From the NCBI GenBank assembly GCA_001871195.1, contig MNXA01000049.1, positions 62,001-126,000 of the forward strand: a DNA stretch of 64,000 nt. The letters are read 5' to 3'. The stretch comes from Zetaproteobacteria bacterium CG1_02_55_237. GTDB taxonomy: Bacteria; Pseudomonadota; Zetaproteobacteria; Mariprofundales; Mariprofundaceae. A model generated the notes under the pieces. That model ran no database searches. It was not told the DNA's origin and worked only from the letters and a program-made list of their open reading frames with translations. Below are positions 1 to 64,000 of this stretch, in pieces. How positions within the stretch are numbered: the stretch's first letter is position 1; every line of letters starts with the position of its first letter. The position numbers and the translations under genes were made by a program.

Positions 1-1108
1 CCTTGATGTAGGGCAACACACCCAGCGAATAGGGTATTTTCAGCAGCACAATGAGACCCATCAGCAGCACGCCCTGACGAATACGCCCGGCATCAAGCTG
101 CAGCAGCAAACCGGTCAGCAGCAGCGCGACCAGCCCATAAAACGGAACCAGATAGCGCGGCGAACCGCCGGCAGACAACCAGAATGGAAACAGACAAACG
201 AGTATGATCGCTCCGAGACTTGCCACTGAACCGCCCATGCGAAACCGGCCCTTACGCAACAACCACAACCCGACGAGAAACAGGCTGATCGGCAAGGCGC
301 GAAACAGAAAAACCAGCGGATAACTAACCCAGTGCTTCACAAAAACCCAGGGACTGAAGCCGGTAAAATTGCGTAGCGCATCGTTCACGGTTGTCGTCGC
401 CGTGCTTGAACCCTTGATGATCACCAGCTCCTGCCACAGGTAGGGGACCGCCAACGCTGCCAGCACCGGCAAGACAAAACGGGGCGACAACAGCAAATGC
501 CAGCACCTGAAGCGCCACATGAGCACCAGCCCGGCAGCCCCATAGAATGCATAGGCGGTGATGTTCTTGGTCATGAAAGCCAGTGATAGCGGCAGTAATG
601 AAAGCAACAACCAACCGACATGCTCCTCCTGCAAAGCCCGCCACAACAAGGCGATGGAGGCAAAGATGAAACACGCAAAGGTCGCATCCAGATAACCCAG
701 CCAGCCGTACCAGAAAGAAATCTCTCCTATCGTCAAATAAACCAGTGCCGCCAGCCAGCCAAGCCCGGGATGTCTCTCATCCAGGATCCACGATGCCGAC
801 CAACCAACCATCGCAGCGGTTATCCATGTGGCCATTACAGAAACAAGCCGGATGGCGATATCAACATGTTCCCAGCCGATCAACTTGCAGATACCCATCA
901 CCGGCCAGTGCCACAAAGGGGAATGCGGCCAGACAAAACCCAGAATGGAAGGATGCAGAAAATCGCCGCGCACATGCATTTCATAGGATTTCAGGGCCAT
1001 CAGCCCTTCCTCACCGACAAACTGCATTACTGGAAGCGGCAGAAGCATGCAAAGCCCTGCAGCAAGAGCCAGCCATTTGTAATGTTCGGGGGTGATTTTG
1101 ATCGTCAT
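1..1108 (-). CDS. GT39/ArnT-like membrane glycosyltransferase, 3' part outside window
   Basis: An open frame runs on the minus strand from an ATG at 1108 to the window edge without a stop, so about 369 codons of a longer protein are visible. The start is preceded by GGAAGAA. The product is strongly hydrophobic with many membrane segments. An early loop holds GEEG and later HSPLWHW, and a long series of Leu/Ala/Trp-rich helices follows. This layout is typical of GT-C fold transferases of the PMT/ArnT (GT39) family, which use a polyprenyl-phosphate sugar at the periplasmic face of the inner membrane; the acidic loop residues would be the catalytic candidates. It lies 13 nt after a GNAT gene and near a GT2 transferase of the polyprenyl-phosphate type, so the three may build and transfer one lipid-linked sugar. 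Acceptor and sugar are unknown. Confidence 0.7.
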   Translation of the reverse strand, partial: MTIKITPEHYKWLALAAGLCMLLPLPVMQFVGEEGLMALKSYEMHVRGDFLHPSILGFVWPHSPLWHWPVMGICKLIGWEHVDIAIRLVSVMATWITAAMVGWSASWILDERHPGLGWLAALVYLTIGEISFWYGWLGYLDATFACFIFASIALLWRALQEEHVGWLLLSLLPLSLAFMTKNITAYAFYGAAGLVLMWRFRCWHLLLSPRFVLPVLAALAVPYLWQELVIIKGSSTATTTVNDALRNFTGFSPWVFVKHWVSYPLVFLFRALPISLFLVGLWLLRKGRFRMGGSVASLGAIILVCLFPFWLSAGGSPRYLVPFYGLVALLLTGLLLQLDAGRIRQGVLLMGLIVLLKIPYSLGVLPYIK

Positions 1109-1121
1109 TTTTCTTCCAACC

Positions 1122-1805
1122 CTATGCAGTCAAGCGGTGGTAAACATCAACCGCATCCTTAAAGCGAAAGCCCAGCGAGGCATACAGATTGAGCACCGGA
1201 AGATTGGCCGCTGAAACCGAGCTGCTTAGTTCCACGGCACCCTGTGCAAACAAATAGCGACATGTCTCCGACCAAAGGAATTTGGCCAGACCGCGTCCGC
1301 GAAATGGCTCGGCCACGGCATGCAGGAGCAGCGCGTCGTGCTGATCGTCACCCATCCGATGGGCGATAAAGCCTGCCAGCTCACGCTCAAAAAGCAGCCC
1401 GATCACCCCTCCACCAGCATGCATTTGGGCGAGCCACTGCACATAACGCTGGTCGGCCTGATCGCGCGGCAGATTAAAATCGCGTTGAAACCGACCATGC
1501 ACAAACGCATGCCGGCAAATGCGTTGCACATCGGCCAAGGCCACGTCGGTGGAAATACAGGCCTCGGGATGTACATGGCTGATCAGCTGCCCTGTCGTGC
1601 AAACCGGTTCAAGCAAGGTGTCGGTATAATAAAAACCGTATTGATGCAGCAGACCCTTGTCGGCCAGTGGATCAATTTTGACGGTGTAATGCCCCGGCGT
1701 TGAGGCTGCGTGGGCAAGCAGCATCTCGCTCGGATCGGTTATTTCGTAACAGGGAATACCAAACACGGCCGCATCCCACGGCGATGGATGCAGGCCCTCA
1801 GGCAT
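1122..1805 (-). CDS. GNAT-family N-acetyltransferase
   Basis: This 227-residue protein has the acetyl-CoA binding signature of GNAT enzymes in its C-terminal half (FRGRGLAKFLW, near residue 170), followed by the usual LNLYASLGFRF segment. The N-terminal ~100 residues resemble the extra domain of dTDP-fucosamine acetyltransferase (WecD-like) proteins, but I cannot assign a substrate. Its start overlaps the stop of the GT2 gene by 8 nt and it ends 13 nt before the GT39-like gene, so it is probably cotranscribed with both. Acetylation of an amino sugar for the same surface glycan is a reasonable inference. No clear Shine-Dalgarno sequence precedes the ATG, which suggests translational coupling. 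Confidence 0.8.
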   Translation of the reverse strand: MPEGLHPSPWDAAVFGIPCYEITDPSEMLLAHAASTPGHYTVKIDPLADKGLLHQYGFYYTDTLLEPVCTTGQLISHVHPEACISTDVALADVQRICRHAFVHGRFQRDFNLPRDQADQRYVQWLAQMHAGGGVIGLLFERELAGFIAHRMGDDQHDALLLHAVAEPFRGRGLAKFLWSETCRYLFAQGAVELSSSVSAANLPVLNLYASLGFRFKDAVDVYHRLTA

Positions 1806-2730
1806 CGCGCTTGAAGGTGGTGTTCATCACGACATACAGCGGTCGTTTCTTGCTTTCATCAAAGGTCTTGCCGAGATAAATGCCGATAATGCCCAGATTG
1901 GCAATGATGATGCCACCGATGAAGTACAGCGAAACAATCAGGCTGCTCCAGCCCATGATGGGCACATGATAGATGCTGGCATAGACCAGCAATCCGATAC
2001 CGGCCACAAAGGCCAGAGCAGCCAGGGTAAAACCGAGCTGGATGGACATGCGCAGCGGTTTGTCGGAATAGGCAATGATGGTATTGCTGGCCAGACGCAG
2101 CAGGCTGGCGAAGGTATAGGAGGTTTCGCCCGCGAAACGCTCGCCATGCTCACTATCAATCTTGGCTGTGGGAAACCCAAGCCAGTCGATCATGCCGCCA
2201 AAGAAGCGCAGGTTCTCCCGCATACTGCAACAGCTGTCGACAACCTTTCTGGAGACAATGCGAAAATTCCCCACCTCAGGGTCATAATCCATATCGGCCA
2301 AATAACCGAAAAACTTGTAGAAAAGTCTGGAGCTGTAGGTTTTTTGCATACCGTCCTTGCGCATGATGCGGCGGGCCAGAACCACGTCAAACCCCTCCTG
2401 CGCCTTGGCGTACAGCTCCGGAATCGTCTCCGGCGCATCCTGCAAATCACAGTCCATGACCACGGCCCAGTCACCTGTGCAATAATCCAGGCCGGCCGTA
2501 ATGCCGTAGTGCTGGCCAAAGTTGCGGGAAAATTGCAGGCCTTTGATACGCGGATCGACTGCAGCCAGTTCACGGACAATCTCCCAGGAACGGTCGCCAC
2601 CACAGTCTTCAACCATAATGATCTCAAAATCACTGCTGATGGATTCCAGTGCAGGAACAAGTCGCCGGTACAATTCGTGCAGGCAGTCTTCAGCCTTATA
2701 GACGGGGATAATGACGGAAATCAGCGACAT
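1798..2730 (-). CDS. GT2 family polyprenyl-phosphate glycosyltransferase
   Basis: The 310-residue protein starts with the GT-A nucleotide-sugar fold (SLISVIIPVYKAED). It has an acidic metal/sugar-nucleotide motif DCDLQDAPE near residues 93-101 and two hydrophobic helices near the C-terminus (about 232-255 and 265-290). This architecture is that of dolichol/undecaprenyl-phosphate sugar transferases such as ArnC, GtrB or DPM1. It would make an undecaprenyl-phosphate-linked sugar on the cytoplasmic face, which the downstream GT39-like enzyme could use in the periplasm. The GNAT gene overlaps its end. The sugar specificity cannot be read from sequence. Confidence 0.85.
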   Translation of the reverse strand: MSLISVIIPVYKAEDCLHELYRRLVPALESISSDFEIIMVEDCGGDRSWEIVRELAAVDPRIKGLQFSRNFGQHYGITAGLDYCTGDWAVVMDCDLQDAPETIPELYAKAQEGFDVVLARRIMRKDGMQKTYSSRLFYKFFGYLADMDYDPEVGNFRIVSRKVVDSCCSMRENLRFFGGMIDWLGFPTAKIDSEHGERFAGETSYTFASLLRLASNTIIAYSDKPLRMSIQLGFTLAALAFVAGIGLLVYASIYHVPIMGWSSLIVSLYFIGGIIIANLGIIGIYLGKTFDESKKRPLYVVMNTTFKRDA

Positions 2731-2791
2731 GGCAGTAAGTTACCACATTGCCACAGCATTGCAGAAGCCCTGTAAGGCAGGGAGAAGAGCA

Positions 2792-3415
2792 TCAGACGAG
2801 GGTGCACTGCATAATCGTGTGGCTGTAGGGAATATTCAGCATATCGTGACGCAGATGATGGTTCACAAGCGGGAAGCTCGCCCGGGCCAGCGCTTGATAG
2901 CCATCAGGACTGCGCACGCAGCGCCCCCGGTCGCGACTGATCATCCAGCGCGCCAGCGGATGCTGCCCAGGAGCAAAAACAGGATCCATGGTAATCAACA
3001 TGCCATCCGGCTTCAAAGCCTGTGCAGCAAGCCGGAACAGGCTTGCCGCATCGCTATCATCCAGATGGTGCAACAGACCAAAAGCCAGCACCACATCAAA
3101 CTGTTGCATCGAACCCAGCGTTGCTGCGCTAACTAACTCGGCCCGGAAACTTCCTCGATTTCCGAAGGCACGACGTGCTTCGGCGATATAGCTCTCCGAG
3201 GCATCAAAACCGGAATATTCCATCTGCTCGGGCAGGTGACGCAGGATTTCAGCTGTCCCGCAACCGATATCCAGCATGCTTTTTCCCTGCATGGGCGGAA
3301 AATAATCGCGCACCAGCATGCGTCGGGCACGTTCCGCACCAACCATGCGCTGTGCCATATTGTAGATGGCGGGATGGGAAAAAATCGCCCGGAAACCACT
3401 GGTGATCTGGGTCAT
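2792..3415 (-). CDS. class I SAM-dependent methyltransferase
   Basis: The protein (about 207 residues from the chosen start) carries motif I MLDIGCGTAEILRHLP, a FDASE motif II, and FDVVLAFGLLHHL, all typical of class I methyltransferases (Methyltransf_11/12 type). The open frame extends much further upstream, but that extension lies inside the preceding methyltransferase gene. I chose the ATG at 3415 because it forms a TGATG overlap with that gene's stop and gives a protein starting MTQITSGFRAIF. The substrate is unknown. With a second methyltransferase directly upstream and a glycosyltransferase group downstream, methylation of a surface glycan or lipid is possible. Confidence 0.8.
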   Translation of the reverse strand: MTQITSGFRAIFSHPAIYNMAQRMVGAERARRMLVRDYFPPMQGKSMLDIGCGTAEILRHLPEQMEYSGFDASESYIAEARRAFGNRGSFRAELVSAATLGSMQQFDVVLAFGLLHHLDDSDAASLFRLAAQALKPDGMLITMDPVFAPGQHPLARWMISRDRGRCVRSPDGYQALARASFPLVNHHLRHDMLNIPYSHTIMQCTLV

Positions 3416-4293
3416 CAGCCGACCTCTCTGCGCATGACAAATACCATGGGGGTGGACATCGCTGCTGGTAGATAGCGTAACAATTTCAACAGACCCGTCT
3501 TCGCCAGCATATCGGCAAGGCCTGCAACCAGCCCTTGGTGCCGCTCGCGAAACAGCGGGTCGGACTGCATTCTGGCCAAAGCCTGATAGATCAGACCGCT
3601 TTGGAATGACACGACATAACCATGCTTGCGGGCAAAGTTTCGCACCTGACGGTGACAGATAAAATTCAGCGAATCCCATATTTCGGCATCGGCTTCGCGC
3701 GGCAGAAAGAAACGCCGACTCAACCGTGGCAAACGACGCAGCACCGGCACGCCGTAGTGCGGCTCATAGGGCACCGAATAGTTCGGGCAGGCGTGCAACA
3801 TGCGACCCTCCTCGCCAAGCACGGCCAACATTGCACTAAACGCGCCCTGCCAGTCGGGGATGTGTTCGATGACATTGTTACTGAACACCAGATCAAATTT
3901 GCCATGCTCAGCCGCATTCAGTTCACCGGCCGGACAAGTCAGCATCGACAATTCGATATCGTCATGTAGATCGAGAATCAGACGACGCAGGGTATCGAAT
4001 AGGGAGTAGCCGCCCATCGCTGGCTCCAGAGCCGTAATGTCGTAGCCCTCACGACGCAGAAACAGGCTGAACAGACAAAGGCCAGCACCCACCTCAAGCA
4101 AGCGAATTTCCGAGCGAAGATGGGGAGCCACCAGAGTAAACGTAGCGCTCGCCTCATTGCGAAAAGTTTCGAGAAGTTGCGTAATTTCGCCTGCATCGCG
4201 CTGCGCGATCCCGGCAGCCTGCTGCGCAATCGATTGCACCGGCAGTTCGGCAAGGAAATGTCCAAGCCTGCTTTCCAGTTCTGATATAGTCAC
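3415..4293 (-). CDS. class I SAM-dependent methyltransferase
   Basis: The 292-residue protein has a helical N-terminal ~85 residues, then a Rossmann methyltransferase core. Motif I is LLEVGAGLCLFSLFL, followed by ITALEPAMGG and FDLVFSNNVIEHIPDW, the FSNNVxEH pattern of Methyltransf_11/23 proteins. The C-terminal third is basic and aromatic and may bind substrate. Its stop overlaps the start of the next methyltransferase (TGATG), so the two are translationally coupled. It starts 32 nt after the end of aroC, and both lie on the same strand. The substrate is unknown. Confidence 0.8.
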   Translation of the reverse strand: MTISELESRLGHFLAELPVQSIAQQAAGIAQRDAGEITQLLETFRNEASATFTLVAPHLRSEIRLLEVGAGLCLFSLFLRREGYDITALEPAMGGYSLFDTLRRLILDLHDDIELSMLTCPAGELNAAEHGKFDLVFSNNVIEHIPDWQGAFSAMLAVLGEEGRMLHACPNYSVPYEPHYGVPVLRRLPRLSRRFFLPREADAEIWDSLNFICHRQVRNFARKHGYVVSFQSGLIYQALARMQSDPLFRERHQGLVAGLADMLAKTGLLKLLRYLPAAMSTPMVFVMRREVG

Positions 4294-4325
4294 AGGAATA
4301 TCGGGTAAAAGATGAGTAGCCGAAC

Positions 4326-5387
4326 CTAAAGCCGGCTGGCGCGATGGCGCAGCAGATGATCGGCCAGCACCAGAGCAAGCATGGCCTCGGCTATCGGTAC
4401 GGCACGGATGCCGACGCAGGGATCGTGCCGTCCCTTGGTGATGATCTCGGTTTCGTTGCCGTGGATATCCACAGTTGGCCGGGGTTTGAGAATGGATGAA
4501 GTGGGCTTCAGCGCCATGCGGACATGAATCGTATCGCCATCGGAAATGCCACCGAGAATGCCGCCTGCATGATTGGTCACAAAACCTTCCTTGCGCATTG
4601 CATCGCCGAATACCGAGCCCTGGGCTTCGATACAGGCAAAACCATCGCCGATCTCCACTCCCTTGACCGCCTGAATGGACATCATCGCCTTGGCAATATC
4701 GGCATCGAGCTTGTCGAATACAGGCTCGCCCAAGCCAGGCGGCATACCATGCGCCTCAACCACCACGCCGGCACCGATGGAGTCCCCCTCTTTGCGAAGG
4801 GCATCCATGAATGCAGCCATCTCGACAGCAGCATTGGCATCCGGGCAGAAAAACGGATTGCGTCCGATTTCCTTAGCATGGAAGCGCGCCGCGTCGATCC
4901 GAACCGGACCGATCTGATCCACCCAACCAAGGATGGAAACACCCGCATCAGCCAGCAGCTTGCGGGCAACAGCCCCTGCCGCCACGCGCATGGCTGTTTC
5001 ACGAGCACTGGAGCGCCCGCCGCCGCGATAATCGCGCAGACCATATTTCTCGAAATAGGTGATATCAGCATGGCCAGGACGGAATTTGTCCTTGATCTCT
5101 CCGTAATCCTTGCTGCGCTGGTCGGTATTGCGAATCAACAGGCCAATCGGACAGCCAGTGGTCTTGCCCTCGAATACACCGGACAGAATCTCCACCACAT
5201 CATCCTCGCGGCGCTGCGTGGTGTATTTGCTTTGTCCCGGCTTGCGTCGGTCCAGATCGGGCTGAATATCGGCCTCGCAAAGGCTCAGACCTGCGGGGCA
5301 GCCTTCAACAATGGCCACCAGCGCCGGGCCATGCGACTCACCCGCCGTCGAAACGCGGAAAATCTGCCCGAAACTGGAACCCGACAT
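4326..5387 (-). CDS. aroC: chorismate synthase
   Basis: Chorismate synthase converts 5-enolpyruvylshikimate-3-phosphate to chorismate, the last shikimate-pathway step, using reduced FMN in the cytoplasm. The 353-residue length is normal. Family signatures are present: GESHG at residues 16-20, the [18 protein letters not shown] region near 120-140, and [17 protein letters not shown] near the C-terminus. It follows fabI by 3 nt and is probably cotranscribed with it. The conserved His, Arg and Asp clusters all look intact. Confidence 0.97.
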
Positions 5388-5390
5388 GCC

Positions 5391-6173
5391 TTACTCGGCT
5401 CCTGTATCGCCGGCACCGATATGAAAACCAGCATCAACATAATGCAACTCTCCGGTCACGCCGGAGGAGAGGTCTGAAAGCAGATACACGGTCGTGTTAC
5501 CCACCTCATCCTGGGAAACGTTGCGTTTTAGCATTGCACCGCGAGCGCTTTTTTCCATCAGTTTGCGGAAATCCCCAACGGCAGATGCCGCCAGTGTGCG
5601 AATCGGGCCTGCTGAAACTGAGTTCACACGAATACCATCCGGGCCAAGGTCCTGAGCCAGATAACGGGTCGAAGCCTCCAGCGCCGCCTTGGCTACACCC
5701 ATCACATTGTACCCGGGAACTGCACGCTCAGCACCCAAATAGGTCATGGTCACCATGCTGCTGCCTTCTTTCATCAAAGGCGCGGCTCGCTGTGCACAGG
5801 CGATAAATGAGTAGGCCGAGATGTCGAGCGCCAGATGAAAATCCTCGCGCGTGGTGGTATTGAAGCGGTTTTGCAGTGCATCTTTGTTGGCATAGGCAAT
5901 GGAGTGAACAATAAAGTCGATCTCTCCCCACTTCTCTTTCACCTTGGCAAAGAAAGCATCGATACTGGCCTCCTCGGAGACATTCATCGGTTCGATGATT
6001 TCTGCACCAAGACTCTCAGCCAGAGGTCGAACCCGCTTCTCCATCTGCTCACCGAGATAATTAAAGCCCAGAATTGCGCCTTCGCGCTTGGCTGCCTGTG
6101 CTACGCCCCAAGCAATCGATTTATTGTTTGCAACGCCAAGAATCAGCCCTTTTTTACCAGCAAGAATACCCAC
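5391..6173 (-). CDS. fabI: enoyl-[acyl-carrier-protein] reductase (NADH), FabI type
   Basis: FabI reduces trans-2-enoyl-ACP in the last step of each fatty acid elongation cycle. The 260-residue protein begins with the divergent SDR cofactor motif KKGLILGVANNKSIAWG. It carries Tyr145, Tyr155 and Lys162 in the order YLGAERAVPGY followed by NVMGVAK, the Y-x6-K active site specific for FabI. The C-terminal SDLSSGVTGELHYVDAG is standard. It lies between the TgpA-like gene (35 nt upstream) and aroC (3 nt downstream) on the same strand. Confidence 0.97.
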   Translation of the reverse strand: MGILAGKKGLILGVANNKSIAWGVAQAAKREGAILGFNYLGEQMEKRVRPLAESLGAEIIEPMNVSEEASIDAFFAKVKEKWGEIDFIVHSIAYANKDALQNRFNTTTREDFHLALDISAYSFIACAQRAAPLMKEGSSMVTMTYLGAERAVPGYNVMGVAKAALEASTRYLAQDLGPDGIRVNSVSAGPIRTLAASAVGDFRKLMEKSARGAMLKRNVSQDEVGNTTVYLLSDLSSGVTGELHYVDAGFHIGAGDTGAE

Positions 6174-6208
6174 AGGGTCCCTCCATCAGATGAATTGGCG
6201 AAAAGCTA

Positions 6209-8116
6209 TCAGGACATCCGCGTAAGCGCACGCAAATGACGTCGCAGACTTGCTGGGGTCCATGCAGCTCCCTTGCCGTAGGCCTGCAACTCCCATGCAA
6301 GCACGAAATCCGCCCACCTGCCGTCATCCACGCCCTTCGGCCGAGGCAACGTCTCCAGCGTTTGCCAGCGTCTGCGCTCAATGCCTTGTCGAGCCAGCCA
6401 GCGATCCAGCACATCGCGACAATGTCCTCTCTGCCCAGACCATTTCCGGGCGACTGCAAAACGCAACAACAGCGCGACCAGAAAAAACACAGGCAACAGC
6501 AGCAACCATGTAGCGTAAGTCTTCACCCACTGCCGCAGCAGGGTCAGCAGGCCGGCCCGATCCTGATCACCGAATTCAAGCACGTAACGGTACCAGGAAA
6601 GACGAACCGCATCCCATGCATGCTCCAGCGTGGCAAATCGCACGCCTGAAAGATCCCAGCGCGAGGCGGGGGTCGGATCATAGCGTTGCCAACTGTCATG
6701 CAACCACACTTCGACCCAGGCATGCGCATGCTGCTGACGCAGCATCAGAAAACCGCCGGCATCATTCCAGTCGCCGCCGTAATAACCATTCACGACGCGC
6801 GCCGACATTCCCAGGCTTCGCGCTGCCAGCGCCATGGATGTGGCAAACATCTCACAGTGCCCGCTGTGGGTTTGCAGCAGGAAATGTTCGATGGGCTGCT
6901 GTTCGTCCACCCTGGTTTTCAGGCTGTAATCCCACGACCTCAACAACCCGGATATGCGGCTCAGCCGCTGTTCGTCGTTCTCAGCCCCTGCAGTGACGCG
7001 CCTGGCCCATGCTGCAATTGCTTCCGATGCGGGTGCGCGACCCTCGGCGCTGACAGGTGGGCGCATCACAGGTAAAGATCCCGCTGCTGACAACAATATT
7101 TCCATGCGCAGCCTTGAGGACGGTGGGCTGATAAATTTTACACTGCCGTTGACCGTCAGCCCGGCAGCCTCCGGAAGATCGGGCAAGCGGGTTGCTCCGT
7201 CCGGCAGCATCAGATAGGGATGCATCACCGCCTCGCGGTAGAGCACAATCCTCCGCCCAGTCGTTCCTCCGCCCAGATCAAGGGAAGAATGCGGCGCGGC
7301 ACGTCGGGAAATTATATCCCCCGACTGGCTCCACTTACCCTTGAGGAAGGATGACAATGCTACGCCACGCCAATAGCGGTTCTGTAACAACGCCTTGGCC
7401 TTAGCTGGCGTTGTGTCGGGCACTTCAACACGCATCACCACGGTTGGATCAAGCAGGCGGGCGAAATCGCCCAAATAAACAGCGTCGGAGAACCCACTCA
7501 TCTGCAAACGTGGCTGAATGTTCTGCAGGCGACTATGCGTGTCGAAACGTGGTGCCAACACGAACAGCATCGCCGATACCAGGAGCATCACCAGCAGAGC
7601 ACCCCAATCAGCCCGCCAATCACCTAGGGGAAGCTCTCCCGCATCACCCCCAACGCCGTACAAGCGTCGACAGGCGCGCCACAAAAGCAACAGAAAGCCA
7701 GCCAGTGGCAGGGCATAGAGCACGCTATCGGTTAAGACTGAGGCAGCCAGTATCAGAAAGGTTCCGGTAATCAGGCGGTGCAGATGATTGCGCGGTGTCG
7801 CAGCCTCGATACTGACGGCCAGAGACAAGATCAGCAAAAAATCCGTCAGGGCGACGATCCACGACCTGCCCATGACAAGCTCGGCTATCACCCAGAAAAA
7901 ACCAGCCCAACCAAGCAGGCTTGCCTGCATTTCACCAAGCGCGAAACGTGGCCCGATAGCAAGACGCAGTACACAGGCGATAGCCGTGACCAGCCAGTAG
8001 GCGGGGCTGACAAAATCAGAAAGCGCAAGAGCGGCCACCCCAAACAACAGCACACCGAGGGTCAGCCGTTCCGCCTGAACAAGACTGCCGCCGAACTTTA
8101 CAGCATCAGTCGCCAT
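6209..8116 (-). CDS. TgpA-family membrane transglutaminase (DUF3488 / transglutaminase core)
   Basis: From the ATG at 8116 the protein has 635 residues. About six membrane helices fill residues 20-190, a periplasmic region follows, and a transglutaminase-like domain holds Cys421 (in HSGHCEMF), His465 (HAHAWVEV) and Asp480 (DPTP). Another membrane helix near residue 560 precedes a cytoplasmic C-terminal tail. This is the TgpA layout, where the periplasmic domain acts as a peptidase or transglutaminase on envelope proteins. The open frame reaches back to 8221, but those residues lie within the DUF58 gene; the start at 8116 overlaps that gene by 11 nt. It belongs to the MoxR-DUF58-TgpA gene set, whose partners are usually cotranscribed. 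Confidence 0.88.
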   Translation of the reverse strand: MATDAVKFGGSLVQAERLTLGVLLFGVAALALSDFVSPAYWLVTAIACVLRLAIGPRFALGEMQASLLGWAGFFWVIAELVMGRSWIVALTDFLLILSLAVSIEAATPRNHLHRLITGTFLILAASVLTDSVLYALPLAGFLLLLWRACRRLYGVGGDAGELPLGDWRADWGALLVMLLVSAMLFVLAPRFDTHSRLQNIQPRLQMSGFSDAVYLGDFARLLDPTVVMRVEVPDTTPAKAKALLQNRYWRGVALSSFLKGKWSQSGDIISRRAAPHSSLDLGGGTTGRRIVLYREAVMHPYLMLPDGATRLPDLPEAAGLTVNGSVKFISPPSSRLRMEILLSAAGSLPVMRPPVSAEGRAPASEAIAAWARRVTAGAENDEQRLSRISGLLRSWDYSLKTRVDEQQPIEHFLLQTHSGHCEMFATSMALAARSLGMSARVVNGYYGGDWNDAGGFLMLRQQHAHAWVEVWLHDSWQRYDPTPASRWDLSGVRFATLEHAWDAVRLSWYRYVLEFGDQDRAGLLTLLRQWVKTYATWLLLLPVFFLVALLLRFAVARKWSGQRGHCRDVLDRWLARQGIERRRWQTLETLPRPKGVDDGRWADFVLAWELQAYGKGAAWTPASLRRHLRALTRMS

Positions 8117-9101
8117 GCCCGTTCCCCACACCCAGCCATACCCCACCGCTGCCTGCTGCCGGTGAACTGCCGGGCGTGGCTGCCGCCAGACTTCGCCAGG
8201 CCTGCAAACGCTCCTTAGCATCAGCCAGCTTGAAACGATTTCGTCCCAACACCAGTTGCCCTGCAGGATGCAGGCGCATCCATCCAGCTACTTGAGCAAG
8301 CAGGTGCTCGAATGCCTGATCGGAAGACACACGCAAATCGACGCGTAAAAGATTATCCGCTTCAGCCGCCTCCCGGCCGGAAAAGCGCTTCACCAACCAG
8401 CCTGAGGCCGATGGGTCGACAGACTTGCGCCAATGGATACGGTTCGGCGCATCTCCGCGAACATAGCTGCGCAAATCATGCCATTCACCCCCATCAGGCA
8501 AACTGGTTTCAGGGTTAACAGGCAACGCAGCCGATGCCGGAACCGCAGCCCATGTCCATTCCATATTCTCCACCCGTCGCTGCAGGTGCCACAAGCCAAG
8601 CGGCGCTTCGGTGCTGACAAACAGCTTGGTAAAACGCATCAAACCGCGTCGGGGAACAGGCAAGCGACCCTGCAAAAAGGTTTTGTCTGAGCAGCGCAAA
8701 CGAAAGTCCACCGCATGCCCCTCACTCTCCCAGCGACCATGCACATCGGCCGGAAACCAGGTGCGCACCTGCAACTCCCGACGCAGGACATGCACGCAAC
8801 CGGAGATGGAAACGTCGGGCATGCACGCGGATACATCGGGAATGGATCGCAGTACCAAGAAACCTGATACCAAGGCCAGCACACCCATGCTCAGCAGCAT
8901 GCCGGCGCACAGATAAAGCAGGTTGTTGCCGGAATACGCGGCCGCTGCAGTTACCCCGACCATCGTTGCAGCAAAGATCGCCCCGGGGCGCGTTACACCC
9001 AGATGCCAGCCAGAGCCGAGCGGAATACGCAGACGAACAATCGCATCCAGTGCCGAAGTCAGCCAGGGCGGCAGTCGCAGGTCGGCCGGATCGTAGGCCA
9101 T
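8106..9101 (-). CDS. DUF58 domain protein
   Basis: The 331-residue protein has two N-terminal membrane helices (about residues 40-85), then a soluble domain with the DUF58 hallmark LRSYVRGDAPNRIHWRKSV (near 205-225). DUF58 proteins contain a vWA-like fold and are commonly encoded with a MoxR AAA+ ATPase, which is thought to act on them as a chaperone. That arrangement is seen here: moxR ends 4 nt upstream and the TgpA gene overlaps downstream. The biochemical role is not established for the family. Confidence 0.88.
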   Translation of the reverse strand: MAYDPADLRLPPWLTSALDAIVRLRIPLGSGWHLGVTRPGAIFAATMVGVTAAAAYSGNNLLYLCAGMLLSMGVLALVSGFLVLRSIPDVSACMPDVSISGCVHVLRRELQVRTWFPADVHGRWESEGHAVDFRLRCSDKTFLQGRLPVPRRGLMRFTKLFVSTEAPLGLWHLQRRVENMEWTWAAVPASAALPVNPETSLPDGGEWHDLRSYVRGDAPNRIHWRKSVDPSASGWLVKRFSGREAAEADNLLRVDLRVSSDQAFEHLLAQVAGWMRLHPAGQLVLGRNRFKLADAKERLQAWRSLAAATPGSSPAAGSGGVWLGVGNGHGD

Positions 9102-9105
9102 CGTC

Positions 9106-10041
9106 TCAGGCGGGAACCGTCACCTGTTCGAGAATCCCCGCCAACGCAGCCTGGGTATCCCCTTCGGCAAGCACCCGGTGGCCGAGACAGGGTTGCCACA
9201 TGGCCTGCACATCGGCAGCGCTGACATAGCTGCGATTGTGCAGCCAGGCGCGCGCCTTGGCAGCAGCTACCAGATCGGCCCCGGCGCGCGGCGAAGCTCC
9301 AAGGCTCAGCCAGCTGCCGTCACGGCTCAAGGCAAGAAGCTCCAGCACATAATCAAGCAACACATCTGATACCGGCATGGCCTGCACCGCGTCCTGCGCC
9401 GCAAGCCAGTCACGCACACTGGCCACTGGCTTGAGGCCTGCCAGCTGCCTGCGCCCCACCTCGCCCTTGAGCAGGCGACGCTCGGCATCGCGATCCGGGT
9501 AGCCGAGGCGCAGGCGACAGAAAAAACGATCAAGCTGCGATTCGGGCAAGGGATAGGTGCCCAGATGTTCCATTGGATTTTGCGTTGCCAGCACGAGAAA
9601 AGGCTTGGGCAGCGGATGTGTCTCGCGTTCGACCGATACCTGCCCCTCCTCCATCGCTTCAAGCAGCGCCGATTGCGCTCTGGGCGTGGCTCGGTTGATT
9701 TCATCGGCCAGCAGGATGTGATGAAACACGGCTCCGGGATGGAAAACAAAACGTTTCTCGTCCGGGTGAAAGATTTCCACCCCGACAATGTCGGCTGGCA
9801 TCAGGTCTGCAGTAAATTGCACTCTGCCAAAGTCGGTATCCAGGCTGACCGCAAGAGCCTTCGCAAGCGTCGTTTTACCCATCCCCGGCATATCCTCAAT
9901 AAGCACATGCCCGCCACACAGCATGGCAATAAGCACCTGTTCAATGACCTCCTGCTTGCCGGCTAACACCCCATCGAGCCGGGCGGCAAGCCCGAGCATC
10001 ACCTGTCTGGCATCAGCTTCCTGCCGGGGGTCCGGTTGCAT
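9106..10041 (-). CDS. MoxR-family AAA+ ATPase
   Basis: This AAA+ ATPase of about 311 residues has Walker A GMGKTT at 53-58, Walker B LADEINRA near 114-121, the sensor-1 LATQNPMEHLGTYPLPESQLDRF segment, and the C-terminal lid domain of MoxR proteins. MoxR ATPases are thought to help assemble or insert cofactors into partner complexes, often vWA proteins. I chose the ATG at 10041, which forms a TAATG overlap with the stop of the upstream metallopeptidase gene; an in-frame ATG five codons earlier is possible. The DUF58 gene follows after 4 nt. Confidence 0.92.
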   Translation of the reverse strand: MQPDPRQEADARQVMLGLAARLDGVLAGKQEVIEQVLIAMLCGGHVLIEDMPGMGKTTLAKALAVSLDTDFGRVQFTADLMPADIVGVEIFHPDEKRFVFHPGAVFHHILLADEINRATPRAQSALLEAMEEGQVSVERETHPLPKPFLVLATQNPMEHLGTYPLPESQLDRFFCRLRLGYPDRDAERRLLKGEVGRRQLAGLKPVASVRDWLAAQDAVQAMPVSDVLLDYVLELLALSRDGSWLSLGASPRAGADLVAAAKARAWLHNRSYVSAADVQAMWQPCLGHRVLAEGDTQAALAGILEQVTVPA

Positions 10042-10418
10042 TACGGTTGGGCACATTCAATCATCTCCATCTCCCTGTCCGAGAATCCGAAATAATGGCC
10101 GATTTCATGAATCAGCACATGACGGATGCAGTGTGCCACGTCCTCTCCATGTGCACGACAGTAGGCCAGAATCGGCTCGCGATACAAATGAATCACGTCT
10201 GGCGGATGACCGCCATAACTTCCCCCTCGCTCAGGCAGGGGCCAGCCCTGATACAAACCAAGCAGATCAAACGGTGAATTCGTTCGCATCTCAATTTGCA
10301 CATCGGCATCAGGATAATCGTCGGTCAGCACAACCACATTATCAATGGCATCAACAAAATGTGTCGGCAAAGAGGCATAAGCAGCTTCTGCCAAGGCCTG
10401 AAAATCGTCTGCATCCAT
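10041..10418 (-). CDS. minimal zincin-like metallopeptidase (MMP_TTHA0227 / PF06262-like)
   Basis: The 125-residue protein ends in a zincin motif HEIGHYFGFSD, with His104, Glu105, His108 and Asp114, the HExxHxxGxxD arrangement of minimal metallopeptidases. An upstream EPILAYCR segment fits the same family. The biological substrate of the family is unknown. It starts 9 nt after the SDR gene and its stop overlaps the MoxR start, so it looks like part of this operon. There is no signal peptide, so it probably acts in the cytoplasm. Confidence 0.85.
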   Translation of the reverse strand: MDADDFQALAEAAYASLPTHFVDAIDNVVVLTDDYPDADVQIEMRTNSPFDLLGLYQGWPLPERGGSYGGHPPDVIHLYREPILAYCRAHGEDVAHCIRHVLIHEIGHYFGFSDREMEMIECAQP

Positions 10419-10427
10419 AGCCTGAGA

Positions 10428-11321
10428 CTACAGGCCGGCATCAGGGCTGAGCAACAGACCGGGCAAACCTTCGCGAAAGCCCGGATAGGCAAGTTCAGGC
10501 AATAACTCCGCATGCAGCAGGCGGTTGCTCACCCGCTTGTTGTCGCGGAAAAATTCCAACGCCATCGGCGACAGCTGATCCTCGCCCTCCGCAGGCGTCA
10601 GCAGCACGGGCGATGGAGCGCCGATCAAGCGCGCCAATTCTGTTACATAATCTGCATGCGGCACTGGATCATCGTCGGCGAGATTGACGATGCGCCCGGG
10701 ACGAGGCCTGTTCATCGCCGCCAAGAGAGCGCTCACGATATCGTCCACATGAATGCGATTGGAGTAATGCGGCGGCTGCCACTGCACCGCCCTGTAGTCG
10801 CCGGCACGCAGACGATCAAGAATATTACGTCCCGCCCCGTAGATGCCGGCAAGCCGGAATATCTCGGAAAAAGCCACCGAATCCAGCCAAGCCTGTTCGG
10901 CCCGCAGTCGTTCCATCCCGCGAGGGCTGCCTGGATTGCACGGCCACGATTCGTCCACCCATGCCCCATCCGCATCGCCATAGACACCGGTAGTGGAGAG
11001 ATAGCCTGCCCATTTTATGCGCGTCATTTTCGGGGCAATAAGGGGAAGCCATTCAAGTTGCGGGGCATGCATACTCTGCCCGCTTCGGCTTAAGGGTATG
11101 GAATCAACCACGGCATCTACACCGGCCAGCAGCGAGTCCGGCAAATCGGCAGGCGTAGCAACCACAACCGCCTCAACACCCTTTGCCGCAAGTTCAGCCG
11201 CCCGTTCCTGCGAACGCGTCGTACCACTCACCCGCATACCTTTAGCATTACACGCAGCCGCCAGCCGTTCGCCGACATAGCCGCAGCCGAGAACCAATAC
11301 ATGTCTGATTTTGTCACTCAT
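10428..11321 (-). CDS. NAD(P)-dependent epimerase/SDR family protein (YeeZ-like)
   Basis: The 297-residue protein begins with an NAD(P)-binding Rossmann motif VLVLGCGYVGERLA. It continues with YLSTTGVYGDADGAWVDE, FRLAGIYGAGRN and NRIHVDDIVSAL, all typical of the extended SDR/NAD-epimerase proteins grouped with YeeZ. The exact reaction is unknown. It is the first gene of the minus-strand run and is divergent from the plus-strand transglutaminase gene at 11458, so the 136-nt gap probably holds promoters for both. Confidence 0.82.
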   Translation of the reverse strand: MSDKIRHVLVLGCGYVGERLAAACNAKGMRVSGTTRSQERAAELAAKGVEAVVVATPADLPDSLLAGVDAVVDSIPLSRSGQSMHAPQLEWLPLIAPKMTRIKWAGYLSTTGVYGDADGAWVDESWPCNPGSPRGMERLRAEQAWLDSVAFSEIFRLAGIYGAGRNILDRLRAGDYRAVQWQPPHYSNRIHVDDIVSALLAAMNRPRPGRIVNLADDDPVPHADYVTELARLIGAPSPVLLTPAEGEDQLSPMALEFFRDNKRVSNRLLHAELLPELAYPGFREGLPGLLLSPDAGL

Positions 11322-11457
11322 GAGCCCAGCCTAATCACTGCGCCTCAAACAGCAATTCACCCCAGGCACATGCATCAGGGGTGAATATCCTTTGCGAGTG
11401 TTAAGTGTTACGTTGCGATCATCATGACAGCCCAGCGGAGAAATCTCAGGATGCACC

Positions 11458-12309
11458 ATGCAGCGCTATAAAATCCTGCATCGCACCTACTACAACTTCT
11501 CCGGACCCGTCTGGCTTGAGCCACACACCCTGCGCCTGCGTCCGCGCGAGAACCATGAACTGCGCATCGAATCCTCCAGCCTGACGATCACGCCCCACGC
11601 CACCTTGCGCTGGCATCGCGATGTGGAAGGGAATTCGGTGGCCATCGCCACCTTTGAAGCACCCGCCAGTCAGCTATTGATTGAGAGCGAGGTCATCATT
11701 CAGCAATACAACGAGAACCCTTTCGACTTTCTGGTAGCCGATTACGCAACCAGCTATCCGTTTGCCTATACCCCTGATGACTGGCTTGTCCTCTCGCCCT
11801 ACATGCATTGTCCCGAACCAATGGAAAATCCCCTGCTGACCGATTGGCTTGCTGGACTCTGGCAGACGGGTGAACAGATTGAGACCTTTGCCCTGTTGCA
11901 ACGGCTTTGCAGCCACATCCATCAAAACTTGAGTTACCAACTGCGTGAAGAATCCGGCGTGCAAGGGCCGGAGGAAACCTTATCCCGGGGCACAGGCTCC
12001 TGTCGCGACTTCGCAAACCTGTTTATGGCGGCGACCCGCAAGCTTGGACTGGCCGCACGTTTTGTCAGTGGCTACCTGCACGCCGAACCCTCCGCGTTCA
12101 ATTACGGCTCCACCCATGCATGGGCCGAGGTCTACCTGCCAGGCGCCGGCTGGACAGGCTTCGATCCCACCGGCGGCATTCTAGCCGGCAGCAACCACAT
12201 TGCCGTGGCAGTGGCCAGATCACCCGAATGGGTGCCACCCGTCGCCGGCTCCTTTGTTGGCCGTCTTGGGGTAAACCTTGATGTGGGAGTATGGGTGAGC
12301 GAGCAGTGA
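11458..12309 (+). CDS. transglutaminase-like cysteine peptidase family protein (soluble)
   Basis: The 283-residue protein has an N-terminal beta-rich domain of the 'bacterial transglutaminase-like N-terminal' type (LHRTYYNFSGPVWLEPHTLRL without a signal peptide). The transglutaminase core has Cys182 (GTGSCRDFANLF), His220 (STHAWAEV) and Asp236 (GFDPTGG). The complete triad suggests an active amidase or peptidase. It is followed after 57 nt by a glutathionylspermidine synthetase/amidase gene on the same strand. It is separate from the membrane-bound TgpA at 6209-8116. The start ATG has CAGGA upstream at usable spacing. Confidence 0.88.
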   Translation: MQRYKILHRTYYNFSGPVWLEPHTLRLRPRENHELRIESSSLTITPHATLRWHRDVEGNSVAIATFEAPASQLLIESEVIIQQYNENPFDFLVADYATSYPFAYTPDDWLVLSPYMHCPEPMENPLLTDWLAGLWQTGEQIETFALLQRLCSHIHQNLSYQLREESGVQGPEETLSRGTGSCRDFANLFMAATRKLGLAARFVSGYLHAEPSAFNYGSTHAWAEVYLPGAGWTGFDPTGGILAGSNHIAVAVARSPEWVPPVAGSFVGRLGVNLDVGVWVSEQ

Positions 12310-12366
12310 AACCCGTAATGTGCATGGCATAGCGTTCATGCCTGCGGCGGATATACTTGCCATTCA

Positions 12367-14274
12367 ATGACCAAACCCTCGGAGAGCGGCGTGCAGCAGC
12401 CCGCAAGATTCAACACCCTGCTCGGCTATGCGCCCGGCAATGTGCCGGTTTATTCCTCGCATTACCCTTCGGCAAGCGATGAGGACTTCCCCGACCGCAA
12501 GGCATACCGCAGCTATATCGACGGGATTTTCATGGGCTACAAATGGCAGTGCGTGGAGTTTGCCCGCCGCTGGTTGTATCTCAACAAGGGCTGCACCTTC
12601 GACAATGTCCCGATGGCCTACGACATCTTCCATCTGCGCAGCCTGCGCTCGGTGCACGACCATACAATGCTGCCCCTGCACTCCTTCAGGAACGGCGCCA
12701 AACGCCGCCCTGAACCCGGCTGTATGCTGATCTGGGAGGAGGGTGGCGAATTCGAGGATACCGGGCATGTGGCCATCGTTACCGAGATATTTCCTGATCG
12801 CATCCGCATCGCGGAGCAGAATGTCGGGCATCATATCTGGCCGGAGGGACAGGACTATTCGCGCGAACTGAAGGCGCATATCGCTGATGACGGCGGATAC
12901 CACATCGAATGTTCCTATGACGATGTCGCCATCCTCGGCTGGGTGATCCAAACCGATGATGACACACACGCCGATATCTTTTTTGATATCGATCCGGCAC
13001 TGCTCAATCTCCATCTGAGTAAGGTTGATGCGAGCCGGCCGACGATTGCCATGCAAACCGAAGAACTGCAACCCGAAGAGAAGGCTTTCGTCACTTTCAT
13101 GGGCGGCTACACCCTGACGCGCAACCCGGATGAGAAGCTCAGCTATGGCCGCATGTCCGAATCGGCCATCAAGGAAATTCGTCATGCCAGCAATGAGATG
13201 CATGCCATGTTCATGCAGGCCACCGATCATGTGCTGGAAAGCGATGCTCTTCTGGAGCGCTTCGGCTTCCCGCGCGTGCTCTGGCCCCGACTGCGCCAAT
13301 CGTGGAACAACCGGCGCAACCATATGATCACCGGCAGGCTGGATTTTTCCGTTTCCGAGTACGGCGTAAAGGTTTATGAATACAATGCCGATTCGGCTTC
13401 CTGCTATATGGAATGCGGACAGGCTCAGGGACGCTGGGCCGAACTACATCGCTGTAAGGATGGCTGGAATCCGGGCAGCCATCTGCATGAAATGCTGGTC
13501 CACGCATGGAAAAAAAGCGGCCTTGATGATGTGCTGCACATCATGCTGGATAACGATCCTGAAGAGACCTACCACGCCCTGTACATGAAATCCGCCATCG
13601 AAGAGGCAGGTATTCCCTGCAAGGTGATCCGGGGCTTAAGCGATTTATTCTGGGGCGATGATGGCAGCGTTGTGGACCGCGATGGCAAACGCATCCGCTG
13701 GGTATGGAAAACATGGGCCTGGGAAACAGCACTGGATCAACTGCGCGACGAATGCACCGAGGATGAACAGCCGCAACTACCCTACCAGGGCACACGCCGA
13801 CATGCGAAACCGCGCCTTGTCGATGTGCTGCTGCGCAAAGACGTCAAGGTATTCGAACCACTGTGGACGCTGGTACCAAGCAATAAGGCCATCCTGCCGG
13901 TACTGTGGGAGATTTTCCCCGATCACCCCAACCTGCTCGACGCACAATTCAACCTGACTGCCGACCTGCGGCAGAACGGCTATGTAGCCAAGCCGATTGT
14001 TGGCCGCTGCGGCTCGAATATCAGCATAGTGGGGCATAGCGAAGAGGTCATCGAGGCCACCGACGGGCAGTTCGACAACCGCGAACTCATGTATCAGGAA
14101 TTCTTCGAACTGCCACAGCTTGGCGGGCGTCATGTGCAAATTAGCACCTTCATGGTGGACGGCCGCTACGCCGGTGCCTGCGTACGTGCCGACGCCTCAC
14201 CCATCATTACCGGCGGCAGTGATATTCTGCCGCTGCGTATTGTGCCGGATGGTGATATACTATTTTCAGATTAG
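12367..14274 (+). CDS. gss: bifunctional glutathionylspermidine synthetase/amidase
   Basis: The 635-residue product matches the two-domain Gsp enzyme. The N-terminal CHAP-type amidase (residues about 15-200) has its nucleophile Cys62 in WQCVEFARRWL and a following TGHVAIV histidine. The C-terminal ATP-grasp synthetase (about 230-635) contains KVYEYNADSASCYMECG and the late segment GRCGSNISI. It would join glutathione to spermidine and also hydrolyse the product. The ATG at 12367 lacks a clear ribosome-binding site; an in-frame GTG at 12391, preceded by GGAGAG, would give a start resembling the E. coli enzyme and may be the true one. Alternative symbol: gsp. Confidence 0.92.
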   Translation: MTKPSESGVQQPARFNTLLGYAPGNVPVYSSHYPSASDEDFPDRKAYRSYIDGIFMGYKWQCVEFARRWLYLNKGCTFDNVPMAYDIFHLRSLRSVHDHTMLPLHSFRNGAKRRPEPGCMLIWEEGGEFEDTGHVAIVTEIFPDRIRIAEQNVGHHIWPEGQDYSRELKAHIADDGGYHIECSYDDVAILGWVIQTDDDTHADIFFDIDPALLNLHLSKVDASRPTIAMQTEELQPEEKAFVTFMGGYTLTRNPDEKLSYGRMSESAIKEIRHASNEMHAMFMQATDHVLESDALLERFGFPRVLWPRLRQSWNNRRNHMITGRLDFSVSEYGVKVYEYNADSASCYMECGQAQGRWAELHRCKDGWNPGSHLHEMLVHAWKKSGLDDVLHIMLDNDPEETYHALYMKSAIEEAGIPCKVIRGLSDLFWGDDGSVVDRDGKRIRWVWKTWAWETALDQLRDECTEDEQPQLPYQGTRRHAKPRLVDVLLRKDVKVFEPLWTLVPSNKAILPVLWEIFPDHPNLLDAQFNLTADLRQNGYVAKPIVGRCGSNISIVGHSEEVIEATDGQFDNRELMYQEFFELPQLGGRHVQISTFMVDGRYAGACVRADASPIITGGSDILPLRIVPDGDILFSD

Positions 14275-14301
14275 ACGGATTCGATCACACAGGAGTAAAT
14301 A

Positions 14302-14895
14302 ATGAAACTGACATGGATGGCTCTGGCCATTGGCCTGATCTTTGCGGCCTCCCCTGCCTCTGCTGCAGATATGAAGCTGGATCTGAATATCCCCGAAGTG
14401 AACGTAGAAGGCTTGCAGGGCAACGGTAATGCTGTGGCCCTTTGGGTCGAGGATGTCAGACAGGAAAAAATTCTCGGCAAGAATTTGCAGGGCGACGATG
14501 TCGTTCTGGGCTCGGATGTGGTAGCAGCGGTCATGGCAAACGCCTCCTCATCCCTGCGAACAGCCGGTTTCAAGGTTGAGCCATATCAGGTCAATGCCCC
14601 CGTCGCCATGTTGATTAGCATCAAATCGCTGAGCTACGCCGCCGAAAAAGGCATGGTGACCAACACGGCGAAGCTGTCCGCCAGGTTTATAGCCACCCTG
14701 AGCAGCAATGGCGTAATGGTAAAAGAAAGAACAATTGGCACATCGGGCGAATACACCCTGACACTGTGGGCCGGCAAAAAGAAAATATCCGAATTGGTCA
14801 GCGAATCGCTGGGAGATACAGTGAGCGCACTATTACAGGATAGCGATACCGTGACCTTCCTTAAAGAAGCCCCGCAAGGTGTGCCCGCTCAATAA
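14302..14895 (+). CDS. YajG-like exported protein
   Basis: The 197-residue protein has a type I signal peptide (MKLTWMALAIGLIFAASPASA, cut before AD). A mixed alpha/beta domain follows, with SSLRTAGFKV and a long conserved C-terminal segment resembling YajG-family lipoproteins. No lipobox cysteine is present, so it is probably soluble in the periplasm, unlike YajG itself. It starts 27 nt after the glutathionylspermidine gene with GGAG before the ATG and may be cotranscribed. The function of the family is not known. Confidence 0.6.
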   Translation: MKLTWMALAIGLIFAASPASAADMKLDLNIPEVNVEGLQGNGNAVALWVEDVRQEKILGKNLQGDDVVLGSDVVAAVMANASSSLRTAGFKVEPYQVNAPVAMLISIKSLSYAAEKGMVTNTAKLSARFIATLSSNGVMVKERTIGTSGEYTLTLWAGKKKISELVSESLGDTVSALLQDSDTVTFLKEAPQGVPAQ

Positions 14896-14973
14896 ACAAC
14901 CCAAGGGTACAACTAGTCGGAACTTCCCGGAGACCCGTTAAACCACCAGCTGTGCAATGACTTGCAAACTTAT

Positions 14974-15297
14974 TCAGTGAAAGAAAATGGCCAGCCAGAC
15001 GGTGTCAGTTTCAGCATCCGTCCATGCAACGCGATGCTTTTGATGCGCGGGAAGCAACAGAAAATCGCCTGCCATGAAACTGCGTATCCCATCTTCCCCA
15101 GCGATCTCCAGTCCAGCGCTACCCGCCAGTAACAGCACCCACTCATGCTCCGGCTGGTCGTACCAGAACCCCAGCGGCGAGGCTTGCCCTGTTGAAACAA
15201 TCCGCTCAATACGGATGCCGTCAGCATCAAGCAGGGTTTGCGTAATCTCCTCAGGAAGATTTGCCGGAATAGCATCGAACACGTTACTTATTTCCAT
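14974..15297 (-). CDS. cupin-fold protein
   Basis: From the ATG at 15297 this is a 107-residue protein with the shape of a small single-domain cupin. GFWYDQPEHEWVLLLAGSAGL forms the first metal-binding motif (HEW region) and PAHQKHRVAWT the second. The frame continues upstream to a TTG at 15333, but that codon is only 1 nt from its AAGGTGG sequence. The MEISNVFDAIP start matches the usual start of this family, so I prefer it, with weak ribosome-binding evidence. The gene is convergent with the YajG-like gene and divergent from groES. Confidence 0.75.
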   Translation of the reverse strand: MEISNVFDAIPANLPEEITQTLLDADGIRIERIVSTGQASPLGFWYDQPEHEWVLLLAGSAGLEIAGEDGIRSFMAGDFLLLPAHQKHRVAWTDAETDTVWLAIFFH

Positions 15298-15354
15298 GAT
15301 GAAATAGCCTATCGGCTTTATCCACCGCGGCAAACCACCTTTACAACCCGACAG

Positions 15355-15383
15355 TTGACAGCGAGGTCGCCCTTCCCATCATT
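15355..15383 (+). promoter_or_regulatory. possible sigma-70 promoter of groESL
   Basis: TTGACA at 15355-15360 is a perfect -35 box. A weak -10 (ATCATT at 15378-15383) lies 17 nt downstream. The CIRCE operator begins at the end of this -10, which is where HrcA operators usually sit. The -10 is poor, so the call rests mainly on the -35 and the context. Confidence 0.4.
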
Positions 15384-15408
15384 GGCACTCCTTCTCGGGG
15401 AGTGCCAG
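15382..15408 (+). promoter_or_regulatory. CIRCE operator (HrcA binding site) upstream of groES
   Basis: TTGGCACTC (15382-15390) and GAGTGCCAG (15400-15408) are inverted repeats separated by exactly 9 nt. This is the CIRCE layout (consensus TTAGCACTC-N9-GAGTGCTAA) with one compensated change per arm. It lies 103 nt upstream of groES and implies repression of groESL by HrcA; hrcA itself is not in the window. Confidence 0.92.
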
Positions 15409-15425
15409 AAACTTTCTGTGAGGGG

Positions 15426-15456
15426 CTTGAATCAGCGCATGCTGATTCCTATATAG
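15426..15456 (+). promoter_or_regulatory. possible sigma-32-type heat-shock promoter of groESL
   Basis: CTTGAA at 15426-15431 followed 16 nt later by CCTATATAG (15448-15456) resembles a sigma-32 promoter (CTTGAA, then CCCCATnT). An inverted repeat, AATCAGC (15430-15436) and GCTGATT (15441-15447), lies between the two boxes. A short hairpin, GGTGGC/GCCACC at 15465-15479, lies in the presumed leader. Mapping of transcript ends would be decisive. Confidence 0.4.
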
Positions 15457-15510
15457 ATATCTACGGTGGCAGCGCCACCCATCTTTTAACGAAACGAAGG
15501 AGCATCAACG

Positions 15511-15807
15511 ATGTCAACAAAGGTCCGTCCTTTACATGATCGTGTCATTGTCCGCCGTCTGGACGAAGTAGAAAAGTCCGCCGGAGGCATCATCATCCCG
15601 GATACCGCCAAGGAAAAGCCGGTCGAAGGTGAAGTCATTGCAGCAGGCAAGGGCAAAATTCTGGAGAACGGCGACATCCGCCCGCTGGACGTCAAGGCCG
15701 GCGACAAGGTCATCTTCTCCAAATATGCCGGTACCGAGATCAAGCTCGATGGCAAGGAATTCCTGATGATGCGCGAGGATGACATTCTCGGCGTGATCGA
15801 GTCCTAA
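15511..15807 (+). CDS. groES: co-chaperonin GroES
   Basis: GroES is the heptameric lid of the GroEL folding chamber. The 98-residue protein has [11 protein letters not shown] at the start, the mobile loop [17 protein letters not shown] (about residues 20-36) and the C-terminal [22 protein letters not shown] precedes the ATG. It is the first gene of the groES-groEL operon, controlled through the CIRCE operator upstream. Confidence 0.98.
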
Positions 15808-15868
15808 AAACTCGAATTCTTAGCAAACCGAATCCTGTACAGAACCCAACACAGATAAAGGAGATTAA

Positions 15869-17518
<1,650 letters not shown>

Positions 17519-17543
17519 ACCAAAACCCTTAATATCATAAGGT

Positions 17544-17590
17544 AGCAAGAAAGCCTGTAAGCCTAGTGCTTGCAGGCTTTTTTCTTGCTA
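17544..17590 (+). terminator. rho-independent terminator immediately after groEL (element-borne)
   Basis: AAGCCTGTAAGC (17551-17562) pairs with GCTTGCAGGCTT (17568-17579) across a 5-nt loop and is followed by TTTTTT. The outer AGCAAGAA/TTCTTGCT bases extend the stem. It lies on the element side of the left junction and so replaces the native groESL terminator displaced to 24456. Confidence 0.88.
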
Positions 17591-17624
17591 TTCACTGTCA
17601 GTTAGTCGCATAATGACGCATCAA

Positions 17625-17662
17625 ATAGCGGTGCAAGTGGTGCAACTATCGGTACAAGTATC
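17625..17662 (+). repeat. cluster of CGGTRCAAGT motifs, putative integrase/Xis arm sites (left end)
   Basis: Three related motifs lie in tandem: CGGTGCAAGT (17629-17638), GGTGCAAC (17639-17646) and CGGTACAAGT (17650-17659). An inverted copy TTGCACCG lies at 17701-17708, and the longer ATAGCGGTGCAAGT recurs inside the integrase gene at 17772-17785. A 17-base stretch CTATCGGTACAAGTATC (17646-17662) is matched with one difference near the right end (24340-24356). Repeats at both ends of an integrating element suggest recombinase or excisionase binding. Confidence 0.6.
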
Positions 17663-17734
17663 AAAACCATGATGTGAAATGAACCGATTTATAAAACCAT
17701 TTGCACCGAAACCTTTCGGAAAGGTGGTTTTATT

Positions 17735-18955
17735 ATGAAGCTCAAAGACTTACAGATAAAGCATTTACGCCATAGCGGTGCAAGTAAAAAAACTGAACCT
17801 ATTTCAGACGGTGACGGCTTGTTTCTCATCCTTCACCCATCCAACACCAAAACATGGCAACTTCGCTATACGCTGAATGGCAAACGGGATAAAATAAAAA
17901 TTGGCGATCACCCCTATCCAGCCGTAAGCCTCGAACACGCGCGAAATCTTGCGGCAGAGCTTCGTGAAGAAATCGCCCTTGGCATTGACCCCAAAGCAAA
18001 AAAGGAAGAAGCAAACAAGCGACTATTTGAACCGCTTGCATTGGAGTGGTGGCAGGACAACAAAGAATCTTGGAGTGCCGACCATGCCGAGAAGGTGAAA
18101 AAGTGGCTGGTTAAAGATGTGTTCCCTCAAATTGGGAAGCTGCCCGTTACTGAAATAGATCATGGGCATATTGCAGACATCATGCTTGGCATTGAAAAAG
18201 CAGGGCATCCAACCTGTGCAGCTCCGATTTTGAGTGTACTTAATCGAATCTTTGGCCGCGCCTTGGTTCGCAAGTTCACTACGATTAACCCTGCGCAATG
18301 CTTCCCCCTTAAAGATGTGATTAAGCCTATACCCAAAGTTCAGCACAGAGCTGCTATCACGGAACCCAAGCAGCTTGGAGCACTACTGCGCGATATTGAA
18401 AACTGGAAGGATGGCGCATATAGCACCGTTCAATCATTGCGACTTATTCCCTATATCTTTTTAAGACCGAAAGAAATCAGGCTGATGCGCTGGGAGTATG
18501 TGGACTTTGACGCTGGATTGATCCGCCTGCCTGATTCTGAAATGAAGAAAGACCGTGATCATCTTGTGCCGATGGCTCGGCAAGTGATGCAGCAACTCAA
18601 AGAAGTGCAGATCATGACCGGATATAGCCCCTATGTGTTCCCATCCAGCCGCAACAGCGAACTACCCATGAGTAAGAACGTTATCACCAATGCATTGAGA
18701 GTCATGGGCTATGGTGCTGATGTGATGTGTGGACATGGTTTTAGAAGCACCGCGTCAACATTGCTGCATGAACAAAATTGGCATCATGATGTGATTGAAA
18801 CACAGCTTGCCCATCTTACAGGCAGCGCAACATCAAGAGCTTACAACAGGTCAATGCACTTGGCAGAGCGCACCAAAATGATGCAGGCATGGGCTGATTA
18901 CCTTGATGCATTGCGTGATGGTGCTGAGATTATTGCCATCGGTAGAAAAGCATGA
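17735..18955 (+). CDS. int: tyrosine-type site-specific integrase (P4 family)
   Basis: The 406-residue recombinase has the DUF4102-type N-terminal arm-binding domain (residues about 1-95, with DGDGLFLILHPSNTKTW), a core-binding SAM-like domain (about 98-180) and a catalytic domain. Active-site residues are Arg244 (FLRPKEIR), His334 and Arg337 (GHGFR), His360 (QLAH) and Tyr370 (SRAYNRS). It is encoded next to the left attachment repeat, reading away from it. The upstream region forms a hairpin, ACCTTT-CGG-AAAGGT (17711-17725), whose 3' arm includes the AAAGGT ribosome-binding site, which could limit translation. The next gene overlaps its stop by 4 nt (ATGA). Confidence 0.95.
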   Translation: MKLKDLQIKHLRHSGASKKTEPISDGDGLFLILHPSNTKTWQLRYTLNGKRDKIKIGDHPYPAVSLEHARNLAAELREEIALGIDPKAKKEEANKRLFEPLALEWWQDNKESWSADHAEKVKKWLVKDVFPQIGKLPVTEIDHGHIADIMLGIEKAGHPTCAAPILSVLNRIFGRALVRKFTTINPAQCFPLKDVIKPIPKVQHRAAITEPKQLGALLRDIENWKDGAYSTVQSLRLIPYIFLRPKEIRLMRWEYVDFDAGLIRLPDSEMKKDRDHLVPMARQVMQQLKEVQIMTGYSPYVFPSSRNSELPMSKNVITNALRVMGYGADVMCGHGFRSTASTLLHEQNWHHDVIETQLAHLTGSATSRAYNRSMHLAERTKMMQAWADYLDALRDGAEIIAIGRKA

Positions 18956-19536
18956 GCTCCACATTAGAAGATGAAATTAAGTCTGCATTACAAGCCGCCG
19001 CACATGGGGCCGATTACATACAAGAAAAAGTCAAATACATGACCTTGCCTGAAAACCTTGAGGAATGGCTTTCAAAGCAAAGCGACTACGCTTCAACTTT
19101 ACCAAGCGAACTAGAAGAACAAAAAAAAATAATTAACCGATATATTCAAATTATTTCAGGGGAGCTGAAAAAAAACGATGATTCTACGTTGCGCAGATTC
19201 TTTTATATGCTTTTAAAGGAAATCGATATTACCCACGACAATGAAGGAATATTAGCAAATAATTCTGCAAGAAAGGCTAAAGGTGAGAGAAGTAATCCAT
19301 CATACTCTGATGACTTAAACCGCATTATTCGAAATAAAATAAAGTGCCTGAATACAACAAATACAAGAAAAATTTTATATAGTCTTGATGGTGAATCTTT
19401 TGGTTGTATAGATTCTATAGAGCTAATTGATAATAAACTGTCTATCACATTCGTGGGGATAGATGACACATTAAAGGATGCGCCTTCTATAGGTTTGAAA
19501 GCACTTAGTAATCGAATAACAAAACTAAAACAATAA
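18952..19536 (+). CDS. hypothetical protein, coupled to integrase
   Basis: I do not recognise this 194-residue protein. It is hydrophilic and mostly helical, without a signal peptide or membrane segment; residues about 20-75 and 85-110 could form coiled helices rich in Glu/Lys, and the last 50 residues look beta-rich (IDSIELIDNKLSITFVGID). The gene is AT-rich and its ATG overlaps the integrase stop (ATGA), so it is translated with the integrase. A role in recombination control or as a cargo protein are both possible. Confidence 0.7.
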   Translation: MSSTLEDEIKSALQAAAHGADYIQEKVKYMTLPENLEEWLSKQSDYASTLPSELEEQKKIINRYIQIISGELKKNDDSTLRRFFYMLLKEIDITHDNEGILANNSARKAKGERSNPSYSDDLNRIIRNKIKCLNTTNTRKILYSLDGESFGCIDSIELIDNKLSITFVGIDDTLKDAPSIGLKALSNRITKLKQ

Positions 19537-19590
19537 ACTTTTCCCTCTCACATACTGCGACGAAATTTGCTTTGGATAGTTGTGCCAAAT

Positions 19591-19608
19591 CAGCTCAATA
19601 AAGAGCTG
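19591..19608 (+). other. small hairpin just upstream of the AlpA-like gene RBS
   Basis: CAGCTC (19591-19596) and GAGCTG (19603-19608) pair perfectly over a 6-nt loop, directly before TAGGAGG. There is no T-run, so it is not a standard terminator. It could stabilise the leader or bind a regulator of the element operon. Confidence 0.35.
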
Positions 19609-19622
19609 TAGGAGGCAAGAAA

Positions 19623-19835
19623 ATGAAGAACTACCAAAGAGCACAAGCCCTTGCAGATGAAAAAAATGTAAGTGTCTCAACAATCTGGCGGTGGACTGCT
19701 GCTGGAATTATTCCACAACCACTACGACCAACCAAAAGAACAAGCCTGTTTGATGTTGAAGCAGTTGATCAAGCTTTGGCAAGATTTGGTGAAGATAACG
19801 CCGCCCATGCCACCGAAGGATTGGGGGCATCATGA
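19623..19835 (+). CDS. AlpA/MerR-like helix-turn-helix protein, probable excisionase or regulator
   Basis: The 70-residue protein contains a winged HTH of the AlpA/MerR type: VSVSTIWRWTAAGIIPQPLRP, followed by SLFDVEAVDQALARF. Such proteins in P4-like elements act as excisionases or activate the integrase gene. A strong GGAGG precedes the ATG. It begins a chain of overlapping genes: its stop overlaps the next start by 4 nt. It is encoded just after the integrase block, as expected for a recombination directionality factor. Confidence 0.8.
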   Translation: MKNYQRAQALADEKNVSVSTIWRWTAAGIIPQPLRPTKRTSLFDVEAVDQALARFGEDNAAHATEGLGAS

Positions 19836-20077
19836 ACACACTTAATAACAATCCATCAAGTGAAACACAGCGCAACATGATCCTGGAGCTTATCGCCAAC
19901 AATAGGTGCATGAGCACGCTGGATGCTCGTAACAACAGCATCATGCATCCTGCAATGCGAATTAAAGAATTGCGCTCAATGGGTCACAACATCGTTACTA
20001 ATTGGATCAGACAAGCCGATCAGGCTGGCGTGATGCACCGTATAGCTGTTTATACCCATGATGGTGATGCTGAATGA
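19832..20077 (+). CDS. helix-turn-helix domain protein (HTH_39-like)
   Basis: The 81-residue protein matches the small HTH_39-type pattern: QRNMILELIANNRCMSTLDAR, then MHPAMRIKELRSMGHNIVTNW. These proteins occur in prophages and integrative elements and probably bind DNA. It overlaps both the preceding AlpA-like gene and the next gene by 4 nt, so it is translated as part of one polycistronic unit. Confidence 0.75.
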   Translation: MNTLNNNPSSETQRNMILELIANNRCMSTLDARNNSIMHPAMRIKELRSMGHNIVTNWIRQADQAGVMHRIAVYTHDGDAE

Positions 20078-20376
20078 ATATCACCATTAAAGAGAAGGCA
20101 AGGGCTCACCTTTTTGGAGTGTGCCTGATTGATTCAAGTTTTGCATATCGCTTACCGGCATCTATCCACTTATCTGAATATGGAGCGTTCACCATTTCCA
20201 TGATTCAGCAAGGTTTGGGCATAGAAGCGATCATAAAACACTTAGAAGCTGTAGGCATAGCAGAGGCACAAGACATGCTTCTAAACGCACTGAAGGCCGT
20301 TCCTGATGGCATGTGTTTGTATTCTATGTTCTGGGATGCGGTACAGGTGCTTACTGCCAGCATGGTGAGAGCATGA
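20074..20376 (+). CDS. hypothetical protein of the element operon
   Basis: This 100-residue protein is not recognised. It is mixed alpha/beta with no signal peptide; residues about 30-65 (ISMIQQGLGIEAIIKHLEAVGIAEAQDML) look like two amphipathic helices. Both ends overlap neighbouring genes by 4 nt (ATGA), which supports it as a real gene in the operon leading to the replication protein. Confidence 0.65.
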   Translation: MNITIKEKARAHLFGVCLIDSSFAYRLPASIHLSEYGAFTISMIQQGLGIEAIIKHLEAVGIAEAQDMLLNALKAVPDGMCLYSMFWDAVQVLTASMVRA

Positions 20377-20450
20377 ACATCTATCTTCATGCAGCGGAAT
20401 TGTCTCAATATATAAAAGCGGTTTCGTCTCAGCGGTTTCGTCTCAGCTAA
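20373..20450 (+). CDS. possible 25-residue coupled ORF before the replication gene
   Basis: A 25-codon frame starts with an ATGA overlap on the stop of the preceding gene and ends with TAATG, sharing its last base with the ATG of the Gp2-like gene. Its product (MNIYLHAAELSQYIKAVSSQ, then RFRLS) is not recognised. The second half is encoded by the tandem repeat at 20418-20445. It could be a translational coupler rather than a functional peptide. Confidence 0.4.
   Translation: MNIYLHAAELSQYIKAVSSQRFRLS
20418..20445 (+). repeat. tandem 14-bp direct repeat upstream of the replication gene
   Basis: GCGGTTTCGTCTCA occurs twice head to tail at 20418-20431 and 20432-20445. It is followed about 50 nt later by the inverted repeat at 20494-20514, which carries GAGACGGTT, close to the reverse complement of the repeat core. 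This pattern next to a HUH-type replication gene suggests an origin or an autoregulatory site. Confidence 0.6.
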
Positions 20451-21148
20451 TGGGCAATCAAGCCTTGGAATCATTAGAAATCGGCAACAGTAAAACCGTC
20501 CGAACGAGACGGTTATTACTAATATCTAATCTAGGAGATAGCTCACTTAATAGGAAAAACAGCACGAGAAATAGAAAGACAAAATTGGCCTGTGAAAGTT
20601 TTGAGCATGAAGGCGTGCATTATAAGGTCAACTCAAAGAAATCAGGCATCTATAAAGAGATCATGTTCAAAATAATTGAGCAGATGAAAATAGCTAGAGA
20701 GATACACAACCGATTGCTAGTGGTTCGGTTTGATTTGCACAGTGGAAATTTCAGCCAAGGGAATGAAGAAATAAGCCTGTTTAGGAAACAAATCATACAA
20801 TGGGTCACAAGGCACTATCAAACGCACTCTATAGGCTTTGTGTGGGCTAGAGAGCAAGAAAAAGCCAAGTCTCAGCACTACCATTTAGCCATATTCATTG
20901 ATGGTGACAAAATCAGGCACCCCAAAAGGCTATTGAAAGAAATCAGAGACAAATGGGAAGTAAAAGACCCTTGGAACCACCACAAACCGTTTGTTGAAAA
21001 ACCAGCCTATTTCATTAACAGCGACGAAGTGTTTCATGATGCAGTTTATCGCCTGAGCTATTTGGCAAAAGTTAGAGGTAAGGGCTACCGACCGGAACAG
21101 TCTAAAGATTACAGCACCAGTAGATTGAGGTTGAAAAATGATAACTGA
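20450..21148 (+). CDS. inovirus Gp2 / YagK-YfjJ-type replication protein
   Basis: The 232-residue protein has the Gp2-like C-terminal domain found in P4-like elements (YagK/YfjJ) and in filamentous-phage-related Gp2 proteins. LLVVRFDLHSGN precedes GFVWAREQEKAKSQHYHLAIF, where His143-Tyr-His145 forms an HUH-type metal motif, and then YFINSDEVFHDAVYRLSYLAKV. HUH enzymes nick DNA to start rolling-circle replication. Its ATG overlaps the stop of the 25-codon frame, and the first ~45 residues hold a hairpin-forming DNA segment (20494-20514), so the origin may lie within the gene start. Confidence 0.78.
   Translation: MGNQALESLEIGNSKTVRTRRLLLISNLGDSSLNRKNSTRNRKTKLACESFEHEGVHYKVNSKKSGIYKEIMFKIIEQMKIAREIHNRLLVVRFDLHSGNFSQGNEEISLFRKQIIQWVTRHYQTHSIGFVWAREQEKAKSQHYHLAIFIDGDKIRHPKRLLKEIRDKWEVKDPWNHHKPFVEKPAYFINSDEVFHDAVYRLSYLAKVRGKGYRPEQSKDYSTSRLRLKNDN
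20494..20514 (+). repeat. inverted repeat near the start of the replication gene (candidate nick/origin site)
   Basis: AACCGTC (20494-20500) and GACGGTT (20508-20514) form a perfect 7-bp stem with a 7-nt loop CGAACGA. It lies about 45 nt into the Gp2-like coding region and shares its core with the tandem repeat upstream. HUH enzymes commonly nick in or beside such a hairpin. Confidence 0.5.
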
Positions 21149-21797
21149 AGATACAAAGCAGGCAGCAATATCAAACACAGAAAAGGCATGTGGTAAGATG
21201 GCAAAGGCAGAGCGCATTTCCGCATCTGGAGATGCAAGGCCACATGAAATGATTATGGCTAACTGCCTTGTGAAAGAAGCTGATAATTTAATGGCTGTTG
21301 ATTCTGATTCGCTGGAGCTTGAATCTGGAGAGGTTAAAGCGCACTCCAGCAAGCAAAGCATGTACCCACTGACCGAAAGCCCTGATATGGCAGCGGTAGA
21401 GTCATCTATCCAGAGAATGGAGCTTTCTGGAGGTGTGGACTGTTTAAGTATCGGGATTGATACAGCGAACAGCATTAAGGCCAAAGACACGCCCGAGAGG
21501 ATGCTTGCTCACCAGATGGCCGCTTGTCACAAGGTGGCGTTCAATCTGATGAGGGAGGCTGAACAGATAGATGCCAGGTATCGACTTGATGCAAATACAG
21601 CCAGTGTTATTCAGTCGCGCAAACTCAATTCAGCCAATCGTTTGATGCAAACCTTTCAGCAAGCCATGCTGACATTGCAGAAGATGCGAACAGGCGGCAA
21701 GCAGGTGATGACGGTACAGCATGTTCAAGTGAATGATGGTGGTCAGGCCATCGTGGCGGGGGGCGATGCGGGGCGGTCAAATGGCGAAAAAGAGTAA
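21138..21797 (+). CDS. hypothetical protein of the element operon
   Basis: The 219-residue protein is not recognised by name. The N-terminal ~120 residues are polar and low in conservation features. The C-terminal part (HQMAACHKVAFNLMREAEQ through RLMQTFQQAMLTLQKMRTGGKQ) is strongly helical, and the end is glycine-rich (VNDGGQAIVAGGDAG). Its C-terminus and its position directly before an HGGxTG gene resemble paired genes seen in prophage-like islands. It overlaps the preceding gene by 11 nt and the next by 17 nt. Confidence 0.65.
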   Translation: MITEDTKQAAISNTEKACGKMAKAERISASGDARPHEMIMANCLVKEADNLMAVDSDSLELESGEVKAHSSKQSMYPLTESPDMAAVESSIQRMELSGGVDCLSIGIDTANSIKAKDTPERMLAHQMAACHKVAFNLMREAEQIDARYRLDANTASVIQSRKLNSANRLMQTFQQAMLTLQKMRTGGKQVMTVQHVQVNDGGQAIVAGGDAGRSNGEKE

Positions 21798-22026
21798 ACC
21801 CTATAAGCCGTTTGAGAATATCCGATATTGTGGCGCAAAAACGCGAACAACAGAGCAACCCTGCAAGGGTTCAGCTATGGCAAATGGTCGCTGTAGGCTG
21901 CATGGTGGGCTTTCTACTGGCAGGCCAATCACAACAGGCCAGTGGACGAAACAGGCCATTGAGCAGCGCAAAGAGGCTGCTCAGATAATCAGGCAAATAA
22001 AAGAATCTATTGCCTCCCCAGTATAA
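21781..22026 (+). CDS. HGGxTG-motif small protein
   Basis: From the ATG at 21781 this is an 81-residue protein with a zinc-ribbon-like pattern: RYCGAKTRTTEQPCKGSAM, then NGRCRLHGGLSTGRPI. Three cysteines and a histidine could bind a metal, and LHGGxSTG is the hallmark of small proteins common in phages and integrative elements, whose role is unknown. The frame extends upstream to 21733, but that start lies inside the previous gene. The 17-nt overlap indicates coupled translation. Confidence 0.75.
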   Translation: MAKKSKPYKPFENIRYCGAKTRTTEQPCKGSAMANGRCRLHGGLSTGRPITTGQWTKQAIEQRKEAAQIIRQIKESIASPV

Positions 22027-22217
22027 ATAATGGAGAAATTATTGGCATGCTCTTGCTGGCGACTGTCTCAAACCGCCAGAATTGGTCATTCAGCTTTAAG
22101 CTGTGCCTACTGTTTATGGGATGGGCCACAATATAGGTTCACTTGTATTGAATCAGTAATAATTGTTTTGTGCTGTGCTAGACTGACTGCATCCTGCAAA
22201 GAGGAAGGGAGGGGTAG

Positions 22218-23552
22218 ATGTTTGAAGAGGGGCTTCCAGATTTCCTAGTAAGTGGTGAAAAGGCTCGATTAATTCCTGTTGGGAAAGAAAGTAATAAAGA
22301 AAGAAATGTGGCATCTGTTTTTCTTTCAGCAATATCTGCTGTTGATGAGTTTGGGAAAGAGTTACTAAAAGAAATTGGTGCCCCAATAAACTCGCGATCA
22401 AAAATCCATTGCTATACCGAAGTAGTATTTAAAGAAAAGATACAAACAACAAAAGACCGCCCGGATGGATTGATTGTTGTTGAATATGGAAAGACCTTCT
22501 GGATGGCACTGGTAGAAGCAAAAATCGGGAACGCCCCATTAAATAAAGAGCAAATAGAGACGTACTTAGATATAGCAAGGACATTCAAAGTTAATGCGCT
22601 GATAACCGTCTCAAATCAATTTGCCAGCTTACCAACTCACCACCCTATTCAAGTAGATAAGAGAAAGATAAAAACTGTTTCTCTCTACCATTGGTCATGG
22701 ACAAGCATCGTGGCCAACGCCCTTCTGCTGGCATCGAACAAAAGCATATCTGATCCTGATCAGGCATTTATTCTTGAAGAATTACTTCGCTTTCTTCGTC
22801 ACCCTAATTCGGGAGTCTTGTCATTCACTAGGATGGGGCCGGAATGGAAAGATGTTTGCCAAGCGGTTTTAACTACCCCTCTAAAGAAACACGCCCCAGA
22901 GGTTGAATCGACCGTAAGTACTTGGCATCAGCTTGTTAAGTATCTCGCTTTAGAAATGAGTGTAGCCACTAGCAATCCCGTTGCAGTTTATATGAGTAGA
23001 AACCATAAAGAGTCAGCGCAAAATTACATGCAGGCTGGCGTAACATCATTGGTTGATCGTAATGAACTGGAAAGCCAATTCGTTGTCCCAAACACAGCAG
23101 GGCGAATAAAACTCGTGGCAGATATTAAGGGGAGAACGCTAGTTGCATCTATGCGGTTAGATGCTCCAAAAGATAAGCAGCAAGTAAAGTCTAGAGTCGC
23201 ATGGTTGGTACGCCAACTCAGCAAATGCGCTGACACAGCCATGCAAATTAAAATCATCTGGCCTAATCGATCAGCTGACGATGTCTATTGTTTAACCGAC
23301 CTTAGAGAAGAGAAAGTTGTAGTAACCCCTCCATCAGCGAAAGCCTTACCGAACGCTTTTGAGGTTATGCGCGTTTATGAACTTGCTGGCCGTTTTGCAG
23401 CTCCCAAAGTCTTTGTCGAAGAAGCCGAAAAAATATTGCCGGACTTTTATGAAAATGCGGGACAACATCTAAGAGCGTGGATTGCACCTCCACCAAAGAT
23501 CAAACCGCAAAGGGATGAAGAAGATGAAGATAATCGAATCAAGCTGGAGTGA
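22218..23552 (+). CDS. predicted PD-(D/E)XK nuclease, element cargo
   Basis: The 444-residue protein has a nuclease-like N-terminal domain of about 150 residues: Glu28 in a helix, Asp83 (RPDGLIVVE), Glu100-Ala-Lys102 (WMALVEAKIG) and Gln112 within LNKEQIETYLDIAR. This is the D...ExK plus Q-x3-Y pattern of RecB/Mrr-type nucleases. The rest (about 160-444) is not recognised and may sense or bind a target; the C-terminus is acidic (DEEDEDN). The start is supported by GGAAGGGAGGGG upstream, and a 190-nt gap separates it from the replication operon, so it probably has its own promoter. Its cargo position resembles defence genes in P4-like elements. Function is inferred. Confidence 0.72.
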   Translation: MFEEGLPDFLVSGEKARLIPVGKESNKERNVASVFLSAISAVDEFGKELLKEIGAPINSRSKIHCYTEVVFKEKIQTTKDRPDGLIVVEYGKTFWMALVEAKIGNAPLNKEQIETYLDIARTFKVNALITVSNQFASLPTHHPIQVDKRKIKTVSLYHWSWTSIVANALLLASNKSISDPDQAFILEELLRFLRHPNSGVLSFTRMGPEWKDVCQAVLTTPLKKHAPEVESTVSTWHQLVKYLALEMSVATSNPVAVYMSRNHKESAQNYMQAGVTSLVDRNELESQFVVPNTAGRIKLVADIKGRTLVASMRLDAPKDKQQVKSRVAWLVRQLSKCADTAMQIKIIWPNRSADDVYCLTDLREEKVVVTPPSAKALPNAFEVMRVYELAGRFAAPKVFVEEAEKILPDFYENAGQHLRAWIAPPPKIKPQRDEEDEDNRIKLE

Positions 23553-23607
23553 CCGGCAAGGTGTGCGGCCAGAACTAGTCACTCATCACGCTTAGTAAAT
23601 AGTCGGT

Positions 23608-24150
23608 TTATTGAGCTTGGCCACAATATTTCCTCACCTGTAATATGTATTGCTTACCTTCAGGTAAGTCGAAGTGGCCATCGAAGCTACGACCATTACT
23701 CCCAAAGGCCCTTACTGTGACCTTCTCACCAGATAGCAGGGCATCTATCATTGTCTTTGCGTCATCGGGCCAGAATGCCTGCCCAGATAACGCTGGTGTT
23801 GCAGTGGAATTAACTGGTGGGTTTTGATCAACCCTGTACATAATCTTCATATTATCTTGGGTCGAGTAGAAACCCTTAATGCCGATTACTACCGCTAGTT
23901 TTTTGTCATAGCAGCCAACATCCAAAGTACCCCAAAATTCAGAAACCCCTGTAGTGGAAAAGGACACTTTATCTGTCATAGCATCTTTCGTTTCAGGCGA
24001 CATATACCAAGAGGTCTTAAACTCACCAAGAAAAGCGTCAGTCCGTTCTATTGTTTGTTGAACGGTATAGCGTTCATAAGCTAGGTAGCCCGCGAGAAGA
24101 AGGGTGGCTACCCCCAAGATTATCAACAGCCACTTAAATGCTTTTTTCAT
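23608..24150 (-). CDS. membrane-anchored hypothetical protein, element cargo
   Basis: From the ATG at 24150 (preceded by AGGGG) the protein has 180 residues. It has a basic start and one membrane helix (FKWLLIILGVATLLLAGYLAY, about residues 5-25), then an extracytoplasmic domain with two cysteines and GFYSTQDNMKIMYRVD and FGSNGRSFDGHFDLPEG. I do not recognise the domain. It is convergent with the nuclease gene, 55 nt apart, and is transcribed from near the right end of the element. It could be a superinfection or phage-adsorption factor, but nothing in the sequence proves this. Confidence 0.65.
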   Translation of the reverse strand: MKKAFKWLLIILGVATLLLAGYLAYERYTVQQTIERTDAFLGEFKTSWYMSPETKDAMTDKVSFSTTGVSEFWGTLDVGCYDKKLAVVIGIKGFYSTQDNMKIMYRVDQNPPVNSTATPALSGQAFWPDDAKTMIDALLSGEKVTVRAFGSNGRSFDGHFDLPEGKQYILQVRKYCGQAQ

Positions 24151-24339
24151 GTTTAACCCCTGTGATACTAATTGGAACAACATGCTCCCCATAGGTCAAA
24201 CGATTAAAAACAACTACAAGGCTGCTAACATCGACAGCAGTGAATATATCAGTTCTGGCGAAGCACGAGGTTGAACAACGGCAGGAAGTGGCCAGTTTGA
24301 TACAGTCACAAACAACTTATCAAAAGTTAAGCGCATACC

Positions 24340-24365
24340 CTATCGGTTCAAGTATCGGTGCAAAT
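24340..24365 (+). repeat. CGGTNCAA motifs near the right end, putative arm sites
   Basis: CTATCGGTTCAAGTATC (24340-24356) differs by one base from the left-end copy at 17646-17662, and CGGTGCAAAT (24356-24365) follows directly. The 24151-24413 stretch around it holds no gene; it probably contains the promoter of the minus-strand membrane protein and this half of the integration apparatus. Confidence 0.6.
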
Positions 24366-24413
24366 AAATATAGTTAGATTATAAAGCTTTTAAATTTATA
24401 GTGTTACAAGCCG

Positions 24414-24431
24414 ATGGGCGGCATGATGTAA
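24414..24431 (+). repeat. right attachment-site repeat (attR core)
   Basis: An exact copy of the last 18 bases of groEL, including TAA at 24429-24431. It has no reading frame of its own. It marks the right junction; native downstream DNA resumes with the terminator at 24456. Confidence 0.9.
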
Positions 24432-24455
24432 GAGCCCTGCCCGGGCACAAAAACG

Positions 24456-24486
24456 AAAGCGGCCTCTCCGGAGGCCGCTTTTTCTA
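24456..24486 (+). terminator. native groESL terminator, displaced by the element
   Basis: AAGCGGCCTC (24457-24466) pairs with GAGGCCGCTT (24471-24480) over a TCCG loop, followed by TTTTC. It is a textbook terminator about 25 nt after the right repeat, where groEL would have ended before insertion. No gene in its immediate neighbourhood needs it now. Confidence 0.9.
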
Positions 24487-24530
24487 TTTGGTTCTGACTT
24501 TGTTTTGGTTTTAACCTTGGGTCCCGCTTG

Positions 24531-24686
24531 TAGCTGTGCCGGATCGGGTACTTGCCCGGCGGACAAGCGCAAAAAAAGTGGGGTTCATTCGCGGTTTGCG
24601 CCCACCGGGCGAGTACCCGGGCCGGGAATTCACAGCTACCCGTGGGTGGCCTTCTTTGCTTCTTTCTTGGCCACGCAAGAAAGAAG
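24531..24686. repeat. long imperfect palindrome plus adjacent perfect hairpin
   Basis: TAGCTGTG (24531) pairs with CACAGCTA (24631-24638). Inner blocks CGGGTACT/AGTACCCG, GCCCGG/CCGGGC and GCGCAAA/TTTGCGC also pair, making a structure of about 108 nt. A second hairpin, CTTCTTTCTTG (24659-24669) with CAAGAAAGAAG (24676-24686), follows. Open frames crossing it on both strands are by-products of the palindrome. It looks like a dispersed extragenic repeat; the 24490-24730 stretch has no gene. Confidence 0.7.
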
Positions 24687-24730
24687 GGAAACAATCACCA
24701 AAGGAAAAAGAACCTCAGCGGTTCGAAGAA

Positions 24731-25465
24731 TCAGTCTCCGGAAAATAACGACGACTGTCGGGAAGCGGCCATATCATCGCCAATATCGCGAATCTGGCGA
24801 CTCGCCCAACGCGCCGTCAGACGCTTGCGCTCCGATAACGATGCCTTTTCCATCTGACCCATCGCAGTCAGCAAGGTATCCAGATCACGTGGCAGATGGG
24901 TAAGCATCAAGCGAATCACCGCATCATCAATCTGCCACTGACGGGAGACAGCTACGGTCTGCAACACCGCCGTCAGTTCCGCATCGTTTTTCGGAGGATG
25001 CATATCCACCCGTTCCAGCGTAGCCAATCTGCTTACCAGCTCGGGCGGTGTCTGAGAAAAATCAGCATTGCGCCACAGCAGAGCCAGAGGGCGCTGTGCC
25101 TCGCGACTGCGCTCCAGCAGATGAAACAATGCAATGGCCGTGGCGCGGGGAAGCTCCCCGTTCGGCACGTCGAACAACCACCATGCAGCATTACCCAATT
25201 CAGCCAGCCAGCTGGCCACCTGCCGTGTTGACGCCTGTGCTGCATCGGGATGCACAGACACAAAACCCAGATGAGGGTGCTCCTCAATCAACAGGTGTGC
25301 CAGATGCGTCTTGCCCGCCGGTGCCTCCGAGTTCAGCCACAAGCGACCACCATGAACCAGCCAAAGAGCCAGCCTGTTTTGGGCCAACTCCACCCCGCCA
25401 TGCCGAACCCATTCGGCATAGGCATAGCTCGGTGGCAAATCAATATCGAGCAGTTGCTGGCGCAT
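24731..25465 (-). CDS. hda: Hda/DnaA-like AAA+ protein
   Basis: Hda stimulates hydrolysis of ATP on DnaA together with the DNA clamp. The 244-residue protein begins with an Hda-type clamp-contact region (RQQLLDIDLPP, like the QL-x-L-P motif). It has a Walker A-like APAGKTHLAHLL near 48-59 and the SRLATLERVDM arginine-finger region. Two features are unusual: Walker A begins with Ser instead of Gly, and the Walker B position is WWLFDVPNG with only one acidic residue. It follows the PerM-like gene with a 1-nt overlap, a common proteobacterial arrangement. Confidence 0.8.
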   Translation of the reverse strand: MRQQLLDIDLPPSYAYAEWVRHGGVELAQNRLALWLVHGGRLWLNSEAPAGKTHLAHLLIEEHPHLGFVSVHPDAAQASTRQVASWLAELGNAAWWLFDVPNGELPRATAIALFHLLERSREAQRPLALLWRNADFSQTPPELVSRLATLERVDMHPPKNDAELTAVLQTVAVSRQWQIDDAVIRLMLTHLPRDLDTLLTAMGQMEKASLSERKRLTARWASRQIRDIGDDMAASRQSSLFSGD

Positions 25466-26544
25466 CAGACCGCGTCTGACTGCTGGCTATCCCGATAGCG
25501 CCGATCGATCTCGCGCAACAGCACGGTGGCAGCGGCAGTCACCGGCACAGCAATCAACAGGCCTGCGAATCCGAAACGCTCGGCAGCAATGGTCAGGGCA
25601 AGCAAAATAACCAGCGGGTGCAGACCCAATCTGTCACCCAGCACCTTGGGCGCCAGATAAAAGGCTTCCAGCAGATGCACTACAGTAAATACCACCAAAA
25701 CGCCGAACAGATGCTGATCCCCGCCAAAGGTCCACAAGGACATCAGGCTTGCCGCACCAAAACCACCGATCAGGCCGACATACGGAATAAAGGCCAACAG
25801 ACCGGAAATCAGGCCGATAGCCAGCGCAAAGGGAATACCGGCCAGATACAAGCCAATGCTGTAAAGCACGGCAAGGATCAGACAAATAGAAAACTGACCG
25901 CGCAGAAAGGCACTGATCATGGTATCAATTTCCCCAGTCAGGCGCAGAATCAGATCTCGGCTACCATGCGGCAGACGATCCTTGACCAGATTGCCGATTT
26001 TCTCCCAGTCGTAGAGCAGGTAGAAAGCGAACAGCGGCACCAGAATCACCTTGAACAAACCGAGAATCGTTCCCAGCATATTCGTCACCGCGGACAATCC
26101 CCAATGCGCCCATGGCGATAATTTTTCCAGCCCAAGCTCCCTGACCTGTTCGTTCAGCCACTGACTCCAGCGCTCCAGATCACCACCGATATCCACGCCG
26201 AGATTGGCTAGCACCCAAGGCGCCCATTGATCCTTCAGGCGCAAGACAATATCAGGAAGCCCCTGCACCACATGGATGGCTTGCGTCACAAGCGGTGGCA
26301 AGAGCAACACCATACTCAGTACTGCCACACTCAGACCAAACACAAAGACCAGCGGCGTGGCGATATTGCGTGATATACCATGGGCATGCAGCCAGGCAAC
26401 CAATGGCACCAGCAGGTAGGCCATCAGCCAAGCGACAAGCAGAGGGCCTGCCACACCGGAAAGAAGCCACAGAATACCTGCCACGGCGAGCAGGAAAAGC
26501 CCAACCGTCAGCCACCATTGCCATGAACGATTTGCCAGCATCAT
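25465..26544 (-). CDS. AI-2E/PerM family membrane protein
   Basis: From the ATG at 26544 the protein has 359 residues with about eight membrane helices. The last part contains GLISGLLAFIPYVG and VFTVVHLLEAFYLAPKVLGDRLGLHPLVILLAL, both diagnostic of the AI-2E transporter (PerM/YdiK/TqsA) family. Family members export small molecules or act as antiporters; the substrate here is unknown. The longer open frame starts inside the pgsA-like gene, and the chosen start makes an ATGA overlap with its stop. The hda-like gene follows directly. Confidence 0.88.
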   Translation of the reverse strand: MMLANRSWQWWLTVGLFLLAVAGILWLLSGVAGPLLVAWLMAYLLVPLVAWLHAHGISRNIATPLVFVFGLSVAVLSMVLLLPPLVTQAIHVVQGLPDIVLRLKDQWAPWVLANLGVDIGGDLERWSQWLNEQVRELGLEKLSPWAHWGLSAVTNMLGTILGLFKVILVPLFAFYLLYDWEKIGNLVKDRLPHGSRDLILRLTGEIDTMISAFLRGQFSICLILAVLYSIGLYLAGIPFALAIGLISGLLAFIPYVGLIGGFGAASLMSLWTFGGDQHLFGVLVVFTVVHLLEAFYLAPKVLGDRLGLHPLVILLALTIAAERFGFAGLLIAVPVTAAATVLLREIDRRYRDSQQSDAV

Positions 26545-27101
26545 CCCCCCTTCTCCGCATGCACGGCCTTCAAGGTCCACAACACCATATATTGCACACC
26601 GGAAGCCACCGTAAGGCCAAAGGTAACCCACACGGCAATGAGCATCAGCGTTTCTGGAAAGCCGTAAGCCATATGCAACAGGGCCAGCAGCACGTAGAAA
26701 ATCTGCGCAACCGTGGTGCTCTTGGAAAGAAAAGTCGGCTCCATGCGCAGGCTTCGCGTCACCAGTTCATAGAGGGCTGCGCCGCCAATAATGATCGCAT
26801 CACGGAAAATCACGGCAAGAAACACAAACAGCGGCACCTCATCGACATAAAACAGACAAACCATGGTGCTGACCAGCATCAACTTATCAGCCAGCGGATC
26901 GAGATATGCGCCCACTGTGGTGCGCATATTGAAGTGCTTGGCAATGGCCCCGTCGAGCATGTCGGTAAATCCGGCAACGGCCATAAAGATCAGCGCCTGC
27001 AAGGGCTGATCCATCAGGATAAAATAAACGATCACCGGGGTCAGCAGAATGCGCCCCAGCGTCAGCAGATTGGGAATGTTGATAACCTGTCCCATCAGCA
27101 A
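26541..27101 (-). CDS. pgsA: CDP-alcohol phosphatidyltransferase (PgsA-like)
   Basis: The 186-residue membrane protein contains the CDP-alcohol phosphotransferase signature TDMLDGAIAK followed by AYLDPLADKLM (residues about 45-72), which binds metal and the CDP-alcohol. Length and start (INIPNLLTLGRILLTPVIVYF) match PgsA, which makes phosphatidylglycerol phosphate from CDP-diacylglycerol and glycerol-3-phosphate. The motif has Lys in place of the usual Arg after DGxxA. A related alcohol specificity (for example cardiolipin synthase type) cannot be excluded. It lies between the DUF2066 gene (22 nt upstream) and the PerM-like gene. Confidence 0.85.
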   Translation of the reverse strand: MLMGQVINIPNLLTLGRILLTPVIVYFILMDQPLQALIFMAVAGFTDMLDGAIAKHFNMRTTVGAYLDPLADKLMLVSTMVCLFYVDEVPLFVFLAVIFRDAIIIGGAALYELVTRSLRMEPTFLSKSTTVAQIFYVLLALLHMAYGFPETLMLIAVWVTFGLTVASGVQYMVLWTLKAVHAEKGG

Positions 27102-27123
27102 TGTCGCATCAAAGTGCCACCAT

Positions 27124-28038
27124 TTACTGTATCACCCAACTGCCATCGGCAAGCCGGTCCATCCGGTAACCACGGCGGGCAAACCACTCCCCCAGCCAAC
27201 TCGTATCACCACCTTCGAGCTGCACCCTGTAACGCTGCATATCGTGACCCAAACGGATAGGTGTAAGGCTTCGCACGCGCGGATCGTGGCCCAGCGATTC
27301 CTCCAGGGCCACCTGCTCCAGTAAGTTGCCTGAGCGCTGCACAATCAGTTCGATAGTGAATTCACTCACACCACCTTCAGCCCCCTGAGTACTGGAAAGA
27401 GCCAGCGCATCGTAGGCATAGGCATCGCGCGCCTTGAGCAACACCTCATCAAGCCAGTCTTGCAGAACAGGCAGGGAGTCTGCATCGGTAATCTCGCGCG
27501 TTTCAACAAACTCAGCCAATCTGGACTGGCCGCGCACCGACAATTCGACACGCTGGGAATCCAGCCAGCGCCACGCCACAACAAGGCCCGCGCCATCATC
27601 GCTTAGTTCGATACCATGTGCCGGGGCTAATCGTGAAGAATCTTCCTCAAGCAACTGGGTCGTCTGCCGCATTTCCTGTCCTGCAGCATTGCGCACACTT
27701 AGCAGCAGGTGAAAACGCGGAGGAGTGACGATAGCTGCAATGTTCGCCTCACGCAGTGCTGCAAAAACCCTTTCTCCCTGAAACTCGATCACTGTAACTT
27801 CGCGACCTGGGACAATTCTCGCCACCATACTGCTGTCGCTACCGAGGGTATCGGCAAGACGACGCTGTGCCACAGGGACAATGCGATCCCAAAGGATTGG
27901 CAATGCCTCCTTGAGAAGCAGACCGGTATCGGGCGTTCCCTGTAAGGATGCATCTTCAATCAGCTCAACCGTAAATCGGGCATCACCTTCCTGCGCGCAA
28001 ACAGAAAGAGGCACAACAAGCTGAAGCAATAATGCCAA
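27124..28038 (-). CDS. DUF2066 periplasmic protein
   Basis: The 304-residue protein fits the DUF2066 family, whose genes are often next to perM and hda as here. It has an N-terminal hydrophobic export sequence ending near VCAQ, then a domain with DTGLLLKEALPILWDRIVP. The first codon in the frame is a TTG at 28038 with no basic residues before the hydrophobic stretch. The frame stays open upstream with an Arg (ARFSPVVCVG), so the real start may be a non-standard codon nearer 28080. Function is unknown. Confidence 0.78.
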   Translation of the reverse strand: MALLLQLVVPLSVCAQEGDARFTVELIEDASLQGTPDTGLLLKEALPILWDRIVPVAQRRLADTLGSDSSMVARIVPGREVTVIEFQGERVFAALREANIAAIVTPPRFHLLLSVRNAAGQEMRQTTQLLEEDSSRLAPAHGIELSDDGAGLVVAWRWLDSQRVELSVRGQSRLAEFVETREITDADSLPVLQDWLDEVLLKARDAYAYDALALSSTQGAEGGVSEFTIELIVQRSGNLLEQVALEESLGHDPRVRSLTPIRLGHDMQRYRVQLEGGDTSWLGEWFARRGYRMDRLADGSWVIQ

Positions 28039-28076
28039 CCCGACGCAAACAACCGGGGAAAATCTTGCGACAGTGG

Positions 28077-28589
28077 CTATTTGACTATCCTCAGATGACC
28101 CACGCGTCGACCGGCGGGGGATGGGACATCGGCATCCACGATAGCGGAAACGGTGTGCTCCTGACTCATGGCTGGAGAGGGAATAGAAGAAATGGCATCG
28201 CCATCCTCATCCTGGTCGGTATCGTCGCGCATACTGCGCACCGCTTTAACCACTGCACGAATTGTTTCTGGCACATCATCCTCCCACAGAATGCCATTCT
28301 CCAATTGCTGCTCAGGCATATACGCCGCCCAGATAGCCTGCATGGGAATAACACAATGGAATGGGCTGCCGGAAAAGGTGAGATCTGATTCAAGGGAATC
28401 ATCGGTGATACGAATGTGCTGCGGCATGCGCACATTAAGCACCAACCTGAGCGCTGGATCGCCGCGCAGATACTCCGGCACCAGAATATCGTCGCCGGTT
28501 GTGTTCACCACAATATAAATTCGCCCATGCCGCGAGAAATACGCACGCAGCTCACGGGCCTTGGCAGCCCCGGCCAATTCGATGCTCAT
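28077..28589 (-). CDS. sspB: ClpXP adaptor SspB
   Basis: SspB delivers ssrA-tagged and other proteins to ClpXP. From the ATG at 28589, which has a perfect GGAGGTG upstream, the protein has 170 residues. The N-terminal substrate-binding domain (about 1-110: IYIVVNTTGDDILVPEYLRG, LVLNVRMPQHI, FHCVIPMQAIWAAYM) is followed by an acidic flexible linker (DDTDQDEDGD) and the C-terminal tail GHLRIVK, matching the ClpX-binding XB motif LRVVK. Earlier in-frame starts lie in the rnpB region and are rejected. No sspA is adjacent. Confidence 0.92.
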   Translation of the reverse strand: MSIELAGAAKARELRAYFSRHGRIYIVVNTTGDDILVPEYLRGDPALRLVLNVRMPQHIRITDDSLESDLTFSGSPFHCVIPMQAIWAAYMPEQQLENGILWEDDVPETIRAVVKAVRSMRDDTDQDEDGDAISSIPSPAMSQEHTVSAIVDADVPSPAGRRVGHLRIVK

Positions 28590-28639
28590 ATGCACCTCCG
28601 TATACCGCATCTTAGCTACGACAGCACAACAAGACAAAA

Positions 28640-29010
<371 letters not shown>

Positions 29011-29099
29011 CGGCGATGGTAGCCGGCATGACTAGAAGATGCATCCCCCCATCGACCGCGCTATAGTCAGCTCAAGAATAGACAAGCAAGGGGTTATCG

Positions 29100-30422
29100 G
29101 TGCGTATCGGTCTGCTGATTATTGCCATTATCTGCCTTCAACTCACAGGCCCGCAGCCCTTGTTGGCCGCTGACAACTACACCTATTACGGTACTGAGGA
29201 CAATGCTCCGATTCTGCCTCGCGCCATTCAAAACATTGAAATCAGTGGCCTGAAAAAAACCCAGCCGCGAACTGTACTGCGCGAACTACCCTTCAGCGTC
29301 GGCGATACTTGGCAGGAAAGCGATAAGGCGACCGGTGAGCGCCGCCTGCGTAACACAGGCCTGTTTGCCGAGGCTATCATCACCCCACCAGACAGGGACG
29401 GCTTGGTACATATCTGGGTACGCGACCGCTGGTCACTGTTCGTGCTTCCCGAGGCATCGCGCTCCGACATAGGCAAAACCAGCGCCGGTATCGCCGCTAC
29501 CGAGCACAATATGTGGGGCCTGAATCACAATGTGCGCCTGGCCACGCGTGAAGAAACCGGCAAGAACTTTACCGGGGTCAAGGGCACGAGCTTTTCCGGC
29601 AGCTACCTGTGGCGGCGGATCAATGACGGACCGCTCAGCCTGAGCTTTTCCGGCAATACCGGCCAGCGGGTTTTCGACACCTTCCAGAATGGCCAACTGT
29701 ATAGCCAATACAGGGAACAAAATGTCAGTTGGGCCACGCAACTCAGCATGGCGCACGGCCCTGTGCCCGGAGAAGGCTGGGGCAGCCTTCTTGGCTTTTC
29801 CAGCAGTCTGTCCAGTTTCACACTTATGTCCGGGCCACCCTCGACTACGGTCATTGCCAAACACCGCAATGCCATACAAGCAGGCGTCACCTACCAATTA
29901 ATCGACGACAACATCACCTGGCTGACAGGCACCAGCTTCAACTATACATGGGATATCGCGCACCGCGGCCTCGGCTCCAATCTCAATGTGTACCGCCAAA
30001 CATCGTCGTTCTCCAGTCATATCCCCATTCTGGACACCGGCAGCACCTTCGATTTCCGCATCAGTGGCGGCGGTGCAACCGGCAGTGTGGCGCAGGACGG
30101 CCTGTTCGATATCGGCGACGGCCGTGGCCTGCGCGGCTACCTGCCCGGCGAACTGCAGGGCACCTATTACGTGTACAGCAACCTTGAAGGGCGCATACCG
30201 ATCAAGCCGGGTAGCAATTTTCAATTGGTCGGCTTTACCGATGTCGGGCAGATATGGAATCTCGGCAGGCGTGCTCTTGATAAGAGTGTCATCGTCGGGG
30301 TCGGAGCTGGCGCCCGGCTCACTCTACGCTGGCTGGTCAACGGTACCTTTCGCACCGATGCCTCTTACGGCTTGGCCACCAGTAACTGGCGCTTCTATTT
30401 CGGTACCTCGCAGGCGTTTTAG
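29100..30422 (+). CDS. Omp85-superfamily outer membrane protein with one POTRA-like domain
   Basis: The 440-residue protein starts with GTG at 29100, preceded by AAGGGG. It has a signal peptide (about 1-24), a single POTRA-like domain (about 40-110: IQNIEISGLKKTQPRTVLREL, then RRLRNTGLFAEAI) and a C-terminal beta-barrel with LFDIGDGRGLRGY, the conserved RGY/RGF loop motif of Omp85 proteins. It is shorter than BamA (about 800) or TamA (about 580), and its neighbours do not include tamB. It may insert or export a specific substrate, but this is inference. It is divergent from rnpB. Confidence 0.82.
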   Translation: MRIGLLIIAIICLQLTGPQPLLAADNYTYYGTEDNAPILPRAIQNIEISGLKKTQPRTVLRELPFSVGDTWQESDKATGERRLRNTGLFAEAIITPPDRDGLVHIWVRDRWSLFVLPEASRSDIGKTSAGIAATEHNMWGLNHNVRLATREETGKNFTGVKGTSFSGSYLWRRINDGPLSLSFSGNTGQRVFDTFQNGQLYSQYREQNVSWATQLSMAHGPVPGEGWGSLLGFSSSLSSFTLMSGPPSTTVIAKHRNAIQAGVTYQLIDDNITWLTGTSFNYTWDIAHRGLGSNLNVYRQTSSFSSHIPILDTGSTFDFRISGGGATGSVAQDGLFDIGDGRGLRGYLPGELQGTYYVYSNLEGRIPIKPGSNFQLVGFTDVGQIWNLGRRALDKSVIVGVGAGARLTLRWLVNGTFRTDASYGLATSNWRFYFGTSQAF

Positions 30423-30447
30423 CTCCTTTCCTCAAGGAGAAACATTT

Positions 30448-31089
30448 CTACCGCACCTCCGCTTGTAGAATCTGGCGACAAAGTTCAGGGAAGCTTGCAG
30501 CATGAAAATCCCAAGGCTCGCGAGGTTCTTTTGCCGAAACCAGCGCCGTTCGCGCCCCTATGTCGCGCGCCGCTGCGAGATTGTCCTCCATGTCATCGAT
30601 GACAAGGGCCTTCGCCGCGGACACGCCCTCGGCCTCAAGCAGGAACCCAAGTGTGGTGCTGCATGGCTTCGGCATGTAGGCATTGAATCGGATGTCGTAG
30701 ATAGTTGAAAAATGCCGCTCAATGCCGAGGGCAGCAAGCACCCGTCCGGCATGCTCGCGCGTGCCGTTGGTATGAATAACCTTGCGCCCGGTCAGTGCGG
30801 ATAGTGCTTCATCGAGTGATGCGTCCGGCTGCAGCATCTCATGCACGGCAATATCGTGCACCTCATGCAGGAAGCCCTCCGGCTCCGTACCGTGATGCAG
30901 TATCAGGCCGCGCAGCGTCGTGCCGTAGCGACGCCAGTAATCAATGCGCAGTTCGTTGGCCCGGGCCTCGTCCACACCCAGTTCACGCGACACAAAGGCT
31001 GTCATGCGTTCGTCCATGTGCGCAAATACCCCGCAATCAGCGGCGTAAAGGGTATTATCCAGATCGACAACAATAAGCTCGAAAGGCAT
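30448..31089 (-). CDS. HAD-family hydrolase, pyrimidine 5'-nucleotidase type
   Basis: The 213-residue protein has the HAD motif I VVDLDNTLYAA (Asp9, Asp11), motif II HTNGT, Lys in MPKPC, and motif IV VIDDMEDNLAAA. FELIVVDLDNTLY is characteristic of the pyrimidine 5'-nucleotidase (PynA/YjjG-like) subgroup, which removes phosphate from UMP/CMP-like nucleotides; the exact substrate is inferred from family resemblance. It is convergent with the Omp85 gene and divergent from the glycine-zipper gene. Confidence 0.85.
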   Translation of the reverse strand: MPFELIVVDLDNTLYAADCGVFAHMDERMTAFVSRELGVDEARANELRIDYWRRYGTTLRGLILHHGTEPEGFLHEVHDIAVHEMLQPDASLDEALSALTGRKVIHTNGTREHAGRVLAALGIERHFSTIYDIRFNAYMPKPCSTTLGFLLEAEGVSAAKALVIDDMEDNLAAARDIGARTALVSAKEPREPWDFHAASFPELCRQILQAEVR

Positions 31090-31180
31090 AGCTCATCCTA
31101 TGTCGCATTTCCCTGCCATGCACCTGTCAGGGTAAAAATTGGATTTGTCGGCATAGGATATTGCAGCTAGTTTCCTGCGC

Positions 31181-31453
31181 ATGAAACTACACTGCACACC
31201 CGTCGAAAACATGCTGCCTGGCAGCGCTGTGCTGTTTCTTTCCTGCTTCCTTCTACTCGCCTCCTGCTCAACCGTTCAGCAACAACAGGCGACAACCATG
31301 GGCGGCATTCAGGGAGCCACAACCGGTGCAGTCATCGGCGCAGCGAGCAACAAACCCGTGCAGGGAGCAGTCATCGGTGCGGTCATCGGTGCGACAACCG
31401 GTGCAATCCTGTCCAGCCCACAGCCCGCATCCCAACCGATTGCCAGCCAATAA
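31181..31453 (+). CDS. glycine-zipper lipoprotein
   Basis: The 90-residue precursor has a lipoprotein signal peptide ending LLASC (lipidation at Cys29). A glycine-zipper region GGIQGATTGAVIGAASNK then VQGAVIGAVIGATTGAIL (about 40-75) follows, as in YMGG/OmpA-like glycine-zipper proteins that insert in the outer membrane or span it. A shorter form starting at the internal Met11 is possible. The 88-nt stretch after it contains a perfect 14-bp palindrome GCTTGCCGGCAAGC at 31502-31515 without a T-run. Confidence 0.75.
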   Translation: MKLHCTPVENMLPGSAVLFLSCFLLLASCSTVQQQQATTMGGIQGATTGAVIGAASNKPVQGAVIGAVIGATTGAILSSPQPASQPIASQ

Positions 31454-31541
31454 ACAGACGAAGTAAAGACCTACAAACAGCCCAACAACTTAGCTACAGG
31501 AGCTTGCCGGCAAGCCATCCGACAGCCCCCAATCAACAAGT

Positions 31542-32327
31542 CTACAGCGTTTTCAGATAGGCAATGAGATCAGCCTGAGCTGCAGGATCACAGATACGCT
31601 GCACTCCCATTTTCGTTTTGGCTGAGGCATCCCCTGTGAAGCTTTTCACACCCTGAGTCGAATCACACACCCATGCTGCCAGATGCGCCTCATCCCAGCT
31701 CCATGCCTTGCCCGGCTTAATGAAATCGGTGAACTTGTAGCTGAATCCGGCAGCGGAACCTGCCTCGCGACCAAAGATGCCGGCAAGTCCAGGCCCCATC
31801 TTGTTTTTCGCATCAAAACTATGACAGACAGCGCATTTTCGGGCCAATTTCTTGCCGCTTGCCGCATCCCCGGCCGCAGCAGAGGCGACCGCCTTTGTCG
31901 CCACAGGGGCTGCCGCCTGAGGCTTGGCTGGCACGGCAGCTGCCTTCGTTTCTGTCTTGGCCACGGTAAGACTGTCGGCCATACTCGAGGCCTTCGCCTC
32001 TGCCGCATCAGCCATACTCCTGGCCTGCGCCGCTGCTGCCTCGGCCGCACTCCTGGCCTTCGCCGCTGCTGCCTCGGCCGCACTCCTGGCCTTCGCCGCT
32101 GCTGCCTCAGCCGCACTCCTAGCCTTCGCCGCCTCGGCCTCGGCTATGCTCTTGGCCTTCGCCGCCGATTCACTCACTGCGTCGGCGACCTTTTCGGCCG
32201 CAGCGCTTGCCGCTTGCTGGGCGGAGGCCACCGGTTCACTGGCCGGCGGAGTGGTCTTTTCGGGTTCGTTTCCCTGACATGCGCCAAGCACCAGCAACAG
32301 GGTTATGCCAACAAGGCATCGTTTCAT
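31542..32327 (-). CDS. c-type cytochrome lipoprotein with alanine-rich 11-residue repeats
   Basis: The 261-residue precursor has a lipobox LLVLGAC (Cys17). A long Ala/Glu/Lys region (about 35-150) with four near-identical copies of AAKARSAAEAA follows, then a class I cytochrome c domain with heme motif CAVCH (Cys165, Cys168, His169) and a downstream Met in KTKMGVQ as possible axial ligand. The 11-residue period fits a hendecad coiled coil, so the heme may be held away from the membrane on a rod. It could carry electrons in the periplasm; partners are not in the window. The repeat region is encoded by tandem 33-bp units (about 32028-32160). Confidence 0.85.
   Translation of the reverse strand: MKRCLVGITLLLVLGACQGNEPEKTTPPASEPVASAQQAASAAAEKVADAVSESAAKAKSIAEAEAAKARSAAEAAAAKARSAAEAAAAKARSAAEAAAAQARSMADAAEAKASSMADSLTVAKTETKAAAVPAKPQAAAPVATKAVASAAAGDAASGKKLARKCAVCHSFDAKNKMGPGLAGIFGREAGSAAGFSYKFTDFIKPGKAWSWDEAHLAAWVCDSTQGVKSFTGDASAKTKMGVQRICDPAAQADLIAYLKTL
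32028..32160 (-). repeat. tandem 33-bp repeats coding the alanine-rich linker of the cytochrome
   Basis: About four copies of a 33-base unit coding AAKARSAAEAA. The last copies diverge. The near-identity at DNA level suggests recent expansion, so copy number may vary between strains. Confidence 0.75.
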
Positions 32328-32494
32328 GACAACCTCCTCGAAATGATTTTTTCTTACTCTAGCAGAAGAAGCCTGTCCTCACAGCGGAAAAGTCCCCCCC
32401 GGGTGCTGTGGTCTTGCAAAACCGGCGCGATTCTTGCTCGAGTTTTGTAGATAAAACAACGTGTTCAGACTATAAAGAAAACATGGAGGATGCC

Positions 32495-32593
32495 ATGTAC
32501 CACACGATGCACCTTCGCTGCTTCCGACCGATAAATCTTACCCTGCCGATCCTCTTGATCCTGCTGGCCTTCGCCGCAGCCCTTCTTTTCTGA
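32495..32593 (+). CDS. possible 32-residue single-span membrane peptide
   Basis: A short frame starts at ATG 32495 with GGAGG six bases upstream and encodes MYHTMHLRCFRPINL, then a hydrophobic helix TLPILLILLAFAAALLF. The ribosome-binding site and the membrane helix favour a real small protein, but length and lack of family recognition leave it uncertain. The longer frame starting at 32408 has no such support. Confidence 0.4.
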   Translation: MYHTMHLRCFRPINLTLPILLILLAFAAALLF

Positions 32594-32623
32594 AAATAAT
32601 TCAGACGAAATATAACAGGCAAA

Positions 32624-32758
32624 ATTTCACCACAAAGTTCACGAAGCCAATGCAACATGGATGGTTTTTCTTCTCGATTTGGTTTTGACTTCCGGTCCCC
32701 TTTGCAGTCGTGTCGGCGCAGAGTCCGGATCTTCTGCTTCGTGTCCTTCGTGGTAAAT
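32624..32758. repeat. extragenic element with terminal inverted repeats
   Basis: ATTTCACCACAAAGTTC plus ACGAAG (32624-32646) is nearly the reverse complement of CTTCGTGTCCTTCGTGG plus TAAAT (32737-32758), with one indel and a few mismatches. The 90 nt between have no gene. The CTTCGTG-CCTTCGTGG pattern is, from memory, a common dispersed extragenic repeat type in proteobacteria. A search for other copies in this genome would settle it. Confidence 0.55.
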
Positions 32759-32771
32759 CCTTGCTTTCCCC

Positions 32772-33566
32772 TTACCCCTTCCCTGGACCCTTAAACAACA
32801 CCACTAGCCAGACGCCGCCGACCACCAACATCAGCGAGGATAACAGCATGCCCATGGTTACCGGCCCAAACAGAAATCCGAGCTGCACATCGGGCTGGCG
32901 GAACTGTTCGCAGAAGATGCGCGCCAACGCATAACCCACCAGGAACAACGCCACACGCGTACCCGCAGGCCAATCGAAGCGACGCGTGCTCCACAACAGG
33001 GCAAAAAGCGCCACGCCTTCAAGGCTGAGTTCGTAGAGCTGGCTGGGGTGTCGCGGGTCTGGCCCGGCATAGGGGAATATCATGCCCCATGGCATATCCG
33101 TCACCCGTCCCCACAGCTCACCGTTGATGAAATTACCCAGACGCCCGAGCGCCAGACCAAGTGGCGCTACGGTGAAGATACGGTCGGCAAGCAGAAGGAA
33201 GGGAAGCTTATGCCTGCGACAATAAAACCAGCCGGCCAGCACCGGCCCCAGCATACCACCGTGAAATGACATACCGCCCTGCCAGACATACAGAACCTCA
33301 AGCGGATGCTCAAGATAGTAGGAGCCGTTATAGAAGATAACATAGGCCAGACGCCCACCCAGCACCACGCCGAGAATCAACCAGCTGAACAAGCCCTCAA
33401 AGTGTTCCGGAGATACAGATGTACCCCACTCGCCACGCGTCAGCATCTGTAGTTTGGCTAGCTGATAGATGGCTAGAAAACCAAGCACGTACATCAGTCC
33501 ATACCAATGGATGGCCAAGGGACCTAGCTGGATGGCTACCGGATCAATCTGCGGCCAGTGCAACAT
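32772..33566 (-). CDS. lgt: prolipoprotein diacylglyceryl transferase
   Basis: Lgt attaches diacylglycerol from phosphatidylglycerol to the lipobox cysteine of lipoproteins in the inner membrane. From the ATG at 33566 the protein has 264 residues and about seven membrane helices. It has YGLMYVLGF, the HGGMLG motif (conserved His) and the signature LGRLGNFINGELWG. The start makes a TGATG overlap with the uppP stop. Several lipoproteins in the window (31181, 31542, 47023) are its likely substrates. Confidence 0.97.
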   Translation of the reverse strand: MLHWPQIDPVAIQLGPLAIHWYGLMYVLGFLAIYQLAKLQMLTRGEWGTSVSPEHFEGLFSWLILGVVLGGRLAYVIFYNGSYYLEHPLEVLYVWQGGMSFHGGMLGPVLAGWFYCRRHKLPFLLLADRIFTVAPLGLALGRLGNFINGELWGRVTDMPWGMIFPYAGPDPRHPSQLYELSLEGVALFALLWSTRRFDWPAGTRVALFLVGYALARIFCEQFRQPDVQLGFLFGPVTMGMLLSSLMLVVGGVWLVVLFKGPGKG

Positions 33567-34333
33567 CAGACAGCCACCCACAGCAGCAAAGCGCCGAACA
33601 GGATGCGGTACACACCGAAGGCGACGAAGGTGAAGCGCTGTAAAAAGCTGATAAACAGACGCATAACCAGCCAGGCAGAAACAAAGGCGACGACAAAGCC
33701 GGCCAGCAGCGGCATCAACTGAGCACCGGAAAAATCGTGATAATGCTTAAGCAAATCAAATCCGCTGGCCGCCAGCATGACGGGCAAAGCGAGCAGGAAG
33801 GAGAATTCAGCACTGGATTTGCGATCAAGGCCAACCAGCAAGGCGCCGATGATGGAAGCACCCGCCCGGCTGGTGCCGGGAATCAGGGCAAAAACCTGCG
33901 CGACACCAATCCACATGGCCTGCCTGTAGCTCATGTCCTCAACGCGCTTCACCCTATATTCCTTTCCGCGATGCAGATATTCCACCAGCAGGAAAACAAT
34001 GCCGCCGACAATGAACATGACGGCAACCGTTTCAACGGTGAACATGGCTTTGATCTGCTTGTGCAGCAACAGACCGACAATGCCGACGGGGATAAAGGCC
34101 AGCACCACCTTTTTCCATAACTCGATATGCCCGAGGGTGAATTTCTCGCGGTAATTAGCCACCACTGCAAGGATGGCCGCCAGCTGGATAATGACTTCGA
34201 ATGCCTTGTTATCCTCGCTTTGCGCGATACCCAGCCAATGACTGGCGACAATCATGTGACCGGTGGAGGAAATGGGCAGGAACTCCGTCACACCCTCGAT
34301 AATCGCCAGTAAAACCGCCTGCAAAACATCCAT
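33566..34333 (-). CDS. uppP: undecaprenyl-diphosphatase
   Basis: UppP recycles undecaprenyl diphosphate to the monophosphate carrier for peptidoglycan and glycan synthesis. The protein (255 residues from the ATG at 34333) has the [14 protein letters not shown] motif at its start and [13 protein letters not shown] near residue 165, the two catalytic motifs. An ATG three codons earlier at 34342 is also possible, but GGGA fits the 34333 start better. lgt follows with an overlap. Confidence 0.96.
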
Positions 34334-34454
34334 GTGCATCATCCCGTTCGTCTATCGTTAACCTTGTCGGCACTCTACGTAATGTAAATTCGAAACAACA
34401 CTGTTAGCGTTTTCCTTGCAAAGACAACACCTTATCCAGGCCCCGGAGGCATGC

Positions 34455-36263
34455 ATGTTTGCCCGATTGCTGAAGTTTTTCGACATCCTGCGCCGTACCG
34501 TTGGCGCCATTCTGTTTCTGGCCCTGCTCGCCCTGCTTGGCGCTGCCCTTATCTCCAGCCGCCCGTCAGTACCGCAGGGCGCACTGCTCGTACTCAACCC
34601 GCAGGGCGAAATCGTTGAGGAGCTGAATACGCCCACCACCTTCCCGCCCGACTTTTCCGCTGCAAGCCAAACCCGGCTAAGTGATTTGCTGCGTGTACTG
34701 CGTGTCGCACGCAGCGATGAGCACATCAGCGGCATGCTGCTTGATGTGCAGGATATGGATCATATCTCGCTACCTGCCCTGCAATCACTGGATCGTGAAA
34801 TTGATGCTTTCAGGAAGAGCGGCAAGAAGGTGATCGCCTACGCCGACCAATACTCGCAGACACAATACCACCTTGCGGCCCATGCCGATGAAGTCTGGTT
34901 GCATCCGATGGGCATGGTGCTGCTCACCGGCCTGTCCAGCTACAACAACTACTTCGCCGATGCATTGGAACGCATGCATGTGAAAATTCATCTGTTCCGC
35001 GCAGGCAGCTACAAATCAGCAGCTGAACCGCTGGTACGCAACGATATGTCGGATGCGGCCAGAGAAGAAACAGAGTCCCTGCTGACTCAGCTCTGGCAGG
35101 TCTATAAGGCCGACATTGCCGCTGCCCGACCTATCACAGCCGAGGCCATTCAGAACATGCTGGATGACCCCAAATCGGCCATGGCGCAATACGCCGGCGA
35201 TCCTGCGGCTCTGGCGCTGGGCACCCATCTGGTGGACCGGATCGGCACACGCAGCGACATGATGCATGCGCTGGATGCAATGCCTGAAGCCGGGGAGCCA
35301 AACCATGTAGAGCAGCCTAGTATCGAATTCAGGCAATACCTGCATGCCATCGGCGACGAACCTGCAGGGGATGGTGCCAAGGTTGGCATCCTGACTGCCA
35401 GCGGCATGCTCACCGACGGTCAGATTGCCAGCGGCGGTCTCAATGGCGACGACTTCAGCGAGCTGGTCGAAGCTGCTATAGAAGACAACAGTATCAAAGC
35501 CGTTGTGCTGCGCATCGACAGCCCTGGCGGCAGCGTGCAGGCCTCGGAAACCATCCGCCATTCACTGCTCCGCCTGCAACAGAGCGGCAAACCTATTGTG
35601 GCCTCAATGGCCGGCATGGCCGCCTCCGGAGGCTACTGGATTGCCGCCGGAGCCGATGAGATTTGGGCGGCACCCACCACCATCACCGGCTCCATCGGCG
35701 TATTCGGAGTGTTTCCTAATCTGGCCGGTGGGTTGGAGTCACTTGGCATCCATAGCGATGGCGTCGGCACGACCACCATTGCCGGCGGCCTCAGGCCGGA
35801 CCGCCCGCTGCCACAGGCCGTGGCCGATGTACTGCAGGCCGGCGTGGATCATGTGTATGGAAACTTTCTTGATATCGTATCCAAGGGGCGACACCTGGAC
35901 CCGGGCAAGACCGCGGAACTGGCTGAAGGACGGGTATGGAGTGGTAGCGATGCCATGCAACTGGGTCTGGTCGATCACCTCGGCGATCTGGATGAAGCCG
36001 TCGCAGCTGCGGCCAGACGCGCAGGAATGGAAGATGATTATGGCGTAAAGCGTATCCGTGCGAAGCAAGGCCTGAGCGAGATGCTGCTGGAAACCTTCCT
36101 TGGTGAGTCAGGTGTGCGGCAGGCTGGCATGCACATCCTTGCCTCGCTAACCGGTGGTTTGAGCGTCCACTTGCAGGACACAGGAAACAGTGCAGGCAAC
36201 TGGCTGCGCATGCTCAAATCCGAAGGCGGCATTTACGCCTATTGTGGCCTGTCCCCGCTCTGA
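34455..36263 (+). CDS. sppA: signal peptide peptidase SppA, 67K type
   Basis: SppA degrades cleaved signal peptides in the inner membrane. From the ATG at 34455, preceded by GGAGG, the protein has 602 residues and an N-terminal membrane anchor (about 15-35). It has two tandem protease domains, with Lys187 (AGSYKSAAEPLVRNDMS) in the first and Ser391 (MAGMAASGGYWIAAGADEI) in the second, the split Ser-Lys dyad of the long SppA form. The frame extends upstream to 34416 without a better ribosome-binding site. It is divergent from uppP. Confidence 0.95.
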   Translation: MFARLLKFFDILRRTVGAILFLALLALLGAALISSRPSVPQGALLVLNPQGEIVEELNTPTTFPPDFSAASQTRLSDLLRVLRVARSDEHISGMLLDVQDMDHISLPALQSLDREIDAFRKSGKKVIAYADQYSQTQYHLAAHADEVWLHPMGMVLLTGLSSYNNYFADALERMHVKIHLFRAGSYKSAAEPLVRNDMSDAAREETESLLTQLWQVYKADIAAARPITAEAIQNMLDDPKSAMAQYAGDPAALALGTHLVDRIGTRSDMMHALDAMPEAGEPNHVEQPSIEFRQYLHAIGDEPAGDGAKVGILTASGMLTDGQIASGGLNGDDFSELVEAAIEDNSIKAVVLRIDSPGGSVQASETIRHSLLRLQQSGKPIVASMAGMAASGGYWIAAGADEIWAAPTTITGSIGVFGVFPNLAGGLESLGIHSDGVGTTTIAGGLRPDRPLPQAVADVLQAGVDHVYGNFLDIVSKGRHLDPGKTAELAEGRVWSGSDAMQLGLVDHLGDLDEAVAAAARRAGMEDDYGVKRIRAKQGLSEMLLETFLGESGVRQAGMHILASLTGGLSVHLQDTGNSAGNWLRMLKSEGGIYAYCGLSPL

Positions 36264-36271
36264 TCTGTTTA

Positions 36272-37066
36272 TTACTTGCGTAAAAAGGGCAACAGCAGCA
36301 AATCCTTAAGGCTGTCGGAGCGACCCGACTGAAAATCAGGAAGGCCGATACGCATAGCGTCATGGCCATATTCCGGTTGAGCGACATAGCTGCCGAACAA
36401 CCTGTCCCACAAGGACAGATTAAAGCCGTAATTACTGTTTGTTTCACTCACCAGAACGGAATGGTGTACCCGGTGCATATCGGGGGTCACAAGCAAAGTA
36501 CGCAGCATCGAGTCAAAGCGAAGCGGCAGGCGCACATTGCTGTGATTGAACATGGCCATCCCATTGAGCAGGATTTCAAATAACAACACAGCTATCGCCG
36601 GCGCGCCAAGCAGAGCCACCGCGCCCATCTTGATCAACATGGAAATCAGGATTTCAATGGGGTGAAATCTCAGCCCCGTACTCACATCGATCTCCTGATC
36701 GGCATGATGTACCCGATGCAACCGCCACAGGATCGGCACAGCATGAAACATCACATGCTGGGCATAAATCAGCAGATCAAGCAGCAGCAAGGAAAGCAAG
36801 ACCGCCACCCCTCCGCCAATACCCAGCCAGTGGAACAGCCCGAAACCCGCCTGCTCCGCCCAGATAGCAATACCCAGCGCACCGGTAGGCAGCAACAGCC
36901 GCACGAACACAATGTCCACCGCAACCAGCGCCAGATTGGCCGGCCAGCGACGATAGCCCAGTTGCAACTGGCGGCGTGGGAACAGCAACTGAAGCAGGGC
37001 CATTGCGGCTAGCACACCGACAAACACGGCCAAGCGGATCGTCGCATCGTTCATCGAATCATCCAT
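36272..37066 (-). CDS. fatty acid hydroxylase/sterol desaturase family protein
   Basis: The 264-residue membrane protein has the histidine clusters of di-iron membrane hydroxylases: HVMFH (near 106), HRVHH (near 118) and a second HRVHH (near 204), with HSNVR between. Family members hydroxylate or desaturate lipids with O2. The substrate here is unknown; a lipid-modifying role in the envelope is likely. GGGGGAGGT lies 11 nt before the ATG, and an ATG four codons later is also possible. The gene is convergent with sppA, separated by only 8 nt. Confidence 0.85.
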   Translation of the reverse strand: MDDSMNDATIRLAVFVGVLAAMALLQLLFPRRQLQLGYRRWPANLALVAVDIVFVRLLLPTGALGIAIWAEQAGFGLFHWLGIGGGVAVLLSLLLLDLLIYAQHVMFHAVPILWRLHRVHHADQEIDVSTGLRFHPIEILISMLIKMGAVALLGAPAIAVLLFEILLNGMAMFNHSNVRLPLRFDSMLRTLLVTPDMHRVHHSVLVSETNSNYGFNLSLWDRLFGSYVAQPEYGHDAMRIGLPDFQSGRSDSLKDLLLLPFLRK

Positions 37067-37132
37067 CCGCTCAGCTTACCTCCCCCAAATCGTACGCGCA
37101 CGGGAACAAAAGATTCCTGCCTCAAAAAGGAA

Positions 37133-37158
37133 CAGGCGGCTCCGTGAAGAGCCGCCTG
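37133..37158 (-). terminator. terminator after the DUF2892 gene
   Basis: CAGGCGGCTC (37133-37142) pairs perfectly with GAGCCGCCTG (37149-37158) over a 6-nt loop. On the minus strand it is followed by TTCCTTTTT, an imperfect T-run. It ends transcription of the small DUF2892 gene upstream of it. Confidence 0.75.
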
Positions 37159-37193
37159 CTTTGCAACCTGAGATAGGGGAGGGGGAAGATGTC

Positions 37194-37388
37194 TCAGGCT
37201 GCTGGTTTCTTGCAGGTGCTAATGCCAAGCAAGGGGTAAAGGGGACAGAAATTAATCAGGCCGGTGGCCAATGGCACCACACCAATCCATGTCCATGGCG
37301 TACCGATTCCGGCTACCGCCAATCCGATAAGAACCAAGCCTGCAACTATCCTCAAAATCTTGTCTATTCTGCCGACATTCGCTTTCAT
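37194..37388 (-). CDS. DUF2892 small membrane protein
   Basis: The 64-residue protein matches DUF2892: KANVGRIDKILRIVAGLVLIGLA followed by WTWIGVVPLATGLINFCPLYPLLGISTC, with two membrane helices and the conserved CPLY and C-terminal Cys. The same domain occurs fused to rhodanese in YgaP. AGGGAGATG precedes the start. Its role is unknown, though a link to sulfur transfer is sometimes inferred from fusions. Confidence 0.88.
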   Translation of the reverse strand: MKANVGRIDKILRIVAGLVLIGLAVAGIGTPWTWIGVVPLATGLINFCPLYPLLGISTCKKPAA

Positions 37389-37562
37389 TTGTCATCTCCC
37401 TAGTGTGTATTGTAGTTCATTTGAATGGTGAAGCATGCAGAATCACCACCACATATCAGGCAATGTAATACCCTGACCTCATTGCTTCCGTAACAATGTC
37501 ACACAGTAGCTAATCAAAAGATAGGCAATATGGGATGCCCTTATGGTAAAACCTTCCCTTGT

Positions 37563-38441
37563 CTAATTCCCGGCTTTGGATACGCGCACGCTGATGGTCA
37601 GATCACGCTTGTTATTCTGCTTCTGAAGGCCGAGCAGGACGGTGGAAAATTCATTGGCCGCACTATGGCTCGCGGCCAGGCTTACCCGCTCACCAAGCTT
37701 CACTGTCACCTCGGTTGCAGCCTCGGCCACCATGATTCGATTGCCATCCTGCGCCTGAGTCGTTTGCGGCTGGGTATTGATGCGAAGCGGTGCATTGGTC
37801 ACCACAAGCTGTTGGGTGTTACCCGTATTCGTTGCAACCTGCCTGAGCCAGGGACGGATACTCAAACGCACCTTATTGCCAGACAGCAGGGTGGCCTGCA
37901 CATCGAAGCCACCTGTTACATCAAGGAATGCCACATTGCTTGCACTCACGATGCCGTGGGCTGTAAGATAATTGCGCACGCTCTGCTGCACAGCGCGGAT
38001 TTCGCCGGCCTCAATATGGCCGACTGCTCCGGAGGATGTGCGCAGCATAAAATCACGCCTGTTGCCACTCTGTTGTGAACTGGCATTTGCATCGAGTCGA
38101 ACCCAGCCTCCCGGCAACACAGCCGTAATGGCTACGCCAGCATTACTGTTTTCCACCTGCTCGGACATCTCCACCTGTACAGCAAACTGCGTCGGTGCCC
38201 TATCCAATTGACGTAGCAGATCACGCACCTTTTCAATATGCGCTGCATCGTCACTGACAATGAGGATTCTTTGTGAAGGCAGTTGCGCGATACGCCCCTC
38301 GGCAGAAAGCTGACTCCGCGCCACAGCCACCGCTTCATCGAGCGGTAGGTACATCACATCTATCGTGGCTGTGTCTGCCCACCCCGCCCCACTATGCAAC
38401 AACAGCATTGCTGCCAAGAGCAAGGAAAAGCGCAAGGGCAT
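37563..38441 (-). CDS. secretin-like periplasmic protein without an obvious barrel
   Basis: From the ATG at 38441 the protein has 292 residues: a signal peptide (MPLRFSLLLAAMLLLHSGAGWA), then a secretin N-type domain (about 24-90: TIDVMYLPLDEAVAVARSQL, then RILIVSDDAAHIEKVRDLLRQLDR). The remainder resembles the start of the secretin core (FAVQVEMSEQ and FDVQATLLSGNKVRLSIRPWL), but the length is too short for a complete pore. It could be a reduced secretin or a co-factor. It starts 4 nt after the cation efflux gene ends. Confidence 0.7.
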   Translation of the reverse strand: MPLRFSLLLAAMLLLHSGAGWADTATIDVMYLPLDEAVAVARSQLSAEGRIAQLPSQRILIVSDDAAHIEKVRDLLRQLDRAPTQFAVQVEMSEQVENSNAGVAITAVLPGGWVRLDANASSQQSGNRRDFMLRTSSGAVGHIEAGEIRAVQQSVRNYLTAHGIVSASNVAFLDVTGGFDVQATLLSGNKVRLSIRPWLRQVATNTGNTQQLVVTNAPLRINTQPQTTQAQDGNRIMVAEAATEVTVKLGERVSLAASHSAANEFSTVLLGLQKQNNKRDLTISVRVSKAGN

Positions 38442-38445
38442 GTTA

Positions 38446-39402
38446 TTACTTGGTATCCGCGAACACAGCAATGCGCTCATCGATACTGGCCGGATCCTCA
38501 TGAATAATCACCTCGGCATCGGGAAAGGCGGCCATGATTTCCGCCTCGACTTCATCGGAAATGGCATGTGCCTGGATCAGGGTCAGATGATCGTCCATTT
38601 CCAGATGCAACTGGATAAACTGGGTTGCGCCGGATTTCCGGGTACGCAGATCGTGCATACCGCGCGTTTCCGGATGGCGGTGGACAATCTCCTTCACCTT
38701 CTGCCGGTCTTCCAGCGGCAGCTCCTTATCCATCAGGTGATCGAGCGATTCGCGCATGATTTCAATGGCGCTATAGAAGATATAGGCGGCAATACCGAGA
38801 GCGAAAAGTGGGTCGAATCCATGCCAGCCATATACAGCCAGCAAAAGGGCGACAATCACGCTACCGTTGATCAGCAAATCGGTCTTGTAGTGCAGATGAT
38901 CGGCCTTGATCGCCGTGGAGCCGCTCTTTTTGATGACATGGCTCTGGAACAGCACGAGTCCCAATGTGGCAACGATGGAGAAAATCATCACGGAGACACC
39001 GATGGTTGCCGAGAGAACCGGTTGCGGATGCAGGATTCGATTGACGGTTTCCAACACCAGAAACAGCGCCGAACCACAGATAAAGGTGGCTTGGCCAAGG
39101 CCGGCGAGCGATTCCGCCTTACCATGACCAAAGCGATGTGCCTTGTCGGCCGGCTCCAGAGCATGACGTACTGCAAGCAGGTTGATAATTGAGGCCAATG
39201 CGTCGAGGCAGGAATCAATCAGCGTGGCAAAAAGACTGACAGAATCGGTCATCAGCCAGGCGACGAGCTTGGCAACAATCAGCGTACAGGCCACACCCGT
39301 CGAGGCATAGGTGGCAAGGCGCATCAGGCGCGCGGTTTCAGGCGTGCTTTTGGCGGCTGGATTACTCAGGGTGGAATCAGTTGCCTGATTTATCTCATTC
39401 AT
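38446..39402 (-). CDS. cation diffusion facilitator (FieF-like) metal efflux protein
   Basis: The protein (318 residues from the ATG at 39402) has six predicted membrane helices. DSCLDALAS in TM2 and HLHYKTD in TM5 match the DxxxD and HxxxD transport site of FieF-type Zn/Fe exporters, and a C-terminal metal-binding domain (HLEMDDHLTLIQAHAISDEVE) follows. It would export divalent cations by proton exchange. The open frame extends to 39507, but that part is not family-like; the ATG at 39411 is an alternative. Substrate metal not determined. Confidence 0.9.
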   Translation of the reverse strand: MNEINQATDSTLSNPAAKSTPETARLMRLATYASTGVACTLIVAKLVAWLMTDSVSLFATLIDSCLDALASIINLLAVRHALEPADKAHRFGHGKAESLAGLGQATFICGSALFLVLETVNRILHPQPVLSATIGVSVMIFSIVATLGLVLFQSHVIKKSGSTAIKADHLHYKTDLLINGSVIVALLLAVYGWHGFDPLFALGIAAYIFYSAIEIMRESLDHLMDKELPLEDRQKVKEIVHRHPETRGMHDLRTRKSGATQFIQLHLEMDDHLTLIQAHAISDEVEAEIMAAFPDAEVIIHEDPASIDERIAVFADTK

Positions 39403-39557
39403 GCCAGCCATTCTGAAGCAGAGCCCCGGCGGAATAAAGGGGCAAGGGAGCAGAACACCCAAACAAAAACCGATGAAGGGGATGATCCGGGCATGCAACT
39501 CAAGCACACCACCATTTTCAACGATAAAATGGCCGCCGGAAAATAATCAGTGCTTGC

Positions 39558-40985
<1,428 letters not shown>

Positions 40986-41044
40986 TCAGTTGTGGCTGAA
41001 ATGTGCCGAATTCCAGTCTGAAGCTTCGGCATGAACTGTTCTCG

Positions 41045-43681
41045 CTAAGGTTGTGAAAACAGGTTTGCCAACGATGGCCAGCGGCCACTGAGCGCAGTTT
41101 CATGCTGAATATCACCCTGACGCACATCCAAACTGCCACTGATATCACCCATCGGGCTAACCATCGCTTCCCCATTCGCCGACAACTTCCTATTTATAAA
41201 TTTCAGCCGTCTGAGTTGCAGGCCCGTGTCGCTGATATTGAAACGGGTTGAAATTCGATCAAACCCTTCCCCGGCATCGCCTTCCAGCTTCGCCGCTGCT
41301 TCATTTTTCCACTGAACCAGATGCGCCGCTCTGGCCTCTTTCCAACGCCCTTGATGGATCTCGATATCCCCATTTCCTCTCCAGCCGCTAGCCTCTACCC
41401 CTTTCAGCCCCAGAGGCAGGGTGCCGCTGAATGCTGAATTCAGAAAGGCAAGGCCATCCATTTTCGCACCCACCACATCTGCAAGCCCTTCCAGCTTGTT
41501 CAGATTTACACCAGCCATACCTGCACGGCCGGAAAAACGAACACCGCCGGAGACGCCTTCAAGAAGCATATTGCGACTCTGCACAGACCCATCGGCCAAC
41601 TTGCCGCGAACATGGTCCAGCTCAATCCTTCCTTTGCGGGCAAGATAGCCGCCCTGCATACCTTTCCAGATATTACCGTTCCATTGCACATCCGTTTGCC
41701 GGAAGCGTCCTTTTATGTCCGAATTACCAAGCCAGGCAGGCAGTGATGCTTCAGGCAACCAGGCAAATGAAGAGCGACTGATATTCAACTTGCCCTTCAG
41801 GCTGGAAAGATTCACATCTGCATCAAAATCGGCAAAAGACGAACCATGTTGCCAGTTCATTTGCTTTGTCAGCACCTTGCCATGGCGCAAGCTGATATCC
41901 CCGCTCCACATCTCTCCATCCCGCCCGAAACCTTTCAGATGCAGGCTTCCATTAGCCGCCCCAAGCCATTGCCGCATACCTGCATCGCTGGACAGAGCAA
42001 CATGCTCAAGCCCACCTTCCAGCATCCCCTTCCAGCCGCTTAATTCTCCAGGCAACACCACGCCCTGCGATTTCAGACTGCTCAAGTCCACCAGAGCACC
42101 GGCAAAGGATAGGTCCGGAACCTTGTCCGATAACATCAGCTTCATTTTGCCAACCCGGCTCTCGCCAAGTTGCAGATCGCTGACCTCCAGTCGAGATTGC
42201 CCCTCATACCGCCTGTAGTTGCCATCCATCGCGGCAGCAAGACCCGAAGGTTTTGCAAAGCTCTTTCCATAGGCGATGGATGCCTCAGCTGCATCCAGGG
42301 AAAACTGCAGCGTGGACTGATCAGCAACTGACTCCCACTCCATAGAACCGCTCAGCACACCTTTCCCGCTTACCTTGTCGCCCTTGCCCGAATTCACCAC
42401 AAGACCCGATTGCTTCAAAAGGATATCGCCAAGCGGCGACCAAGTGTCATCCAGCCTGTTCAGGCGCACCGTAACATTCAGCTTCTCACCAAGCTGCTGC
42501 AGTTGGGACACCTCAATAGAGCCCTTCCCGCCCGCCGGTTGGATATAGGCATGCTTAAGCCGGAAATAATTCAGTGCGTCCATGTGTAGATCGCCAAACT
42601 CAATCATCGTGTCCGGCAGCCCGACTGAAGCCCACTTCATATTCCGCAGGCCAAGCTTGCCATCAAGTCGCCAGCCCTGTTTTTCCTGCTTGAGATCAAC
42701 CCGCCCATCGAGCTTGCCGCTAAGTGGAACATCGATGGCCAGCGCCTTGAGAATAAGAGCTGGATTAGCCCCTTGGGTATCGATCCCCACCTGGCAAGGC
42801 TGTTTCGATTCACACCCTCCGAGCAGAACCAATCGGGTTTTATCACCAAAGCGCACAAAGGCATCATGCAGCTGGAAATCATCCGACGAGTACCCGATCG
42901 CCTTGCCTCGCCAGGAAAGCTCGGGTAATTCGCCATGCTCATCCCGCGTCAGTAAATTACCGAACCACTGCCACTCGCCCCCATCCTCGAGACTGAAGGT
43001 GAGCGATGCATCGAGCAGATCGTAATGCAGTGAAGGTAGCGGCAGGCCATGCAGCTGATCTATACGCAATTGTGTGGCTGATATCCGGCCAAACACCTTG
43101 TCTTCACCGGCGTTAAACGAGCGTATATAGCCCTGGCTGGAAAAATCGCCCCCGGCATAACGGCTCTGCAATTCCCACGTTGTCTGTTGTTCGCGCTCAA
43201 TGCGACGCACGGTGGCAGCCACTTCGTCGGCTACAACCACATCGCGCAACAGAATCTGGCCCTGCCGAAAGCTGAAAATAGCGGTGTCCTGCAACAAACG
43301 AACGGCAACAGGCATTGCAAACAGCTGTTTGGGAGGAATGGCCTTATCCAGATGCAACACAGGATGCACCATATCAATGGCAGTGAGACGCAGCTCACCA
43401 AAGAGCAAAGCCCATGGAGAAATATCGAAACGCACGACATCGGCAGCAAGCCACCAGTCGCCGTCTCCATCTATACGCAACTTGGCAAGCTTCAGGCTAA
43501 CACCATGCTGTAAACTCAGCCTGGCCTTTTCGCCATGCACTGTCCGACCGGTCGTCTGCTCAAGCTGGGTTATCACCCGCTGATGCAAAGCCTCATCATC
43601 AAGACGAATGAAAACAATCAGAAAAGCGGCAAGCGACAACAGCAGTGCGCTGATGATCCCTCTGCGCACCCACTGCCGCAT
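41045..43681 (-). CDS. AsmA-like/DUF3971-type large envelope protein
   Basis: The 878-residue protein has an N-terminal membrane anchor (about 10-27), then an AsmA-type N-terminal segment (RTVHGEKARLSLQHGVSLKLAKLRI) and long beta-rich repeats of the kind found in AsmA, YhdP and TamB proteins. These are thought to form bridges for phospholipid movement between membranes. The exact paralog cannot be named from sequence alone. It follows gatB by 7 nt, so it may be transcribed with the gatCAB genes. Its C-terminus has the polar QGDIQHETALSGRW segment. Confidence 0.8.
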   Translation of the reverse strand: MRQWVRRGIISALLLSLAAFLIVFIRLDDEALHQRVITQLEQTTGRTVHGEKARLSLQHGVSLKLAKLRIDGDGDWWLAADVVRFDISPWALLFGELRLTAIDMVHPVLHLDKAIPPKQLFAMPVAVRLLQDTAIFSFRQGQILLRDVVVADEVAATVRRIEREQQTTWELQSRYAGGDFSSQGYIRSFNAGEDKVFGRISATQLRIDQLHGLPLPSLHYDLLDASLTFSLEDGGEWQWFGNLLTRDEHGELPELSWRGKAIGYSSDDFQLHDAFVRFGDKTRLVLLGGCESKQPCQVGIDTQGANPALILKALAIDVPLSGKLDGRVDLKQEKQGWRLDGKLGLRNMKWASVGLPDTMIEFGDLHMDALNYFRLKHAYIQPAGGKGSIEVSQLQQLGEKLNVTVRLNRLDDTWSPLGDILLKQSGLVVNSGKGDKVSGKGVLSGSMEWESVADQSTLQFSLDAAEASIAYGKSFAKPSGLAAAMDGNYRRYEGQSRLEVSDLQLGESRVGKMKLMLSDKVPDLSFAGALVDLSSLKSQGVVLPGELSGWKGMLEGGLEHVALSSDAGMRQWLGAANGSLHLKGFGRDGEMWSGDISLRHGKVLTKQMNWQHGSSFADFDADVNLSSLKGKLNISRSSFAWLPEASLPAWLGNSDIKGRFRQTDVQWNGNIWKGMQGGYLARKGRIELDHVRGKLADGSVQSRNMLLEGVSGGVRFSGRAGMAGVNLNKLEGLADVVGAKMDGLAFLNSAFSGTLPLGLKGVEASGWRGNGDIEIHQGRWKEARAAHLVQWKNEAAAKLEGDAGEGFDRISTRFNISDTGLQLRRLKFINRKLSANGEAMVSPMGDISGSLDVRQGDIQHETALSGRWPSLANLFSQP

Positions 43682-43688
43682 TAGACTC

Positions 43689-45119
43689 TCACCCCTTGAG
43701 CAGGTCTTGTAGCCGCTGATTGACCATGCCCGGATTGGCCTGACCCTTCGATGCCTTCATGACCTGCCCGACAAAGAAGCCGAACAATTTGTCTTTACCT
43801 GCACGGAATTGCTCAAGCTGGCCGGGATTATCGGCCATGATCTGGAGAATCAGCGTGTCGATCGCACCGCTGTCACTGACCTGTTTCAAGCCCTTGGATT
43901 CGATAACCGCATCGGCAGATTCACCCGTAGCCATCATCGCATCAAGTACATCCTTGGCAATCTTGCCGGAAATCGTGTTGTCGGCGATACGATCCAGTAA
44001 GCCTGCCAAATCCTGCGCCGACACCGGGGAATCGGCGATATCCTTGCCCTGCTCCTTGAGGCGGCCAAGCAGCTCATTGGCCATCCAGTTGGCACAACGT
44101 TTGGGATCGGAAGGATGCGCCGCCACCAGCGACTCATACCAGCCGGCCAAATCAAGCGTCTGGCTGAGCACATCGGCATCGTAGCTGGACAGACCGAACT
44201 CCGATTCAAAACGCTCGCGTAGCTGGCCGGGCAATTCCGGCATGCCGGCGCGGATCCCATCCACTTCCTCCTGCGAGATGCGTAGCGGCGGCAGATCAGG
44301 TTCCGGGAAATAACGGTAATCGTGCGCCTCTTCCTTGCTGCGCATCGAACGACTCTCACCCTTGGCTGAATCGAACAGACGGGTTTCCTGCACCACCTGA
44401 CCACCGTCTTCAATCAGCTCAATCTGGCGCGCCACTTCGTAATCAATGGCCTGTTTGATGAAGCGGAAGGAGTTGAGGTTCTTCAGCTCGGCACGTGTCC
44501 CCAGCGCTTCGCCAAATCGACGTACCGACACATTGGCATCGCAGCGGAACTGTCCCTTTTCCATATCAGCACCCGAAACATCAAGAAAGCGAACCAGTTG
44601 ATGCAGTTGCTTGAGATAGGCCACGGCCTCATCGGCCGAACGCATATCAGGCTCGGAAACGATTTCCATCAGAGGTACGCCACTGCGGTTCAGGTCGATG
44701 TGTGACACTCCGTCCAGCCCCTCATGCATGGACTTGCCGGCATCCTCTTCAATATGGATGCGCGTGATACCGATGCGCTTCTCGCCATCGGCAACAGGGA
44801 TATCAAGATAGCCATGCTCGACGATAGGCAGCGGGAACTGGCTGATCTGGTAGCCCTTGGGGAGATCTGGATAGAAGTAATTCTTGCGATCGAATTTCGA
44901 TTCGAGATTGATCGTGGCATTGATCGCCAGGCCGGTCAGCACGCTCTTGCGCGCCACTTCCATATTCAGCACCGGGAGCTGGCCGGGCATGCCAAGACAC
45001 ACCGGACAGGTCTGGGTATTGGGTTCTGCGCCAAAGGCCGTGGAGCAACCGCAGAATGCTTTGGTATTGGTGTTGACCTGAACATGCACTTCCAGGCCGA
45101 TGACTGTTTCCCAGTTCAT
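43689..45119 (-). CDS. gatB: Asp/Glu-tRNA(Asn/Gln) amidotransferase subunit B
   Basis: GatB binds misacylated Glu-tRNA(Gln) or Asp-tRNA(Asn) and activates the carboxylate. The 476-residue protein has [13 protein letters not shown] at the start, the [19 protein letters not shown] zinc site (about 23-41) and [11 protein letters not shown]. The C-terminal YqeY-like tail domain is present. The start overlaps the gatA stop by 4 nt. Presence of gatCAB implies the indirect route for Gln-tRNA and/or Asn-tRNA charging. Confidence 0.97.
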
Positions 45120-46585
45120 GACTCACCTCCAAAGGCTGCTGGAGCTTTTGTCGTCCAGTCCGTCGCTCCTTCATATGCACTGGCAGCACTCAGCAATACA
45201 TCCTCACGCCAGGCCGGAGCAATCCACTGCAGTCCAACCGGCAGATCCTCAACAAAGCCGCATGGCTGACTCATACCGGGAAGACCGGCGAGATTCAGCG
45301 CAATGGTGAAGATATCGGAGAGGTACATGGTAATCGGGTCATCGGTCTTCTCGCCGATTTTAAAGGCCGGAATCGGACTGGTCGGCGTGGCAATAATATC
45401 CACCTTCTCAAAAGCATCGAGGAAGTCCTGACGAATCAGGGTGCGTACCTGCTGCGCTTTCAGGTAGTAGGCATCGTAGTAGCCGGATGACAGGGCAAAG
45501 GTGCCGGTCAGGATGCGGCGTTTGACCTCCGAGCCAAAGCCTTCATCACGACTGCGGGTGTACATATCCACAAGGTCTTGCGGATTCTCGCAGCGCTTGC
45601 CGAAACGTACACCGTCATAGCGGGAGAGATTGGCCGAAGCCTCGGATGGCGCGATCACATAATAAGCCGCCACCGCATACTTGGTGTGCGGCAGGGAGAT
45701 ATCGACAATCTCAGCACCCAGCTCAACACACTTGGCCAGGGCTGCCTCGACAGCAGCGCGCACGCCCGCATCCATACCATCGACGAAATACTCTTTCGGC
45801 TTGCCGATCTTCAGGCCCTTCATGTCCACGCTATCGCAGGCGGCCAGCCAGTCGATCTCGGGTGCATTGACCACCGACGTGGAATCCCCGGAATCATGGC
45901 CGCACAGAATGGCGGAAATCATGGCCGTATCGCGCACTGTGCGCGTCATCGGGCCTGCCTGATCGAGCGAGGAAGCAAAAGCAATAATGCCGCGCCGCGA
46001 CACTCGCCCATAGGTCGGTTTCAGGCCCGTGATACCACACACGGCCGCCGGCTGGCGAATCGAACCGCCGGTATCAGTCCCCAATGCTGCCGGCACCAAA
46101 CCGCCAGCCACGGCCGAAGCCGAACCACCGGAGGAACCGCCTGGAATACGCTCAACATCCCACGGGTTACGGCATGGTCCGAAGGCACTGGTCTCTGTGG
46201 ACGAACCCATGGCGAACTCGTCCATATTGGTTTTGCCCACCAGAATCGCGCCGGCGTTCTTCAGACGGGTAATGACATGTGCATCATAGGGCGCGTGAAA
46301 ACCTTTCAGGATATTCGAACAGCAGGTTGTCGGCCCGTCCTGCGTGCAGAATATATCCTTAACGGCAATCGGCAGACCTTCAAGCGGGCGCGCGCCATGT
46401 TTGGCACGATGCGCATCAGAAGCCTTGGCCTGATCGATGATATGCTTGTGATCCACATCCACGAAGGCATTAAGCTCGCCGTTATGGGCATCGATGCGGT
46501 CAAGATAGCGCTGGGCAAGCTCGACGGCGGTGGTTTCACCGGCATCAAGCTGTGATTTCAAATCGGAAAGGGAAGAGAATGGCAT
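45116..46585 (-). CDS. gatA: Asp/Glu-tRNA(Asn/Gln) amidotransferase subunit A
   Basis: GatA releases ammonia from glutamine for the amidotransferase. The 489-residue protein has the amidase triad Lys76 (AVKDIF), Ser151 ([11 protein letters not shown]) and Ser175 (DTGGSIRQP). It lies between gatC (3 nt upstream) and gatB (4-nt overlap) in one operon. Confidence 0.98.
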
Positions 46586-46588
46586 GGC

Positions 46589-46867
46589 TTACTCGATGAC
46601 CTTGGGGACAACATACAGTCCGGATTCAGTGTTGGGGGCTACCGCCTGCAAGGCATCACGGCGGTTGGCATTGGTCACCGCATCGACTCGCTGCGGCATG
46701 GCGACATCATGCGGATGTGCCGTCGGCACAACGCCTTCTGTATTCACTTCGGACAGCTGCTCGATATAACCGAGAATATTGGAAAGCTGCGGGCCCAGAT
46801 GCGCCGCCTCATCATCGGTAAGTCGGATGCGGGAAAGCATCGCTACCTTGTGTACATCAATGTCCAT
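46589..46867 (-). CDS. gatC: Asp/Glu-tRNA(Asn/Gln) amidotransferase subunit C
   Basis: GatC stabilises the GatA-GatB interface. The 92-residue protein has VAMLSRIRLTDDEAAHLGPQL and the C-terminal EVIEKPVP-like region replaced by GLYVVPKVIE, as usual. It is the first gene of the gatCAB operon. The promoter probably lies in the 155-nt gap to the next gene. Confidence 0.95.
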   Translation of the reverse strand: MDIDVHKVAMLSRIRLTDDEAAHLGPQLSNILGYIEQLSEVNTEGVVPTAHPHDVAMPQRVDAVTNANRRDALQAVAPNTESGLYVVPKVIE

Positions 46868-47022
46868 GGTTCCAGCCTCATATCTTGCATTTCTTGATTT
46901 CAGGAAAGGGAACGAAGCATAACCATCTGCGTCGCATCACTCCAGCGGCGAAGCAAAAAGGAAGGTGGAGTTTACTGATGTTAGCGTTATCAGGGCAATG
47001 AAAAACAAACCACCGACCTTTG

Positions 47023-47481
47023 TTATCTTTCCCCCAACTCGCCTTCATGCTTGAAAGACACGCTGCGAATGCGGGCGTTGCCAAGGTACAGCTTGCCACT
47101 GATGGTGTAATTCGGGTTTTGCTGCTTATCAAGCACCATCACCTGCCGGAATATATCCAGCATGGTGGTCGTCACCACCAGTGAGGTTTTTGCCTCACCC
47201 AGCCGCGGCACGGTAAGCGCTTCATTATTCACCCCGCGGGTAAAGCGCGAATCGTTGATATCCAGTTTAAAGCTGAAGCCGGTAATATTCAGGTCAAAGT
47301 CATTCGGGTTGATAATGCGCAGATCAATCTTGGCGCGCTGCTCAAACATTCCTTCCGCCTCAAGCGGCACGATATTGATGACACTGATCTCGGGTTCTTC
47401 CATGGCATTGAACCCAGTCGCGCATGCAAAAAGAACAGGGAGCAAGACCACAAGCAGGCAGGTTCGCAACAGGTGTCTCAT
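47023..47481 (-). CDS. LEA14-like (WHy domain) lipoprotein
   Basis: The 152-residue precursor has a lipoprotein signal ending LLPVLFAC (Cys19). An immunoglobulin-like LEA_2/WHy domain follows, with KIDLRIINPNDFDLNITGFSFKLDINDSRFTRG, the NPN motif being diagnostic. Such lipoproteins are thought to protect envelope proteins under stress; that is family inference. It is followed by the gatCAB genes in the same direction, with a 155-nt gap. Confidence 0.8.
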   Translation of the reverse strand: MRHLLRTCLLVVLLPVLFACATGFNAMEEPEISVINIVPLEAEGMFEQRAKIDLRIINPNDFDLNITGFSFKLDINDSRFTRGVNNEALTVPRLGEAKTSLVVTTTMLDIFRQVMVLDKQQNPNYTISGKLYLGNARIRSVSFKHEGELGER

Positions 47482-47577
47482 GCAGATGAGTATAGCTGCG
47501 TATGCAGTGAAAAGTCCAAACCGATGGCTTACCCCATCCGTCTACCGCTTAGGGCAGACGGCACAGTTCCCGTACTC

Positions 47578-48972
47578 TTACTTCAGGGCGTGCAGCATAT
47601 CCTCGCACGCCTTTTTGGCGTCGGAGAACAACATCATCGTCTTGTCCATGTAGAACAGGTCGTTATCCAGGCCTGCATAACCCGCAGCCATGGAGCGCTT
47701 GATGAAAATTACATGTCTGGCCTTGTCCACATCGAGAATCGGCATGCCGTAAATCGAGCTGGTCGGGTCGGTCTTGGCCGAAGGGTTGGTCACATCGTTG
47801 GCACCAATGACCAGCGCCACATCCGTCTCGGCGAATTCAGGATTGATTTCATCCATTTCCTGCACGGCATCGTAGGGCACATCGGCCTCGGCCAGCAGCA
47901 CATTCATATGCCCTGGCATACGTCCGGCCACCGGATGAATGGCAAAGCGCACCTTCACTCCAGCCGCAGTCAGCACATCGGCAACCTCTTTCAAGGCATG
48001 CTGGGCACGCGCCACAGCCAGGCCGTAGCCTGGGATGATGATGACGCTTTCAGCATTCTGCAGCATGAAAGCCGCATCCTCGGCGGCACCTGTATGATAC
48101 GGACGCTCCTCACGGGCGCCCCCTGACGAACTCCCAGCGACAGCACCGAATCCGCCCATCAGCACATTGAACAGCGAGCGATTCATCGCCCTGCACATGA
48201 TGTAGGAAAGAATTGCACCGGAGGAACCAACCAGCGCACCGGACACGATCAGCATATTATTGCTCAGTGTGAAACCAATGCCAGCTGCAGCCCAACCGGA
48301 ATAGGAGTTGAGCATGGACACCACCACCGGCATATCGGCACCGCCGATCGGCACAATCAGCAGTACACCAAGCACCAGCGCAATGCCCGTCATAATCAGG
48401 AACGGCGTCCATTCACCGGTCATGCAGAAGACAACGCCGGAGCCAATCATGATGATACCGAGCAGCAGATTCACCAAATGCTGACCGGGAAAAACCAGAG
48501 GTCGTCCGGAAACCAGACCCTGCAACTTGGCAAAGGCAACCACCGAGGCAGTAAAAGTGATGGCGCCGATAAAGGTGCCAAGGAACAATTCGATGCGACT
48601 GGCTATATGCAGGCTGCCGTCAGCTGCGGCGATACCGTAGGCTTGGGGATTATACAGTGCCGATGCGGCAATCATCACCGCCGCCAGACCGACCAGGGAA
48701 TGCATGGCTGCCACCAGTTGCGGCATGTGTGTCATCGGAATACTGCGTGCAATCAGCGTGCCCGTGCCGCCGCCAATCAGCACGGCAATAAATATCCACA
48801 GGTAGCTGTGCGTCCCGGCAATGGAGAGTGTTACACCGACAGCCAGCGCCATACCCAACATACCGAACAGATTGCCACGTCGCGCCGAAACCGGGCTGGA
48901 CAAGCCCTTGAGAGCGAGAATGAAAAGAACCGCGGCCGCCAGATAGGCCATCGCCACCATATTTGCAGACAT
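47578..48972 (-). CDS. pntB: NAD(P) transhydrogenase subunit beta
   Basis: PntB carries the NADP-binding domain III and about nine membrane helices that pump protons while transferring hydride between NAD(H) and NADP(H). The 464-residue product has the NADP motif IIPGYGLAVARAQHAL (about residue 310), and DTDVALVIGANDVTNP-like ETDVALVIGANDVTNPSAKT near 390. It follows pntAB by 34 nt in the pntAA-pntAB-pntB order. Confidence 0.97.
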   Translation of the reverse strand: MSANMVAMAYLAAAVLFILALKGLSSPVSARRGNLFGMLGMALAVGVTLSIAGTHSYLWIFIAVLIGGGTGTLIARSIPMTHMPQLVAAMHSLVGLAAVMIAASALYNPQAYGIAAADGSLHIASRIELFLGTFIGAITFTASVVAFAKLQGLVSGRPLVFPGQHLVNLLLGIIMIGSGVVFCMTGEWTPFLIMTGIALVLGVLLIVPIGGADMPVVVSMLNSYSGWAAAGIGFTLSNNMLIVSGALVGSSGAILSYIMCRAMNRSLFNVLMGGFGAVAGSSSGGAREERPYHTGAAEDAAFMLQNAESVIIIPGYGLAVARAQHALKEVADVLTAAGVKVRFAIHPVAGRMPGHMNVLLAEADVPYDAVQEMDEINPEFAETDVALVIGANDVTNPSAKTDPTSSIYGMPILDVDKARHVIFIKRSMAAGYAGLDNDLFYMDKTMMLFSDAKKACEDMLHALK

Positions 48973-49006
48973 CAGAAACCCCTAAGACAAGAAACGGATT
49001 GGTACA

Positions 49007-49342
49007 TTATTTACGCTTTCTGAACATGGACAGCATGCGCTGGGTGACCAGAAAACCACCGAAGATATTTACCGATACCAGCGCCACGGCAACCAGCCCC
49101 ATAATGCTGCCGACGTTCATGTCCGACGGGGCGGCAGCAAGAATGGCACCGACAACGATAATGCCGGAGATGGCATTGGTCACACTCATCAGCGGCGTAT
49201 GCAGGGCCGGCGTTACATTCCACACCACCTGATAACCGATAAATACGGCCAGCACGAATACCGTGAAACCGAAAACGAAAGGATCAACTGTCGCGCCATG
49301 GGCGCTTGCCTGCACTGCGGCATTGGCCATCTCAGGATTCAT
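49007..49342 (-). CDS. pntAB: NAD(P) transhydrogenase subunit alpha, membrane part
   Basis: The 111-residue protein carries the three to four membrane helices (about residues 22-100) that in E. coli are fused to the end of Pnt[20 protein letters not shown] is the conserved membrane motif. The separate subunit form occurs in many bacteria. It overlaps pntAA by 4 nt. Confidence 0.95.
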
Positions 49343-50469
49343 GCTGCACCTCCTTTGAGAAACTGCGGCTTAAGAAATTCACCCTCGCGGCACAATACGG
49401 CAGCAGTGATGATTTCATCATCCAGCACGGTGTTCAATCCACCCTCGCCATCGCACATCAAGGTAAGGAAATGATTCAGGTTGCGCGCATACAGCTGGCT
49501 GGCATCGGCTGCCACCAACGACGGGATATTGCTCTCGCCGATCAGGGTCACGCCATGCTTAACCACTGTTTTATCCAGCTCGGTGAGCGGGCAGTTGCCA
49601 CCCATTTCAGCGGCCATATCAACAATGACAGAGCCGGGCTTCATGGCCTTGACTACCTCTTCGGTAACCAGCACGGGGGCCGGACGGCCCGGAATCAGCG
49701 CTGTGGTAATCACGATATCGGCCTTCGCAGCATGCTTGGCAATCAACTCGGCCTGCTTCTGCTTGTATTCCTCACTGACTTCCTTGGCATAGCCGCCTGC
49801 ATCTTCGGCATCTTCCTCAACCGGAACCTCGACAAACTTCGCACCCAGGCTTTCTACCTGCTCACGCGCCGCAGCACGCACATCGAAGGCCTCAACCAGG
49901 GCACCAAGACGTCGGGCTGTCGCAATAGCCTGCAGGCCGGCCACACCAGCACCCATCACCAGCACATGCGCCGGCTGCACGGTACCGGCAGCGGTCATCA
50001 TCATCGGGAAGAAACGGCGGTAGTGCTCTGCAGCCATCAGCACGGCCTTGTAGCCGGCAATATTGGCCTGCGAAGAGAGCACATCCATGCTCTGCGCACG
50101 TGAAATACGCGGCACCATCTCCAGCGCAAAACAGGTCAGGCCGTGTTTGGCATAATCACTGAGCAGAGGATTGGTAAACGGGGAAAACAGGCTGATGACC
50201 GTCGCATTGCTGGACATCAGTTTAATCTCGGCTTTTTCAGGAGCGCGAACCTTGAGCACGATATCGGCGGATTTAAGCAGAGACTTGGCATCCTTGACGA
50301 TGGTCGCGCCGGCGGCTTCATAATCGGCATCGGCAATCAGCGAGCCATTACCGGCTCCTGCCTGTACCTGCACGGTAAAGCCCTGTGCAACAAACTTCTT
50401 GATGGTCTCGGGAGTTGCCGCAACACGAGCTTCATTGTCGCGTATTTCGGCGGGCACAACCAACAACAT
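49339..50469 (-). CDS. pntAA: NAD(P) transhydrogenase subunit alpha, NAD-binding part
   Basis: The 376-residue soluble domain I binds NAD(H) and resembles alanine dehydrogenase. It has [19 protein letters not shown] at the start, the Rossmann [20 protein letters not shown] motif near 165, and [25 protein letters not shown]. Together with pntAB and pntB it forms a complete proton-pumping transhydrogenase supplying NADPH. Confidence 0.97.
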
Positions 50470-50562
50470 GTGTGACTCCTAAAGATAAAAACGATTGGTA
50501 CAGCAGTATAAGCAGCAACTACTGATTTACAAGAAACAATCAACGCTCAAAAGACCGTAATT

Positions 50563-50991
50563 TCAAAGCAGCAACGATGTGGCTTGCAGCATTTCCATGT
50601 CCATCTCGACATCCGGCAGGGGCATCAACTCCTTCGCCGGCACATAGGCATGCGCATAGCGGAACAACTCATCATCCAGCACATCATCCCCGGCTATCAG
50701 CAGGTCGAGATCAAGCGTGCGCGGTCGCCATGAACCTTGTGAACGGTCACGCCCATGCTCATCCTCCAGCTGCTTGAGCCATGCACTCAAAGCCTGCGGC
50801 GACATATCGACATACAGACAACAGCAGGCATTAAGAAAATCGGCAGCATGCTCCATACCGACAGCTGGCGAGCGGAACACGGTCGAAAAGAAGGCCTCTG
50901 GACAAAGCCTGCGAATCGCAGTAGCAGCGCTGGTCAGGTGACGTTCCGGGTCGATATTGGAACCCATCCCGACAAGAAAAATCTGTTTCAT
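50563..50991 (-). CDS. folK: 2-amino-4-hydroxy-6-hydroxymethyldihydropteridine diphosphokinase
   Basis: FolK activates the pterin for dihydropteroate synthase in folate synthesis. The 142-residue protein has VGMGSNIDPERHL, FRSPAVGM and RSQGSWRPRTLDLDLLI, the HPPK signature. It follows folB by 7 nt on the same strand. Confidence 0.96.
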   Translation of the reverse strand: MKQIFLVGMGSNIDPERHLTSAATAIRRLCPEAFFSTVFRSPAVGMEHAADFLNACCCLYVDMSPQALSAWLKQLEDEHGRDRSQGSWRPRTLDLDLLIAGDDVLDDELFRYAHAYVPAKELMPLPDVEMDMEMLQATSLLL

Positions 50992-50998
50992 ACAGACA

Positions 50999-51379
50999 TC
51001 AGGACTGTGCTTCTGGCTCTAGACTGCCGCGCTCAATCACCACCGCCACATTCTCGCTACCCCGCACCGCCCCCGGCTTGGACAGCTTCAGACGCATCCA
51101 TGGCACATGAAACTCTTTCAGCACAATGCGAGCGCAGGCCTCGGCCAGCGCCTCAATCAGACCGAAACTTGATCCTTCGACAAAGGCAATCAAACGTTTG
51201 GACACCGCCTTGTAATCCAGCGTATCGGCAATGTCATCGCTGGCCCCGGCACGACTGATATCCCAGGCCATCTCCATGTCCAGCCGGACTGTCTGGCGAA
51301 TCTCGCGCTCCCAATCGTAAATACCGATCACCGTGCGAACTTCCAGCCCCTCGATCAGAATTCTATCCATTCCCGACAT
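50999..51379 (-). CDS. folB: dihydroneopterin aldolase
   Basis: FolB cleaves 7,8-dihydroneopterin to the FolK substrate. The 126-residue protein starts DRILIEGLEVRTVIGIYDWERE and contains DYKAVSKRLIAFVEGSSFGLIEALAEACA, as in FolB. The pair folB-folK is an operon. It is divergent from the small zinc-finger gene. Confidence 0.95.
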   Translation of the reverse strand: MSGMDRILIEGLEVRTVIGIYDWEREIRQTVRLDMEMAWDISRAGASDDIADTLDYKAVSKRLIAFVEGSSFGLIEALAEACARIVLKEFHVPWMRLKLSKPGAVRGSENVAVVIERGSLEPEAQS

Positions 51380-51417
51380 TCAATAACTCCTGTTTTCCCA
51401 TATTCCTGGACCTAAAC

Positions 51418-51445
51418 TTGACATAATCGCCCCTCCCGACACAAT
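51418..51445 (+). promoter_or_regulatory. possible promoter of the zinc-finger gene
   Basis: TTGACA at 51418-51423 is a perfect -35 box; CACAAT (51440-51445) after 16 nt matches four of six -10 positions. It lies 44 nt before the small gene at 51489. Confidence 0.35.
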
Positions 51446-51488
51446 TCGCCGCTTCAAAAAAAGGCGCAATTATATTAGGGAGGGATAA

Positions 51489-51650
51489 GTGACTGCCACT
51501 ACCAAAGTAAAAGAACCCATCGTTTCCTGTTCAGACAATGGACAACACCCGCTGGTTTACATCAATCTCAAAAGCGGCAGCGGCAGCTGCCAGTATTGTG
51601 GCAAGAGCTTTGTGCGCGTTGGCTGCGATGCCGCCAAGAAGGCTGCCTAA
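51489..51650 (+). CDS. zinc-finger domain protein (zf-CHCC, NDUFS6-like)
   Basis: A 53-codon gene starts with GTG at 51489, preceded by GGGAGGGA. It encodes a CHCC zinc site: Cys14, His20 (QHPLVYINL) and Cys34-x2-Cys37 (CQYCGKSF). This exactly matches the zf-CHCC family, whose eukaryotic member NDUFS6 is a complex I subunit; the bacterial role is not known. It lies between folB (divergent) and rlmB (convergent). Confidence 0.88.
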   Translation: MTATTKVKEPIVSCSDNGQHPLVYINLKSGSGSCQYCGKSFVRVGCDAAKKAA

Positions 51651-51653
51651 ACC

Positions 51654-52439
51654 TTAGCTTCCCAGGCTCGATTGATCATCGTTCACACTTGCATGCAAAC
51701 GCTGGCGCACCACCTCAAACAGGGTTATCCCGGTCGCCACCGATACATTCAGTGATTCAACACTGCCCGGCATTGGGATGCTGAGCAGCACATCACACTG
51801 CTCGCGAACCAGACGGCGCAACCCCTTGCCTTCAGCCCCCATGACCACACCGAGACGGCCACTCAGGTCTGCCGCATAAATCGACTTGTCGGCCTCGCCG
51901 GCCAGGCCGACCAGCCACAGACCCTTTTCCTGCAAAGCCTGCATGGCGCGCACAAGATTGGTTACAACCAACACCGGTACGCGCGACAAAGCACCGCAGG
52001 CAGATTTGGCTGCCACCGGAGATTCCACATCTGCCGCGTGATCCTTGGGGATGACGACAGCGACACAACCCGCAGCCTCGGCACTGCGCACACAGGCACC
52101 CAGATTGTGCGGGTCGGTCACGCCATCGAGAATCAGGATGGAAAGATTTTCTGTCATATCCAGACCCGATAGCCAAACGCCGAAATCAAGTTTCTGTCCA
52201 CTCGACACCCGCGCCACAACACCCTGATGCGCCACACCTTCACTCAAGCGCTCCAGCGACTGACGCGGCTGAAAAGAAATACGGATCGACCGCGTTTTAG
52301 CCAGATGAATCAGCTCATTGAGCCGGGGATGGCCTTTACCACGTTCACCCTTACCACGCTCAATAATGAGTTCGCTGATCGCTTCGCCCGATTCCAGTGC
52401 ATGCTTGACCGCATGAATACCTGCTAAGATCAAAACCAT
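51654..52439 (-). CDS. rlmB: 23S rRNA (guanosine-2'-O-)-methyltransferase RlmB
   Basis: RlmB methylates G2251 of 23S rRNA. The 261-residue protein has an N-terminal L30e-like domain (LAGIHAVKHALESG), then the SPOUT knot motifs NLGACVRSAEAAG, LVMGAEGKGLRRL and IPMPGSVESLNVSVATGI. Its ATG lies directly behind GGAGGG and inside the radC end, overlapping it by 10 nt. A TTG two codons later has better spacing to GGAGG, so the exact start is uncertain. Confidence 0.95.
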   Translation of the reverse strand: MVLILAGIHAVKHALESGEAISELIIERGKGERGKGHPRLNELIHLAKTRSIRISFQPRQSLERLSEGVAHQGVVARVSSGQKLDFGVWLSGLDMTENLSILILDGVTDPHNLGACVRSAEAAGCVAVVIPKDHAADVESPVAAKSACGALSRVPVLVVTNLVRAMQALQEKGLWLVGLAGEADKSIYAADLSGRLGVVMGAEGKGLRRLVREQCDVLLSIPMPGSVESLNVSVATGITLFEVVRQRLHASVNDDQSSLGS

Positions 52440-53113
52440 CCCTCCTCTTTAAACGACAACACATCCTTCCCGGCAATCAGGAAATGATCCAACACCTTGA
52501 TATCCAACGGCGCACAGGCCTCGACCATACGACGGGTCAAGGCGATATCTTCCTCGCTGGCACGTGGCGTACCGCCAGGATGATTGTGAAACAGAATCAG
52601 CCCCTTGGCATCCAGTTCAAGCGCCCGTTTCATCAGATTACGCGGATAAACAGCGGTGCGATCCACTGTGCCTTCGAACATAACCTGTGTGGCCAGATGG
52701 CGGTGCTGCTGATCGGTAAATACTGCCCCAAAACACTCCATGCCGCGACCCTGCAATAAAAACCGCAGATGCGCCTTGACCCGCTCCGGCCGATCGAACA
52801 CCGAACGGCCCGGCAAATCGGAGGCCAGATAGCGAATCTCCGCCTGTTTGATAATACTGAGAAACACTGCCGCCTTTTCGCCCACTCCCTGCACCTGTGC
52901 CAACTCGACAACCGGCGCATCGAAGATGCCGGCAAGTGTACCAAAGGCCTTCAACAGGCGTTTTGCGACCGGCTTCACATCACATCGCGCAATGGCATAG
53001 GTGAGCAATAATTCGATGACCTCATCATCACGAAATCCGTCGAATCCGTGCGCGGCAAAACGGGCCCTAAGGCGCTCGCGATGTCCCTTTACCGATTCAT
53101 CCACCACTGTCAT
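52430..53113 (-). CDS. radC: RadC-family JAMM protein
   Basis: From the ATG at 53113 the protein has 227 residues: an N-terminal UPF0758 helix-hairpin-helix region (GHRERLRARFAAHGFDGFRDDEVIELLLTYA), then the JAMM metal site FHNHPGGTPRASEEDIALT near 175-195. RadC's cellular role is unsettled despite the name. The open frame extends to 53167, but that start has no support. It overlaps rlmB. Confidence 0.93.
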   Translation of the reverse strand: MTVVDESVKGHRERLRARFAAHGFDGFRDDEVIELLLTYAIARCDVKPVAKRLLKAFGTLAGIFDAPVVELAQVQGVGEKAAVFLSIIKQAEIRYLASDLPGRSVFDRPERVKAHLRFLLQGRGMECFGAVFTDQQHRHLATQVMFEGTVDRTAVYPRNLMKRALELDAKGLILFHNHPGGTPRASEEDIALTRRMVEACAPLDIKVLDHFLIAGKDVLSFKEEGWF

Positions 53114-53308
53114 GGCCCATTTATACACCGCACAGGGAGCCTTGAACATGCTCTGCCTTTTTCTCAACGATGCGGTGCAAATATAGTTTTACGAAGGTAA
53201 ACTGCGCCGCGCACCGTCCCGCGGCGATCAACCGGATACAAGAAACATGAGCAAATGCTAACGATTCTGCAAACTGCCGCCGACCAAAACCGAAACGAGG
53301 AGTAAACC

Positions 53309-53632
53309 TTGGCCAACCACGATATTACCCCGAATCAGCTGAAACATATGCAGGATGACAGTGATAAGCTGTTTGTACTGGATGTGCGCGAACCGCATGA
53401 AATCGACATCTGCGCCATCGAAGGAACGCATAAAATCCCGCTGGGCGACATGCCCACACGTTTTTCCGAAGTGCCGACTGACATGCCCGTGGTAGTGCAC
53501 TGCAAACTGGGCGGCCGCTCGGCACAGGCCGTGGCCTTCCTGCAAGCACAGGGCTACAACAACGTAAAAAATCTTGCCGGCGGCATCATCCGCTGGATCG
53601 ACGATGTGGATGATTCACTGACCCGCTACTAG
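53309..53632 (+). CDS. rhodanese-like sulfurtransferase
   Basis: The 107-residue single-domain rhodanese has Cys65 in the active loop CKLGGR, LFVLDVREPHEIDI before it and NLAGGIIRWIDDVD at the end. It transfers sulfane sulfur; the acceptor is unknown. It starts with TTG, preceded by GAGGAG at 6-nt spacing. It is convergent with lpxC and divergent from radC. Confidence 0.92.
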   Translation: MANHDITPNQLKHMQDDSDKLFVLDVREPHEIDICAIEGTHKIPLGDMPTRFSEVPTDMPVVVHCKLGGRSAQAVAFLQAQGYNNVKNLAGGIIRWIDDVDDSLTRY

Positions 53633-53661
53633 GGACCATTCTCTTGCAACCCCTAATAAAA

Positions 53662-53686
53662 AACGGGCCGGAAAAACCGGCCCGTT
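53662..53686 (-). terminator. terminator after lpxC (end of dcw cluster)
   Basis: AACGGGCCGG (53662-53671) pairs with CCGGCCCGTT (53677-53686) over a 5-nt loop. On the minus strand it is followed by TTTTTATTAG, a good T-run; on the plus strand no T-run follows. It ends transcription from lpxC and may also act against the rhodanese gene in part. Confidence 0.88.
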
Positions 53687-53715
53687 GAAAGGGAACAACT
53701 TTGCAGAAACTTTGA

Positions 53716-54627
53716 TCAGACCGGTTGGGTAGCTGCCTGCCCCTGCATGTCCTGCACGGCCGAATCCTCAGCCTTGAGCTCTTCGATGCGCCATGCCGAC
53801 TCATCGGCCAGCAGGGCTGAAACCAGACGGTGATTCATATCGTGCCCGGTACGCTCGCCCTCGAAGGCACCTACCACAGGATAACCGGCAAGAGCGAGAT
53901 CGCCGACGGTATCCAGAATCTTGTGGCGCACGCATTCATCCTCGTAGCGCAGGCCACCCTCATTCACCACTCGGAAGGCATCGAGCACAATCGCATTCTC
54001 AAGCGAGCCGCCGAGCGCGAGTCCTGCCTTCTGCAGGGCTTCGATCTCATGCAGGAAGCCAAAGGTACGGGCACGGGCGACTTCACGGGTATAGGCCTGC
54101 GTTGAAAAATCAATGGTTGAAGAACGCTGCCGAAGCAGTGGATGGTCGTAGTCGAGCAGATAACTGACCTTAAACCCCTTGGCCGGATGCAGACTGCAGT
54201 GGCGATTCCCGTCCTCGACGGTCACCTTGTTGATAACGCGCAGCACCTTCTTGGCCGCTGACTGCTCGCAAATACCGGCACACTGAATTAGAAAAACAAA
54301 AGGTGCTGAAGACCCATCCATAATCGGCACTTCAGGTCCATCCACCTCAATGATGGCATTATCAATGCCAAGACCGGCCAGCGCGGAAAGCAGGTGTTCC
54401 ACAGTGCCGATCTGCACGCCATCACGACCCAGGGTGGTGCACATGCGGGTATCAGTCACAAACTTGGCAAGCGCAGGAATCTCGGTGATGCCCTCGCTAT
54501 GATGGCGATGGAAAACAATGCCGGAATTTTCCGGCGCAGGCCGTAACCAAAGACCAACCTTATGCCCTGAATGCAAGCCGATACCGCTACATCGAATCGG
54601 ATGCTTCAGTGTTCTCTGCGGAATCAT
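53716..54627 (-). CDS. lpxC: UDP-3-O-acyl-N-acetylglucosamine deacetylase
   Basis: LpxC catalyses the committed step of lipid A synthesis with Zn. The 303-residue protein has HPIRCSGIGLHSG, EHLLSALAGLGIDNA (zinc His) and HKILDTVGDLALAG (second His/Asp). It closes the dcw cluster after ftsZ, a gene order common in proteobacteria. The 174-nt gap to ftsZ holds no gene. Control by FtsH proteolysis is known in E. coli and not testable here. Confidence 0.97.
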   Translation of the reverse strand: MIPQRTLKHPIRCSGIGLHSGHKVGLWLRPAPENSGIVFHRHHSEGITEIPALAKFVTDTRMCTTLGRDGVQIGTVEHLLSALAGLGIDNAIIEVDGPEVPIMDGSSAPFVFLIQCAGICEQSAAKKVLRVINKVTVEDGNRHCSLHPAKGFKVSYLLDYDHPLLRQRSSTIDFSTQAYTREVARARTFGFLHEIEALQKAGLALGGSLENAIVLDAFRVVNEGGLRYEDECVRHKILDTVGDLALAGYPVVGAFEGERTGHDMNHRLVSALLADESAWRIEELKAEDSAVQDMQGQAATQPV

Positions 54628-54801
54628 GGATACCTCCCGAGTCTATTTAAGCCATCGTATCCGGCGCTTTACAGGCGTGCTCAGGCTAGCTGCTTGAAGT
54701 GTGCCATACGTGACGCATGACACAACCCAAGCCGAATGCTGCCATATCGCACGCTACCCGCAAAGCCCTGTTTGCTTTGTGCCTGAAATCGCTGCCCTGG
54801 C

Positions 54802-55971
54802 TCAGTCTGCCTGCCTTCGAATCCATGTAGGCACCTGAAGGGTTTCTTCATCGTAGGCCAGGTTGTGACCAGGAACTGTAGCCACAGCCTCACGACCACC
54901 CAGAGTCATGCCTTCATAACCTCCGCCATGCATGATGTGAGCAACCGGCGCCTTCACCGGCTCTTTCATGCTGCTGCTTACGCTGGTCAGACGTACTCCG
55001 CCTTCACTGACCAATCCGGTTGCCACCACGGTAACACGCATTTCATCCCCTGCAGACTGGTCGTAAACCATGCCGCAGATGATGTTGGCATCTTCGTCTG
55101 CCATATTGTGAATGATGCTAACCGCCTCATCGTACTCAGCCAGGGTCATATCCTCATTGCCAGTCACGTTGACCAGAATGCCGCGTGCGCCGTGGATATC
55201 CACATCCTCCAGCAAAGGCGAGGAAATAGCCCGCTCGGCTGCCTCACAGGCCCTGTTTTCGCCACTGGCCACACCACTGCCCATCATGGCCATGCCGGCC
55301 GTATCGCTCATAACGGCCTTCACATCGGCAAAGTCGACGTTCATGTAGCCGGTATGCGTGATCAACTCTGCGATACCCCGAACGGCCTGCAAAAGCACGT
55401 CATCGGCCTTACGGAATGCCTCCAGCATTGTCGTATGCTTCCCGACAGCGCCAATCAGCTTCTGGTTGGGAATAATGATCAGCGTATCGACATAGCGGGA
55501 AAGCTCGGTAATTCCTGCCTCAGCCTGACGCAGGCGACGCTTGCCCTCGAAATTGAAGGGCTTGGTTACCACGGCAACCGTCAAAATACCCAGTTCCTTG
55601 GCAACTTCAGCGATGACAGGCGCACCACCCGTGCCCGTGCCGCCGCCCATACCTGCGGTGATGAACACCATATCGGTATCAGACAGAACCTCGCGCAGGC
55701 GGTTCTTTTCCGCCTCTGCTGCCGTCTTACCGGTCTGCGGATCGGCACCTGCACCCAGACCGCGGGTGATATCCGCACCCAACTGAATCTTGATATCGGC
55801 CCTGCTCATCTCAATGGCCTGCGAATCGGTATTGGCGACAATGAAATCCACCCCGCGCAGGTTCTGACTGATCATATTGTTCAGTGCGTTACCGCCGCCA
55901 CCGCCGACGCCAACCACCTTCAAGCGGGCCGACTGGCCCAGCGTATCATCCAATGTAAATAATGTGCTCAT
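54802..55971 (-). CDS. ftsZ: cell division protein FtsZ
   Basis: FtsZ is the tubulin-like GTPase forming the Z ring. The 389-residue protein has the GTP-binding signature GGGTGTGGAP at residues 109-118, NTDSQAIEMS upstream and a conserved C-terminal peptide LQVPTWIRRQAD that binds FtsA and ZipA. It follows ftsA by 94 nt. The AGGAGG before its start is strong. Confidence 0.98.
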   Translation of the reverse strand: MSTLFTLDDTLGQSARLKVVGVGGGGGNALNNMISQNLRGVDFIVANTDSQAIEMSRADIKIQLGADITRGLGAGADPQTGKTAAEAEKNRLREVLSDTDMVFITAGMGGGTGTGGAPVIAEVAKELGILTVAVVTKPFNFEGKRRLRQAEAGITELSRYVDTLIIIPNQKLIGAVGKHTTMLEAFRKADDVLLQAVRGIAELITHTGYMNVDFADVKAVMSDTAGMAMMGSGVASGENRACEAAERAISSPLLEDVDIHGARGILVNVTGNEDMTLAEYDEAVSIIHNMADEDANIICGMVYDQSAGDEMRVTVVATGLVSEGGVRLTSVSSSMKEPVKAPVAHIMHGGGYEGMTLGGREAVATVPGHNLAYDEETLQVPTWIRRQAD

Positions 55972-56065
55972 AACTTTCCTCCTCGTATATCGTCTTTATG
56001 TTGCTGTTACCCTTTGTCATTCCTTTCAATTGCATCCGCTTCTGCTTTGCCCTGAAATCTGTTAT

Positions 56066-57301
56066 TTATCCTTCGTCCCCGAACCACTGCCGTACCTTGC
56101 CCCACATGCGACCGAGCACCGATGGCCCGCCGCGTCCCACGGCCACCGACGATGTTTGCCGGTAGTTGTGACCGTATCTAATCAGGCCGACACCGGTGGC
56201 ATACATCGGGCTGGAGACCACATCCACCAAGCCCCCCACGCCATCCGGCCGACCCATACGTACCGGCATGTCAAAAATCTCCTCGGCCAGTTCGACCATG
56301 CCTTCCAGCAGGCTGCTTCCGCCGGTAATCACCAGCCCGGCTGCCAGCAGCTCCTGATAACCGGAACGAGTCAGTTCCGCCTTGACCAGTTCATACAGTT
56401 CTTCCACGCGTGGCTCGAGTATCTGAGCCATAACCTGCCTCGGCATCGGCCGCGGTGGCCGACCGCCAACACTGGGGATCTCAATCTGTTCGTCGGGAGA
56501 AACCATCGACACCATGCATGCACCATATTTGCGTTTCAGATGATCCGCCTCGCGGGCACTGGTGCGCAGGCCTACCACCAGATCGTTGGTCAGGTGATCA
56601 CCACCGATGGGGATCACGGCGGTGTGCCGGATAGCTCCGTCGAGGAACACTGCGATATCAGATGTGCCACCGCCGATATCCACCAGTGCGACACCAATGT
56701 CTTTCTCATCCTGAGCCAATACAGCCTCACTGGAGGCCACCTGCTCCAGAACCATATCGGCCACATCCAGACCACAGCGGTTGCAGCATTTGATAATATT
56801 CTGTGCCGACGAGACCGCGCCAGTGACGATATGCACCTTCACTTCCAGGCGCACGCCGCTCATACCAATGGGCTCGCGGATGCCGTCCTGTGCATCGATA
56901 ATGTATTCCTGCGGCAGGATATGCAGGATTTTCTGGTCGGCCGGAATCTTCATGGCGCGCGCCGCATCAACCACACGATCCACGTCCTCGGAGGTCACTT
57001 CGCCACCCTTGGTTGCCACCACGCCGTGGCTGTTGTAGCCGCGAATGTGTGAACCGGCGATACCCGTGAACACCGATTTGATTTCAATACCAGCCATCAG
57101 CTCGGCTTCTTCGACTGCCAGACGAATGGATTCGACTGTGCTCTCAATATTGACCACCACACCCTTGCGCAAACCGCGCGATGGATGGGTGCCGATGCCG
57201 ATCACATCCAGCCGGCCATCCGGCCCGGCCTCAGCAACCACACAGGCAATCTTGCTGGTGCCAATATCAAGACCGACAAAGATCTGTTCGTGCTTGGACA
57301 T
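56066..57301 (-). CDS. ftsA: cell division protein FtsA
   Basis: FtsA is the actin-like membrane tether of FtsZ. The 411-residue protein has VGLDIGTSKIACVV at the start, the SHUGS domain, GVALVDIGGGTSDIAVF and GLVITGGSSLLEGM. The C-terminal amphipathic helix is KVRQWFGDEG. It shares its first base with the ftsQ stop region (1-nt overlap) and belongs to the dcw operon. Confidence 0.97.
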   Translation of the reverse strand: MSKHEQIFVGLDIGTSKIACVVAEAGPDGRLDVIGIGTHPSRGLRKGVVVNIESTVESIRLAVEEAELMAGIEIKSVFTGIAGSHIRGYNSHGVVATKGGEVTSEDVDRVVDAARAMKIPADQKILHILPQEYIIDAQDGIREPIGMSGVRLEVKVHIVTGAVSSAQNIIKCCNRCGLDVADMVLEQVASSEAVLAQDEKDIGVALVDIGGGTSDIAVFLDGAIRHTAVIPIGGDHLTNDLVVGLRTSAREADHLKRKYGACMVSMVSPDEQIEIPSVGGRPPRPMPRQVMAQILEPRVEELYELVKAELTRSGYQELLAAGLVITGGSSLLEGMVELAEEIFDMPVRMGRPDGVGGLVDVVSSPMYATGVGLIRYGHNYRQTSSVAVGRGGPSVLGRMWGKVRQWFGDEG

Positions 57302-58059
57302 TATACCATGCCTCCAAGTTTTGATTTGCGTATAAACCAGCGCGTTGTGGCGCGCACATCGACACGCCAGTCGCCATTTTTCCAGCGTCGGTCCTGCATC
57401 AAGGCAATGACCTGCTGCATGCGCTGCATCGCGTTTGCATCACGTGGCAGCAGCCAGCAACGCCCACGATCGAAATTCAGTTTCCAGCCATCGTCTTCGC
57501 TGATCCATTCGCTCAGACGGGCATAGCTCGCCTTATCCATCTGCTTGAGCTTGAGCAGCAGTGAAACACCTGCATCCAGTTCGGCCGCCTCGACACGCAA
57601 CAGGGGCAGATCAAGCATCTCGCCAGCCTTCAGCGGGCGATATGCGCTCCCCTGCCCATCCACCAGCAGCACGGTGCCCTGGGCGTTGCGCCACAAGGCG
57701 ACAGGCATGCGCATAGTGGCGCCAATCTCCAACTTGTCGGGCAAGCGGCGGGCAATATTCACCTCCGCCAGATCCGGCATGCTGCTTAACAGATGCGTAC
57801 GTAACCTTGAAGGCCAGGCGTGCACCAGATCGAGTGGCTGCAAGCCTTTCAATTGCTCATCCATGGCGTTTTCCATCGACTCGGGAAGGCCGCGTATCTG
57901 CCATGATTTCACCACCAGTGCCTGGTTGAACCACCAACCGGCTGCAGCAAACAGGCCAATCAGCGACAACACAGCCAAACCACGCAAGGTACCCTGCAAT
58001 ATCGATCTGACCTGCACATGCGGGCGGGTGGCATTGCGGCGACGGTTCGCTTGGCTCAT
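57301..58059 (-). CDS. ftsQ: cell division protein FtsQ
   Basis: FtsQ links early and late divisome proteins. From the ATG at 58059 the protein has 252 residues: a basic cytoplasmic start, one membrane helix (about 25-45), the POTRA domain (about 49-120) and the FtsQ beta domain. GGAGGGGAGGT precedes the start, which makes an ATGA overlap with ddl. The frame runs on upstream inside ddl and those residues are rejected. Confidence 0.93.
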   Translation of the reverse strand: MSQANRRRNATRPHVQVRSILQGTLRGLAVLSLIGLFAAAGWWFNQALVVKSWQIRGLPESMENAMDEQLKGLQPLDLVHAWPSRLRTHLLSSMPDLAEVNIARRLPDKLEIGATMRMPVALWRNAQGTVLLVDGQGSAYRPLKAGEMLDLPLLRVEAAELDAGVSLLLKLKQMDKASYARLSEWISEDDGWKLNFDRGRCWLLPRDANAMQRMQQVIALMQDRRWKNGDWRVDVRATTRWFIRKSKLGGMV

Positions 58060-58970
58060 ACCTCCCCTCCTTCGCCTGTCATGCAGGCAGTCGACTTCAA
58101 GGAAGCCCCCTGCAGCATGCGCAGGCAAAGTGCTTCAAAATTCATCCCCGCTGCCGCAGCCGACTTGGGCAACAGGCTTGTTTCCGTCATGCCGGGTATG
58201 GTGTTGATCTCCAGGACAAGCGGCTCACCACCATCGCCCACGATCATGTCGACGCGCGGCGCGCCATCACAGCCGGTCACACGCACAGCCTGCTCGGCAC
58301 GCTGCATGCAGAGACCGAGCGTTTCGGCCGGCAACCTGGCCGGACAGAAATAATCGGTCGCGCCCGCCGTATACTTGGAGGTGTAGTCGTAGACGCCGGA
58401 TTTCGGGGCCACCTCAACCGGTGGCAAGGCCTCCCCACCGACTACCGCCACGGCAATCTCAACACCCCTGACCGGCATTTCAGCCATCCATCCACGGCTA
58501 TCCGTGATGCCCAGTGCAAGCCATTCCTGCTCATTGTTCAGCAGATGCAGGCCGACGCTTGAACCCTCGGCAACCGGCTTGATGAACACCGGGTAACGCA
58601 GTGGTCCATTGGCGCGAATGGGGACATCCACCGGCACCTTGATGCCGGCGCGCTGCAGCACCGCCTTGCACAGATCTTTATCCATGCACAGACCGGAAGC
58701 CGTCACGCCTGATCCGGTATAAGGAATGCGCATAATTTCCAGCAAGCCCTGCACACAACCGTCTTCGCCCCAGCAACCATGCAGGGCAATAAACGCTGTA
58801 TGAATGTCGGCATTCTGAATCTGCTTTACCCAGTCGGAGCCAAGATCGAGTCCCACGGCATCAATGCCGCAGCGCTGCAATGCAGCCAGCACAGCTTTCC
58901 CTGAACGCAGGGATATTTCGCGCTCGCTGGACACACCGCCCATCAGCACGCCGACCCGGGACCCGATCAT
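58056..58970 (-). CDS. ddl: D-alanine--D-alanine ligase
   Basis: Ddl makes the D-Ala-D-Ala dipeptide for peptidoglycan. The 304-residue ATP-grasp protein has GVLMGGVSSEREISLRSG (about 7-24), FIALHGCWGEDGCVQG, KPVAEGSSVG and LEINTIPGMTETSLLPKSAAAAG. It overlaps murB and ftsQ by 4 nt each. Confidence 0.97.
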   Translation of the reverse strand: MIGSRVGVLMGGVSSEREISLRSGKAVLAALQRCGIDAVGLDLGSDWVKQIQNADIHTAFIALHGCWGEDGCVQGLLEIMRIPYTGSGVTASGLCMDKDLCKAVLQRAGIKVPVDVPIRANGPLRYPVFIKPVAEGSSVGLHLLNNEQEWLALGITDSRGWMAEMPVRGVEIAVAVVGGEALPPVEVAPKSGVYDYTSKYTAGATDYFCPARLPAETLGLCMQRAEQAVRVTGCDGAPRVDMIVGDGGEPLVLEINTIPGMTETSLLPKSAAAAGMNFEALCLRMLQGASLKSTACMTGEGGEV

Positions 58971-59860
58971 GCCGGCTCTCCCAGCATGCGAACCTCGGGT
59001 TCAAGACGCACACCAAATTTTTTCTCAACCGTTTTCTGTGCCAACTGGATCAGGGCCAACACATCGCTGCTGGATGCGGAATCTTCATTAACAATGAAAT
59101 TGGCATGCTTGGCTGAGATGCTCGCCCCGCCAATGCGATGACCCTTCAATCCGGCGGCCTCAATCAGGCGTGCGGCATGATCACCGTCAGGATTTTTGAA
59201 TACCGAACCGCAATTCGGCAGTTCCAGCGGCTGAGTCCGACCGCGCGTCGTGCGCATCTGGCGAATGCGCTCGCGCACAGTCTCTCCATCGTCTTCCTGC
59301 AAATGAAATTCCGCCGAGACCACCAGTGATCCGTACGGCAACGAGGTATGGCGGTAGGCCATTTCCAGTTCAGCCGCCTGCAGCTCCTGCTTCTCGCCAT
59401 CGCGCCGCACCACATGGATGCGCGTCAGACAATCGGCAATCTGCTGGCCGAACGCACCGGCATTCATCGCCACGCCACCGCCGATATCGCCAGGCACGGT
59501 TGCCATGAACTCCAGACCGGTTAATCCATGGTCGGCACAGATGCGAGACACGCGGCTCATGCGCACGCCACATTCAGCGGAGAGTATGGTGCCGTTCACC
59601 TGAATGTGATTCAGACTGCTTAAATCCAGTACCACGCCCGGAAAACCGCTATCCGGCGGCAATAAATTGCTTCCCCGACCCAGAGGAAGCAATGGGATAT
59701 CGGCTGGAATGCACAGCATCGCCGCACACAGTGCGTCCTGATTGTCCGGACGGAAAAACCAGCGTGCCGGTCCACCCACGCCGAGTGTGGTATGCCCGGA
59801 CAAGGGCTCGTTCTCGGTGCAGGTACCGCATGTTTGCAGGATTTTCAGCCAATCGCTCAT
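58967..59860 (-). CDS. murB: UDP-N-acetylenolpyruvoylglucosamine reductase
   Basis: MurB reduces the enolpyruvyl group with NADPH and FAD. From the ATG at 59860 it has 297 residues: an FAD domain (LPLGRGSNLLPPD, GLEFMATVPGDIGGGVAMNAGAFG) and a C-terminal part with LELPNCGSVFKNPDGDHAARLIEAAGLKG. The catalytic Ser is in NCGSVFKNP. The start makes an ATGA overlap with murC. Confidence 0.96.
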   Translation of the reverse strand: MSDWLKILQTCGTCTENEPLSGHTTLGVGGPARWFFRPDNQDALCAAMLCIPADIPLLPLGRGSNLLPPDSGFPGVVLDLSSLNHIQVNGTILSAECGVRMSRVSRICADHGLTGLEFMATVPGDIGGGVAMNAGAFGQQIADCLTRIHVVRRDGEKQELQAAELEMAYRHTSLPYGSLVVSAEFHLQEDDGETVRERIRQMRTTRGRTQPLELPNCGSVFKNPDGDHAARLIEAAGLKGHRIGGASISAKHANFIVNEDSASSSDVLALIQLAQKTVEKKFGVRLEPEVRMLGEPA

Positions 59861-61239
59861 TTTGGCCCCTCCCACAAATCGCGGCGCAGGGATGCGGCCA
59901 GACCGCCGATGGAACCGGCCCCCATAAGCAGCACGATACGACCATCGGCCAGCCCCTTGATGGCAATCTCGCGGGCCTCATTCAAATCAGCGCAACAGCG
60001 CACATTGCGGTGCCCGCGCTGCTGCATGCCGGCAACCATCACTTCACTGCTCACGCCCTCAATCGGCTTTTCCCCGGCTGCATAGATCGGCAACAGCACC
60101 ACCTCGGCGGCATCGTCGAATGCCCCGAGGAACTCATTCATCAGATCGCGACTGCGCGAATAACGATGCGGCTGGAACAGCACCAGCGCCGGAGCATCCG
60201 GCCAGCTCAGACGGGCAGTGGTCAACGTAGCCATTACCTCAGTCGGGTGGTGACCATAATCATCCACCAAGGTCCCTCCGCCAAGCTGCACGGTCTGGAA
60301 ACGGCGCTGAATCCCGGAAAAAGATTCCATACCCCGACAAATAGTCGGCATATCCATACCCAACTCATACAACACAGCTACTGCAGCCAGCGCATTCTCC
60401 GCATTGTGCGGGCCCGGCATGGGCAGATGGAAACTGACTTGCTGGTCGCTGCCGATATGGCCGAAGCTTATGCGCTGTCCAACACTCTGCGGCACGTCCT
60501 CAAGGATGTGGAAATCCGCCTGCGGGCTGCGACCATAGGTTGTCACGGCCTTATGCAGGTCATCGCGCAACAGGGCGACATTGGGATGCTCATGATGCAA
60601 CACCACGCGACCATAGAACGGGACTGAGGAAACAAACTGCCGGAAGGCCGCGAGCAGATGATCGAAATCGCCGTAGTGATCGAGATGCTCCGGATCGATA
60701 TTGCTGACCACGGCAATAACCGGTGTCAGCCGCAGGAAGGAGCCGTCGCTTTCGTCGGCTTCGGCAACCAGATAGGGGCTCTCGCCAAGCCGGGCGTTGT
60801 CGCCACTGGCAATCAGGCGCCCGCCGATGACGTAAGTCGGATCAAGCCCTGCCACTTCCATACCATGCGCAATCAGCGAGGTGATTGTTGTCTTGCCATG
60901 GGAGCCTGCCACAGCGATGCCCTGTTTCATACGCATCAGCTCGGCCAGCATTTCGGCACGCGGAATCACCGGAATGCCGCGGGCATGTGCCTCTGTAATC
61001 TCTGCATTGTCGGGCTTGATGGCCGTGGAAGCGACCACCACCTGCGCCTCGCCCAACTGCCCGGCCGCATGTCCGACAAACACGGAAATTCCCAGTGCGC
61101 GCAGGCGCTCAACATTGGGGCTCTCGGCAGCATCTGAACCCTGCACCGTATAGCCCTGATTATGCAGCACCTCGGCAATGCCACTCATGCCGATACCGCC
61201 GATGCCGGTGAAATGTATGCACTGCACACGACCCTTCAT
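59857..61239 (-). CDS. murC: UDP-N-acetylmuramate--L-alanine ligase
   Basis: MurC adds L-alanine to UDP-MurNAc. The 460-residue Mur ligase has the N-terminal FTGIGGIGMSGIAEVL motif, the ATP site GSHGKTT at residues 112-118, and DEHPTE-type late residues DDYGHHPTEV near 340. It overlaps murG and murB by 4 nt. Confidence 0.97.
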   Translation of the reverse strand: MKGRVQCIHFTGIGGIGMSGIAEVLHNQGYTVQGSDAAESPNVERLRALGISVFVGHAAGQLGEAQVVVASTAIKPDNAEITEAHARGIPVIPRAEMLAELMRMKQGIAVAGSHGKTTITSLIAHGMEVAGLDPTYVIGGRLIASGDNARLGESPYLVAEADESDGSFLRLTPVIAVVSNIDPEHLDHYGDFDHLLAAFRQFVSSVPFYGRVVLHHEHPNVALLRDDLHKAVTTYGRSPQADFHILEDVPQSVGQRISFGHIGSDQQVSFHLPMPGPHNAENALAAVAVLYELGMDMPTICRGMESFSGIQRRFQTVQLGGGTLVDDYGHHPTEVMATLTTARLSWPDAPALVLFQPHRYSRSRDLMNEFLGAFDDAAEVVLLPIYAAGEKPIEGVSSEVMVAGMQQRGHRNVRCCADLNEAREIAIKGLADGRIVLLMGAGSIGGLAASLRRDLWEGPK

Positions 61240-62348
61240 GCCGCCACCTCCAGCCAGCGACCAAGCACTGCCAGCATACGTTCCTCGCTGTCGGCAGGCT
61301 GTGCATCATGCGCAGCATCGCCCATTTTCTTCAGCCTGTGGGCATTGAAAAGAAGATCGCCGATCAACCCGGCCAGACGGCCTTCACTCAGGCTGTGTTG
61401 CTCAATCAGCACGGCAGCACCAACCGCGTGCAGTGCGGCAGCATTGTGATACTGGTGATTATCGGCTGCGTGCGGCAGCGGCACAAAAATCGATGGCAGA
61501 CCGACAGCCGCCGCCTCGCACACCGTCATGGCACCTGAACGGGCCAGCATCAGATCAGCCTGAGCATACAGGGCCGGCATATCACGGCAGAAATCCAGAA
61601 CCTCGGCATCCACGCCTGCCTCAGCATACGCGTCAACCAGCGTGGCTACGCGATCCACAGCACCCGCCACATGTGTCACACGAAACGCATGCCCGGCTTC
61701 GCGCAGCAAACGGCATGCTCCGGGCAAGGTGACATTGAGGATTTGCGCCCCCTGCGAACCGCCCAGCACAATCAGATGCGGCAACTTTTGCGCCTTATGT
61801 CTGGTCTGTCGTATCTCCGAGGCAACCAGATTACCCGTGTATTCGCATTTATCCCCGGGCAGGCGGCTTGCCGCCGCTGCAAAGCCAAGCATCACAACAT
61901 TGCTGAAACCGGCCAGCTTGCGATTAACCATTCCCGGCACCGCATTCTGTTCGTAAAGCACCACAGGAACTCGCTTCAGGAAAGCTGCCAGCACGCCAGC
62001 CACGCTGGCATAACCGCCAACGCCGATAACCAACTGCGGTTTAACAGGGCGCCACTGGCGCCAGATGCTGAACACGGCACGCGGCAGCTCCCAGAACAGG
62101 ACGCGCAACTTCTGCCCCAAACCTGCTCCCTGCACGCTATGCATACCCAGAAGCAGCACATTCTCCCCTCGCTCCGGGAGTAGCTTCGCCTCAAGACCGC
62201 GCTGCGCACCGATAAAGGAGACCTGCACACCGGGCCAGCGACGGCGAACTGCATCAGCCAGGGCCAGGGCCGGGAACACATGTCCACCCGTACCGCCACC
62301 GGCGATGCACAACTGCCTGCCTGCTAGGCTATGGCTCAGGCTATTCAT
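61236..62348 (-). CDS. murG: UDP-GlcNAc:lipid I transferase MurG
   Basis: MurG adds GlcNAc to lipid I to give lipid II. The 370-residue protein has the glycine-rich CIAGGGTGGHVFPALALAD loop (about 14-32), GGYASVAGVLAAF, LGGSQGAQILN and ARSGAMTVCEAAAVGLPSIFVPLPHAADNHQ. It sits between ftsW and murC with 4-nt overlaps. Confidence 0.97.
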   Translation of the reverse strand: MNSLSHSLAGRQLCIAGGGTGGHVFPALALADAVRRRWPGVQVSFIGAQRGLEAKLLPERGENVLLLGMHSVQGAGLGQKLRVLFWELPRAVFSIWRQWRPVKPQLVIGVGGYASVAGVLAAFLKRVPVVLYEQNAVPGMVNRKLAGFSNVVMLGFAAAASRLPGDKCEYTGNLVASEIRQTRHKAQKLPHLIVLGGSQGAQILNVTLPGACRLLREAGHAFRVTHVAGAVDRVATLVDAYAEAGVDAEVLDFCRDMPALYAQADLMLARSGAMTVCEAAAVGLPSIFVPLPHAADNHQYHNAAALHAVGAAVLIEQHSLSEGRLAGLIGDLLFNAHRLKKMGDAAHDAQPADSEERMLAVLGRWLEVAA

Positions 62349-63508
62349 ACCCTTGCCTCGCTGCGTTTGCCGGCAGCACCGCGCTGTGTATGAACTGTCT
62401 CGCGATGCGCATTCATCGGCTGATGACGCTGCACGGAAAAAATCAGCCCGAGCAGGATGCAGGAGCCGAACAGTGCGCTACCACCGTAGGACATCAGCGG
62501 CATCGGCATACCCTTGGTCGGCATCACGCCCATGGCTGCGCCCAGATTAATGAAGAAGGTCGTGGCCAGCAGCGTAACGCAACCCACCACCACCAGACGC
62601 TGGAACACATCGGGAACCTTGCGGGCCAGTTGCATGCCGCGCATCAGCAACACACCGAATAGCAGAATCAGCCCGAACATGCCCGGCATACCCAACTCCT
62701 CACCGATCACCGCCGAAATGAAATCGGTAAAGGGTTCGGGAAGATAAAACAACTTCTGCACGCCCTGCCCTAATCCGGCGCCATGTACGCCGCCGACACC
62801 AAAGGCCACCATCGACTGCAACAGCTGATAACCACTACCCAACGGATCCGCCCAGGGATCGACAAAACTAAGGAAGCGTTTCACGCGGTATGGTTCGGCC
62901 AGCATGATCACCACGCCAACCGGCAATACGCTGCCGACCGTCAACAGCAGATGCCTGAGCGGCACGCCACCGACGAACCACATGCTGAAGCACAAAGCCA
63001 CCAGCAAAGCCGAACTACCGAAGTCGGGTTGCAGCAGGAGCAATACCACAGCCACGCCGAGTACCACCATCATCGGTGCAATCCCGGTGGAAAAATTCTT
63101 CATGCGCTCTGGAAACGCTGTCATATAATAAGCCATGTAGATAACGATCACCGGCTTGAGCAGCTCTACCGGCTGCAGGGTCAAGCCGAGCATGGAGTAC
63201 CAACGACGCGCCCCATTGATCTCCATGCCAATACCAGGAATCAGCACCAGCGTCATCAGCAACAGGGCCAGGCCAAGAAGCGGCATGACCATCGCCCGCC
63301 ACCAGTCCACCTCGACACGCGACGCAGCCCACATCAGCACCAGACCAACCGGCACATACACCGCCCAGTGTCCGATGATGCGATAGGCATCGCCGTAACG
63401 CACAGCGGAAATGCTCATGCTAGAACTGGCCACCATCAGCAGACTGGTGGCAAGCATGACAAGAACGCAGGTCAGCATGACTGGATCCAGTGGAGGCAGG
63501 CGCTTCAT
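62345..63508 (-). CDS. ftsW: peptidoglycan polymerase/lipid II-handling protein FtsW
   Basis: FtsW polymerises septal glycan strands (SEDS family). The 387-residue protein has ten predicted membrane helices, GARRWYSMLGLTLQPVELLKP, LLLLQPDFGSSALLV and MPLMSYGGSALFGSC, all SEDS signatures. The C-terminal ~30 residues are basic. It overlaps murD and murG by 4 nt. Confidence 0.96.
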   Translation of the reverse strand: MKRLPPLDPVMLTCVLVMLATSLLMVASSSMSISAVRYGDAYRIIGHWAVYVPVGLVLMWAASRVEVDWWRAMVMPLLGLALLLMTLVLIPGIGMEINGARRWYSMLGLTLQPVELLKPVIVIYMAYYMTAFPERMKNFSTGIAPMMVVLGVAVVLLLLQPDFGSSALLVALCFSMWFVGGVPLRHLLLTVGSVLPVGVVIMLAEPYRVKRFLSFVDPWADPLGSGYQLLQSMVAFGVGGVHGAGLGQGVQKLFYLPEPFTDFISAVIGEELGMPGMFGLILLFGVLLMRGMQLARKVPDVFQRLVVVGCVTLLATTFFINLGAAMGVMPTKGMPMPLMSYGGSALFGSCILLGLIFSVQRHQPMNAHRETVHTQRGAAGKRSEARV

Positions 63509-64000
63509 GACGTTGTCTCCAGCGCGACCACAGCATCACAGAAACATCTGCCGCGATCGGCATAATCCCTGAATTGATCCATACTGGCAGCCGCAGGACT
63601 GAGCAGCACAGGTAACGCCAGACTGCTTCTGCCTGCCTGTGCCACGGCCTCATCGATATTCGTCACCACAAGGTAGGGAACGCCCGATTCCTCCAGCAGT
63701 GCCGCAAAGGGTCTGGTATCCACACCGATGACCAATGCCAGCCCCACATGCTTTTGCACATCCGGCAACATGGGCATCAGATCCAGACCCTTGGTCAGAC
63801 CCCCGCAGATCCAAATAACCTTGTCGAATGAATTCAGCGCAGCCACAGCAGCATCCGGATTGGTCGCCTTGGAATCATCATACCAGGCCTTGCCGGCAAC
63901 CTTGCCGACATAACGAAGGCGATGATCCAGGCCACGAAAGGCAGTCAGCGCCTCGGCAATCACGCTTTGCGATACGTCTGAATCCGACGCAGCCTGTGCC
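63505..64000 (-). CDS. murD: UDP-N-acetylmuramoylalanine--D-glutamate ligase, 3' part
   Basis: The frame is open from the window edge at 64000 to a stop at 63505, giving the last ~164 residues of a Mur ligase. HRLRYVGKVAGKAWYDDSKATNPDAAVAAL and WICGGLTKGLDL are MurD features, and the position before ftsW in the dcw order fits murD. The N-terminal and central domains lie outside the window. The GTG at 63963 within this frame is internal and not the start. Confidence 0.95.
   Translation of the reverse strand, partial: AQAASDSDVSQSVIAEALTAFRGLDHRLRYVGKVAGKAWYDDSKATNPDAAVAALNSFDKVIWICGGLTKGLDLMPMLPDVQKHVGLALVIGVDTRPFAALLEESGVPYLVVTNIDEAVAQAGRSSLALPVLLSPAAASMDQFRDYADRGRCFCDAVVALETTS

Follow-up and report, generated by a model that had tools for sequence, protein, structure and literature searches.

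P4-like satellites have hotspots for anti-phage cargo (PMC9122126), and Ter (TerD) systems have been associated with both stress and anti-phage responses (PMC7824862, PMC3710099). The gene described here belongs to an integrated element in a window of 64,000 nucleotides from Zetaproteobacteria bacterium CG1_02_55_237, and it resembles each of these settings in part. Like a P4-like satellite, the element is integrated and has a variable cargo place, at which two related elements hold nuclease genes; unlike the satellites, it has no recognised P4 hallmark gene, it lies at groEL and its cargo is putatively anti-phage. Actinobacterial relatives of the protein share the TerD domain of Ter systems, N-terminal in the same polypeptide, whereas Pfam finds no TerD domain in the window protein, and none of the element's genes was recognised as a ter gene. 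The third comparison is with the PD-(D/E)XK superfamily, which includes VRR_NUC, PDDEXK_4 and Mrr_cat and in which EcoT38I is the nearest solved fold. The window family has the core order and an E...E...D...E-x-K...Q-x3-Y pattern, but differs from known PD-(D/E)XK enzymes in its merely marginal profile scores, its new C-terminal domain and the lack of a methyltransferase partner.

Results

Integrated element behind groEL

The element is 6.9 kb long with exact ends, and the nuclease gene is its cargo. Its ends are identical copies of the 18-bp repeat ATGGGCGGCATGATGTAA on the + strand, attL (17501..17518) at the groEL 3' end including the stop codon and attR at 24414..24431. When groEL was joined to the right flank, the resulting sequence aligned across the junction to G002, a genome of the same genus, with 88% identity and small gaps only, and G002 has the empty site of the element. 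GC content is 43.6% inside the element, compared with about 57% on either side. An integrase, flanking att repeats and an empty site together identify an integrative element, and the repeats and the empty site bear out the cargo position that the first-pass annotation had assigned to the nuclease gene. The attachment site is the groEL 3' end, and groEL itself is left intact. A terminator-like hairpin (24455-24482) has been displaced from groEL to the region beyond attR (24432-24500).

Upstream of the nuclease, all genes of the element are on the + strand. They encode a tyrosine integrase (17735..18955; Arm-DNA-bind_3, Phage_int_M and Phage_integrase in Pfam), a 194-aa protein behind it (18952..19536), an AlpA/MerR-like helix-turn-helix protein with weak HTH matches below the Pfam cut-off (19623..19835), a winged helix-turn-helix protein (19832..20077; HTH_39 in Pfam), a 100-aa protein conserved in sister elements (20074..20376; blastp to L136, L137 and L138), a YagK/YfjJ_C Rep-like backbone protein conserved in five sister elements (20450..21148; YagK_YfjJ_C and REP_ORF2-G2P in Pfam), a 219-aa protein (21138..21797) and an HGGxSTG domain protein (21733..22026; NCBIfam NF041373). 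Neither the 194-aa nor the 219-aa protein matched a family above cut-off in Pfam, NCBIfam or PHROGs. The element's right end carries a convergent ORF of 194 aa on the - strand (23608..24192), which has a hydrophobic N-terminal segment, matches the unannotated phrog_1848 and is a candidate second cargo gene.

The hallmark genes of P4 are primase alpha, sid, delta and psu. None of them was recognised among the element genes scanned against Pfam, NCBIfam and PHROGs, and therefore the earlier description of the element as P4-like is too strong. Within the bacterial family, other genomes yielded five sister elements, whose YagK proteins reach 62% identity, and no copy of the nuclease was seen in any of them. 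In the sister element of genome G020, YagK is followed by two HNH genes, one HNH_2 and restriction-like, the other HNH-HIT (L135:4870-6806). Since these HNH genes occupy the equivalent place, the cargo position varies, and on at least two occasions nuclease genes have come to lie there, as expected from the earlier proposal of a variable cargo place. The HNH-HIT protein of this sister element is itself unusual.

Nuclease gene and start region

The nuclease gene, the main subject of this study, is an ORF at 22218..23552 on the + strand, and both its coordinates and its length of 444 residues were given exactly in the first annotation. The strong ribosome-binding site reported there is present as AGAGGAAGGGAGGGG (22200..22214, +) ahead of the ATG at 22218, and the upstream gap, given there as 190 nt, measures 191 nt (22027-22217) from the preceding gene. 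The independent promoter that had been proposed from this gap was not found: its + strand contains no sigma-70-like match, and promoter-like matches in the region upstream of the gene were no commoner than in shuffles of the same region. An imperfect 31-nt direct repeat (74% identical, 22117-22147 and 23612-23642) flanks the gene. Considered as a scar of cargo exchange, this repeat was no stronger than other short repeats nearby and is perhaps due to chance.

The window protein has no match in Pfam, NCBIfam or PADLOC even at E 1. PADLOC 2023, which we take to include Shedu, returned 0 families for it at this threshold and only weak scattered matches for 66 members of its family. The family is thus absent from the catalogued defence families of PADLOC 2023, and its designation as an undescribed candidate stands to this extent. 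A PHROGs search with the window protein alone found nothing, and sequence searches of solved structures returned no meaningful relative.

N-terminal PD-(D/E)XK domain

Residues 1-199 (22218..22814, +) form the N-terminal domain. Among 14 aligned members, whose identity to the window protein is 26-43%, E28, E68, P82-D83, E100-x-K102, Q112 and Y116 are invariant, and the same set is invariant in 66 members except E28, which is conserved in at least 90% of them. This conservation is far beyond chance and holds in relatives from several phyla. The residues originally singled out as RecB/Mrr-like (E28, D83, E100/K102 and Q112) are therefore all present and invariant in the 14 members. E68, P82 and Y116, also invariant in these members, were absent from that list.

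The AlphaFold model of the window protein, built from the 66-row alignment, has a mean pLDDT of 90.4. Its core elements follow the order alpha-beta-beta-beta-alpha-beta with high pLDDT (H27-41, E62-71, E84-90, E93-101, H110-122 and E127-132), which is the core fold of the PD-(D/E)XK superfamily, and the catalytic D83, E100 and K102, invariant in 66 sequences, provide its D...E-x-K motif. The structure prediction that had been called for thus gives a confident nuclease fold. The best Foldseek match of the nuclease was EcoT38I (E 7e-4), followed by weaker matches to PaqCI, MspJI, BamHI and archaeal Hjc, and family members matched VRR_NUC, PDDEXK_4 and Mrr_cat marginally. Core order, conserved residues and fold matches together indicate that the nuclease chemistry was assigned correctly, and fold and residues suggest that the N-terminal domain has DNase activity.

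The nearest fold being a type II enzyme, the protein might be an orthodox type II restriction-modification nuclease. We consider this very improbable because no methyltransferase recurs beside the nuclease: none occurs among the neighbour clusters present in at least 4 of 86 loci, and none was recognised in the window's element by Pfam or NCBIfam.

C-terminal domain

Residues 200-430 (22815..23507, +) constitute a novel domain. Modelled alone, they reach a pLDDT of 95.5, as a separate and well-folded domain, and a comparison of 59 members with Pfam returned no family and scattered noise only. The roughly 280 residues left unrecognised in the first annotation are therefore real, with no Pfam family and with a confident fold of their own. 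The domain weakly resembles 2a8e (B. subtilis Q45498; E 7e-3, TM 0.45-0.49, 9% identity in the fold alignment), which we assume to be YktB/DUF1054. This likeness is no more than a lead and may go no further than resemblance of fold.

Distribution of the family

A profile scan built from the alignment found 314 relatives in genome contigs, while a single-sequence scan of the same contigs found none. Carriers amount to 3 of 41 genomes (the window's own included), 4 of 78 in the class and 10 of 399 in the phylum, and to 14 of 201 genomes of one other bacterial family, so that the gene is sporadic at 2-7% of genomes in the phylum and this other family. The best 80 of the 314 relatives are mostly from Alpha- and Gammaproteobacteria, with Verrucomicrobia, Chloroflexota, Eisenbacteria, Dadabacteria and others also represented, although several of these 80 are metagenome bins that possibly include foreign contigs. 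Phyla are intermixed in the family tree, and two members from one bacterial family, the window protein and L002, are placed apart. Sporadic occurrence and a phylum-mixing tree argue for a mobile accessory gene that has been moved horizontally. Occurrence mainly as a conserved housekeeping gene had been named as an outcome that would speak against a defence gene; frequencies of 10/399 and 14/201 rule out a housekeeping gene.

Full-length relatives are carried by 11 Rhodococcus and Streptomyces plasmids. None was found in 50,697 phage records, and two viral contigs each have one. By gene names read from the sequences, the relative in the first contig is accompanied by serine recombinase, terminase-like and DNA-methylase-like genes, and that in the second immediately precedes HNH, terminase and portal genes. 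The latter arrangement, together with the small size of the carrier element and its integrase and Rep-like genes, would agree with a function for the element itself, either to interfere with a helper phage or to process the element's DNA in excision, replication or packaging. Such a function is improbable, since no copy of the gene was seen in the five sister elements and most relatives lie outside elements of this kind.

TerD fusions and K+ channel pairs

In 10 of the 11 plasmid records, the relative is annotated as 'TerD family protein'. The TerD domain lies N-terminal to the nuclease within the same protein in the three proteins tested (E 1e-40 to 5e-49). The TerD-nuclease proteins of these Rhodococcus and Streptomyces plasmids are located at L005:5164-7311, L006:5236-7227, L008:4218-6257, L009:4221-6263 and L010:4161-6257.

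In about nine other loci, a K+ channel gene directly adjoins the nuclease gene on the same strand. These genes include L044:10362-11162, L057:8144-8980, L062:8228-8989, L063:8165-8992, L069:8114-8989 and L097:8172-8924, and a tblastn search with the channel added L056, L074, L120 and L121, of which L121 may be the same genome as L062, and L120 the same as L057. The channel is of the voltage-gated type, with a TxGYG filter and, for L063, an Ion_trans match. Spacing between nuclease and channel ranges from a 4-nt overlap to a 68-nt gap in L057, L062, L063, L069, L097 and L044 (Eisenbacteria), in the last of which the channel gene is downstream of the nuclease. Overall, the pairs occur in two phyla and in both gene orders, often with the 4-nt overlap. 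Moreover, among neighbour ORFs called at 86 loci, all TxGYG proteins are at offset +-1 and none elsewhere.

The nuclease of the window has neither TerD nor a channel partner. Hence the single-gene system proposed in the first-pass annotation fits most loci, but not the channel pairs at about nine of them or the fused TerD of the actinobacterial forms. We identified no papers on TerD-nuclease fusions or channel-nuclease pairs in the literature covered, to which a 2012 Ter review that may mention fusions did not belong.

Neighbour genes

Relatives of the nuclease sometimes adjoin defence genes. In L019 the relative adjoins SspF and SspG, in L048 GajA (Gabija) and a UvrD helicase, in L055 an HNH nuclease and in L057 an OLD-like ATPase; downstream of the relative lie a SIR2 protein in L020, at 70 nt, and a type IV-like PLD-helicase in L017, at about 55 nt. 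PADLOC matches showed no clear excess in genes at +-1 over those at +-6, in a test that is weak because it is coarse and lists redundant families only, and we therefore do not claim general enrichment in defence islands. The survey of neighbours suggested earlier thus provides several individual cases and lacks a clear excess.

Many other loci are flanked by ordinary genes, as would be the case for a nuclease of DNA repair or recombination (VRR-NUC or Hjc-like) which acts on branched or damaged DNA and has spread as a fitness gene, not as a defence gene. The weak VRR_NUC matches in 15 of 66 members and the archaeal Hjc among the weak fold matches are consistent with this, and the TerD fusions suggest a general stress response. 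However, a presence in 2-7% of genomes is very sporadic, elements and viral contigs carry the family, and several neighbours are defence genes, which makes a repair role rather unlikely.

The neighbours also bear on modification-dependent (type IV) restriction, in which cutting by the N-terminal domain would follow the reading of a modified base by the C-terminal domain. Because the base is read in this way, no methyltransferase would be needed, and none is seen as a partner. In addition, relatives adjoin type IV-like and phosphorothioate-linked genes, the modification-dependent MspJI is among the best Foldseek matches, and aromatic residues are conserved in the C-terminal domain. Against this, the domain matches no known modified-base reader, and the MspJI match is weak and confined to the nuclease core. 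We regard type IV restriction as a possible, if less than probable, specific form of the defence role favoured below.

Discussion

The element of the window carries as cargo a mobile, accessory gene for a nuclease of two domains. Its most likely job, which we hold with slight rather than strong preference, is to act in defence, against phages or against mobile DNA that competes. Against a defence role speak the many loci among ordinary genes, the lack of a clear excess of PADLOC matches at +-1, the 50,697 phage records with no relative and the absence of a match to any catalogued defence family. Being widespread, uncatalogued, transferred between bacteria and sometimes found beside defence genes, the family is a good candidate for a new anti-virus protein. 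On the evidence of sequence and model, the window nuclease is probably a single-gene, gated system directed against phages or mobile elements, with DNA as its presumed substrate.

According to this model, DNA would be cut by the N-terminal PD-(D/E)XK domain, and the C-terminal domain would keep the nuclease inactive until it encounters abnormal DNA or a cue of infection. Sensing of a phage signal by this domain, as put forward in the first-pass annotation, is a hypothesis. In other members, gating by the C-terminal domain may be assisted by TerD where this is fused to the protein, or by the K+ channel where its gene is adjacent, so that C-terminal domain, TerD and channel are all candidate gates. 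With no recurrent partner methyltransferase, host DNA would have to be spared through gating or through a requirement for modified or unusual DNA. A further, doubtful extension is that ionic or membrane disturbance during infection activates the family. Lineages would differ in how they sense it, through the TerD fusion, through the K+ channel operon or, in the window, through the protein's own C-terminal domain.

Compared with PADLOC 2023, the family and its architecture may be new; the superfamily is known, as is satellite cargo as a setting (PMC9122126). An earlier mention is possible. The N-terminal TerD fusion of the actinobacterial forms and the pairing with a K+ channel at about nine loci are new here.

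The nuclease family described here is uncatalogued, numbers more than 300 members and has a new C-terminal domain. Its TerD fusion and K+ channel operon suggest how a single-protein nuclease may stay off until it is needed. If confirmed as a defence system, it would add a family that is missed by current defence annotation, and would offer a testable link from membrane or ion stress to DNA cutting.
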